35,132 bases of DNA from Deltaproteobacteria bacterium (GTDB taxonomy: Bacteria; Desulfobacterota; Desulfarculia; Adiutricales; Adiutricaceae): contig JAISEL010000089.1 in assembly GCA_031264185.1 (NCBI GenBank), positions 1-35,132 on the forward strand. The letters are read 5' to 3'. Below are positions 1 to 35,132 of the stretch, one piece after another; within the stretch, counting starts at the first letter, position 1, and every line of letters begins with the position of its first letter. The notes below the pieces were generated by a model, which saw nothing but the letters and a program-made list of their open reading frames with translations, made no database searches and was not told where the DNA came from. The translations under genes and the position numbers were made by a program.

Positions 1-591
1 AGGTACGCCCAAGGCCGGAACCTCTTTGAGTTCCGGGTCAAAGGTGAAGTCTTTGACTATGAGTTTACCAACCATGTCTATGCCTGGGGACCGGAACTGA
101 CGTACTTAAGAGCCGTGACTCCGGCTTTTCATCTGATCTCTCAGCTGTCGGTCGACTGGCGCGAGTATCAGCGGAATCCCGGCAGGGACGGCCACTACGG
201 CCAGCTGGCTCAGTACGGCCGGTTCTTTTTCGGTGACAATACGCACAGTCTGACCGTGGGCCTGGCTTATCTCTGGGGCCGTCCGGAGATGAACAGCCTG
301 GGTCACTGGGGCTGGTCCGTGCCGGTCAGGATGACCGTAAGGCCCGGCGGTGCCTGGGAGGTTTCCCCTCACGCCGGTATCACCGCCGAGTACTATAAAG
401 GCCCGGCCGTTATCTTAGACCGGGAGGCCCGCAGGGACATCAGGATCAGGTCCGGGGTCGACGTTACGTACAAACTGACCGAGCGGTGGCGGATAGAATT
501 TAACTACAGCTACAACCGAGACAATTCCAACAGCGCTTTCTACGACTATGCCCAGCACGTGGTCGGTTTGGGGATGTCCTGGGGTTTTTAG
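1..591 (+). CDS. C-terminal part of an outer-membrane beta-barrel protein (partial, Slam/DUF560-like)
   Basis: The reading frame is open from the first base, so the gene begins outside the window; 196 residues are visible. The segment alternates hydrophobic and polar residues, is rich in Tyr, Trp and Arg, and ends in the motif GLGMSWGF with a terminal Phe, the usual signal for outer-membrane barrel assembly. The last strands (motif YSYNRDNSN followed by FYDYAQHVVGLGMSW) resemble the C-terminus of TPR-plus-barrel proteins of the DUF560/surface lipoprotein assembly modifier (Slam) type; this family assignment is from memory and tentative. The next gene starts 22 bp downstream and encodes a signal-peptide protein, so the two are probably co-transcribed and may work together at the cell surface. 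Barrel nature is fairly sure; substrate and exact family are not. Confidence 0.65.
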   Translation, partial: RYAQGRNLFEFRVKGEVFDYEFTNHVYAWGPELTYLRAVTPAFHLISQLSVDWREYQRNPGRDGHYGQLAQYGRFFFGDNTHSLTVGLAYLWGRPEMNSLGHWGWSVPVRMTVRPGGAWEVSPHAGITAEYYKGPAVILDREARRDIRIRSGVDVTYKLTERWRIEFNYSYNRDNSNSAFYDYAQHVVGLGMSWGF

Positions 592-613
592 GTCTGAGAG
601 ACAGGAGAATATT

Positions 614-3343
614 ATGAGTCATTTAGAAAAATACCTGATTTTACCGCTTGTTTTGGCGGTGATACTATTACGGGGCGGTTCAGAACTGCTGGCTCAGACC
701 GGAGAAGTTACAATACTTAAAATAGCCGGCAAAGCCGAGATTTTGGAACAGGGCCGCAGTGTGGCGGCTAAAGAAGGTCAGAGAATAAGACCGGGTCAGT
801 CAGTCCGTCTGGTCGGAGGCGGGGAGGTCAGTATTTCTTCCCAGAATGACCGGATCAGGATCCGGGTCCAGGACGATACCACTTTAAAGTATGACGGCGA
901 TACTGGCGCCAACACCCTGCCCTGGAGCCGTACGAATCCCGATTACCGGAAAATAGCAGCCGAAGATAAAAAAGTACCTCAGTTCTCAGTGCCGGTCGGT
1001 CGTCTGGAAGTGGAAGTAGTGCCGGGCCAGGAACTCCGGCTCGTCTGTCCTTTAATTATGGCCGCAGTCAGAGGGACTGTATTTTTGGTTAATGTTGAGT
1101 ACGACGGAACCTCCAGAATCTCAACTTTGGAAGGCGTAGTGGCCACTTACGGGCGTCACGGCGAATCCCGCCTGACTCTGGCCGGTCAGAGCGCTGAAGT
1201 GACAGCCGGGCTCTATACCGGTTACCTGATCAGTCGCGGGGTAAACGTTCCGTCCGGCGGCACCTGGCAGGACGTGCCGGCCGGCACCCAGGAAAGGGTG
1301 GATAATGAGACCTTAGGCGGTATTTTTGCAGAAGGCGGGGGAGGCGGTTTACTGGGAGCCGTGCTGGCTAATCCCAGCGCCAGTCCCACAGCCGGGGTTA
1401 ACGCTTTAGCCGTGGAAGCGGCCGGCGGAGACACAGGCTCACTTTTCGTGGAGAGTCCTTTAGGCCAGGCCCAAGGCCCTGGGGCTGCTTCGGAAACAGG
1501 AGCGGCTTCCGGAACAGGGGGCCTGCCGAATTCATCTCTGCTGGCTCAGGGGCTGCCGGATATTGTTAAACCCGTCAGCTCAGGCAGCGGTCCGAAACCA
1601 GGCTTTGTTGTCAGTTTTCTGGCCCCGCCCGGATCGTCTTTCATTGACCGCAATTACGTGAAATTTGACCTGGATTTAGGGACCGGGCATATAACCAACG
1701 CCTCTTTTGCTCTGGCTTACGCCCGGCCCCATTCAACGTTCGGGGAAGCCTACACGACTATGACAGCAACTGGCGGCAGCGGCCGGCTCGATCCGGCCAC
1801 GCTCAATTTTTTGATAAGCGATTTTGACTCTTCAAGCGGCAGCGAATTTTGGGAAAATTACACGTACGGAGCCTACGGGTATTTAGGGTCCGGCACAACC
1901 TTAAGCGGCAGCTTAAGCGGACCCGTCAATTACGGTCAGGCCGTCTCAGGAGCACTGACCCCGGATTATTTTTACTACTCCATGCCTTCGGGGACCGACA
2001 TGCCTTCCTCTCTGCCATTTTCCGGCTTACTCGAACAAAAACCCATGGTTCATGTCCTGGGCACTTTCAGCATTCCCAATGTTTTAACGGCCATCAGCAA
2101 CAGTTTTGAGTTCTCCCTGAACCTCAATACCGGCCGCATAACGGATCCGTTTATTGTTTTGGACTATACGGACACCTCCAGCCGGGACATTATAATTTAT
2201 CTCTACGACGGCACGGGCCAGCTGACCAACGGTGCCTTTGCCGTCGACACGACTAAAGGCTCCATTGCCGGTTATTACGGCTATAAAAATCCTCAGGGCC
2301 GCCTGAGCGGAACTTTTAACAGCTCCGACCCGGCGGCAGGCACTTTGGTCAACGCCGGCGGGGCTTTGAACTTAAGCGCCGGAGCGGCTCCGGCTTATAT
2401 CCCGGCTTCGGTGCCTATAGCCGGCGGCCAGATTCAGGACAGCCTGCCGCCTCCGGCTAATGTGGAACTGAGAACGGTCCACTTCATAGGCGCAATCAGC
2501 GGCGGGACTTATTACTACTCTAATTTTTTGACATTCGATCTGGATTTAGCCACCGGTCTGATTGAAAACGGAGCTTTCGATCTGGAATATGACCGATACC
2601 ACCCCTACACCTCCACTGCCAGGACAACTTTAAGAGCTTACGGCGGCAGCGGCAGCCTTAATCCCAGGACCTTAAATTTCAGCATCAGCGGCTTTGACAC
2701 TGTCTACGGCCCCAGAAACCAATTTCAGGAAGATGTGTTGTTTCCATATACCTATGGCCAGTTCGGGCCGGGCACAACTTTGAGCGGAACTTTAGGCGGC
2801 TCCCCAGGTTACGGACAAACTGTTTCCGGGACCCTGGCCCCTGACTATAATTACACTTTTCTTACGTCTCCTTCAGATATGCCGGCCGCAGTGGCCTTCG
2901 GCGGCACAGTTGAGAAAAACCCCCTGGTCAATGTTTCCGGCACGTTTAATATCCCCGATGCTTCAAATGTTTATGCCAACCATTTTGGGTTCAGGCTTAA
3001 TCTTAATACCGGAGCTGTCAGCGCTCCGATAGATTTCATTACTGTGGATTATGAGGATACTTCGAGTAACCCCATAACCATGAAGCTGTCTTACGGCAGC
3101 GGCTCCCTGACCAATAACGCCTTTGCCGTGACCACCAATGAAGGGGGTGTGGTAGCCGGGATGTATATAGCCATGAACCCGACCGCTACCCTAACCGGAA
3201 CATTTGACACCAACCGGCCTGATGAAGGGGCGGCGGTCAATCCGGGGGGGACTCTGACCTTAAGCGGTCTGGGAGGGACTCCGCCGAGCTACCTGCCCAC
3301 GACTATCCCTATTCAGGGCGGTCAGGTCGGCAGGATCCGGTAG
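614..3343 (+). CDS. Secreted FecR-domain protein with two large internal repeats
   Basis: The protein has 909 residues. I chose the ATG at 614 because AGGAG lies about 8 bases upstream and the protein then begins with a clear signal peptide (hydrophobic run LILPLVLAVILL, cleavage near LLAQ). There is no lipobox Cys. Residues about 37-200 form a FecR-type domain (GQRIRPGQSVRL, then PVGRLEVEV, AVRGTVF and STLEGVV). A Gly/Ala/Pro-rich linker follows to about residue 325. The rest is two tandem copies of a roughly 285-residue unit (about 326-611 and 614-909); each copy carries FDLDL.TG.I, SG.L.P.TLNF.IS.FD, G.GTTLSG, VSG.L.PDY, VSGTF.IP and LNLNTG, and ends PI.GGQ. The repeats are beta-rich and look like adhesin or barrel-handle modules. 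It probably works in the periplasm or on the surface, perhaps with the upstream barrel. Ligand unknown. Confidence 0.75.
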   Translation: MSHLEKYLILPLVLAVILLRGGSELLAQTGEVTILKIAGKAEILEQGRSVAAKEGQRIRPGQSVRLVGGGEVSISSQNDRIRIRVQDDTTLKYDGDTGANTLPWSRTNPDYRKIAAEDKKVPQFSVPVGRLEVEVVPGQELRLVCPLIMAAVRGTVFLVNVEYDGTSRISTLEGVVATYGRHGESRLTLAGQSAEVTAGLYTGYLISRGVNVPSGGTWQDVPAGTQERVDNETLGGIFAEGGGGGLLGAVLANPSASPTAGVNALAVEAAGGDTGSLFVESPLGQAQGPGAASETGAASGTGGLPNSSLLAQGLPDIVKPVSSGSGPKPGFVVSFLAPPGSSFIDRNYVKFDLDLGTGHITNASFALAYARPHSTFGEAYTTMTATGGSGRLDPATLNFLISDFDSSSGSEFWENYTYGAYGYLGSGTTLSGSLSGPVNYGQAVSGALTPDYFYYSMPSGTDMPSSLPFSGLLEQKPMVHVLGTFSIPNVLTAISNSFEFSLNLNTGRITDPFIVLDYTDTSSRDIIIYLYDGTGQLTNGAFAVDTTKGSIAGYYGYKNPQGRLSGTFNSSDPAAGTLVNAGGALNLSAGAAPAYIPASVPIAGGQIQDSLPPPANVELRTVHFIGAISGGTYYYSNFLTFDLDLATGLIENGAFDLEYDRYHPYTSTARTTLRAYGGSGSLNPRTLNFSISGFDTVYGPRNQFQEDVLFPYTYGQFGPGTTLSGTLGGSPGYGQTVSGTLAPDYNYTFLTSPSDMPAAVAFGGTVEKNPLVNVSGTFNIPDASNVYANHFGFRLNLNTGAVSAPIDFITVDYEDTSSNPITMKLSYGSGSLTNNAFAVTTNEGGVVAGMYIAMNPTATLTGTFDTNRPDEGAAVNPGGTLTLSGLGGTPPSYLPTTIPIQGGQVGRIR

Positions 3344-3434
3344 CAGACATTCATTATTTCTTCGGATGGGGGAGCTAAAGTTGCTGTAAGCTCTTAGGAG
3401 CAGGTATTTTAGTTCAGCTCCACAGGAATTACTA

Positions 3435-3533
3435 TTACTCCGGCGGATAATTTTGACCATAGATAAAATTAAATACGCGAAAGTCAAGGTGAACCCGAAG
3501 AAAATAGATTCTCATAATTATCCGCCGGGGTAA
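3435..3533. repeat. MITE copy 1 (IS630/Tc1-mariner-type, 99 bp)
   Basis: The element begins TTACTCCGGCGGATAATT and ends with the inverted copy AATTATCCGCCGGGGTAA. It is flanked on both sides by TA (3433-3434 and 3534-3535), the dinucleotide duplicated by IS630/Tc1-mariner transposases. A second copy lies at 27782-27881 in the same orientation, with a few substitutions and small indels. It encodes no transposase. A decayed IS630 transposase lies about 100 bp away, so an IS630 relative is the likely mobiliser, although no full-length parent with these ends is visible. Confidence 0.85.
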
Positions 3534-3546
3534 TAATGAGGCATAA

Positions 3547-3582
3547 AATAGAGCCCGGCTGATTTTCCGGCCGGGCTCTATT
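3547..3582 (+). terminator. Strong hairpin, probable terminator of the FecR gene
   Basis: A perfect 13-bp inverted repeat (AATAGAGCCCGGC / GCCGGGCTCTATT) with a 10-base loop. It is A-rich on the left and has only a short T stretch on the right, so it may act in either direction. It lies 204 bp after the FecR stop because the MITE sits in between. Confidence 0.6.
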
Positions 3583-3631
3583 CTGCGGCACGAAAGTCTG
3601 AGAATGCTGTAATCCGTGATCATTGCGGGAC

Positions 3632-4200
3632 TTAAGATAATGCCTTTGGCACAGCCGGATTTGCCGTGATCATATGTTTTTTTACTTTCTTTGTGCCGTT
3701 TTGCGCTCCCTTAAGGGTTTTGCGGACATTTGAATTAAGTTCCTCCTGTTCATGAGGGCGGGGCAGCTTGCGCAGCGCACTTTTTAATATGCTTTTCAGA
3801 TGCTCATCAGGGTCCGGCTCCGGCGGATACGGAGGCAGACGGAAAATCACAATCCTGTCATGATGATTTTTCAGCAGCGCAGCAGCCTTTTCCGAATGAT
3901 GAGCTCTAAGGCTGTCAGCTGCAAGAAAAACTTTACTTGAAGATCTTGCCGCAAGCTTCTTCATGAAATTGATAAGTGCACCAATTTCTGCTGACTCCGA
4001 AGATGGCGGTTATGACATCTTTCCAATAAGCGGAACAGCTGAAATGATATTCAGTGCAAGGCGCCTGCCTGTGGCCGTAAAGCCAAAAAACGGATCAGAA
4101 ACAGTCGGTATAAGGAGTTTTGCCTCCGTAACGAATCTGCTTCCAGTAACTGTTCTGCTGCTGCTCTTACGGGATATCCGGGCGCGGCGGTAATAAAACC
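3632..4200 (-). pseudogene. Decayed IS630-family transposase (first lineage)
   Basis: The minus-strand frame from 3964 to 3632 encodes the end of an IS630-type DDE domain: VFLAADSLRAHH carries the second catalytic Asp, and PPYPPEPDPDEHL matches the usual PPYSPELNPDEYLN with its catalytic Glu. The same frame continues upstream through an internal stop (near 4013) into RRLALNIISAV, which fits the ISAI segment of the family, and TEAKLLIPTVSDP, where the first catalytic Asp (usually DEA) has become Thr. The N-terminal DNA-binding half is missing. The element is therefore inactive. It sits between the FecR gene and the 3' end of the glycosyltransferase operon. Confidence 0.75.
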
Positions 4201-4340
4201 TGCGGATCTTGAAGATCTGGTCCGGGTCTCTGGCAACGGCCTTCCGGCTGGGTCAGGCGGATGCGTCCGGGTCAGGGCAGTATGGAATCGGCAAGAATCT
4301 GCTTCCAGAAAGCCGGTCCGTCTGCAGTTTGAGCTGTCCT

Positions 4341-5597
4341 TTACCCCAGGGCGCCCAAAGCGTCTGCGGCCTCCAGGAATCGCTTTCTGGAGACTGAATC
4401 AGGCCAGATTTTAAGGGCCACGGCTCGGAAAAAGTCCGGCTGAGGCCGGCGGCCTGGTTCCGGGCCGGGCAAATCCGGAACATAGTCCGGCTCCAGGACG
4501 GCGCAGGCTCCTTCCCGGATAATCAGGGCCTGCCGCTGTTCTGCTGTCGGCTCTCCGAGCGGAGTGAGTTTATACCCGAAACTGTCCAGACTGGTCAGGA
4601 ATGCGCCTTGAAGGTTTTCCGGCTTTTTGCTGTTCAGGATACAATTGACCGCCTCAGCTGCCTGGCAGACCTCCGGAACAGCCTGACAGAGGCGGGAGGG
4701 ACAGGGCCGGCCTTCCGAGCAGGGGGCGCAGGGAGCCGGAGTCTGGATAACCAGCTGATTCTCTCTGTAAGGTCCGGTCTCTCCGGCCCAAGCCGGTCCG
4801 AAAAAAAGGCTTACGACCTCGGTGCCTAAGGCGGCCCCCAAATGCATAACTCCGGTGTCGCCGGAGATCAGAAGCCTGAGTCCGCTGACTGTTCCGGCCA
4901 GCTCGGATAAATCAGTCTGTCCCGCCAGATTCGTCAGTTCTGTCTCCGGACTTATGTTTTGACAGACGGCCTTAGCCAGAGCCCTTTCCCCCGGTCCCCC
5001 CAGCAGGACCGGTCTGAGCCCGAATTTACGGGCTAAAATTTCGGCTATGGCCGTAAATTTCTCTCTCGGCCAGCGTCTTCTGGGGCTGCCCGCGCCTAGC
5101 ACCAGTCCGGCCTGCTGATATTTTTCGGAACTGAAATTTCCGGGCCAGAACAGTTTTCTGTCAGCTAAAAAGCCTGGTTCAATGCGGCGCCAGATATCGA
5201 CTAAATTGAAAGGGGACAGGCGGCGGTTTATTTTAAGGACATTTAAAGCTATTTCCTGGGCCTGGGGCAGAATCAGGCGGCCTTTTCTCTGGTGGGGGCC
5301 GAAGATCGCTGAGCCGGGGTTGGCGGCCAGTATTTTGTCGGCCAGAGCCAGAGCCGGGGGAGCCATGGACAGATTATAGACAGTCAGGCGGCCCGGCGGA
5401 ATGTTTTTTAAATTTGGATCTTTTAAGTCAACTTCCAGGACTTCGGTAAATAAATTGGAGATTTTAGCCGCCTCGGTGACCGATTTCTGGGCCGTTAATA
5501 CATAGATCTCGTCCGCTCTTTGACTCAGGCTTTTAAATACCGGGCTGGCCTGGATAAAGTCCCCCAGTTTGGCTAAGGCCAGGACCAGGGCTTTCAT
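4341..5597 (-). CDS. GT9-family glycosyltransferase (ADP-heptose:LPS heptosyltransferase-like)
   Basis: The protein has 418 residues. It starts MKALVLALAKLGDFIQASPV, the typical GT9 N-terminus (nucleotide-sugar transferase, GT-B fold). The C-terminal Rossmann half shows GLVLGAGSPRRRWPREKF and SGDTGVMHLGAALGTEVVSLFFGP, the conserved donor-site motif. GT9 enzymes transfer heptose or related sugars. A Cys-rich stretch (CAPCSEGRPCPSRLCQ) matches the cysteine cluster often seen after that motif. The last roughly 100 residues are an extra tail that I do not recognise. The ATG overlaps the stop of the preceding gene (ATGA), so translation is coupled; this is the last gene of the operon. Family sure, sugar unknown. 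Confidence 0.85.
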   Translation of the reverse strand: MKALVLALAKLGDFIQASPVFKSLSQRADEIYVLTAQKSVTEAAKISNLFTEVLEVDLKDPNLKNIPPGRLTVYNLSMAPPALALADKILAANPGSAIFGPHQRKGRLILPQAQEIALNVLKINRRLSPFNLVDIWRRIEPGFLADRKLFWPGNFSSEKYQQAGLVLGAGSPRRRWPREKFTAIAEILARKFGLRPVLLGGPGERALAKAVCQNISPETELTNLAGQTDLSELAGTVSGLRLLISGDTGVMHLGAALGTEVVSLFFGPAWAGETGPYRENQLVIQTPAPCAPCSEGRPCPSRLCQAVPEVCQAAEAVNCILNSKKPENLQGAFLTSLDSFGYKLTPLGEPTAEQRQALIIREGACAVLEPDYVPDLPGPEPGRRPQPDFFRAVALKIWPDSVSRKRFLEAADALGALG

Positions 5598-7285
5598 GAA
5601 CCGGCTCCGAATATGACCTTGAACATCTCTTGGAGGCGGTGGGTGTAAAGATGCTGCCCCAGGACCCGCGTTTTGGCTTTTTGGGCCGCGTTCTGTCTTT
5701 CCCTGGGGTGAGCCAGGTACTCTTTGGCCAGGCTTTTGGCTTCCTGAGGCGAGGCATAGGTCACTATTTCGTCCTGTTCAAAAAGGCCGTTCAACTGCTT
5801 TCTGAAGTCGGTCAGCAGAAAGCCCCCGCAGGCCGGCACGTCAAAGACCCTCTGGTTGAGGCCGGTTTTCATCTGGGCGCTGGTGATGTTTAAATTTACG
5901 GCCGTGGAGCGGTAAAAAGGGGCCAGATCCCGGTAGTAATCCAATTGACCGGCCAGAGAGACCTCGGGCAGGATTCCGGACCAGCCGCTGTCGCCGCAGA
6001 CAGTCGGGTTCAGATCCTTGAGGGTCCTCAGGACCTTGATTCTGGCCAGACGGCCGGCTCTCCAGGTAATTAAGGCTAAGAGGTTTATTTTCTGGTCCGG
6101 ATCCAAGTTTTCCTTTTCCGCCAGAAGGCCGCTTAACCCGTCCGGCAGGAGATCGGCATTTTTTAAAAATTTAACAGCCATCCGGTCAACGGCGGCCAGA
6201 TGATGAGCTTTAAGCCCCGACAGGGCCAGATATTTTTCCGTGGCCGCAGTTAAGCTGTCGCCGACAAAAGCCAGGCCCCGTCTCAGGGGAGTGTCTTCCT
6301 GGCGGAAAATAGCTGGATCGGTGGCTAAGGGCAGGTAGTGAACTTTACTGAAACCGTTCTGCCGCAAAAACTCCAAATAATCACTGTCCCAGGAAAAGAC
6401 AAAAATATCGCCCTGAGGTCCGGGTTTAAGGATGTATGCCGGGCTGTCGACAAACCAGGAGGCTACCGGCAGGCCCAGCCGGGCAAAGACACTGGCTAAA
6501 ATGCCTTCCGTGTCCAGGCCTAAATGATTGACAGTCAAAACCAGTTCCGGACGGTAGTCCTTAATCTCCCGGAGAAGCTGCTGGTACTCCCGCCCTTCGG
6601 TCTTGGTCAGGGAAAAGCTCCACCTTCTGACGGAGGCCCTTAAGCTTTCGGCGGCCCTGGGGATCTCCCTGGCCAGATAGTAGCCGGCGTCTAAAAATAA
6701 AATCCGGGGCGGCTTTATCCGGCGGGCTTTCATTTTTGAGGGATAGAGATGACTGTCCAGCCTTAAATTGGCCGGCCGGGCCAGAAGCGTCCGGGGGGCA
6801 TCCGGCGGCAGCCGGGAGCCCGGGCGGTTTTCTAAAAAAAGCCTGAAGCCCGCCGCCTTTAGAACAGTCTTTAAATCCCGGGCCGCTAAGGCCGCCGCCG
6901 CCAGTTCCGGACGAGCTTCCCAGAGCCACAGAGGGCTGTCCGGGGGCAGTTTCTGCAGAAGATATTCCAGATGGTAGCCCAGGCCGAAGCCTATGACCGT
7001 TAAACCGTGAGTCACGGATCCGGCTTTTAAAAACTCATCAGCCAGAAGAATATCTTCTTTCTGGGGATCTAAGCCGCTGGTCAGTCTTTTGGGGCCGGCG
7101 CCCAAATCAATGGCCAGGGCCGGAAAACTGCTGCGGCCCTGAGTTAAAATTACTTCGCCGGCGGAAAAAGGAAAACAGAAGCTTTCTCCTCTCATCTGCG
7201 GCCGTAAATCTTCGAGCCTGGCCGCTTCATGAGGCTGCTTCTGCCTTAATAAGGCCAAATTTTGGTCAAACCAGGAGAGTATCAC
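5594..7285 (-). CDS. CgeB-like glycosyltransferase with Maf-type N-terminal module
   Basis: The protein has 563 residues and a GTG start (VILSWFDQN), overlapping the end of the GT4 gene by 20 bases. The N-terminal 180 residues contain TVIGFGLGYHLEYLLQKLP followed by an acidic Glu position (LWEARPEL). The same layout (GLGLGWHL...VVYEP) occurs at the N-terminus of the Maf-like protein encoded at 9564-11174. Residues about 190-560 form a CgeB/DUF3880-type glycosyltransferase: PPRILFLDAGYYL, SWFVDSPAYI, FSWDSDYLEFL and, near the end, LNLNITS with RVFDVPACGGFLLTDF, the CgeB signature. It probably transfers a sugar to a protein or glycan acceptor in the cytoplasm. The fusion of the two modules is noteworthy. 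Confidence 0.75.
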   Translation of the reverse strand: MILSWFDQNLALLRQKQPHEAARLEDLRPQMRGESFCFPFSAGEVILTQGRSSFPALAIDLGAGPKRLTSGLDPQKEDILLADEFLKAGSVTHGLTVIGFGLGYHLEYLLQKLPPDSPLWLWEARPELAAAALAARDLKTVLKAAGFRLFLENRPGSRLPPDAPRTLLARPANLRLDSHLYPSKMKARRIKPPRILFLDAGYYLAREIPRAAESLRASVRRWSFSLTKTEGREYQQLLREIKDYRPELVLTVNHLGLDTEGILASVFARLGLPVASWFVDSPAYILKPGPQGDIFVFSWDSDYLEFLRQNGFSKVHYLPLATDPAIFRQEDTPLRRGLAFVGDSLTAATEKYLALSGLKAHHLAAVDRMAVKFLKNADLLPDGLSGLLAEKENLDPDQKINLLALITWRAGRLARIKVLRTLKDLNPTVCGDSGWSGILPEVSLAGQLDYYRDLAPFYRSTAVNLNITSAQMKTGLNQRVFDVPACGGFLLTDFRKQLNGLFEQDEIVTYASPQEAKSLAKEYLAHPRERQNAAQKAKTRVLGQHLYTHRLQEMFKVIFGAGS

Positions 7286-8396
7286 TTCTTTGACCGCCGG
7301 TTTGAATAATATCCCGGGCCGAACTCTGGGCCCTTAAACTGAGCTTGAAAAGCCGTTCCCATTCCCCGGCGATCTGATCCCAGGCGTAAGAGGAACGGAT
7401 GACGTTTCTGGCCTTCAGAGCCAGTTTTTCGGTTCTTTGGGGGTTATTAAGCAGATACAGTGTCCGCTCGACAAAGCTTTGCCAGTAGGAAGGGGTCCGG
7501 GGCCGTCCGGGAACTTTAAATTCCTCCAGCTTGACTGATTCGGTTAAAGCGTAGTCATTAGTTGTAACTAACGGCGTACCCAGGGCCTGAGCTTCCAGAA
7601 CGACCAGGCAGCTGATTTCCGGAAAGCAGCAGGGGTAAACCAGTAAGGCCGATTCGGCCAGATGCCGGTAATAGTCTTTTTTGCCCAGGGGGCCCAGATC
7701 AATAATATCGGGATCGCTTTTAACCAGCAGATTAAGATAACTGTACAGCTCCTTAAGTTCCGGAGAGAGGTAGTCGGCCGACATCTGATAGCCGCAGAGA
7801 TGGAGCCTGAGTTCGGGTTTGGCCTGTTTCAGGCGGGGCCAGATCTTTTCCAGAAGTATTTTCAGGCCCCTTTCCGGTCTGGAGGCGTATAAAAGCTTAT
7901 GAGGGTCTTTCCGGGCGCCTTTTGAAGCCTCATCCAGCAGATTAAAATCCAGGCCGTTGCGGGTGACGACCATGCGGTCTGAAAGCTGAGGCAGTCTGGT
8001 CAGGAAATTATCCCGGTGGAAAGCCGACAGAACTAAAAACAGATCTATTTCATCGTGGACTGACTTAAGGACCTGAGTATTGTCTAAAGTGTCATGGTTC
8101 CACAGGACTTTGACTGCGGCCCGGAAAGGGATATTGAAGACCCCGAAAAAGCGGCTGACCACAAAGACGTCAAACTTCTCCCAAGCCAGACGGTTCAAAG
8201 TCGAGCGGAAAGGGTGGTACTGGACTCCCTGGTGGACGGCTGACCGGGCGCAGTTATTGAAGGCCGTAATCTCATGGCCCAGCCGGTTTAAAGCCCTGGT
8301 CACGCTGATGAAGGCGCTTTCGCTGCCGCCTAAGGGTTGTTTTTCCAAACTGTCCCCCTCAAAAGGCACGCCGTCGGTAAAAAAGCCGATCTTCAT
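7266..8396 (-). CDS. GT4-family glycosyltransferase
   Basis: The protein has 376 residues. The N-terminus MKIGFFTDGVPFEGDSLEKQ and GGSESAFISVTRALNRLGHEIT fit the acceptor domain of GT-B retaining enzymes. The C-terminal donor domain has LLYASRPERGLKILLEKIWP, LHLCGY, IIDLGPLGKKDYYRHLAESALLVYPC and PEISCLVVLEAQALGTPLVTT, the GT4 EX7E region. The ATG overlaps the stop of the GT2 gene upstream (ATGA), indicating coupled translation within the operon. Donor and acceptor sugars cannot be told from the sequence. Confidence 0.85.
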   Translation of the reverse strand: MKIGFFTDGVPFEGDSLEKQPLGGSESAFISVTRALNRLGHEITAFNNCARSAVHQGVQYHPFRSTLNRLAWEKFDVFVVSRFFGVFNIPFRAAVKVLWNHDTLDNTQVLKSVHDEIDLFLVLSAFHRDNFLTRLPQLSDRMVVTRNGLDFNLLDEASKGARKDPHKLLYASRPERGLKILLEKIWPRLKQAKPELRLHLCGYQMSADYLSPELKELYSYLNLLVKSDPDIIDLGPLGKKDYYRHLAESALLVYPCCFPEISCLVVLEAQALGTPLVTTNDYALTESVKLEEFKVPGRPRTPSYWQSFVERTLYLLNNPQRTEKLALKARNVIRSSYAWDQIAGEWERLFKLSLRAQSSARDIIQTGGQRSDTLLV

Positions 8397-9553
8397 TGGG
8401 CACCGATTCTGTCAATCAGCTTCAGGGCCGATCTGTAGCCGGGAGCTGCGGCCAGAGCCAGTGCAAGATAATCTTTAGCCGCCTTGTTTTGCCCTTCAGC
8501 CAGGGCCAGACGGGCCAGTTCAACTTTAGGTTCCGGCCGTCGGGGGTAAATTCCGGCCGCTTTTTCAAAAGCTGCTTTAGCTCCGGAGCTATTACAGGCT
8601 TTCTTTTGAAGGCTGCCCAGTAAAAAGGCCGCCGTATAGGCCAGTTTTTCTCCGTCCGCCCCCCAGGCCGGATCGTTTAAATCCAGCTCCAGAGCCCGGG
8701 AAAGTTCGGCTGCAGCCGACTCCGGCTTAAGTTCGGCCAGCAGCCGGCCTAAGTAATAACGGCCCGGTCCGTAGTCGGGCCTTTGGTCAGTCAGAGTTTT
8801 TAAACAGGCCCCGGCTTTTTGAAAATGTCCTTGTTTCCGGTAGATCTGAGACAGCATAATCCGGGCGTGACCGGCCAGGGACGGGTTATCCGGCTTGCCG
8901 GCGGCCAGCTCAAGCCAGGAGACAGCTTCATCGAATCTTTTAAGATTAAATAATGTCCGTCCGGTCTGGTAGAGAATGTAAAAATCGGTCTTGCAGCTCA
9001 GGGGGTTTTTCAGTAAAAGCTTTAGGTTTCTTTCTCCTTTGGCTTTGGCGGCTTTCAGATCGGCGTACCCCCAGTGAAGAATTTGAAGGGGGCTTTTTAT
9101 GACCGGGAAAAAGGCCGGGTGAGTCAGCTGCTCATGGATCCGGCCGGTAAAATAAACCTCCGGGCGGTTGGGAAAAATTCTCTTCTGCAGAATCCTGTCG
9201 CCCTGGGGGATAACTTTTTCTTCAGCTAAATAGACGGTCGGGTTTAAAGACAGTTCCGGCCGGAAGCGGGCCAATTCCCCTGGTTCAAAAGAATTATCCC
9301 CGTCCAGCCAGAAGATGTAGTCTGTTTTAAAGAGCTTTAAACCAAAATTACGGGCCAGGGAAAAATCATCCTGCCATTTATGAAATATAACTTCCGCTCC
9401 CGCCTGCCGGGCTATGCGGGGGCTGCTGTCAAGCGAACCGGTGTCGACGACCACTATCTGGTCAAAAGAACCGGCCGCAGGCAGCAGGCTTTTCGGCAGA
9501 TTCTGCTCTTCATCCCGGATAATCATAAGTAGTCCCAAAGAAGCTGTAGTCAC
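8393..9553 (-). CDS. GT2-family glycosyltransferase with C-terminal TPR-like repeats
   Basis: The protein has 386 residues and a GTG start, chosen because it places SLGLLMIIRDEEQNL at the usual N-terminal position; an internal ATG (residue 10) would cut the first strand. The GT2 (GT-A) domain shows IVVVDTGSLDSS, WQDDFSLARNFGL and WLDGDNSFE, the metal- and nucleotide-binding DXD-like site. After about residue 180 it continues with helical TPR-like pairs (TGRTLFNLKRFDEAVSWLELA, QIYRKQGHFQKAGACLKTL, GRYYLGRLLAELKPESAAAEL). This GT2-TPR layout is common in protein-glycosylation loci. It lies 10 bp after the Maf-like gene. Confidence 0.85.
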   Translation of the reverse strand: MTTASLGLLMIIRDEEQNLPKSLLPAAGSFDQIVVVDTGSLDSSPRIARQAGAEVIFHKWQDDFSLARNFGLKLFKTDYIFWLDGDNSFEPGELARFRPELSLNPTVYLAEEKVIPQGDRILQKRIFPNRPEVYFTGRIHEQLTHPAFFPVIKSPLQILHWGYADLKAAKAKGERNLKLLLKNPLSCKTDFYILYQTGRTLFNLKRFDEAVSWLELAAGKPDNPSLAGHARIMLSQIYRKQGHFQKAGACLKTLTDQRPDYGPGRYYLGRLLAELKPESAAAELSRALELDLNDPAWGADGEKLAYTAAFLLGSLQKKACNSSGAKAAFEKAAGIYPRRPEPKVELARLALAEGQNKAAKDYLALALAAAPGYRSALKLIDRIGAQ

Positions 9554-9563
9554 GGAATTACCA

Positions 9564-11174
9564 TTACAGCCCGGAAAGCATCTTTAAAACCAGACCCTCG
9601 GCTTTGGTCAGTTCTTTTAAAACGCCGGCCCGGCTGCCGCTTTTCATGGCCCTGGTTAAAATCTGAGCCATAAACGCGCTGGCCCTGGAAATGGCGGCCA
9701 TCTCGCTTAAAGCCTTGGGCATCTGGCGTCCGGCCAATTGCCTCAGGGAGCCTAAAATACCGCCCATCTGACGCAGATCGCCTTTTATTTCCTTTAAGCT
9801 CGGTTTGGGCAGACGGTCTAAATGGGCGGCCAGATTCAAAGGTGTCTGTCTGGGAAGCGAGGCTAAGACGGCGTTTAAGGGGATCTCTTCAAATCCCCGG
9901 ATAGCCGCCCCGGCGGCGGAGGCATTAATCAGCCTGATCCGGCTGTTTTTCCTTTTTACCGTCTGGGCCGCTTCCGCGTACCAGTTAAGGGAGGCTAAAA
10001 GTCCGGTATTGGTTTCCACCGTGGTCCCGAAAACTCCTGGCACAGTGAGGGTCTGACCGGGATCGTCTTCAGTTACGCTGTCCGCCGTATCGGCGGCGTG
10101 AAGAAGCCTGCCCTGATAAGCCTGATCCTGGCCGACTAAAATTAGAGGATTCAGGCCCCAGACATAAGCTAGGGCAAAAGCGGCCGTCCCGGCGTTGCCG
10201 CCCTGGGGCAAAAACAGGCCCTGGCTGAGAAGCTGAGCCTGGCCGCCGTTTAAGTGATACAGGCTCCGGTAATAGCCCGGTACTTTAAAATGGGCCGGAT
10301 GGCAGCCGGCCGCGCCGGCCAGTACAGTCTGCGGCTGGAGATTCTGGGCTTCCTGGGGGGTGAGTTCTAAATATCTGGCAGTGTCGGCTGATTCCAAAAC
10401 CATAATAACCTGGGGGCTGACCCCCAAGTTCAGTAAAGGTTTAACCGCAGCTGAGGCGCAGATAATAAGTCCGTATTCGGCCGCCTCTTTCAGCTGAGCC
10501 CCGTTCTGGTCGAGACTGGGACCGGCTCCGACCACAAAAGCCGGTCTGGGGGTCAGACGGCCTTTCAGCAGAAGAACATCCGGCAGGGCGCAGCAGAGGC
10601 GGATATTTTCTATGAGGTTGTTTAAAAAAGCCGAATCAGTGGCTTCTTTGGTTTTTTCAATGACTTCCCGGCGGCTGAGTTCGGCTTTCAGGTGGGAATG
10701 AAATCTGGCCGCTTCCCTGGGCCACAGAGCCCGGTAAGCCGGTACGGTGACAATTAAAGGATCGGGTCCCGGTTTATGGACCAGCTCCCTGGCCACAAAA
10801 GCCTCAAAAGACGGCCAGTCCGTGACAATCTCCGCCTCAAAGCCGGTTACCCGGCGGTCAATGTAAGTCCGGACGAGTTCTTTCGTCGGTTCGTAAACCA
10901 CCAGTCTTATGCCCGGAAATCTGTCCCGGATAATTTTCAGATGCCAGCCCAGACCCAAGCCTAAAATAAAAACCATAGCCGGAGCCGGGCCCGGCTCTCT
11001 TTGGGCGGCGGCTTCGTCTAACCACTGCCGGGCCTCGCCTAAAGGATCCTCGGGCCAATGAACAGTCTGACCTTTATACATAAGGCCCGGCCCGATGGGG
11101 CCGGGCAGGATCTGCGGAGTCATTAAGGCCGGATTTAAGGCCTGGGTATCGTTCATTGACAGGTTAGGCATCAT
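9564..11174 (-). CDS. Maf/MptE-like protein (DUF115), putative flagellin glycosyltransferase
   Basis: The protein has 536 residues. The ATG at 11174 has GGAG five bases upstream. The central domain (about 200-420) is the MptE-like/DUF115 fold: PAFVVGAGPSLDQNGAQLKEA (the GxGPSL signature), ICASAAVKPLLNLGVSPQVIM, and GGNAGTAAFALAYVWGLNPLILVGQDQAY. The N-terminal part has a Rossmann-like motif (FILGLGLGWHL ... VVYEP). This matches motility-associated factor (Maf) proteins, which attach nonulosonic acids to Ser/Thr of flagellin in the cytoplasm. Its place among glycosyltransferases behind a sigma-54 promoter supports that role. No genes for pseudaminic or legionaminic acid synthesis are in the window, so the donor sugar is unknown. 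Confidence 0.8.
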   Translation of the reverse strand: MMPNLSMNDTQALNPALMTPQILPGPIGPGLMYKGQTVHWPEDPLGEARQWLDEAAAQREPGPAPAMVFILGLGLGWHLKIIRDRFPGIRLVVYEPTKELVRTYIDRRVTGFEAEIVTDWPSFEAFVARELVHKPGPDPLIVTVPAYRALWPREAARFHSHLKAELSRREVIEKTKEATDSAFLNNLIENIRLCCALPDVLLLKGRLTPRPAFVVGAGPSLDQNGAQLKEAAEYGLIICASAAVKPLLNLGVSPQVIMVLESADTARYLELTPQEAQNLQPQTVLAGAAGCHPAHFKVPGYYRSLYHLNGGQAQLLSQGLFLPQGGNAGTAAFALAYVWGLNPLILVGQDQAYQGRLLHAADTADSVTEDDPGQTLTVPGVFGTTVETNTGLLASLNWYAEAAQTVKRKNSRIRLINASAAGAAIRGFEEIPLNAVLASLPRQTPLNLAAHLDRLPKPSLKEIKGDLRQMGGILGSLRQLAGRQMPKALSEMAAISRASAFMAQILTRAMKSGSRAGVLKELTKAEGLVLKMLSGL

Positions 11175-11186
11175 AACTCCTTAAAG

Positions 11187-12728
11187 TTAATTGACCGATA
11201 AGTAAGAGGCTCGGCCTGCCTGGGCAAAGATGGAGGCCAGCGTTTCGTCGGCGGGATGGTGTTCCAGAGCTTTCTGAGCCGTATCGACCGCCTCGGCCAT
11301 GGCTCCGTATTCCAGCAGGATAGAGGCCATAGCCTGGGCGCTTTCCAGATCATCCGGTCTGGCCCTGACTGCGGTCTGATAAAATTCAAAAGCCGTCCAG
11401 ACGGCCGGATCGTGGGGCATACGGCTGAATCCGGGACTGACTGTCTCGCCCATTTCCCTTAATTTGCGGCCCAGCTTTTTTACCGCCTCAAAGGGCAGAG
11501 TATCGGGCGGCAGGTCGGGAAACTCTCCGTCGCCGGTAAAGCGGATCAGCCACTCTTTGGCTTCGGTCAGGCGTCCGGAGGCCAGTTCCAGTATGCCTAA
11601 GCCCAGAGCTCCCCGCTTTTCGCCTTCTTCATAAGCCCTGGTCAGTAACGTGCGGCCCCGGTCAGGATTGTCTCTTAAACGGCATATGTGGCCTAAGCAA
11701 AACAGCCCTTTGGCGCTTATGACTTTATGGTCCAGAGCTTTGTTCAATAGCGACTCGGCTCTTTGGATCCTTTTAAACCCTTCTTCTCTCGGCCATCTCA
11801 GAGCGGTCAGGAAAAGAACCTGGCCCTCGCGGTCCCAGGCCAGAGAATCAATTAAAGCCTGGCCCGGGTTTAAGCCCTTGATGGCGGCCATAAGTTTCTC
11901 GGCCCTGTGGTGAATGTCGTGGGCTGCAGTCATTTTCTCCAGAGCTCTGCTGGCTACTCTCTGGCGCCTTTTGTCGTCTTCCAGCCAGGTTTCGGCTGCC
12001 CCCAGGATATCCTCCGGCTCAAACCAGGCGAAATCCTCGCCGACTTTAAACAGCTCCCCCAGATCGCCTCCGGCTTTTTCGGTAAACAGCACCGCCCCCG
12101 AGGCCATGGCTTCCAGCATCCTCATGGTAATTCCGGGAAAGAGGTTCTCATTTAAAGCCAGTTTGGACTGACGGTACAGCTGGCCGGATTCGGCCGGGCC
12201 GACCCAGCCGTTTTGATGGGAACCGGCTGTTTTAACGGTATAGCGGCTGGAGAGTAAATCGACCATACGGCTTCTTTTGGGCCGGTTGACGGGATCTAAG
12301 CTGCCTACAAACCCGAAGTCATAGATTTTTTCCGTGGTGTCTTCCGGCATAGCCGAGTAACTTTTAACATCCACTCCGACCGGCAGCCAGGCGGCGGCCA
12401 GACCGTCCTGATTTAACCGGGCGGCCAGAGGTTTCTGGTCAGTGAATACATAATCAAACAGACGGGCAAAATCCCGCTGCCACCAGAAGTTGATGGGAGT
12501 ATCAACGGCGTAGTAAACCTTGGGAATGCCGTAGATATTGGTCAGTCCGTCCGGCCAGAAATGGGCGCCTAAGTGGTCGGTATAGACAATCAGGTCAGGC
12601 CGGTCTTTGAGGTTGTTGAAAAGCGTGTCGATGGGGTAGCCTTCCTGGTGGGGCGGGGCAATGACCGTATGGCCCATGGCGTGGAAAGCCTGGTGGAAGT
12701 ATTCGCTGCCCAGACAAATAATCAGCAT
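11187..12728 (-). CDS. CgeB-like glycosyltransferase with C-terminal TPR-like repeats
   Basis: The protein has 513 residues. The ATG at 12728 has GGAG seven bases upstream and lies 3 bases after the stop of the radical SAM gene. The N-terminal half (about 1-300) is a CgeB-type glycosyltransferase: MLIICLGSEYFHQAFHAMGH, YAVDTPINFWWQRDFARLFDYVF, FVGSLDPVNRPKRSRMVDLL, and LALNENLFPGITMRMLEAMASGAVLFTE, the donor-binding segment. The second half is helical with TPR-like units (FCLGHICRLRDNPDRGRTLL, and near the end FYQTAVRARPDDLESAQAMASIL with YGAMAEAVDTAQKALEHHPAD). It probably modifies a protein acceptor. Confidence 0.8.
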   Translation of the reverse strand: MLIICLGSEYFHQAFHAMGHTVIAPPHQEGYPIDTLFNNLKDRPDLIVYTDHLGAHFWPDGLTNIYGIPKVYYAVDTPINFWWQRDFARLFDYVFTDQKPLAARLNQDGLAAAWLPVGVDVKSYSAMPEDTTEKIYDFGFVGSLDPVNRPKRSRMVDLLSSRYTVKTAGSHQNGWVGPAESGQLYRQSKLALNENLFPGITMRMLEAMASGAVLFTEKAGGDLGELFKVGEDFAWFEPEDILGAAETWLEDDKRRQRVASRALEKMTAAHDIHHRAEKLMAAIKGLNPGQALIDSLAWDREGQVLFLTALRWPREEGFKRIQRAESLLNKALDHKVISAKGLFCLGHICRLRDNPDRGRTLLTRAYEEGEKRGALGLGILELASGRLTEAKEWLIRFTGDGEFPDLPPDTLPFEAVKKLGRKLREMGETVSPGFSRMPHDPAVWTAFEFYQTAVRARPDDLESAQAMASILLEYGAMAEAVDTAQKALEHHPADETLASIFAQAGRASYLSVN

Positions 12729-12731
12729 GAT

Positions 12732-13856
12732 TTATCTCCATGTGGTGGCTTGAGGATTTACGGGATGCGCAGTTCCCGCCAGGTGAGGCCAGTTTATCTC
12801 GCCTTCAGGCTCGCAGCCGCTGACGTCAGTTTCGCTGGTTCCGGTCTTTTTCCAGGCTGAACACTCGGGATTGGCCGCTTGCCGGCAAAGACGGCAGCTT
12901 AGATGGTTTTGGCCGCCCTGGGCCAGGTCCGCCGCTGACGGACAATTCCAGGCTTCGTATAAGCTTAAATCCGGAAAGCGGCCCAAAGGAGTCAGACGGC
13001 CGAAATCCGAGCAGCAGGGAAAGAGTCCGCCGTCAGCCAGTAAAGCCAGTCTCGTCCGAGGTTCGGTGCAGAGACCTCCTTCTGAAGGTCTGAGGCCCCA
13101 GGCGGTCTCATCGCGGCCCAGTATATTCTGGTAATTTTGAATGGACAGATAATCGGCTAAAGGTCCGAACAATGCCCGGAACTGACTTTTCTCCGAGGCA
13201 TTCAAACTCATGTCCACAAAGCTTAGGCGCAGAAGAGGGGTTACAGAACCCAGATTTTTTCTGATAGCCAGGAAGGATTTGATATTCTCCAAAAGCAGGT
13301 CAAAGTTGCCGCCGGGGCGTATTTTTTGGTATGTGTCTGAGGAGGCCGCATCCACCGAAATCATAAGGCGGGTCAGTCCGCTCAAAATAAGCTTCCTGCT
13401 TAAATACGGAGTCAGGTACTGGCCGTTGGTGATCAGCGATAAGTCCATAACCCCGAAATCCCGGGCTGCAGTGACCCAGTTATCAATATCCGGAACCAGT
13501 AAAGGTTCTCCGGTCATCCCCAGCCTTAATGAGGGAAGACCGTATTTGCCGCCTTCTCTTAAAGCGGCTAAGTAGAGGCTTTCCGGCAGGAACAGACCCA
13601 GAGAGGGAAACTGAGGATCTTTCTGTCCGGCCGGGCACATGGGGCAGGCCAACTGACAGACGGTGGTGATGTCCACATCCAGATGAAGAGGAAAATGCGG
13701 CCGCTGGCCGGAAACAGCCAGGCTGAAGTCCCGGCGGTACCGGGCAAACTTTGGTCCTTTGAGCTTTATCAGTATCTCATTAGGATCCCTCGGGCTTTCC
13801 AGCTCCGAGCGCTGAACAGGCGGCTTTTCTCTTCCTTCGGTCAGTGCAGTGGCCAT
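12732..13856 (-). CDS. Radical SAM/SPASM-domain protein
   Basis: The protein has 374 residues. The ATG at 13856 has AAGGA about 9 bases upstream. The radical SAM cluster site is CQLACPMC (CxxxCxxC, residues about 68-75), followed by GMTGEPLLVPD and LITNGQYL, typical of the TIM-barrel core. The C-terminal part has the SPASM-type auxiliary cluster cysteines: GGLCTEPRTRL, GGLFPCCSDFG, LSCRLC and PECSAW. Members of this group modify peptides, cofactors or sugars; the substrate is not evident. It is the first gene of the glycosylation operon, 97 bp downstream of a sigma-54 promoter, so a role in making or attaching the sugar is plausible but only inferred. Confidence 0.85.
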   Translation of the reverse strand: MATALTEGREKPPVQRSELESPRDPNEILIKLKGPKFARYRRDFSLAVSGQRPHFPLHLDVDITTVCQLACPMCPAGQKDPQFPSLGLFLPESLYLAALREGGKYGLPSLRLGMTGEPLLVPDIDNWVTAARDFGVMDLSLITNGQYLTPYLSRKLILSGLTRLMISVDAASSDTYQKIRPGGNFDLLLENIKSFLAIRKNLGSVTPLLRLSFVDMSLNASEKSQFRALFGPLADYLSIQNYQNILGRDETAWGLRPSEGGLCTEPRTRLALLADGGLFPCCSDFGRLTPLGRFPDLSLYEAWNCPSAADLAQGGQNHLSCRLCRQAANPECSAWKKTGTSETDVSGCEPEGEINWPHLAGTAHPVNPQATTWR

Positions 13857-14378
13857 CGTAAAGTCCTTACCGTTAATTAATGCCGTTTATCTTTTGGCCG
13901 GATAACACAGGACAGCCCAGGGTGGGAAAATCCTGTCGGTTGACCTCAAGTAAGCAAATACAGTGCCAAAAAGCTGGGAAAAAACTGACTGTCCGGGGAG
14001 GTGAAGGCGGAGCAGCTTAAAAGGGGAAAGCCTTAAACCGGCTTAGGTTTAAGCAGTTACCGGGAGATAAAAAGACAGTTGTAGCATCAAAAGTCGGGCT
14101 GCCGGCCCTGGCCGCCTTTGGCCGGTGACTCGGGAAGAATGTTTCCCGCACCGAGCGTTTAGGGCAGCCCCCAGTCAAGATTGTTCCGGAACCGAATCGC
14201 CCGGCAGCGGTCCGGGACTTTTGGCCTGCGGCCGGCAAGACGGCTACGGAACTCCCGGCGGAGTCGGGCGGGGCCCCGGCAGCTCCGAACCGGTTCCGGC
14301 CGAACCATTGAGAACCTGGAGACTCCGGAAGACTTTGTTCGGCCCGGATGGGACAGAATCTTAGCGGAGCAGACAGGC
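13857..14378. other. Gap between IMP cyclohydrolase gene and glycosylation operon
   Basis: 522 bp with no supported gene; the GC-rich open frames at 14017-14396 overlap each other in opposite directions and resemble nothing I know. It contains the sigma-54 promoter at 13953-13968. Confidence 0.5.
13953..13968 (-). promoter_or_regulatory. Sigma-54 (-24/-12) promoter of the glycosylation operon
   Basis: The minus strand reads TGGCACTGTATTTGCT. This has GG and GC separated by exactly 10 bases and matches the consensus TGGCAC-N5-TTGCW at every fixed position. It points toward the radical SAM gene, whose ATG is at 13856, giving a leader of about 85 bases. Sigma-54 promoters commonly drive flagellar genes, which fits the Maf-like gene in this operon. 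The enhancer-binding site was not identified. Confidence 0.8.
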
Positions 14379-14987
14379 TTAAGGGACAAGTCTTAAGGAC
14401 TGACTGGCCAGATAATCCCGGATAGCCGCGTCATAGGCCGAAGTCCGGGCAAAGGCTTTTAAGGCCAGGCCTTTTAGTGTATTGAGTCCGATGCCGCCCT
14501 GATTTTCGATCATCTCTTTGATTATAAGGGAGTAGTCGCTCGGCTCGGACAGAACGGCCACATGGGCGTGGTTTTTAGCCGCCGCCCTAAGTAAACAGGG
14601 GCCGCCGATATCAATATTTTCCAGGGCTAAGGCCATGGCAGCGCCTTCCTGGGCGACCACTTTTTCGAAAGGATACAGATTAACTACCACCATATCAATG
14701 GCCGCCCACTTGAGAGCGTCCATCTGTTTTTGGTGCTCGGGGTCATCGCGGCGGTACAGAAGACCGGCGTGAATTTTGGGATGCAGGCTTTTAACCCGGC
14801 CGTCCAAAAGTTCCGGCGAGCCGGTGTAGTCTGAAACTTCGGTAACTGTAAGTCCGCCCTGAGTCAGGGCCCTGGCTGTGCCGCCGGTGGAGATTAGAGC
14901 GGCCCCCGCATTTTGAAGGAAAACTGCCAGATCCAAAAGGCCGGTTTTATCGGATACGCTTAAAAGGGCCTGCTTAATAAAGAGCAT
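14379..14987 (-). CDS. Stand-alone IMP cyclohydrolase (N-terminal PurH domain)
   Basis: The protein has 202 residues, the size of the MGS-like IMP cyclohydrolase domain only. It starts MLFIKQALLSVSDKTGLLD, then LISTGGTARAL, VSDYTGSPELLDGRVKSLHPKIHAG, VVNLYPFEK, and ENIDIGGPCLLRAAAKNH, all signatures of PurH residues 1-200. It closes FAICAR to IMP, the last step of purine synthesis. Bifunctional PurH has about 520 residues including AICAR formyltransferase; that domain is absent and no fragment of it appears downstream, so the transformylase must be encoded elsewhere. The clean stop and intact motifs argue for a natural single-domain enzyme, as known in some Desulfobacterota, rather than a truncation. 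GGAGG lies 10 bases before the ATG. Confidence 0.9.
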   Translation of the reverse strand: MLFIKQALLSVSDKTGLLDLAVFLQNAGAALISTGGTARALTQGGLTVTEVSDYTGSPELLDGRVKSLHPKIHAGLLYRRDDPEHQKQMDALKWAAIDMVVVNLYPFEKVVAQEGAAMALALENIDIGGPCLLRAAAKNHAHVAVLSEPSDYSLIIKEMIENQGGIGLNTLKGLALKAFARTSAYDAAIRDYLASQSLRLVP

Positions 14988-15231
14988 GGTAAAAATGCCT
15001 CCCGGAAAAAGCCGTCTAAAAGGCTTACGCCTTCAGGGGATTTTAACCCAAAAAAGCCGGATAAGCCAAAAAATGTCAGAGCTTCAGGCAATAATGGCTG
15101 ACCAGAACTTCGGATAAAAACGCTCTGAATCTTCGCCGCCACTGTCCGGGGAAAACTGGGCAGAGGCAGACGTCTTAGCCGGCAGGAAAAATTAAATCGG
15201 CTTTTGGATTATTATGTCAGAGTAATTTTTC

Positions 15232-15713
15232 GGTGATGCAGACCTTGCATTAACAGTAATTTTTTTCAGTCAATTCCTCAAAAGTCCGGACATATTCCGT
15301 CAGCTTTGCCGCCATGGCAGGAGTCGTTGGTACTTTGCCGCCATGCGCAGTCAAAGCAGCATGCGGTTTAATAAAATTTTATATTTAACAATATTAAGAG
15401 ACAGCTTTACTTTTAAATAGTTAATATTTTTAGCTGATTTTATGGTTTTTATGGTTAAATAAGCATCACAATTTCTCCAATTTAAATTGGTCTTTTCAAT
15501 ATAAAAAGTATTTATTATGCTGCTATTAGAATATTTTAAATGGTTATTTGCACTGTTTATTATATTACCGCCTTTTCTTGTTTTTTTAACTGCCGCATAA
15601 CTTAATCCTGGATCGATAGCAGCTATAGGGTTCTGCGGGCGGCTGCGTTTGCCTGTCCGCGGAACAGCAGTTTCTGAATGAAACAGCTCAAACAGCGCAT
15701 AAGAATAACTGGC
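15232..15713 (-). pseudogene. 3' remnant of an IS1-like transposase
   Basis: The minus strand from about 15713 reads ALFELFHSETAVPRTGKRSR, then AAIDPGLSYAAVKKTRKGG and NTFYIEKTNLNWRN..LTIKTIK, matching the C-terminal DDE part of zinc-ribbon IS1-type transposases. After a frameshift near 15370 it continues NFIKPHAAL and VPTTPAMAAKLTEYVRTFEEL to a stop at 15250. The same ending (VPTTPAMKAGIAYHVWNFAELL) occurs in the transposase at 26994. GGTGATGCAGACC at 15232 looks like an IS1-type terminal repeat. The upstream half is replaced by IS630 sequence. The segment is very AT-rich and inactive. Confidence 0.7.
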
Positions 15714-15729
15714 TAGTACTCTGTAACCT

Positions 15730-16140
15730 CTAAACTGAGAGATAAAGACGCCTCAGTTTGATCCGAGCATCTGAGGTTGTAAATTGCCATTTTATCCTGG
15801 AAATCCGATTGTTTCTGTCTTTCTGCCAGGCACTGACTTCTCGCCTCGCTGGGTTCAGGCCGGAAATACGCCGGTTCAGGCGCCGGCGGGCGGCCAGAGC
15901 GCTGAGTTCTATTTCCGCCGTATTCAGCCAGCTTCCATGCTTCGGGGTGCAGTGAATTTCAAGCCTTTGAGGCAGGCGGAACGCTTCTTCAGGCGAAAAA
16001 GCCTCATAAAACGATGCTGCCGCATGAATATTCAGATTGTCCGCCACTAATACGGCCTTCCTGGCGTCCGGGTATTTGACATCAGGAATGCCCTTCATGA
16101 ATTCGGCCCGAACAGGCCTTGTCCTTCTCCCGGCAGCAGC
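15730..16140 (-). pseudogene. Truncated IS630-family transposase (second lineage)
   Basis: The frame encodes the last roughly 135 residues of an IS630 transposase: DVKYPDARKAVLVADNLNIH (second catalytic Asp), EIHCTPKHGSWLNTAEIELS (catalytic Glu), ending WQFTTSDARIKLRRLY. The frame stays open upstream (GRRTRPVRAEFMKG) to about 16140, but the first catalytic Asp and the N-terminal helix-turn-helix are not recognisable. This sublineage differs clearly from the IS630 fragment at 3632-4200. It directly abuts the IS1-like remnant, so it probably inserted into that element. Confidence 0.75.
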
Positions 16141-16302
16141 TGCGCGCCGCTGACCGGCTATTGAAGGATTTTTGACGCGGGGAGACTCAGAAAGCTCTAC
16201 TGAGGCCGCTTTTGGAAGTTTTTATTTTTGGAGCGGGAAACGGGGTTTACACACCTTGAAGCGGCAGGCGGGATTGGACTGGAGAAGAGGAATAAATGGT
16301 TC

Positions 16303-16331
16303 TTGACAAAAATACCTTTATGTATCAAAAT
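16303..16331 (+). promoter_or_regulatory. Possible promoter of the higBA remnant
   Basis: A perfect -35 hexamer TTGACA lies at 16303-16308. The -10 region is poor (TATCAAAAT). ATAC-N6-GTAT, a small inverted repeat just downstream, could be an operator for the HigA protein. Confidence 0.35.
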
Positions 16332-16346
16332 TGATTCAGAGGGGCT

Positions 16347-16679
16347 GTGAAAATTATCCAGGTCCGTTTTTTAGAGGGAAGGCAGCGGCCGGGAACCCGT
16401 GCGGGAACGGCTGAAAGAGTTGGGCAGGCCAGACTCCGGTATACTCGGTGAGGACCTGATGACGGTGGAATTCGGCTGACCAACAGGCCTGCCTGCCGCC
16501 CACTTGGAGACGGCCTTTACGAGATGCGATCCAACCTCGGCGGGCACAGAATAGCCGGGGTGCTGTTCTGCTTCGCCAATGGCCATATGGTGCTTCTGCA
16601 CGGATTTATAAAATAAAGCCAGCAGACTCCGGACAAGGAGCTGAAACTGGCCCGCGACCGGACAAGGAAGGTGAATAAT
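16347..16679 (+). pseudogene. higB: Broken HigB/Gp49-type toxin gene
   Basis: Three pieces of a HigB-family (phage-derived Gp49-like) ribosome-dependent ribonuclease can be read. In one frame: EPVRERLKELGRPDSGILGE, then MTVEFG followed by TGA at 16477 where the family usually has Trp. In the next frame, after loss of one base in the Gly codon near 16507: GLYEMRSNLGGHRIAGVLFC and MVLLHGFIK. Then TAA at 16614, where a Lys codon is expected, followed by SQQTPDKELKLARDR running up to the antitoxin gene. Two nonsense changes and one frameshift mean no functional toxin. Order and spacing to the downstream antitoxin are those of a higBA operon. Confidence 0.8.
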
Positions 16680-16962
16680 GGCTGAGAGCAAACATATTGG
16701 TTCGTCCCTGGGTTCTTTTTTATCAGAGGAAGGACTGCTAAACGGAGTGACGGCTGCCGCCGCCAAAAGAGTGCTGGCTTGGCAGCTGCAGCAGGCTATG
16801 GAAGAAAAAGAACTGAGTAAAAGTGAACTGGCCCGTCAGCTCGACACCAGCCGCGCAGCCGTCAATCGCCTGCTTGATCCTGAAAATGTCTCTGTGAGCC
16901 TCCAAACGATGGATAAAGCCGCTCGCGCTTTAGGCAAGCGGCTGGTAATTCATTTGGAGTAG
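16678..16962 (+). CDS. higA: HigA-type antitoxin, XRE family
   Basis: The protein has 94 residues and is intact. It contains the N-terminal IGSSLGSFLSEEGL, then KRVLAWQLQQAMEEKELSKSELARQLDTSRAAVNRLLDPEN, an XRE helix-turn-helix, ending in LETM-like SLQTMDKAARALGKRL. This is the standard layout of Gp49-type HigA antitoxins, which bind the toxin and repress their own operon. GGAAGG lies 7 bases before the ATG. The partner toxin gene just upstream is destroyed, so this antitoxin is now an orphan. It could still act as a repressor or neutralise related toxins elsewhere. Confidence 0.85.
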   Translation: MAESKHIGSSLGSFLSEEGLLNGVTAAAAKRVLAWQLQQAMEEKELSKSELARQLDTSRAAVNRLLDPENVSVSLQTMDKAARALGKRLVIHLE

Positions 16963-17809
16963 TTGGTTTTAACTTATCCGGTGTTTTTTTATGGGGTAAA
17001 AAATAGATCGGAGTGAAAGCGGGGACTGACTTAAGCCGGCACTTCATTCTAGCATTCTAGCTTTTTATTTAATTGTAAACCTTATATATAATATGATAAA
17101 ATATTTTATAAACTGTCTGATTGCTTGCTGGTTCTGAGCCGAACACCTGGTCCGGGCTGATGCACTGAAAGGCCAGCAGGCCGGAATGCAGCCGGTATGG
17201 GCAGAAGTCCGGGCTTTCGGTTCATTTAACGCGCGGCGGCGCTCCGGCTGGGGCAAAACCTGGGATGAAAGAGGCGGTGAGCTTAAAAGTCCGACTCTGT
17301 CCAGACGGGAAGTTACTATAAATGTCATGTTGCAAACAAGTAGACCTGTTCTCCAGCCAGGCGGAAGCAGCTGTCAGCCAGGTCAGCTGTGACGGCGTGA
17401 TGGGCCGTGGTTCAGCCCGGCAGTTTAAGCTGCAGATCCCCGTTAATTTCAAATTCTGCGAAGCGGTCTGCCGGCAGGGTCTGGCCGGGCCAGGCAGGAT
17501 GCTGGCGTATAGAGCCGAAGGTCTTTATAGCCCTAAGTATGCCGTCAGCTTCCCTGCCAAGGGCCGCTTGGGCTGGGACAGTCGGCTGAGGTATATCGAA
17601 GAGGGGCTTGCTGATCCGGCCCGGGCGTCCGGGTCTTATGGTATTGCCTCTGCTGCTGCTCCGCCTTTGGGCTGCGGCCTGGGCGGGCTTAAGCGGAGCG
17701 GGGTGAAACCGTGTATTGAGTCAGCCTTACCGCTTCTGCCGGAGGTCCGGTTCATGGTTTTTGAGCCCGGCAGCGCCTCAAGCGCCGATCCAAATAAGCG
17801 CTGAGAACA
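16963..17809. other. 847-bp gap without a supported gene
   Basis: The first 140 bases are AT-rich. The rest is GC-rich and holds an open frame at 17322-17804 (160 codons) ending just before the methyltransferase; its Ala/Gly/Ser-rich translation shows no motif I recognise and it overlaps open frames on the other strand, so I do not call it a gene. It could be decayed coding sequence. Confidence 0.45.
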
Positions 17810-20083
17810 GTGTCACGGCTTACGCCTCAGGAAGTTCAGGAAATAAAGCGCTGTCTGGCCGAAGACAAGCCTCTGCCGGATAAATACCGCTATCTTATTT
17901 TTGGGGATAAGCTGGAAAGTGAACTGGTTTGGAACGGTAAATCAAGCAATGTCTGCGGTGTTGTTCTGCCGTTTCAGGTTATCGAACACATAGAAGACAA
18001 GCTTGATAAAAATCCCCGCCAGCCGGACCTGCCGTGTATTAATGGCCGGGGCGGGGAGCAGGACAGCTGGAGCAATAAGCTGATATGGGGCGACAATAAG
18101 CTTATCCTCTCTTCGATCAAAAACGGGCCCATGCGGGCTGAAATAGAAAGACACGGCGGCATTAAACTTATTTACATAGATCCGCCTTTTGATGTCGGAG
18201 CCGATTTTACGATGGAAATAGACATAGGAGACGAATCATCTGCCAGGTACCCCGGGATCCTGGAAGAAACAGCCTACAGAGACATCTGGGGCGGCGGGGC
18301 TGATTCATATAATTCAATGATTTATGAACGGCTGTGTCTGATGAAAGATCTTCTCGCCGATGACGGCAGCATTTTTGTTCATTGCGACTGGAGGGTGAAC
18401 TGGTCTTTAAGAGCTATTTTAAACGAAATATTCGGGCACAAAAACTTCAAAAATGAAATTATCTGGAAGAGAAAAACCGGCAGGGGCATAACTGTTCATG
18501 AGCCGACTAATTTCGGTTTTCAGACAGACAGCATATTTTTTTACAGTAAATCAAAAAAAAATATTTTCAATGAGCAAAAAAAGCCTCTTCGTCAGAAATA
18601 CATTGATGAATTTTACCGTTATACTGATTCCGACGGAAGAAGATACCGTATAGCGGATTTGTCAAGCCCCAGCTACAGTCCGACTCTGGTCTATGAATAC
18701 AAAGGCTATAAGCCGCCCAATAAAGGCTGGGCGATATCATTGGGAAAAATGATCCAGTGGGACAAGGAAGGAAGGCTGTATTTCCCGCAGAAGAAAGGCG
18801 GCCGGATACAGCGCAAACGGTACCTGGACGAAAATGAGGGGGAGTCTGTTCAAAATTTGTGGGATGACATAAGCAGCATTCCGCCCAACTCTGAGGAGCG
18901 TCTTGATTATCCGACTCAAAAACCTGAAGCCCTTCTGGACAGGATCATTAAAACTGCCTCCAATGAAGGAAATATTGTAGCGGATTTCTTTTGCGGTTCC
19001 GGAACTCTGGCGGCTGTGGCCGAAAAATTGGGCCGAAAGTGGATAGCCTCGGACTTGGGAAAATTTGCTGTTCATACGACCAGAAAACGTCTTTTGGGCG
19101 TCCAGCGGGCTCTTAAGGACGCCGGGAGGCCATACAGGGCTTGTGAGGTCTTAAGTCTTGGCAGATACGAAAGGCAGTATCATCTTTCGGTTAATCCGAA
19201 TTTGAGTCCTCAGGAGCGCCTTGAACAGCTTAAAGCCAAGGAAGCCTGTTTTCGCGGATTAGTCCTGCGGGCCTACAAGGCCGAAAAAGCAGAGGGTTTG
19301 TCGGCTGTTTGCGGAAAAAAGGGCCGGAGGATGGTCTCGGTCGGTCCTGTTGATATTCCCGTAGGCCGACTCTTTGTCAGCGAGGTAATCTCAGAATCTG
19401 TCAGACAGCGCATCTCCGGGGTTGACATTCTGGGCTTTGAATTTGAGATGGGCCTGATCCCTGATATCTTAGCGTATGCTAAAGAGAAAGGTGTTGACTT
19501 ATCCGTAAAATACATTCCTCAGGAAGTTTTTGACATACGGGCGGTCGAAAAAGACAGGATTTATTTCCACGATGTCTCGCACATAGGGGCAAGGGCTCAT
19601 ATTGACCGGAATACAGTGTCAGTTGAATTAACTAACTACTCTCTCTTCTTCTCTCAGGACAATCTGGACTTGATGGAAGCATCTCTTAAAAAAGGGGCCA
19701 GTAAAGCAGTCATACACTGCGGTCAGCTCATTAATGTGTCTAAAGACAAGCAGGGCGTTATTAAACGCAAAACTCTGACCACCAAATGGTCCGACTGGGT
19801 GGACTACTGGGCGGTGGATTTCAATTTTGAAAGCAAGCGCGAGATAATTACGGTTAAAAACCCCGAAACCGGCGAGCTGGTGGAAAAGTGGACCGGCGGC
19901 TATATTTTTCAAAATGAGTGGCAGATGTTCAGGACCAAAAATAAGCGCTCAATGGAGCTCAAGAGTGTTTTCCACGAGTACGAAAAAGACGCGGATCGGA
20001 AAAAAATTGCGGTTAAAGTCGTGGACGTTCTGGGAAATGACACTATGACCTGGATTGAGATTAGTCTTAAAGGCAGAAAATAA
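17810..20083 (+). CDS. Beta-class adenine-specific DNA methyltransferase (type III Mod-like), orphan
   Basis: The protein has 757 residues with a GTG start and a weak ribosome-binding site. Motif IV is IYIDPPFDVG (DPPF at 124-127). Motif I, ADFFCGSGTLAAVA (FCGSGT at 394-399), comes later, preceded by LDYPTQKPEALLDRII; the order IV then I defines the beta class, typical of type III Mod and related N6-adenine enzymes. WGDNKLIL at about 93-100 is also characteristic. The middle (about 225-340) is presumably the target-recognition region. The last 350 residues are a C-terminal domain including TKWSDWVDYWAVDF and GGYIFQNEWQMFRTK. No restriction or helicase subunit lies beside it; it is flanked by the higBA remnant and obgE. 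It probably acts as a solitary methyltransferase or the survivor of a lost system. Confidence 0.85.
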   Translation: MSRLTPQEVQEIKRCLAEDKPLPDKYRYLIFGDKLESELVWNGKSSNVCGVVLPFQVIEHIEDKLDKNPRQPDLPCINGRGGEQDSWSNKLIWGDNKLILSSIKNGPMRAEIERHGGIKLIYIDPPFDVGADFTMEIDIGDESSARYPGILEETAYRDIWGGGADSYNSMIYERLCLMKDLLADDGSIFVHCDWRVNWSLRAILNEIFGHKNFKNEIIWKRKTGRGITVHEPTNFGFQTDSIFFYSKSKKNIFNEQKKPLRQKYIDEFYRYTDSDGRRYRIADLSSPSYSPTLVYEYKGYKPPNKGWAISLGKMIQWDKEGRLYFPQKKGGRIQRKRYLDENEGESVQNLWDDISSIPPNSEERLDYPTQKPEALLDRIIKTASNEGNIVADFFCGSGTLAAVAEKLGRKWIASDLGKFAVHTTRKRLLGVQRALKDAGRPYRACEVLSLGRYERQYHLSVNPNLSPQERLEQLKAKEACFRGLVLRAYKAEKAEGLSAVCGKKGRRMVSVGPVDIPVGRLFVSEVISESVRQRISGVDILGFEFEMGLIPDILAYAKEKGVDLSVKYIPQEVFDIRAVEKDRIYFHDVSHIGARAHIDRNTVSVELTNYSLFFSQDNLDLMEASLKKGASKAVIHCGQLINVSKDKQGVIKRKTLTTKWSDWVDYWAVDFNFESKREIITVKNPETGELVEKWTGGYIFQNEWQMFRTKNKRSMELKSVFHEYEKDADRKKIAVKVVDVLGNDTMTWIEISLKGRK

Positions 20084-20319
20084 GCGGAAGCCTGCAGTTA
20101 TCTTCCGAGGTTTCCCTGTGAAATAACTGATCCCCGGGTTCTTCGGGTCCCTGTTTATGATGCCGGAAAACCGGATAAAAGCTTTGGGTATGATCATTAA
20201 TTTGTGAACAGTGAATTGTTAAAAAGTATGAGTTCTCAGACTTTAATACACTTTACAAATATTATGCGAAATACAAATAAAAGTATAAAGGCGGCCGGGT
20301 TTCGCTGCCGTCAGAGTTG

Positions 20320-21330
20320 TCAGGCCGGTTTTTCGTCTTTGGGCTTTATGAGCTGCCACATGGCAAACTTAAGCTCTTTTAAGCCCTCACCGGTATATGA
20401 AGAAAATGGATAAATCATAGTTCTTGGGTGAGTTTTTTTCCAGTATTCAAGCGCCAGCGGACCTTCTTCCTGATCCATTTTGCCCAGTGCTATGAGTCTG
20501 GGTTTTTTGGCCAGCTCGGGATCGAAGGCTTTCAGCTCTTTAGTCATGGCAGTCAGATCTCGGTTGGGGCAGTCCGGATCCATCCGGGCCGGATCCAGGA
20601 TGTGAACTAAAACCTGGCAGCGGCTCAGATGCTTTAAAAATCTGTGCCCTAAACCGGCTCCCTGAGCTGCTCCGTCTATTAAACCTGGCAGGTCGGCCAT
20701 CACAAAACTGTGGTCCTCATCTACCCGGACCACTCCCAGATTAGGAATCAAAGTGGTAAAAGGATAGTCGGCTATTTTGGGGCGGGCTGCCGAGAGTTTG
20801 GAAATTAAGGTTGATTTTCCGACATTGGGATAACCGACTAAGCCGGCATTGGCCAGTAATATTAGTTCTAAAAGCAAGCAGCACTCTTCACCTGGCTCTC
20901 CGGGCTGAGCCAGGCGGGGAGTCCGGCGGGTACTGGTGGCCATTCTGGCGTTGCCCTGACCGCCCCGGCCGCCTTTAGCCGCCAGCCAGCTTTCTCCGGG
21001 TTCGGTTAAATCGGCCAGTTTCCGGCCTGTCGCGGTTTCGGAGACTTTTGTCCCTGGAGGTACGGCTAAAATAATATTGCCGCCGTCTTTGCCGGTCTGA
21101 CGCTGCCCCCGGCCTGGCTGACCGTTTTTGGCTTTAAAATGCTGGTTAAAATGGAATTTTAAAAGGGTCTCTTTTTGGCTGACCGCTAAAATAACGACAT
21201 CCCCGCCTTTTCCGCCGTCCCCGCCGTCAGGACCTCCTTTTGGAATGTATTTTTCCCGCCGGAAACTGATACAACCGGCGCCGCCGTGACCGGAACTGAC
21301 ATATATTTTGGCTTGGTCAACAAATTTCAA
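20320..21330 (-). CDS. obgE: Obg-family GTPase, 50S ribosome assembly
   Basis: The protein has 336 residues. It starts MKFVDQAKIYVSSGHGGAGCISFRREKYIPKGGPDGGDGGKGGD, the glycine-rich Obg domain (about 1-158), followed by the G domain: G1 GYPNVGKSTLIS, G2 region DYPFTTL, G3 DLPGLIDGA and an NKxD-like position reading GKMD. The C-terminal OCT extension is absent, so this is the short form. The start is a TTG codon; no ATG fits the conserved N-terminus. The gene is usually next to rplU-rpmA, but here its neighbour is a divergent small gene, so the ribosomal genes lie elsewhere. It is essential in most bacteria. Confidence 0.95.
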   Translation of the reverse strand: MKFVDQAKIYVSSGHGGAGCISFRREKYIPKGGPDGGDGGKGGDVVILAVSQKETLLKFHFNQHFKAKNGQPGRGQRQTGKDGGNIILAVPPGTKVSETATGRKLADLTEPGESWLAAKGGRGGQGNARMATSTRRTPRLAQPGEPGEECCLLLELILLANAGLVGYPNVGKSTLISKLSAARPKIADYPFTTLIPNLGVVRVDEDHSFVMADLPGLIDGAAQGAGLGHRFLKHLSRCQVLVHILDPARMDPDCPNRDLTAMTKELKAFDPELAKKPRLIALGKMDQEEGPLALEYWKKTHPRTMIYPFSSYTGEGLKELKFAMWQLIKPKDEKPA

Positions 21331-21345
21331 AGGAGATCCTTTTTT

Positions 21346-21474
21346 ATGCCCGAATTAGGTGATTTTGAGGTCCGGGTGTTAAAATGCTTCCTAGACCGGC
21401 CAGACGTGGGTTTAGAGAAAGACAGACAAAATTTACCCCAGACCGGCTTAATTTTCAAGAGCTTAAAGGCTTAG
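21346..21474 (+). CDS. Possible small protein upstream of the DUF1992 gene
   Basis: A 42-codon open frame starts MPELGDFEVRVLKCFLDRPD with AAGGAG at a workable distance upstream. It ends 4 bases before the start of the DUF1992 gene, the spacing of a coupled leader or small operon gene. I recognise no family. It lies in the divergent gap with obgE, so the same AAGGAG region also borders the obgE start. It could be chance. Confidence 0.35.
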   Translation: MPELGDFEVRVLKCFLDRPDVGLEKDRQNLPQTGLIFKSLKA

Positions 21475-21478
21475 GCTG

Positions 21479-21835
21479 ATGACTTTGGAGTTTACCTCGG
21501 GAATTCTTTCCGTTATTGCCGATCGGAAGATAGAAGAGGCCATAAAAGAAGGGCAGTTCGATAATCTGCCGGGAAAAGGCCGGGAGCAGATTCTGGAAGA
21601 TCTCTCCGGATTGCCCGAAGATCTCCGCCTGGCCTACATTGTCCTGAAAAACAGCGGCTATACCCAGGCCGCAGCCGATGAGGCCGTAAACATCCGGTCT
21701 CTGCTGACCGGTTCCCCGGAAGAAAAGGGCGCATGTAAACGTCTGGACAAGCTTAAAACCCGCCTCAGAAAGCCCGGAAACTTTGACCGTCTGTCTGAAT
21801 CGCCGTATTTGGATCGGATTTTGGAAAAACTTTGA
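21479..21835 (+). CDS. DUF1992 (DnaJC28-like conserved domain) protein
   Basis: The protein has 118 residues. The signature IADRKIEEAIKEGQFDNLPGKGREQ, followed by LPEDLRLAYIVLKNSGYTQAA, is diagnostic for DUF1992, a small helical family widespread in Proteobacteria and also found in eukaryotic DnaJC28. Function is unknown. The protein is soluble, mostly helical, and close to the usual family length. It starts 4 bases after a small open frame and is divergent from obgE. Confidence 0.85.
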   Translation: MTLEFTSGILSVIADRKIEEAIKEGQFDNLPGKGREQILEDLSGLPEDLRLAYIVLKNSGYTQAAADEAVNIRSLLTGSPEEKGACKRLDKLKTRLRKPGNFDRLSESPYLDRILEKL

Positions 21836-22025
21836 TTTTTTCCCTGGTTGGACCTTATCCGTCTTATTCGGGCTTCGGCAGTTGACTTTATGGGCCAAAT
21901 GTCTTCTCCGTAACCTCTGTTACAGAATAATCCCTTTTTTCAGGCTATTTATTTCTAAAAGCCCCGAATGAACCGGACGAAATTAACGTCCGCATGGTGC
22001 GTTTAAAGGCCAACGGAGAAAGAAT

Positions 22026-22430
22026 ATGGACATTATCAGTCAGGAGATCCGGGAGTTTGTGTCCGGAAAAGTTGGGTGGGTGGCTACGGTCGGCCCCCAG
22101 GGAGTTCCCAATCTGGCCCCTAAGGGGACAGTGGAGGTCTTAGACGGGGAAACCATAGTTTTTGCCGATTTTTTTTCCCTGAAAACCAGGTCTAATCTGG
22201 AGAAAAACCCTAAGGTAGCGGTGGCCGTTATAGAGGCCTCGCCGCCCTCCGGTTTTCAGTTCAAAGGTCAGGCCGAACTGGTTTCCTCTGGAGATCTTTA
22301 CGATGCTGTGGCGGCTAAAATTAAAGCGGCCGTGCCTCAGCTGCCGTTCCCTAAATGTGTCGTAAAAATCAAGGTCACGGAAATTTACAGTCTTTCTCCC
22401 GGTCCTCAGGCTGGTCAGAAGATAGCTTAA
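22026..22430 (+). CDS. Pyridoxamine 5'-phosphate oxidase-family flavoprotein
   Basis: The protein has 134 residues. The opening (ISQEIREFVSGKVGWVATVGPQGVPNLAPKGTVEVLDGETIVFAD), followed by KTRSNLEKNPKVAVAVIE and GFQFKGQAELV, is the split-barrel FMN-binding fold of small PNPOx-like proteins. Such proteins bind FMN, F420 or heme and catalyse assorted redox steps; the PLP-specific residues cannot be judged here, so true PdxH activity is unlikely at this length. GGAG precedes the ATG by 8 bases. A strong hairpin separates it from the regulator gene downstream. Confidence 0.75.
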   Translation: MDIISQEIREFVSGKVGWVATVGPQGVPNLAPKGTVEVLDGETIVFADFFSLKTRSNLEKNPKVAVAVIEASPPSGFQFKGQAELVSSGDLYDAVAAKIKAAVPQLPFPKCVVKIKVTEIYSLSPGPQAGQKIA

Positions 22431-22441
22431 ATCCTTTTAAC

Positions 22442-22469
22442 CCCGGACCAGGAATTATCCTGGTCCGGG
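22442..22469 (+). terminator. Perfect 12-bp hairpin between PNPOx-like and Crp/Fnr genes
   Basis: CCCGGACCAGGA and TCCTGGTCCGGG flank a 4-base loop. No T tract follows. A second palindrome (GGAGGCC-T-GGCCTCC, just downstream) abuts the ribosome-binding site of the next gene, so the pair may terminate the first gene or control translation of the second. Confidence 0.5.
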
Positions 22470-22491
22470 AGGCCTGGCCTCCGGAGCTGTT

Positions 22492-23202
22492 ATGGGCTGC
22501 CCGTGCGATTTGAAAGCTGACCGGGGTGACTGGTCCCAGGTCTGTATCGGCCATCTGTGGCTTTTTAGCGGCTTAGAGCCTCAGGAACTGGGTAAGTTAG
22601 CCGAAAAAGCCCGCCGCAACCGCTATGAACCGGGGCAGGCCGTCTTTGTCCAGGGCGAGCGGGCCAGAAGCCTGTTTTTGATCAAAAAAGGCCGTATCCG
22701 CCTGTCCAGGACCATGGACAGCGGTACCGAGATTACCTTGGATATCAGAAAACCCGGGGACTTTTTAGGCGAGTACTTATTGAACGATTTGGACAGTGAT
22801 TACTATTTTCCGGTCAGCGCCTGGTGTTTGGATGAGGTGGTGACCTGCGGCTTTTCCCGGCATGTTTTTGAGGAAATGATTCTGGCTTATCCGGCCGTTG
22901 GCCTGAAAGTCATTAAAAATATGGCCGGCCGGATAGCTTCTTTAACCGACCGTCTTGAGGCTATGGCCCAGATCCATCTGGAAGAGAAGATTTACGGGGT
23001 TTTACTCAATGTCGCCAGGGAACACGGCCGCAAACAGGAAGACCGCTATATTTTGGAAATCCCTCTGACCCATGAAGATTTAGGTTTTTTAGTCGGAGCC
23101 CATAGGGTCAGCGTGACCAGAACTATGAAGAGATTGAAACAGTCCGGTCTGGTCGTAAGTCAGGGTAAACTTTTAAGCATACAGGGCCAGGGTTTAGCCT
23201 GA
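22492..23202 (+). CDS. Crp/Fnr-family transcription regulator
   Basis: The protein has 236 residues. The cyclic-nucleotide-type beta-roll spans about 25-140 (GQAVFVQGERARSLFLIKKGRIRLSR, then KPGDFLGEYLL). A dimer helix follows, and the C-terminal helix-turn-helix is LTHEDLGFLVGAHRVSVTRTMKRLKQSGLV. Three cysteines near the N-terminus (Cys3, Cys5, Cys18) and further cysteines in the roll (SAWCLDEVVTCGF) suggest a redox- or cluster-sensing version, but the spacing is not that of E. coli Fnr. It probably responds to oxygen, redox state or a small ligand; targets unknown. GGAG lies 8 bases before the ATG. Confidence 0.85.
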   Translation: MGCPCDLKADRGDWSQVCIGHLWLFSGLEPQELGKLAEKARRNRYEPGQAVFVQGERARSLFLIKKGRIRLSRTMDSGTEITLDIRKPGDFLGEYLLNDLDSDYYFPVSAWCLDEVVTCGFSRHVFEEMILAYPAVGLKVIKNMAGRIASLTDRLEAMAQIHLEEKIYGVLLNVAREHGRKQEDRYILEIPLTHEDLGFLVGAHRVSVTRTMKRLKQSGLVVSQGKLLSIQGQGLA

Positions 23203-23291
23203 AAAATATCACCAGTCAGGCCTCAAACTTAAGGAACTGTTAAAAGAGCTGATTGTGCTATGATGCCTTTTAGCTTTTTTAAGCTTTGGGG

Positions 23292-24425
23292 ATGGGCATG
23301 AGGGCGGTCTGGAAGATTTTACTGACCATTTCATTGATCGGACTTTTGGTTCCAGGATTGGTGGTGGACTTTCTGGCCCCAGATGTCCTGATGGTCCGCT
23401 GGTTTTGGAGCTTACTGGAACTTTTTTTACTTATTAAGCTTATTTTTCTGATCTGGCCGGAAAAAATAAATCTCCCCCGATGGTTTCTCTGTGTTTTAGA
23501 CGCAGATGGTGACGCCGTAGCCAGACATTTGCCAAAGCTGTTAATACTGGCCCTTTGGCTGGACAGTTTAAGATTGGCTTTCGGGCTGGGTTTTTTTGGC
23601 TCAACAGTTGGGCCGTCTCTGGAACTGTTCAATCCCACCTGGTGGTCTCTTCTGCTGGTCACGATTTTTGCCTCTCTGGCCGGGGCCGGAATCCAATTTT
23701 CAAAAAAGTTTTTCCTCTTAGGTTTAATTGGCTTACTTTTTCATCAGGGTTTTCTGTGGCTGACAAAGGACATATTTGCCGCCCGCTGCCAGGTCATTAT
23801 TTATCTGGTTCTGGCCGTTACCAGTTCCGGCAGCTGGAAACTCAGGGCCGGTCTTTTGCTCCTGGGGATTGCCCTGTTCTGGGGAGAATCAAGATTTTTA
23901 GCCACTGACTTATATAACCGAACTCTCCGCTTTCCCTGGCCTGATCCGAAAAACGACATACTACAGGTCTCTTTTGAGGTTTTCATGAACCAAGCGGCTA
24001 TAATTGCCGGCGGCCGGTGGGGTCTGGGTCTTCATTACTGGCCTTTACTTGATTTTTTAAGGGCCGGGCCAATTCCGGTCAATACAATCCCGTTGCTGGT
24101 GGTCTGGCTGGGCATAAACGGGACCGGGTTTTACTTAATATTTCAATCCCTGTTCTTGACTGTCATGGTTTTTAGTTTTCAGCGCCAAAACTCCGGCTGG
24201 GTGATGATTCCGGCCTGGTCAATACTGTGCCTTATGACTTTAAATCTGCTATTGAGCGTCATGGCTCCTTTCGGGGTCATGGGCTTCTACGATCCAATAG
24301 GTTTGCCTTTTGTGGGCAGCGGCCAGGTTGGTTTAAGCGTCTATCTTCTGACTTATTTTATTTTAGGCCAGAGAAAACACTGCCGTCCGGCCGGTAATCT
24401 GGGTGAAGAAATAGAGAAAAAATAA
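23292..24425 (+). CDS. Unknown multi-spanning membrane protein
   Basis: The protein has about 377 residues and I recognise no family. It is strongly hydrophobic throughout, with roughly 9-10 predicted membrane helices (for example ILLTISLIGLLVPGLVVDFL, FLLGLIGLLFHQGFLWL, VIIYLVLAV). It ends in a basic cytoplasmic tail (EEIEKK). Aromatic residues are frequent, as in O-antigen polymerase or ligase-like or exosortase-like proteins, but no motif supports either. I chose the first ATG at 23292; ATG at 23298 and an upstream TTG are alternatives, and no strong ribosome-binding site decides. It follows the Crp/Fnr gene by 90 bases. Confidence 0.6.
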   Translation: MGMRAVWKILLTISLIGLLVPGLVVDFLAPDVLMVRWFWSLLELFLLIKLIFLIWPEKINLPRWFLCVLDADGDAVARHLPKLLILALWLDSLRLAFGLGFFGSTVGPSLELFNPTWWSLLLVTIFASLAGAGIQFSKKFFLLGLIGLLFHQGFLWLTKDIFAARCQVIIYLVLAVTSSGSWKLRAGLLLLGIALFWGESRFLATDLYNRTLRFPWPDPKNDILQVSFEVFMNQAAIIAGGRWGLGLHYWPLLDFLRAGPIPVNTIPLLVVWLGINGTGFYLIFQSLFLTVMVFSFQRQNSGWVMIPAWSILCLMTLNLLLSVMAPFGVMGFYDPIGLPFVGSGQVGLSVYLLTYFILGQRKHCRPAGNLGEEIEKK

Positions 24426-24783
24426 TTTCCGGCGGGAGAAGAAATGAAAGAGATAAGGCTGTGAGACTATAGATCGGGCCTATTGAACCCCAAACATCAA
24501 AAGGCGGCCTGAGGCCGCCGAAAAATAAAACAGGTCAAGCAAATTGACATTCTTTTCCGCATAAAGTCTGAGGATTCTCACAGAGTCAGAAATGTTACCG
24601 TTTCGGGTCTCCTCAGTTCCTGCTTCAGCGTCTGATTAACGTCTGATCCTCAAAGGCAGTAACGGCTGCCTGCCCAGCCGGCAAAAAGTTTTGCTGGCTG
24701 AATTTACGGTTCAGCTCCGTGCGTAATGCGCCTTTATATCCCCGGCCCTGGTCAGAGTTTTAAGGCACTTAAGATAAATTAGT
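24426..24783. other. Gap with a minus-strand terminator
   Basis: There is no supported gene in these 358 bases. It contains the hairpin at 24499-24519, which would end transcripts from the cysteine-rich gene. Confidence 0.5.
24499..24519 (-). terminator. Terminator downstream of the cysteine-rich protein gene
   Basis: GGCGGCC-TCA-GGCCGCC on the minus strand is followed by TTTT. The plus-strand side has an AT-rich tail, so it may also slow transcripts from the membrane protein gene. Confidence 0.6.
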
Positions 24784-25002
24784 CTATTTCTTTTTCTGCT
24801 TCTGCTGGCCGACCCTGACCTTGCCTGCGTCACCTTTGGACTCAGCCTTAATATGGGTGGCCAGATTACAGTTACCCAGACGCCAGTGGACTCCTGGGAC
24901 CGGATAAGCAACGCAGCACTGAAGACCGGACATTTCCTGGACCCGGTCACAGCCCTGGCATTTATCAATAATCTCATTATGTTGGACAGCAAGATTGGGC
25001 AT
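24784..25002 (-). CDS. Small cysteine-rich protein, PxxKW-family-like
   Basis: The protein has 72 residues. The ATG at 25002 has GGAG about 7 bases upstream; earlier in-frame starts lack one. The motif DKCQGCDR is followed by GLQCCVAYPVPGVHWRLGNCNLATH and a Lys-rich C-terminus. This fits the PxxKW cysteine-rich family of Desulfobacterota (family recalled from memory), except that the Lys of PxxKW is His here (PGVHW). The five cysteines probably bind a metal. Function unknown. It stands alone, with a terminator downstream and an AT-rich upstream region. Confidence 0.75.
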   Translation of the reverse strand: MPNLAVQHNEIIDKCQGCDRVQEMSGLQCCVAYPVPGVHWRLGNCNLATHIKAESKGDAGKVRVGQQKQKKK

Positions 25003-25835
25003 TATTAACTCCAAAATACAGAAACTAAAAGGCCGGATGCGCCTCACCAAATCCACTATTATAGAGGTAATTTTTGGTCTGTCAACCAAAAAACAATAAT
25101 TTTTGGCTTGGCCATAAATAGCTTTTATATAATAATTATAGATGTTTTTTTTGTTATAATTTTTTGCTAAAATAGTTAAATTACATATTATTAGTTAATA
25201 ATATGCATAAATTAGAAATAATTATAAATTATTGCCTTCATTGCTTATTCGGGTTAAAAACATTCCCCATGGTTTACAGATTTGATCGAGGTATTGCGGG
25301 TGCCCCATTATCAGGCGGAGGACTAAAATTTTGGCCAAAAGCGAAGGTTAAATGTTTATATAATGATCATATTATGACTAAATTATTATATTAATATATT
25401 AAAATTGTCTTAATGATAAATAAAAATTTTTAATTAACACAGAATTTATTGCTCCAGAACTCCGCCGGCATCAGCCAAAGCCAAGCTGTTGCGGCAGCGG
25501 AGCCGCTTGAAGTCAAAAATCTTTTCAGGACGGTCGGCCGGAACAAAGAAGGCTTCCGGTCAGAACGCCAAGGTCAAAAGTAGTCTCACGAGGCTATTTT
25601 GGATCAGGGCTGTAATGTTCATTGCCTTATGAGCTGTAAGGCGGCCGGCTGCTCAAAGTCACCGCCAAAAGCCAGCCTGAAATGTCTCTCAGAGTCAACT
25701 GACTCGGGAGAGCCGAAAGCCAGGCTGGTCATTAGAATGCCTTAAAATGTGTGTGGGCCTAATTTTTGGCCGCAAAATTGCTAATTAAGGGTTCAGGAAA
25801 AAATTTTCCTTTAAGGCTTTATTTAGGAGGATCCT
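25003..25835. other. AT-rich gap ending in a sigma-54 promoter
   Basis: 833 bases without a supported gene. The first 430 bases are extremely AT-rich. The later part is GC-richer but shows no recognisable protein in any frame. The sigma-54 promoter at 25767-25782 lies at its right end. Confidence 0.5.
25767..25782 (+). promoter_or_regulatory. Sigma-54 (-24/-12) promoter of the flagellin-like gene
   Basis: TGGCCGCAAAATTGCT has GG and GC exactly 10 bases apart and matches TGGC at the -24 element and TTGCT at the -12 element. Transcription would begin near 25794, leaving a leader of about 42 bases with AGGAGG before the ATG at 25836. It is the second such promoter in the window; the other serves the glycosylation operon. 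Confidence 0.75.
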
Positions 25836-26483
25836 ATGAGCCATTTACCTGCAGTCGGCGGAGAATATTCGGACCTGTACCATTTTGAGCTGGTCGCTAA
25901 AATTCTGGCCGATGAACTCTCCCAGATGAAACTGGCCTCCGAACCTTTGGATGTGGCTGAAACCATTGAGACCCTGACCGAGGAAATGGAGACCATGCCT
26001 GAGGTCATAAGCGACTGCCGAGAGGCCACTGAGGTCTTTGGTGAATTGGAGCAGACTCTGGACCGCATGTATTCTTTAGCCGACCGGGCCGTGGAAGCCG
26101 GAGCCAGAGAACCGGGACTGCTGGAGACTTTAGATCATGAGTTTTCCGGTCATGCCCAGATTGTGGCCCGTTTAGCCGGAACTGCCGAGTTTGATGAGCC
26201 CAGCTTAACTCTCCAATCCGTCCCGCACGCCAGGGTGGCCCGCCAGATTTTAGGTTATCTGGCAGCGGCCCGCTTTAAGTTCAGTCAGCGTCTGAATGAG
26301 CAGCGGCGCCGCATTAGCTTGGCCATGGACGAGGCTCTGGCTTTGCTGAGTCATATCCTGACTGAGGTGGAAGATATTTCCTTTGAAACAAAGACCGGTT
26401 TAGGAGAGCTGGTGGATCGCTTAAACGAACTGGGCGCCGTGCTGGAACCGCCGAAGCCCCAAAAGCCCCGCTTTTTGAATTAG
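25836..26483 (+). CDS. Flagellin D1-like helical protein of unknown function
   Basis: The protein has 215 residues and is almost entirely helical with heptad-like spacing. Residues about 66-125 read like the flagellin D1 signature: FGELEQTLDRMYSLADRAVE, then an acidic helix, then IVARLAGTAEFDEPSL. In flagellins this is ...LNEIxxILQRMRELAVQA ... IDRIAxTTEFNGxxL. The conserved Arg-Met, Leu-Ala and Thr-x-Glu-Phe positions are kept. The canonical flagellin N-terminus (INTN...) and the C-terminal export and packing helices are not recognisable, and the start and end differ (ends PPKPQKPRFLN). It is therefore not an ordinary flagellin; it could be a flagellin relative, a chaperone mimic or a filament-associated protein. 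An ideal AGGAGG precedes the ATG and a sigma-54 promoter lies upstream. Confidence 0.6.
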   Translation: MSHLPAVGGEYSDLYHFELVAKILADELSQMKLASEPLDVAETIETLTEEMETMPEVISDCREATEVFGELEQTLDRMYSLADRAVEAGAREPGLLETLDHEFSGHAQIVARLAGTAEFDEPSLTLQSVPHARVARQILGYLAAARFKFSQRLNEQRRRISLAMDEALALLSHILTEVEDISFETKTGLGELVDRLNELGAVLEPPKPQKPRFLN

Positions 26484-26985
26484 AGATTTTGATTTTCTGA
26501 AGCCCTGACCTTGAACGGGCCGGCCGGATACGGCCCAGTCAAGGCCTTTTAGCCTGGCCAGAACAGATTAAAATCCAATTCAAAAACCATGACCGTAAGT
26601 CAGGGCCTGGCCGGTTTCTGCAGGTCACATATAGAATATAGAATACGTTTATGGCATATATTTATGGTTTTTTAAAGTGTATTTTAAATAAAACAATATG
26701 TAATCATATTAATAAGTTGGAAATTAGTACTCTTTAAAAGCAAACATGACATTTTTTCTGCCGCAAACTGCTATGGCTAATTGATACACTTTACAGTCAG
26801 GCTGCCAATATTTGGCCGGATATTGATTTTCTTAAATCTGTTTCATGGCCGCATCATGGCCTTGTCTAGGCACGGCTGATCTCAGGTTGGCGTAATTTAA
26901 TTTTTTTAAAGCCTTGACAGGGTTTCCGTTATTGTCCGCAGTTTATTATGCACCCTTTATTTATTTTGTAGAGTTGGCATATTTC
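26484..26985. other. Gap with terminator, then AT-rich sequence
   Basis: There is no supported gene. The hairpin at 26509-26550 is followed by AT-rich sequence up to the left end of the IS1-like element. Confidence 0.5.
26509..26550 (+). terminator. Terminator of the flagellin-like gene
   Basis: CCTTGA-AC-GGGCCG pairs with CGGCCC-AG-TCAAGG around an 8-base loop, followed by CCTTTT. It lies 25 bases after the stop codon. Confidence 0.7.
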
Positions 26986-27781
26986 GGTAATGTCTATGCA
27001 GAGTGGACATAGGTGCTGACTCCTAACAGTTCAGCAAAGTTCCACACATGATACGCAATTCCAGCTTTCATGGCTGGAGTAGTTGGAACATTTAATTTTT
27101 TTCCTGTTTGCTCGTCTATGCATTTGCTTAAAGTAGAATGCACGCTTATAAAGTTATAGTTAAATATATAAATATCTAATTTAGAAATTAATAGTCTGTT
27201 TGGTTTAGCAAAGCACAGATTTTTACACACCAAATGGTAATCCCATAGTCTAAAATTAAGATTAAATATTTCTATATATAATATATTAATTATTTTATTT
27301 GATGATTTTATAGATCTATTCTTAATGTATTATTAATCATTAAAAACAAATTTTTTATTATTAGTACTGTTTTCCTGTTTTTTCTGATTTTATGTACAGC
27401 AATATAGTCAAGATCATTATCAATTAATATCTCGGGTTTTCTTGGTCTGCCGCGTTTGCCTGCAGCCGGTATATTGAGTAGCATGATAAGCTTCCGCTGA
27501 CACAGAGGCGTATTGAACCAATTCATCTGACACAAACAAGGGCTTTTCGGCCAGCCGTGCAGTAACATTTCTCACCATTGACATGGCATCTTCAAGCTTA
27601 CGCCCGCCTGCATGGAAACTAATTATGCAACGAGAAGGGCGTCTGGCGGTCCAGATCCATCTTCTTCCTGTTTCTTCTTCAGAGCCCTCGTCTTTTCCAG
27701 TTGTCAGCGGGCTCTTCTCCAATAGTTTCATTACATTCTTTTTTTACAAAAGCCCACATTTCATCAAATTGGACCTCTTTA

Positions 27782-27881
27782 TTACTCTGGCGGATAATTT
27801 TGACCATGATAAAATTAAATACGCGAAAGTCAAGGCGAAACCGAAGAATAAATAGATTCTCATAATTATCCGCCGGGGTAA
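27782..27881. repeat. MITE copy 2, inserted in frame in the IS1-like transposase
   Basis: 100 bp, same orientation and ends as copy 1 (TTACTCTGGCGGATAATT ... AATTATCCGCCGGGGTAA), flanked by TA at 27780-27781 and 27882-27883. With its duplicated TA it adds 102 bases, exactly 34 codons, with no stop in the host frame: host residues RSLSF and KEVQFDEMW are joined by the 34 residues it encodes (ITPADNYENL...KIIRQSN). Confidence 0.85.
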
Positions 27882-27977
27882 TAAATGATAACGACCTCAT
27901 CATTTGGTCTAAAATTCTGGCGCAGTGAAGGTCAATCCGAAAGATAACATTATATTATTTACTGTGTCTTTGTGAAG

Positions 27978-27986
27978 TCCCGACAG
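27978..27986 (+). repeat. Target-site duplication of the ISKra4-type element, left copy
   Basis: TCCCGACAG, identical to 29735-29743. Joining the two flanks through one copy restores the interrupted helix-turn-helix codons of the host transposase. Confidence 0.85.
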
Positions 27987-29734
27987 GAGTGTACCAATGA
28001 AAAAGCAGTAAAATTTGATTTCTATAAAATTTTCCTGCTAAGTTCGGTTTATAAAAAACAGCCTAATTTTGCTCTCAAAATTCACTAATTATTAGAATAT
28101 AATATATAAATAATAAATTAATAATAATTTTTTACTTTATAATGTCGAAGTGTCGCTTTTTCGACATCTCTATTCCAAAGTCCGCTCTTCGCTTTTGCCA
28201 TCAAAGTGACAATGTGCTGACCATTTTCTATGTTCCAACGCATTCCCGGCTGCTTCAGCCGTTGCTGGAGTACTGTACGGTTGGCGCTCTCAATAGCGCC
28301 GCTTCCGATAAACCATCCTTTTTTCCTGTATGTGGCGTAATCAATGAATGAAATATTATTATTAATATAATTTAATATATTTTTAGATAGTCTGTCATCA
28401 CTGAAAATTTTAATTTGCCTAATTGCATCGGTTGTTTTGCCTGCTTTAAATAAATCACAAACATTTTTTGACCATGATTTATACTTAATTTCGTCCTTAT
28501 TAAATATTATTTTAGCAAAATCAGTAACATTTTTAGCTAAATGAAAAAAATCCAAAATTTGCTGCGCATCCGGAAATAATTCCTCTCGTAAGTTCCGAAT
28601 CCATGGCGCACCGTCACTTAAAAGTACTGTTTGCCGATACCCGCCATATCCGTTTCTCATGGCAAGAGCTAACATATATTTTTTAAAGGTATCAACTTCA
28701 CCAATGTAAGATGTATATTCCCGTGAGCCAATTTTATATTTTCTCTCCTTCTTTTTCAGATCAAACCATGTTTTGAAATTATCTTCAGAAAATGCCATGC
28801 CTAATTTATTTTCTTTCCGCAGACATCCTTCTTCTCCTCTCTCTCTCTGGTATGCATCATAGCGCCGTCAATTTCAAAATACAGTGTATCTTTCTTAATG
28901 GCCGCAGGAAACTTTAAATTTCCTGACTCAAAATCTGCAAAAACATTATCAGCTTCCAGCGTGTCATTTTTAAAAACCAGAGCGCCAATTGTGTTAGCGA
29001 CTGCTCTGACAGTCTCATCATTAACTGCAATGGAAGTGTTGCGGGTTACGGCTCTTCCGGCCGCCTCAAAAGAATTCGTCTCTTTCACCCAACGGGCAAT
29101 TTCCAGCATAACCGACACGGTCATTTTATAGGGAAGGTCCGCAATGCCGAGAGCTTCATCAAGAGGGAAAACCATTTTCCCAGTCATTCCGAGTTCTCTT
29201 AACTTGTCAGTATCGGCTTTGGAGGATGGGACTAAGGCCATCCTGGAATACTTAAATTTTCCCTCCATTGTCATGATACTCCTGGAGAAACTACGGTTTA
29301 TCCTGAGTTTTACTCCTTTTTCCCGATATTCTGTTTTTTTTTTTTGCTAATAATCTTTTTTCATTACAGTCATGAAGTTTAGACTGTAAATAGTCAAAAT
29401 TAACCAGCCTTTCCTCTCTGTTCAGATGGGTTAGGACTTCTTCTAACTGATCAATAGTTAAAAATTGGCCATCATTAGTTATACTTTGATATATTATATC
29501 AAAATATTCTTCCATCAATTTAGAGATCTTATTGAAGCAGTCCCCAGCGGAAGACTCAGGGAATCGATCTCGGAGTTCTAAAATTCGCCGCAAACCCTCG
29601 TCCCACAGGGGTGAATATAAATTCTGGTCTTTGTTTGAGTCGTTTTTATCCATCTTCTCCTCCAGCAAAAAACAGTCCGCTAAGAGGCGTATAACACAAA
29701 ATTTAATTTTTTACTGTTTTTTTTTGGTACACCC
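27987..29734 (-). mobile_element. ISKra4-family insertion sequence
   Basis: 1748 bp bounded by a 9-bp direct repeat. The ends are inverted repeats: GAGTGTACCAATGAAAAAGC on the left and GGGTGTACCAAAAAAAAAC reading inward from the right, both continuing into AGTAAAA and an AT-rich stretch. A 9-bp duplication is, as I recall, typical of the ISKra4 subgroup. It encodes one transposase in three pieces on the minus strand and is inserted in the IS1-like transposase. The clean ends and exact duplication suggest a fairly recent insertion. Confidence 0.88.
28118..29653 (-). pseudogene. ISKra4-family transposase in three frames
   Basis: I place the start at the ATG at 29653, where GGAGG lies 5 bases upstream. 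Piece 1 (29653-29291) runs to a 12-A run (29345-29334 on the minus strand). Shifting frame there gives TEYREKGVKLRINRSFSRS, which joins MTMEGKFKYSR of piece 2 without a stop. Piece 2 (29274-28801) holds VFPLDEALGIADLPYK and LYFEIDGAMM, the first catalytic Asp. Near 28830 a second shift by one base restores RKENKLGMAFS of piece 3 (28798-28118), with LLSDGAPWIRNLREELFPDAQQILDFFHLAKN (second Asp) and GSGAIESANRTVLQQRLKQPGMRW (catalytic Glu). The A12 site could be slippage-prone; the second break looks like a mutation. Confidence 0.8.
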
Positions 29735-29743
29735 TCCCGACAG
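29735..29743 (+). repeat. Target-site duplication of the ISKra4-type element, right copy
   Basis: TCCCGACAG, identical to 27978-27986. Confidence 0.85.
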
Positions 29744-30112
29744 TCTGGCGGCAGATCAAACACCAGCGCCCTCAGCGGCATGGTGAACTATTGACTCTGC
29801 TGTTTTGACAGGCAGATGAGTGCCGTAGACAGCGCTCCCAGCAGTGGCGGCAGATTTCTTGCCGCAAATGCGACAGTAAAGCAGAGGCTTGTGATCCTTA
29901 CCGCAGGTTCCTCTGACAGAAATGTTACACTGCTGCTTAAAGAGCCCGAACTTGGGGCATTTACTGTTAGGGCACGAGGCCCGGAACAGATCAACATCAA
30001 TTTTTTGGTCACAAATTTCGGCGGACACAGGTTTTCGCCTCTCAGAAGCAGAAACCGATTACACAATTGTACACAAGGAAGGGGTTATGTCCAACTAACA
30101 TAGACATTGCCT

Positions 30113-32065
30113 CTATTTCCTGCCGAATTTTATTTCCAGTTCCCGGTAAGTAAAAACCAGTGACGACGGCCGTCCGTGGGGACAGTAACCGCCGTCTTTG
30201 GCTTTTTGAAGTTCAAAGAGGAGGTTTTCCATCTCCGGTTCGGTCAGTTTCTGACCGGCTTTGACCGCCGCTCGGCAGGCCAGAGAATCCAACCAAGTAT
30301 CAGCCATCTGGGTTATGATTTCCTTAAGGCCCGCTCCTTCCAGAGTTTTAAGAAGGTGCTGGGCTTTGTCCAGGATTTCGGTGATGGCCTCTTTGGCCAT
30401 GTCTGGTTCTATGCATTCTGGAAAGCCTTTAATAACATAGGTAGCTCCGCCGAACGGTTCCAGTTCAAATCCCAAGTGTGACAGACCGGGTCCTAAGATA
30501 TCCAGAGCTAAAGTTTGATGGGGCGACAGTTCAATAGTGTCCGGAAAAAGAGCTCTCTGACTGGGCAGGCCGTTTAAAGCCAGGTTTTCTTTCAATTGGT
30601 TAAAGACGAGCCTCTCATGGGCCGCATGCTGATCGATTATGTGGAGACCTTCCGGACCCTGGGCCAGAATGTAACTCCGGTTCAACTGGCCTAAGACTGC
30701 CAGTTCCCCCTCCGATTTGGACTCCGGCTTTAAGCTTATGGCATTTCCGGCTTCTTTAGGCGGATTAGACCCTGGTTCGTAAGATTCTGCCTCTTCCGCC
30801 GGTTCTTCCGGTCCGTCTACCCAGGGTGGTGGAGGCAGAGCTTTTTGGTTTAAAGTTTCCGGAGACGGCGGTCTGATTTTTATTTTTTGGAAATTCGGAT
30901 AGGTTCGGGCTTTGGGTCCGAAAGAGGTCTCGTAGTCGGTTTTGACCCGGTAATGATGACCGGAAGAGTCGGCCGGGCTGCTGGGAGGTTTGGGGGGGCT
31001 TAAATCTTGTTGGTCCGGGTTTTTGGGATCAGTCTCCGGGGAGTTGATCTTGAAGGATTCAGGCTCTAAAGAAGGGGGTGCCTGGATAACCCGGGCTGCA
31101 AGCTCAGTTAGAACATTAAATATCTCCCCAGCCTCCCTGAACCTGACTTCCGTTTTGGCCGGGTGGACATTGACGTCAACTCTTCTGGGGTCAAGGTCCA
31201 GAAAGATAAGTCCGGCCGGCCAGCGTCCCGTAGGAAGAGTCCGGCCGTAACCCTGGGTTACAGCCTTAGTTAAAAGTCTGTCTCTGACCGGACGGCCCAA
31301 CACGTAAAGAAAAAGTTGGGCTCCGGATTTACCGGCCCACTCGGGACCGCCAAGATAGCCGGTAATTTTTAAATCATCTTGGGAGTAAGATAAAGTTCTT
31401 AAGCTTCTGGCAATGTCCGGCCCCATGATCCCGGCCACCCGGGCTTTCAGGTCCTGCTGACTGTCCACCTGAAAAACGACCCTGTCCTGATCTTTAAAAA
31501 CCAGCCTGATATCCGGTCTGGACAGAGCGTATCTCTGGGCCACATCCAGAAGGTGGGCTTTTTCGGTGTTATCGGTTTTTAAAAATTTCCGCCGGGCCGG
31601 CACATTGAAAAACAGATCTTTGACCTCAACCATGGTGCCCTGATTGGCCGGAACAGGATCAAGGCCCATCAGCCGGCCTCCTTCCAGGCGGATTTTATGA
31701 CCGGGACCATCAGATGAAGGGGAACTGGTAATGGCCAGACGGGCTACTGAGCCAATGGAAGGCAGAGCTTCCCCCCGAAAGCCAAGAGTCTGGATATTCA
31801 TCAGATCGCTGTCGGGTCCGATTTTACTGGTGGCGTGGCGCTCTAAGCACAGATAAAGCTCTTCTTTATTGAGGCCGCAGCCGTTGTCTGTGACCCTTAA
31901 AAGCTTCTTGCCGCCGTCTACGGCTTCCACTTCCAGGCGGGTAGCTCCGGCGTCTAGACTGTTGTCTAAAAGCTCTTTTAAAATAGAGGCCGGTCTTTCA
32001 ATCACTTCGCCTGCCGCGATTTGGTTGATGAGGTTGTCCGGCAGAAGTTTAATGCGGCTGGCCAT
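30113..32065 (-). CDS. mutL: DNA mismatch repair protein MutL
   Basis: The protein has 650 residues. The N-terminal GHKL ATPase is clear: INQIAAGEVIERPASILKELLDNSLDAGA, VTDNGCGL, HATSKI and LGFRGEALPSI. A Pro-rich linker spans about 345-445. The C-terminal dimerisation domain carries the metal-dependent endonuclease motif DQHAAHER (DQHAxxE) and CPHGRPSSLVF, the zinc-site motif, so this is the nicking type of MutL found in species without MutH. The C-terminus (ELEIKFGRK) is complete even though an insertion sequence begins one base past the stop. mutS is not in the window. Upstream, 780 bases separate it from the next gene, so it is probably monocistronic here. Confidence 0.95.
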   Translation of the reverse strand: MASRIKLLPDNLINQIAAGEVIERPASILKELLDNSLDAGATRLEVEAVDGGKKLLRVTDNGCGLNKEELYLCLERHATSKIGPDSDLMNIQTLGFRGEALPSIGSVARLAITSSPSSDGPGHKIRLEGGRLMGLDPVPANQGTMVEVKDLFFNVPARRKFLKTDNTEKAHLLDVAQRYALSRPDIRLVFKDQDRVVFQVDSQQDLKARVAGIMGPDIARSLRTLSYSQDDLKITGYLGGPEWAGKSGAQLFLYVLGRPVRDRLLTKAVTQGYGRTLPTGRWPAGLIFLDLDPRRVDVNVHPAKTEVRFREAGEIFNVLTELAARVIQAPPSLEPESFKINSPETDPKNPDQQDLSPPKPPSSPADSSGHHYRVKTDYETSFGPKARTYPNFQKIKIRPPSPETLNQKALPPPPWVDGPEEPAEEAESYEPGSNPPKEAGNAISLKPESKSEGELAVLGQLNRSYILAQGPEGLHIIDQHAAHERLVFNQLKENLALNGLPSQRALFPDTIELSPHQTLALDILGPGLSHLGFELEPFGGATYVIKGFPECIEPDMAKEAITEILDKAQHLLKTLEGAGLKEIITQMADTWLDSLACRAAVKAGQKLTEPEMENLLFELQKAKDGGYCPHGRPSSLVFTYRELEIKFGRK

Positions 32066-32345
32066 GGGTGGTCTTTATGAAATTATCACAATCTAAGATA
32101 ATAATTAAATTTTGGCAAATAAATAAGTATAAAATGATGTATCCAAAGAGTCCTAATAGATATAAGGTGTTTATTATACGTCAGAGCATCGGATCTGTCC
32201 AGACCGGAATTCAGAGGCGATATTGGGTTGAATTTTAGGTATGATTATCTGTTTTACATTGATTAGTCAAAATTTTTGTTGTTAAACTTTAATTTTATAT
32301 GTTAAAAAGTCATAATATCTTCAAACAGGTCACCATGCCGGTACG

Positions 32346-32377
32346 GTTGACCCCGGACCGTTTTTTTTTGTTATAAT
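32346..32377 (+). promoter_or_regulatory. Possible promoter before the structured RNA
   Basis: TTGACC at 32347-32352 and a perfect TATAAT at 32372-32377 are separated by 19 bases, longer than ideal. The region between also forms a short hairpin (ACGGT/ACCGT) followed by nine T, so it could instead be a terminator. Confidence 0.35.
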
Positions 32378-32382
32378 AGCGG

Positions 32383-32464
32383 GTGGCAGTCAGGGCCGGA
32401 AGGTTCTTATTGGCCGGGCAGCGATCGCCATGTGTGGCGCTTGTCGGTCGCTGGCCCTGTTTTT
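32383..32464 (+). ncRNA. Candidate small structured RNA or terminator-like element
   Basis: CAGGGCC (32391-32397) pairs with GGCCCTG (32453-32459), followed by TTTTT. Inside, CAGCGA (32419-32424) pairs with TCGCTG (32448-32453) and CGCCA-TGTG-TGGCG forms a perfect hairpin (32426-32439). A TATAAT box lies just upstream. No protein frame explains the pairing. CAGGGCCGGAAGG recalls the tip of SRP RNA, but the conserved AGCAG side of that motif is missing. Confidence 0.4.
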
Positions 32465-32505
32465 GGCGGGTTGTAACTTTTTTCCATAAAATTAGTAAAA
32501 AGAAG

Positions 32506-32667
32506 ATGGCCGCCTTTTTTGGTGAGACCACATTTTATCCTGAAATCCGGATGGTCCCAAGCGCTGACCAGGACTTTATCCAAAGTGCCGTAAAGCGCCG
32601 ACTTTTAGGCCAGGGATATAAGGCGCATTCCGATCCGGAGCTGGGGCTTCAGTTCGGTGTTCGTTGA
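32506..32667 (+). CDS. Possible 53-residue protein
   Basis: The frame starts MAAFFGETTFYPEIRMVPSA and continues to a stop at 32667. Its composition looks like a real protein (mixed charged and hydrophobic residues, unlike the frame upstream of this ATG), but I recognise no family and the ribosome-binding site is weak. It could be a remnant of a longer gene. Confidence 0.3.
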   Translation: MAAFFGETTFYPEIRMVPSADQDFIQSAVKRRLLGQGYKAHSDPELGLQFGVR

Positions 32668-32844
32668 TTTTCAATATACTTGTAAAATTGAAATTGGGAC
32701 TCCGCCGCAGCTACCGTCAAGATAGCCGGGTGATCACAGAGACTTTCCTGAAGTATCTCCTTTGTGGTCGGATAATTCTTTTGGCTGACCAGCTAAATCT
32801 GGCTCTGTGAGAACCCAGCAACTTTAGGCTGATGAGGATGCCAA

Positions 32845-33180
32845 ATGACCAAGGCAGATAAAGTTAAATTCAACCCTGACCTAGCCGATGAGGATCCTCT
32901 GGCCAGAGAGTGGCTGTGGGTCCTTACTGAGGCAATTACTATACATCGTGACAGGCTCTTAATCCTGGAAGATGAAGAAGGTGATTATGTGCCCATCTTC
33001 AAAACCAGGGAAGCCGGCCAGAACTTCATGAACTGTTTAGATCCTGAAGGCAAGACTGATTATCAGGGCCAGGCCATGCATCTCTACGATTTAAGAGCTC
33101 TGGCGGTCAAGAATTCTTACCGGCTTCTGACTCTGGACAGCCAGGGTCGGATTGTGGAAAGCTGGGCGCCTCCCGCCTAG
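32845..33180 (+). CDS. Conserved-looking hypothetical protein
   Basis: The protein has 111 residues and is acidic and soluble, with no signal peptide. AGGA lies 9 bases before the ATG. The sequence (REWLWVLTEAITIHRDRLLILEDEEGDYVPIFKTREAGQNFM) suggests a small alpha/beta domain, but I cannot place it in a family. The dehydrogenase gene starts 31 bases later, so the two probably form an operon. Confidence 0.6.
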   Translation: MTKADKVKFNPDLADEDPLAREWLWVLTEAITIHRDRLLILEDEEGDYVPIFKTREAGQNFMNCLDPEGKTDYQGQAMHLYDLRALAVKNSYRLLTLDSQGRIVESWAPPA

Positions 33181-33211
33181 AAGTGAGGCTCGGCCGGATG
33201 AAGGAGACAAC

Positions 33212-34210
33212 ATGTTGGTGCTGGTGACCGGGGCAGGGGGATTTTTAGGAGGTCGGATAGCCGAACTTCTTTGGCGCAAAGGCTACAGGGTCAGGATTTT
33301 GGCTCGCCGGGGAGTGACCAGACTGGCCGGGCGGACCGAGTTCTGTTTGGGCGATCTGGCTGATTTCAGGGCCTTGGAACGGGCCACCGACGGAGTGGAA
33401 GGGGTTATCCACTGTGCGGCTACCAGCGGAGTCTGGGGGCCTCTGGCTTCCTATGTGGAAAACAACACTATGGGTACGGCCAGGATTTTGGAGTCAGCCC
33501 GGCAGCAGCGGGTCAGTTATTTTGTTTACACCAGTTCTCCAAGCGTTGTTCACGGAGGTGACGATTTAAGGGGAGTTGACGAGAGTATTCCTTATACCGA
33601 CGACATCCTCCAGCCATACGCTTACAGTAAGATGCTGGCTGAAAGAATGGTCTTAAGGGCCAATCAGCCGACTTTCCGGACTCTGGCCTTAAGGCCCCAT
33701 CTTATATGGGGACCGGGCGATCCTCATCTTCTGCCCAGACTGATCGAAAGGGCCAAAAAAGGCCGCTTGAGGCTTTTCTCCGGCGGACCTTATCTGGTAG
33801 ACGCCACTTATATTGATAACGCAGCCGAGGCGCACATCCTGGCTCTGGAAAGACTGGCGGCCGGGGAACCGGTCGGAGGCTTGCCGTTTTTTATCAGTCA
33901 GGATCAACCTATGGAGCTGACTGCACTGGTCAACCTCCTTTTAAAAGCCGCCGGTTTAGGACCGGTGAAGGCCTCAATTAACAAAGGATTTGGTCGGTGC
34001 CTAGGCTTATTGCTGGAGAAAACTTGGCGTTTTTTTAATGTAGCCCATGAGCCTCCTCTAACTTTATTTACCGCCCGCCAGCTGTCATCCTCCCATTATT
34101 ATTGCCTGGAGAGAGCTAAAACTCTCCTTGGCTATAAACCAACAGTCAGTATGGATGAGGGTCTGAGAAGACTTGCCGATTATTATGAAGAGCAAGCAGT
34201 CGCCCGGTAA
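33212..34210 (+). CDS. NAD(P)-dependent epimerase/3-beta-HSD family protein, OleD-like
   Basis: The protein has 332 residues. I chose the ATG at 33212 because AAGGAG lies 8 bases upstream and the Rossmann motif then begins at residue 2 (LVLVTGAGGFLGGRIAELL). The extended short-chain dehydrogenase features are present: LGDLAD, VIHCAATSGVWGP, YTSSPSVVHGGDDLRGVDESIP, and the catalytic Tyr-Lys in PYAYSKMLAERM. These segments closely follow OleD-type 2-alkyl-3-oxoalkanoate reductases and related 3-beta-hydroxysteroid dehydrogenases. No oleA/B/C genes are nearby, so head-to-head olefin synthesis cannot be inferred. It may act on a sterol-like, lipid or sugar substrate. Confidence 0.85.
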   Translation: MLVLVTGAGGFLGGRIAELLWRKGYRVRILARRGVTRLAGRTEFCLGDLADFRALERATDGVEGVIHCAATSGVWGPLASYVENNTMGTARILESARQQRVSYFVYTSSPSVVHGGDDLRGVDESIPYTDDILQPYAYSKMLAERMVLRANQPTFRTLALRPHLIWGPGDPHLLPRLIERAKKGRLRLFSGGPYLVDATYIDNAAEAHILALERLAAGEPVGGLPFFISQDQPMELTALVNLLLKAAGLGPVKASINKGFGRCLGLLLEKTWRFFNVAHEPPLTLFTARQLSSSHYYCLERAKTLLGYKPTVSMDEGLRRLADYYEEQAVAR

Positions 34211-34684
34211 TCCTGGTCCATAGGTTCGTTGTGAGAAACAAAAAAACTTCAGTCAGTGAGGAGGTTTATGTTAAATTAAATTTTTTAGCTTAATATGCTG
34301 ATAATACGTGTTTCTGGTTTAATTTTTATATTCCTGCCAAAATCTGAATTCCTGCCCTTAACATATACTATAAAAAATCTGGCGGTGAAATTTTTTTGCG
34401 AAAAATATCAGACGACCTCGCAAAAAGCCCATTTTTTAGAAAATCAGACTTATAACTAATTGATATTAATATATTTATTGAAATAAACTTATAAAAATAT
34501 GGTGTTTTCCAATTAATTAGGCGTCATATTATATTTTTAGTCAAACCTGGCCGGAATAATCAAAAAATCACAAAGCCACTCCGCCGGAAACCTATACACT
34601 ATAGCGGTTTTTGTTATTTTAACTTTTATTTTTGCAAAAAAATCACCCAAATTTCCCGTAGATTTCCCCTGTTTTTAACACCTC

Positions 34685-34696
34685 ACAACATGTTGT
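34685..34696. promoter_or_regulatory. Perfect 12-bp palindrome, possible operator
   Basis: ACAACATGTTGT in an otherwise AT-rich non-coding stretch. It has the form of a dimeric regulator site, but no gene or promoter next to it supports this. Confidence 0.25.
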
Positions 34697-34998
34697 AGTG
34701 TTGCGTCCAAGGGACCGCCAGCAAAAAATTATCCATGCACTGGTCAAAATCTACCAGCCAGCCAATTTGTATCCGAACCCTGATTCAGCTGTCCGGGAAT
34801 GATCACCTGTCTTATACAGTACATTGTAGTTATTTGCCAGCATTTTTATGCTCAATTACCGGTATTTTAATGGGTTTGCTCTTGATGCCTGCAGAATCAG
34901 CTGTCCGGTTCAGTGGAAAGGCAGACTCCCAGTTTGTTGAACAGACTTTCGCCGCCTTTCCGGAATTTGGTCATCAGCCCCTGGCTCACAGTGAGATA

Positions 34999-35022
34999 TT
35001 AACTCGGTGGATAATTATGATA
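34999..35022 (+). repeat. Terminal-repeat-like end of a MITE/IS630 relative
   Basis: These 24 bases match the inward-reading right end of the MITE (TTACCCCGGCGGATAATTAT...) at 20 positions and are preceded by TA. The interior that follows does not match the MITE, so this is probably one end of a related, longer element running out of the window, or a solo end. Confidence 0.45.
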
Positions 35023-35132
35023 GATCAAATATTCCTTATTATTTATAGATGATCTACGGTATAATAATTCTTTATCCATACTACAAATAGACTATAGAAA
35101 TTGCATAATTTTTGAGTATGCTAAAGACTGAA

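What the first reader, a model, noticed from the sequence alone, without database searches (positions are those of the whole stretch)
1..3343. Barrel plus FecR/duplicated-repeat protein as a possible surface-display pair
A Slam/DUF560-like barrel end is followed 22 bp later by a signal-peptide protein with a FecR domain and two 285-residue beta-rich repeats ending PI.GGQ. Slam-type barrels export proteins with C-terminal beta-barrel handles; the repeats could be such handles in tandem, joined to a FecR module, which would be an uncommon design.
Basis: inference. Interest (0 to 1): 0.5.

Follow-up and report, generated by a model that had tools for sequence, protein, structure and literature searches.

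The report
Outer-membrane exporter with FecR barrel cargo
A bacterium related to Candidatus Adiutrix carries a gene pair that looks like an outer-membrane export channel plus its own passenger, a sensor-like FecR domain followed by four small protein barrels; related pairs occur in several other bacterial groups, some of them beside signalling genes, which hints that this kind of channel may also serve in sensing.

Summary
The barrel (1-591, cut by the contig start) scores for SlipAM/DUF560 (Slam, type XI secretion; 25.9 bits, cut-off 22), and full-length same-genus relatives have an N-terminal TPR domain. The cargo (614-3343) is signal-like start, FecR, linker and two 48%-identical repeats. 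Each repeat is two units: a profile built only from cargo tails of other genera hits the window protein four times. One unit folds with high confidence as an eight-stranded barrel; another resembles the C-terminal barrels of HphA, fHbp, TbpB and NHBA. The design is not rare: FecR genes abut related barrels in 24 of 28 and 22 of 28 loci, against 0 of 30 Omp85 controls. Four distant relatives carry FecR and TbpB_B_D in one protein near a barrel of this kind. CHASE2 genes lie close to 7 of 28 and 10 of 15 pairs, but to none of 8 in the window's genus. My searches found no paper joining FecR with T11SS. Export itself, and which side FecR ends up on, are not shown; the sequence link from window units to known cargo is weak.

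The parts
1..591 (+). C-terminal 196 residues of a SlipAM/DUF560 (Slam, T11SS-type) outer-membrane barrel; cut by the contig start
   Evidence: Pfam SlipAM 25.9 bits (cut-off 22) over profile 107-288/288; 61-77% identical to five full-length barrels of the same genus, four of which were scanned and have TPR + SlipAM over cut-off
603..607 (+). AGGAG, ribosome-binding-like, in the 22-bp gap between barrel stop and cargo start
   Evidence: sequence
614..3343 (+). cargo gene, 909 aa
   Evidence: open frame with start and stop
614..697 (+). signal peptide, about residues 1-28, no lipobox Cys
   Evidence: read by eye; no signal-peptide predictor at hand
842..1141 (+). FecR domain, residues 77-176; the matched fold spans about 59-202
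   Evidence: Pfam 27.5 bits; model matches PupR CSSD Z 11.4 and BDI_1681 Z 11.6
1367..1594 (+). low-confidence linker, about residues 252-327
   Evidence: pLDDT under 50 at model residues 226-301
1595..2044 (+). barrel unit 1 (residues 328-477)
   Evidence: profile hit; matches NHBA-C Z 10.4, HphA 10.0, fHbp 9.5, TbpB C-lobe 8.1
2045..2464 (+). barrel unit 2 (residues 478-617)
   Evidence: profile hit; own model pLDDT 92.7, pTM 0.85, eight strands; best structural match OmpX, then NHBA-C
2465..2923 (+). barrel unit 3 (residues 618-770)
   Evidence: profile hit; part of repeat 2, 48% identical to repeat 1; not folded itself
2924..3340 (+). barrel unit 4 (residues 771-909)
   Evidence: profile hit; part of repeat 2; not folded itself

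Best explanation
The two genes are a type XI secretion (Slam-like) outer-membrane translocon and its own cargo. The cargo crosses the inner membrane by Sec; its C-terminal eight-stranded barrels are recognised by the TPR/SlipAM protein, which carries at least the barrel tail to the cell surface. There the tail (four barrels here, two in the other same-genus cargos seen, one in the relatives of other genera used for the profile) is the changing outward part; the FecR domain is the more conserved N-terminal module. Shown: family of the translocon, cargo architecture, barrel fold in silico, conserved pairing, contrast in divergence between paralogues. Inferred: Sec export, recognition, translocation, surface exposure.
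For: SlipAM in the window and TPR + SlipAM in relatives. FecR gene abutting the barrel in 24 of 28 loci and within 1.5-kb flanks in 22 of 28 further loci (L103 is the same place as L081), against 0 of 30 Omp85 loci. Three gene arrangements (barrel-FecR, FecR-barrel, opposite strands) argue for function rather than inherited order. Unit 2: eight strands; unit 1: best matches are C-terminal barrels of NHBA, HphA, fHbp, haemophilin, TbpB. Four of seven distant FecR relatives scanned carry FecR and TbpB_B_D over cut-off in one protein. FecR proteins without a barrel in the fetched stretch lack the unit, 0 of 8. In the three paralogue pairs compared, barrel and FecR stay alike while the tail diverges.
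Against: No Pfam cargo domain in the window protein. Unit 2 alone: Foldseek lists no T11SS cargo among its 50 rows and its best VIA match is OmpX, Z 11.9, ahead of NHBA 9.4, so it may be a generic eight-stranded barrel. Profile link to TbpB_B_D tails weak. Some FecR neighbours of more distant TPR-barrels have no such tail: L121, L124, L140 with an Asp-Thr repeat. TPR_Slam stayed under cut-off wherever it matched, and SlipAM is under cut-off or absent in several relatives (see membership test). In L098-L100 the barrel is recognised only weakly (41, 32, 15 bits).
Confidence: 0.6

Rival explanations
1. Trans-envelope sensor: the barrels are pushed out through the Slam-like pore while the FecR domain stays periplasmic at the TPR side, so the protein spans the outer membrane and reports surface events to an inner-membrane CHASE2 cyclase or HD-domain protein. 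The translocon serves signalling rather than secretion.
For: CHASE2 within 3 kb of the barrel in 7 of 28 loci, all seven confirmed by Pfam, and near it in 10 of 15 distant loci by my own profile, directly after the FecR gene in 8 and before it in 2. FecR near CHASE2 also without barrel or tail (L061-L063, L131, L132, L135). FecR fold = cell-surface-signalling domain of PupR. Precedent: Sinorhizobium NsrA barrel feeding CHASE2 cyclases (passages of PMC7529298, PMC13001267); the four-gene Campylobacterota cluster (passages of PMC9239204).
Against: No CHASE2 near the pair in the window genus: 0 of 8 loci L073-L080, several cut by contig ends; the own genome has two CHASE2 genes elsewhere with no FecR or barrel hit in their fetched stretches. 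Starting from CHASE2, FecR lay within the 1.5-kb flanks in 4 of 30 and a barrel in 0 of 30 (flanks too short to see a barrel one gene away). No T11SS cargo is known to stay half-way (recalled).
Confidence: 0.25
2. Not a T11SS pair: an ordinary TPR-porin beside a periplasmic FecR protein whose tail is a generic eight-stranded barrel, with no translocation.
For: Unit 2 best VIA match is OmpX; the fragment also scores near cut-off for BBP2_2 and Phenol_MetA_deg; the window protein lacks a Pfam cargo domain.
Against: Tail and barrel co-occur; FecR + TbpB_B_D in one protein near barrels of this kind; cargo barrels dominate the unit 1 matches; the cargo does not end in an aromatic residue as the barrel does (the meaning of that ending is recalled).
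Confidence: 0.12

Closest known systems
Type XI secretion system / Slam translocons (DUF560, PF04575 SlipAM)
   Same: TPR domain plus SlipAM barrel, next to a cargo with C-terminal eight-stranded barrel
   Different: cargo carries a FecR domain; barrels in tandem up to four; found here in Deltaproteobacteria, Desulfovibrio, Helicobacteraceae, Synergistales, Deferribacteraceae and a few betaproteobacterial records; in part near CHASE2 genes. FecR does not occur in the main text of PMC12282271 or PMC8406197
TbpB, fHbp, HphA/haemophilin, NHBA
   Same: fold of the C-terminal barrel; TbpB, fHbp and haemophilins are named as T11SS cargo in PMC12282271, HphA-type haemophore as Slam-dependent in a listed title; NHBA as cargo is recalled
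   Different: no Pfam match in the window units; no lipobox seen; FecR instead of handle/effector; several barrel copies. Sphingomonas and Psychrobacter proteins with two to three handle-barrel pairs are a partial precedent (PMC12282271 section 15)
Campylobacterota cluster of CHASE2 cyclase, phosphodiesterase, FecR outer membrane protein, TPR protein (PMC9239204)
   Same: FecR gene, TPR gene and CHASE2 cyclase together; L089 (Helicobacteraceae) has these three
   Different: the passages seen do not name the TPR protein as a SlipAM barrel or the FecR protein as T11SS-like cargo; the window genus lacks the cyclase near the pair
FecR/PupR anti-sigma regulators
   Same: FecR-domain fold
   Different: signal-like start instead of a recognised anti-sigma part; barrel tail

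Membership tests
T11SS outer-membrane protein (SlipAM/DUF560) | SlipAM barrel domain over curated cut-off | tested here: met
   window 25.9 vs 22 bits; relatives up to 49.2, L111 61.6, L096 90.1. Under cut-off: L031 21.2, L085 20.8, L091 20.5, L118 16.5; no match listed for L033, L035, L099, L100, L121, L123, L124 nor for the partial gene L055
T11SS outer-membrane protein (SlipAM/DUF560) | N-terminal TPR domain | tested here: met
   in full-length relatives and in the partial gene on contig C131; the window itself is cut off before it. The Slam-specific TPR_Slam model stays under cut-off (best 34.7 of 35.2, L127)
T11SS outer-membrane protein (SlipAM/DUF560) | 14-stranded barrel | not tested
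   no barrel model was made; strand number recalled
T11SS outer-membrane protein (SlipAM/DUF560) | shown to move a cargo across the outer membrane | not testable with these tools
   experiment needed
T11SS cargo | eight-stranded C-terminal barrel | tested here: met
   unit 2 model, eight strands, pLDDT 92.7; unit 1 matches. Units 3 and 4, the actual C-terminus, were not folded
T11SS cargo | sequence match to TbpB_B_D or FHBP_C | tested here: not met
   window protein: FecR only; TbpB_B_D met in relatives L136, L137, L138, L143
T11SS cargo | Sec signal peptide | tested here: inconclusive
   visible by eye, no predictor run
T11SS cargo | pedestal/handle sheet before the barrel | not tested
   the model shows a low-confidence linker before unit 1; not examined for a pedestal
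FecR anti-sigma regulator | FecR domain | tested here: met
FecR anti-sigma regulator | cytoplasmic anti-sigma domain before FecR | tested here: not met
   Pfam finds FecR only, and the protein starts with a signal-like stretch
CHASE2-cAMP cluster (PMC9239204 type) | CHASE2 gene beside the pair | tested here: not met
   none in 8 same-genus loci; the window side before position 1 is not visible; met in other lineages

The most novel reading that the evidence does not exclude
A T11SS/Slam-type translocon has been turned into half of a surface receptor: it threads the barrel tail of a FecR protein outward while the FecR domain stays inside to drive CHASE2 cyclases, a signalling route across both membranes; in the window's lineage the sensor part multiplied into several paralogous pairs with changing, tandemly duplicated tails.
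Probability: 0.22. Interest if true: 0.85.

Novelty: new variant of a known kind. Interest (0 to 1): 0.6.

Why it matters
Of ten T11SS sequence clusters only cluster 1 holds experimentally verified members, and marine cluster 3 rarely co-occurs with known barrel cargo (abstract of PMC12282271). A FecR-barrel cargo class that can be found by adjacency gives testable partners for further SlipAM proteins. It also gives the TPR and FecR genes of CHASE2-cAMP clusters a candidate molecular role.

Tried and rejected
Fusion of FecR with a CHASE2 cyclase (L142): rejected, the frame runs through a gap of unknown bases. Joining the window to contig C131: their ends overlap by 242 bases with two mismatches, so C131 is either the other half or a near-identical copy; left open. 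Foldseek on unit 2 alone gave no cargo family in its 50 rows. hhalign between unit alignments and TbpB_B_D tails: E 0.12 (13 tails of other genera) and 0.012 (all 32 units), probabilities 0.5 and 3.5%, not enough to claim homology. hmmsearch of the unit profile against PDB sequences: two entries of one intein at 0.09-0.1. Anti-phage library: nothing. NCBIfam: only matches far under cut-off. Search for NsrA itself in one S. meliloti pSymB record: two CHASE2 places, both with a FecR gene near, NsrA not identified. FecR cargo against plasmids: seven weak records.

Counts to read with care; the FecR profile was trained on 13 of the 28 loci plus the window; Pfam confirms FecR over cut-off in 12 of those 13; L084 was not given to Pfam. 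Of the other hits, L081 (23.5 of 24) and the truncated L089 (17.7) score under cut-off, and L098 and the eight same-genus loci were not scanned one by one. The four of 28 without FecR are L082 and L095 (contig cut) and L096, L097 (TbpB_B_D cargo instead). With that profile no second FecR frame appeared in any of the 28 loci, but the same-genus profile shows two more FecR fragments in L076 at 5159-5784. Loci are best hits of a 395-genome search, not a random sample; overlap with the first set beyond L103 was not checked. L136-L150 are 15 stretches that I chose from those hits. Near L143 the barrel frame is short (215 codons) and 732 bp away, and L137 passes TbpB_B_D by 0.1 bit; the barrels of L137 and L143 rest on my profile, not on Pfam. 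L016 and L021 are short stretches in which a barrel could be missed. In one search, synonymous distances over 1 are saturated, and the 30-codon signal region of one pair has dN/dS 1.25.
Full report
What is there. The window is contig C58 of a 4.4-Mb, 166-contig genome and begins inside a barrel gene. The 196-residue remainder scores 25.9 bits for SlipAM (cut-off 22) over profile positions 107-288 of 288. A 22-bp gap with AGGAG separates it from a 909-residue protein with a signal-like start, a FecR domain (27.5 bits, cut-off 24) and two repeats of 48% identity.

The missing half of the barrel. Five same-genus relatives are complete and 61-77% identical to the fragment. Four of them were scanned: all have TPR repeats and SlipAM over cut-off (22.9-42.3 bits), over profile 3-288 in three. 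The end of contig C131 of the same genome overlaps the first 242 window bases with two mismatches and carries the TPR part.

Four units, not two. I built a profile from the last 150 residues (or fewer, where cut) of 14 cargo proteins of other genera, leaving out the window and its genus. It finds four units in the window protein and two in each of eight same-genus relatives printed. So the picture is one unit in the other genera sampled, two in the genus, four here; among the cargos seen, the last doubling is in the window only.

Fold. A model of FecR plus units 1 and 2 has mean pLDDT 74.4, pTM 0.42, with a low-confidence linker. Foldseek's best PDB rows are TbpB, with a haemophore, HphA, NHBA and fHbp also listed and PupR for the FecR part; overall TM-scores are low (0.10-0.17 on the query) because the model holds several domains. 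VIA-align gives unit 1 against NHBA-C Z 10.4 (rmsd 3.1, 107 residues), HphA 10.0 (3.0, 106), an fHbp chimera 9.5 (3.0, 109), TbpB C-lobe 8.1 (3.4, 114); other barrels follow at 7-8; FecR against PupR CSSD 11.4 (2.6, 120) and BDI_1681 11.6 (2.6, 119). Unit 2 alone is predicted at pLDDT 92.7, pTM 0.85, with exactly eight strands, but its best match is OmpX, Z 11.9, before NHBA 9.4, HphA 8.9 and HpuA-C 8.7, and Foldseek alone lists no cargo in 50 rows. I read the units as eight-stranded barrels, with the cargo likeness specific for unit 1 and only compatible for unit 2.

Pairing. A scan of genome contigs with the barrel alignment returned 28 loci from named records: Deltaproteobacteria MAGs, Candidatus Adiutrix, Desulfovibrio, Helicobacteraceae, Synergistales, Deferribacteraceae, Sulfurospirillum, Zoogloeaceae, Azonexus, Thauera. 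In 24 of 28 a FecR gene abuts the barrel (gap up to 202 bp, or overlapping frames), in three gene arrangements; in L098-L100 the barrel itself is weakly recognised. With this profile no FecR frame lay elsewhere in the 28 loci; a second profile shows two further fragments in L076. Of the other four loci, two are cut by contig ends and two (Sulfurospirillum) have a large protein with Pfam TbpB_B_D at 53.5 and 51.0 bits instead. In a survey of 395 genomes of the phylum, 22 of 28 newly fetched best loci have FecR within the 1.5-kb flanks (L103 repeats L081; one of the six without, L109, is the own contig end C131). Thirty Omp85 loci of the same phylum with similar flanks have none.

Sequence bridge to known cargo. 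Seven FecR proteins of that survey, taken with longer flanks, were scanned: L136, L137, L138 and L143 hold FecR and TbpB_B_D over cut-off in one chain (L137 by 0.1 bit); L141 and L144 reach 23.3 and 23.7 against 26; L146 has FecR only. Their barrels: SlipAM over cut-off for L136 (scanned as L111), L138 (as L113) and L141; the others by my profile. The step from these tails to the window units rests on fold and position; the profile comparison is weak.

Tail goes with barrel. Eight FecR proteins with no barrel in the fetched stretch (L004, L005, L016, L021, L061-L064) lack the unit, while L065, L066 and L070 beside a barrel have it; L069 beside a barrel was missed by the profile, and L068 has FecR, tail and barrel in separate frames. 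Fragments L010, L056, L057 were left out of this count.

Conserved module, changing tail. In the three same-genome pairs compared, amino-acid identity is 0.83-0.98 in the barrel and 0.80-0.95 in FecR but 0.49-0.73 in the units. In two pairs synonymous divergence also jumps at the border (0.24 to 1.2-2.4; 0.59 to 1.2-2.0), which points to recombination or gene conversion; in the third it stays near level (0.29 to 0.30-0.42) and dN/dS rises from 0.05-0.21 in barrel, FecR and linker to 0.54-0.64 in the units. This fits an outward part under change, but also simple relaxation.

Signalling neighbours. CHASE2 proteins lie within 3 kb of the barrel in 7 of 28 loci (Pfam-confirmed, six with a cyclase and one with an HD domain). 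In 15 distant stretches that I chose, 10 have CHASE2 by my profile, directly after the FecR gene in eight and before it in two. MBL-GAF-HD proteins accompany three (L085, L091, L092). In the window's genus none of 8 loci has CHASE2 nearby; the own genome has two elsewhere. FecR also sits near CHASE2 without barrel or tail (rhizobial plasmids). From the CHASE2 side the link is a minority: FecR in 4 of 30, barrel in 0 of 30 within 1.5-kb flanks. PMC9239204 (passages) describes a Campylobacterota cluster of CHASE2 cyclase, phosphodiesterase, FecR outer membrane protein and TPR protein; L089 has three of these, and its TPR protein scores 32.6 bits for SlipAM.

Reading. The best-supported account is a T11SS-like translocon with a FecR-barrel cargo. 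Whether FecR is carried out or stays inside is open; the CHASE2 neighbours make the second possible. Literature, in the library held: FecR with DUF560, no paper; two or more of FecR, T11SS, TbpBBD, type XI secretion, six papers, none with FecR; SlipAM with FecR or CHASE2, none; a further search empty. Seen of the papers: PMC12282271 abstract, passages and section 15; PMC8406197, PMC9239204, PMC7529298, PMC13001267, PMC5192318, PMC5498481 and PMC9090332 passages; the rest listings. Fourteen strands for Slam and NHBA as cargo are recalled.

Noticed in passing
G000 contigs C131 (end), C151 (start), C166 (start), C40 (end), C97 (near end), C61:1688-2457: Further barrel or cargo pieces of the same genome lie at or near contig ends, and C61 holds a decayed copy with stops; the multicopy family may break the assembly.
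   Followed up: partly
window 3632-3964 (-): Short ORF after the cargo resembling the end of an IS630-type transposase (motif recalled, not scanned).
   Followed up: no
L096 9112-12609; L097 9112-12573: Sulfurospirillum barrels sit beside 1165- and 1153-residue proteins with a VWA domain (and CHAP in L097) plus C-terminal TbpB_B_D, an unusual T11SS cargo architecture.
   Followed up: partly
L140 1620-3335 (-): FecR protein beside a SlipAM barrel whose tail is a long Asp-Thr repeat instead of a barrel.
   Followed up: no
L085 9454-11490; L091 6924-8972; L092 2733-4754: Metallo-beta-lactamase + GAF + HD protein between the barrel and the CHASE2 cyclase.
   Followed up: partly
L076 5159-5784 (-): Two further FecR fragments near a complete pair, seen with the same-genus profile only, probably a decayed cargo copy.
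   Followed up: no
L132 9207-10094; L135 230-844: Both CHASE2 genes found on one S. meliloti pSymB record have a FecR gene nearby, one of them beside cyaD1.
   Followed up: no

Follow-up and report, generated by a model that had tools for sequence, protein, structure and literature searches.

Glycosylation of flagellin affects both the assembly of the filament and the way in which hosts perceive the bacteria that carry it. In the Maf-dependent systems, among them Aeromonas caviae Maf1, Campylobacter Maf/PseD and Clostridium botulinum Maf, flagellin is modified in the cytoplasm before export (PMC4065374). A second type of enzyme is represented by FlmG of Caulobacter, in which TPR repeats are fused to a glycosyltransferase domain and plausibly recognise flagellin (PMC7591256). 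The sigma-54 control of flagellar genes is well documented in Desulfovibrio vulgaris, where 19 flagellar operons constitute the largest single function among the sigma-54 operons (PMC4641369). The Maf system, the sigma-54 control and the TPR-bearing flagellin transferases are thus already known. What is new in the locus described here is a radical SAM gene at the head of what is very probably a flagellin glycosylation operon.

Operon content and the Maf protein

The window, which is the whole stretch of 35,132 nucleotides that was analysed, belongs to a 4.4 Mb draft genome in 166 contigs, which was analysed through pattern searches, protein family searches and selected stretches. It carries seven minus-strand open reading frames that run from 13856 to 4341 in the order radical SAM-CgeB-Maf-GT2-GT4-CgeB-GT9, separated by gaps of 3, 12 and 10 nt or joined by overlaps of 4, 20 and 4 nt. 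The head gene (12732..13856) encodes a radical SAM enzyme, as judged from Pfam Radical_SAM and SPASM matches, alignments and an AlphaFold model. It is followed by a CgeB-like glycosyltransferase with C-terminal TPR repeats (11187..12728; Glyco_trans_1_2 and TPR), a Maf-type flagellin glycosyltransferase (9564..11174; MptE-like and a weak Maf_flag10_N match, with a model compared to 5mu5), a GT2 glycosyltransferase with TPR repeats (8393..9553; Glycos_transf_2 and TPR, and synteny) and a GT4 glycosyltransferase (7266..8396; Glycos_transf_1, and synteny). A second CgeB-like glycosyltransferase (5594..7285) matches Glyco_trans_1_2, DUF3880 and Maf_flag10_N, the last being part of the Maf N-terminal domain. 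The final gene (4341..5597) encodes a GT9 glycosyltransferase of the heptosyltransferase family (Glyco_transf_9, and synteny). None of the seven proteins scored above the cut-off of an NCBIfam equivalog. The preliminary description of this DNA had reported a packed seven-gene set in which neighbours overlap by 4-20 nt or are no more than 12 nt apart; its layout agrees with these coordinates throughout, and Pfam confirmed its domain calls for all seven genes. We are confident that the seven genes form one sigma-54-dependent operon, which builds a flagellin glycan and attaches it in the cytoplasm before export, as would be expected from the Maf-dependent systems (PMC4065374).

The identity of the Maf protein, proposed earlier as Maf/MptE-like, was corroborated by its fold as well as by Pfam. 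Compared with 5mu5, the structure of Maf from Magnetospirillum, the model (pLDDT 87) gives a Z score of 26.7 over 484 of 536 residues and a Foldseek E value of 7.5e-17, while the next-best fold family reaches a Z score of 14.0. The middle domain of the model also matches sialyltransferases that use CMP-sialic acid, with Z scores of 9-9.6. Seven flagellin matches were found in the source genome, several of them giant (1,000-1,700 amino acids), and in the three giant flagellins that were measured (1,067-1,656 amino acids) Ser and Thr make up 20-22% of the central region. One contig (C32), both ends of which are giant flagellin copies, carries NeuB-like, PseF-like, methyltransferase and MNIO-type genes. 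The same set adjoins a 1,150-amino-acid flagellin in genome G006. Both the NeuB-like and the PseF-like protein score below the NCBIfam equivalog cut-offs. No nonulosonic acid genes were found in the genomes of the sister family f2. The match of the Maf middle domain to sialyltransferases, together with the NeuB-like and PseF-like genes, makes a CMP-nonulosonate the likely donor of the modelled enzyme. The NeuB-like and PseF-like enzymes would make the CMP-nonulosonic acid, and Maf, with its GT29/GT42-like catalytic domain, would transfer the nonulosonic acid to Ser/Thr residues of flagellin.

The Maf fold and the NeuB-type and PseF-type genes near flagellins are features shared with the Maf systems named above. 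Unlike in those systems, Maf here is part of a seven-gene operon with two CgeB-like proteins, GT2-TPR, GT4, GT9 and a radical SAM enzyme, and it lies away from the flagellins; the window holds no flagellar genes. Like FlmG in Caulobacter, the TPR-bearing CgeB and GT2 proteins may dock on flagellin. In contrast to FlmG, there are two separate TPR-bearing transferases here, they belong to other glycosyltransferase families (CgeB-like and GT2), and their TPR repeats are C-terminal. Together with GT4, the second CgeB-like protein and GT9, they would add further sugars.

The gene order of the window is identical in every contig of its family, the termite-gut Deltaproteobacteria around Candidatus Adiutrix, that is long enough to contain the operon. 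The packing varies, with a spacing between Maf and GT2 of about 1 kb in G004 and about 4.5 kb in G033. Flagellin is present in 35 of the 37 family genomes and the operon CgeB gene in 33. The orthologues of the first CgeB protein, whose gene opens the ancestral block, share 55-80% identity within the family and 30-40% with their counterparts in the flagellar clusters of sister lineages, and GT4 is the most conserved operon member outside the family. By record name, the carriers are termite-gut Deltaproteobacteria, Candidatus Adiutrix MAGs and Deltaproteobacteria bacterium Smac51 (a complete genome). The isolates may thus be of termite origin, which is read from the record names and not stated in the titles.

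The radical SAM enzyme

The preliminary description had placed an unusual radical SAM/SPASM enzyme at the head of the operon. The radical SAM part of this assignment holds, with the motif C67xxxC71xxC74, whereas the full SPASM part does not. In the alignments the invariant auxiliary cysteines are C263, C281, C321 and C324, with C282 adjacent, and these fall short of the seven cysteines of a SPASM domain that holds two auxiliary clusters. We take the spacing of C263, C281, C321 and C324 to resemble that of the four cysteines in BtrN. The cysteine pattern predicts a one-cluster enzyme of the twitch type, the terms SPASM and twitch being used as defined in PMC6231123 and PMC9012708. As in BtrN, four conserved cysteines would suffice for a fully ligated auxiliary cluster, and MoaA likewise combines a radical SAM barrel with a truncated SPASM (PMC9012708, PMC6231123). 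That an unusual radical SAM enzyme heads the operon was borne out: we found no described flagellin glycosylation system with such an enzyme, and the open-access papers searched yielded no radical SAM enzyme in this role.

The AlphaFold model of the enzyme (pLDDT 87) gave tied matches at Z scores of 20-21 to SkfB, SuiB, BlsE, MoaA, BtrN, anSME and DesII, and because of this tie the fold does not single out a reaction. The superposition on BtrN, a dehydrogenase of a sugar-like alcohol that also has a truncated SPASM, has a Z score of 20.2 and an rmsd of 2.8 over 229 residues; this is a similarity of fold only, as the identity is only 16% over the aligned part. Among solved structures the best sequence matches are AbmM and BlsE, which we take to be enzymes that act on sugar-nucleoside substrates. 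Our best guess for the substrate is a nucleotide or nonulosonic sugar. The enzyme would use a 5'-deoxyadenosyl radical and its one predicted, fully ligated auxiliary cluster, and may oxidise or epimerise a sugar of the glycan or its nucleotide donor.

The history of the gene was followed through its homologues. A scan of the genome contigs found no locus when a single protein was the query and 36 loci when an alignment was used. Three paralogues occur in the source genome (contigs C29, C79 and C119), and their neighbourhoods, which are not glycosylation contexts, give no direct clue to function. In the tree, four tandem copies in G040 correspond one-to-one to these three paralogues and the operon copy. 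The tandem and the glycosylation block of G040 share one contig, and G058, like G040 an outgroup genome, has five copies in tandem. The tandems and the pairing in the tree indicate that the gene belongs to an old set; in the window's family only the operon copy of that set heads the operon. In families f2 and f5 the block lacks the gene, which glycosylation of this kind can therefore do without. We tentatively propose that the twitch-type enzyme alters a nonulosonic or nucleotide sugar in flagellin glycosylation, and that it came from a tandem set of four beside the block, as in G040, of which the other three were later dispersed.

Alternatively, the enzyme may modify a polypeptide, either flagellin or an unseen peptide, in the manner of the RiPP maturases SkfB and SuiB, and be merely co-expressed with the glycosyltransferases. 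Both maturases belong to the group of structures that tie for the best fold match (Z scores of 21.2 and 21.0), and an MNIO-type protein, of a family known from RiPP pathways, is encoded in the nonulosonate locus. We nevertheless regard a polypeptide substrate as unlikely. The model shows no fused RRE, the approximately 54 residues before the barrel forming two helices and one short strand and no RRE-like sheet, although a separate RRE protein may exist; the closest solved structures by sequence, AbmM and BlsE, are the presumed sugar-nucleoside enzymes; and the position of the gene ahead of the glycosyltransferases is conserved.

The sigma-54 promoter

A sigma-54 (-24/-12) promoter, TGGCACTGTATTTGCT, is found at 13953..13968 on the minus strand. 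Read from 13968 to 13953, it is a perfect match (TGGCAC-N5-TTGCT), located 97 nt before the ATG of the radical SAM gene, and it predicts a transcription start at about 13942. Of 27 family loci, 25 have a site with at most two mismatches ahead of their orthologous operon, whereas such a site occurs in 58 of 998 random stretches (5.8%) of the same length; one of the two loci without a site (L180) has an incomplete upstream region. Genome-wide, the perfect pattern occurs 29 times and the reversed pattern not at all, which argues that the site in the window is not due to chance. The count of 29 was dropped as support for flagellar control because about 21 of these sites are members of a CT-repeat promoter family that is unrelated. 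The search for a sigma-70 promoter yielded four candidates against 4.3 expected in shuffles, and the sole upstream sigma-70-like site on the operon strand falls within the next gene. With a perfect sigma-54 site and sigma-70-like sites at the level of the shuffles, the earlier view that the former is the only good promoter upstream was upheld.

The source genome encodes RpoN and a FlrC-type sigma-54 activator. Such activators, flagellins and nonulosonic acid genes were what the preliminary description had suggested looking for, and all three checks favoured its reading. On contig C88 a perfect site precedes a FlrBC-like histidine kinase and NtrC-type activator that adjoin flgF-flgG. A plain perfect site on C107 heads a GT2/TPR gene followed by fliD and fliS, and a site with one mismatch on C124 lies ahead of motA and the fliM...flhA...fliA region. 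The flagellin genes of the source genome have no good sigma-54 site upstream. The first CgeB gene of three sister genomes also has a sigma-54-like site, either at its start or a short distance before it (L095:18806, L101:9915 and L106:1733). The FlrBC-like two-component system and RpoN would switch on the operon along with other mid/late flagellar operons. The arrangement resembles the flagellar regulon of Desulfovibrio vulgaris in its consensus (tGGcacg...tTGCt) and in the NtrC-type control of flagellar operons (PMC4641369). It differs in that the present operon is a separate glycosyltransferase unit; the term 'glycosyl' has no match in the text of that paper.

It could be argued that the promoter is real but driven by a non-flagellar activator that responds to nitrogen, stress or the envelope, since the genome contains many sigma-54 sites and most of them precede non-flagellar genes. 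We consider this improbable, in that plain perfect sites also head the FlrBC-like and GT-fliD-fliS operons of the same genome and flagellar operons are the foremost sigma-54 function in Desulfovibrio vulgaris (PMC4641369).

Flagellar linkage in relatives

The reading of the operon as a flagellin glycosylation pathway, already put forward in the preliminary description, gained support from relatives of the window's genome. In sister lineages the block lies inside the flagellar late-gene cluster. In two genomes of the sister family f2 (G037 and G039) it has the order CgeB-GT2-GT4/CgeB-GT9, without the radical SAM gene, and stands about 3 kb from flagellin, flanked by fliC-fliD-fliS and, at its opposite end, by fliW-csrA-fliC-flgL-flgK. 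In two relatives from the class (G047 and G055) the block comes after flgK-flgL and before fliS-fliD and fliC. The Maf-like and CgeB-like halves of the second CgeB-like protein are separate genes in G037 (locus L095). Between the block and fliS, the same genome has two small genes, one FliT-like and the other of unknown type, and counterparts of both are still found downstream of GT9 in two genomes of the window's family (G029 and G011). From their retention, the operon of the family was probably derived from the flagellar island and later detached. Among the family loci that were read, this FliT-like gene was the only flagellar neighbour of the operon, which, like the lack of flagellar genes in the window, weighs against the flagellar reading.

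The loss of the genes follows the loss of flagella in part of the set. The clearest case is a flagella-less relative (G023, 91% complete) from which flagellin, CgeB and NeuB are all missing and in which flhA has decayed, with nine stops. Flagellin and CgeB are also missing from G026; given an intact flhA and a completeness of 81%, this genome was not taken as a clean case of co-loss. Two genomes count against the flagellar reading, as flagellin is present without a CgeB match (G005, 64% complete; G035, 71% complete). In f5, at an E value of 1e-40, a CgeB homologue occurs in five flagellated genomes (G042 and G044-G047) and is missing in G043 and G048, both of which have neither flagellin nor FlhA. 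Over the class, the co-occurrence of CgeB and flagella has a Fisher p of about 1e-4, uncorrected for relatedness.

That the operon makes LPS, exopolysaccharide or another surface glycan, its flagellar link being historical only and its target perhaps changed after it left the flagellar cluster, is very improbable: the operon is detached from flagellar genes in the window's family and the heptosyltransferase family of GT9 could also point to LPS, but the Maf fold is retained, the genes are lost with flagella in G023, the FliT-like gene is still attached in G029 and G011, and TPR-bearing transferases would suit protein acceptors.

In the flagellin glycosylation reading, a seven-gene pathway has been fixed across a termite-gut family, out of the flagellar cluster and yet still under a sigma-54 promoter. 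Should the radical SAM enzyme modify a filament sugar, radical chemistry would be added to protein glycan biosynthesis, and an orphan enzyme group would gain a testable substrate, either CMP-nonulosonate or the flagellin glycan. If a twitch-type enzyme does act on a nonulosonic or nucleotide sugar in flagellin glycosylation, it would represent a new class among the enzymes that modify the filament, retained by termite-gut bacteria whose flagellins are giant.

Filament genes and glycosylation loci outside the operon

The genome of the window encodes giant flagellins of 1,067-1,656 aa (L038:13169-18139 and L040:10147-17066). Giant flagellin genes adjoin a set of NeuB-like, MNIO-type, methyltransferase and PseF-like genes, both in this genome (contig C32, L190:4621-8795, minus strand) and in the relative G006 (contig C129, L191:9069-14547, plus strand). 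The MNIO-type protein of this nonulosonate locus is MbnB/TglH-like, an unusual member there. Both ends of C32 carry copies related to the giant flagellins, by which the assembly seems to have been broken at these points. On contig C107 of the window's genome, a sigma-54 operon on the minus strand (L146:3704-9194) comprises a 761-aa GT2/TPR protein, fliD and fliS, and is a second filament-tied glycosyltransferase unit.

The relative G023 (2.1 Mb) has no flagellin and carries a decayed flhA with nine in-frame stops (G023:C51:25472-26262); flagella were lost in this reduced genome, which is probably symbiotic.

Operon flanks and radical SAM genes

Directly downstream of the operon lies a 110-aa DDE_3 transposase-like ORF (window 3632-3964, minus strand). 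A stand-alone 202-aa IMP cyclohydrolase-like ORF (14379-14987, minus strand) carries an MGS domain together with no more than the beginning of AICARFT. Radical SAM genes stand in tandem in two outgroup genomes, four in G040 (L090:1460-5629) and five in G058 (L104:61-5320), and each of those in G040 has its one-to-one counterpart among the four paralogues that lie dispersed in the genome of the window.

Sigma-54 promoters with a CT repeat

In one sigma-54 promoter family of the window's genome (22 sites, for example L009:1501, L013:1501 and L034:1501), a (CT)11-44 microsatellite follows the -12 element TTGCT without a gap, so that the predicted transcription start falls within the repeat. Exact sites number 21 in this genome, with 13 in the relative G002, 8 in G006 and few or none beyond the genus. 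Contig ends are often close to these promoters, and the genes downstream include TonB-receptor-like, FecCD-like and DNA methyltransferase genes. We regard them as candidate repeat-length (phase-variable) promoters.
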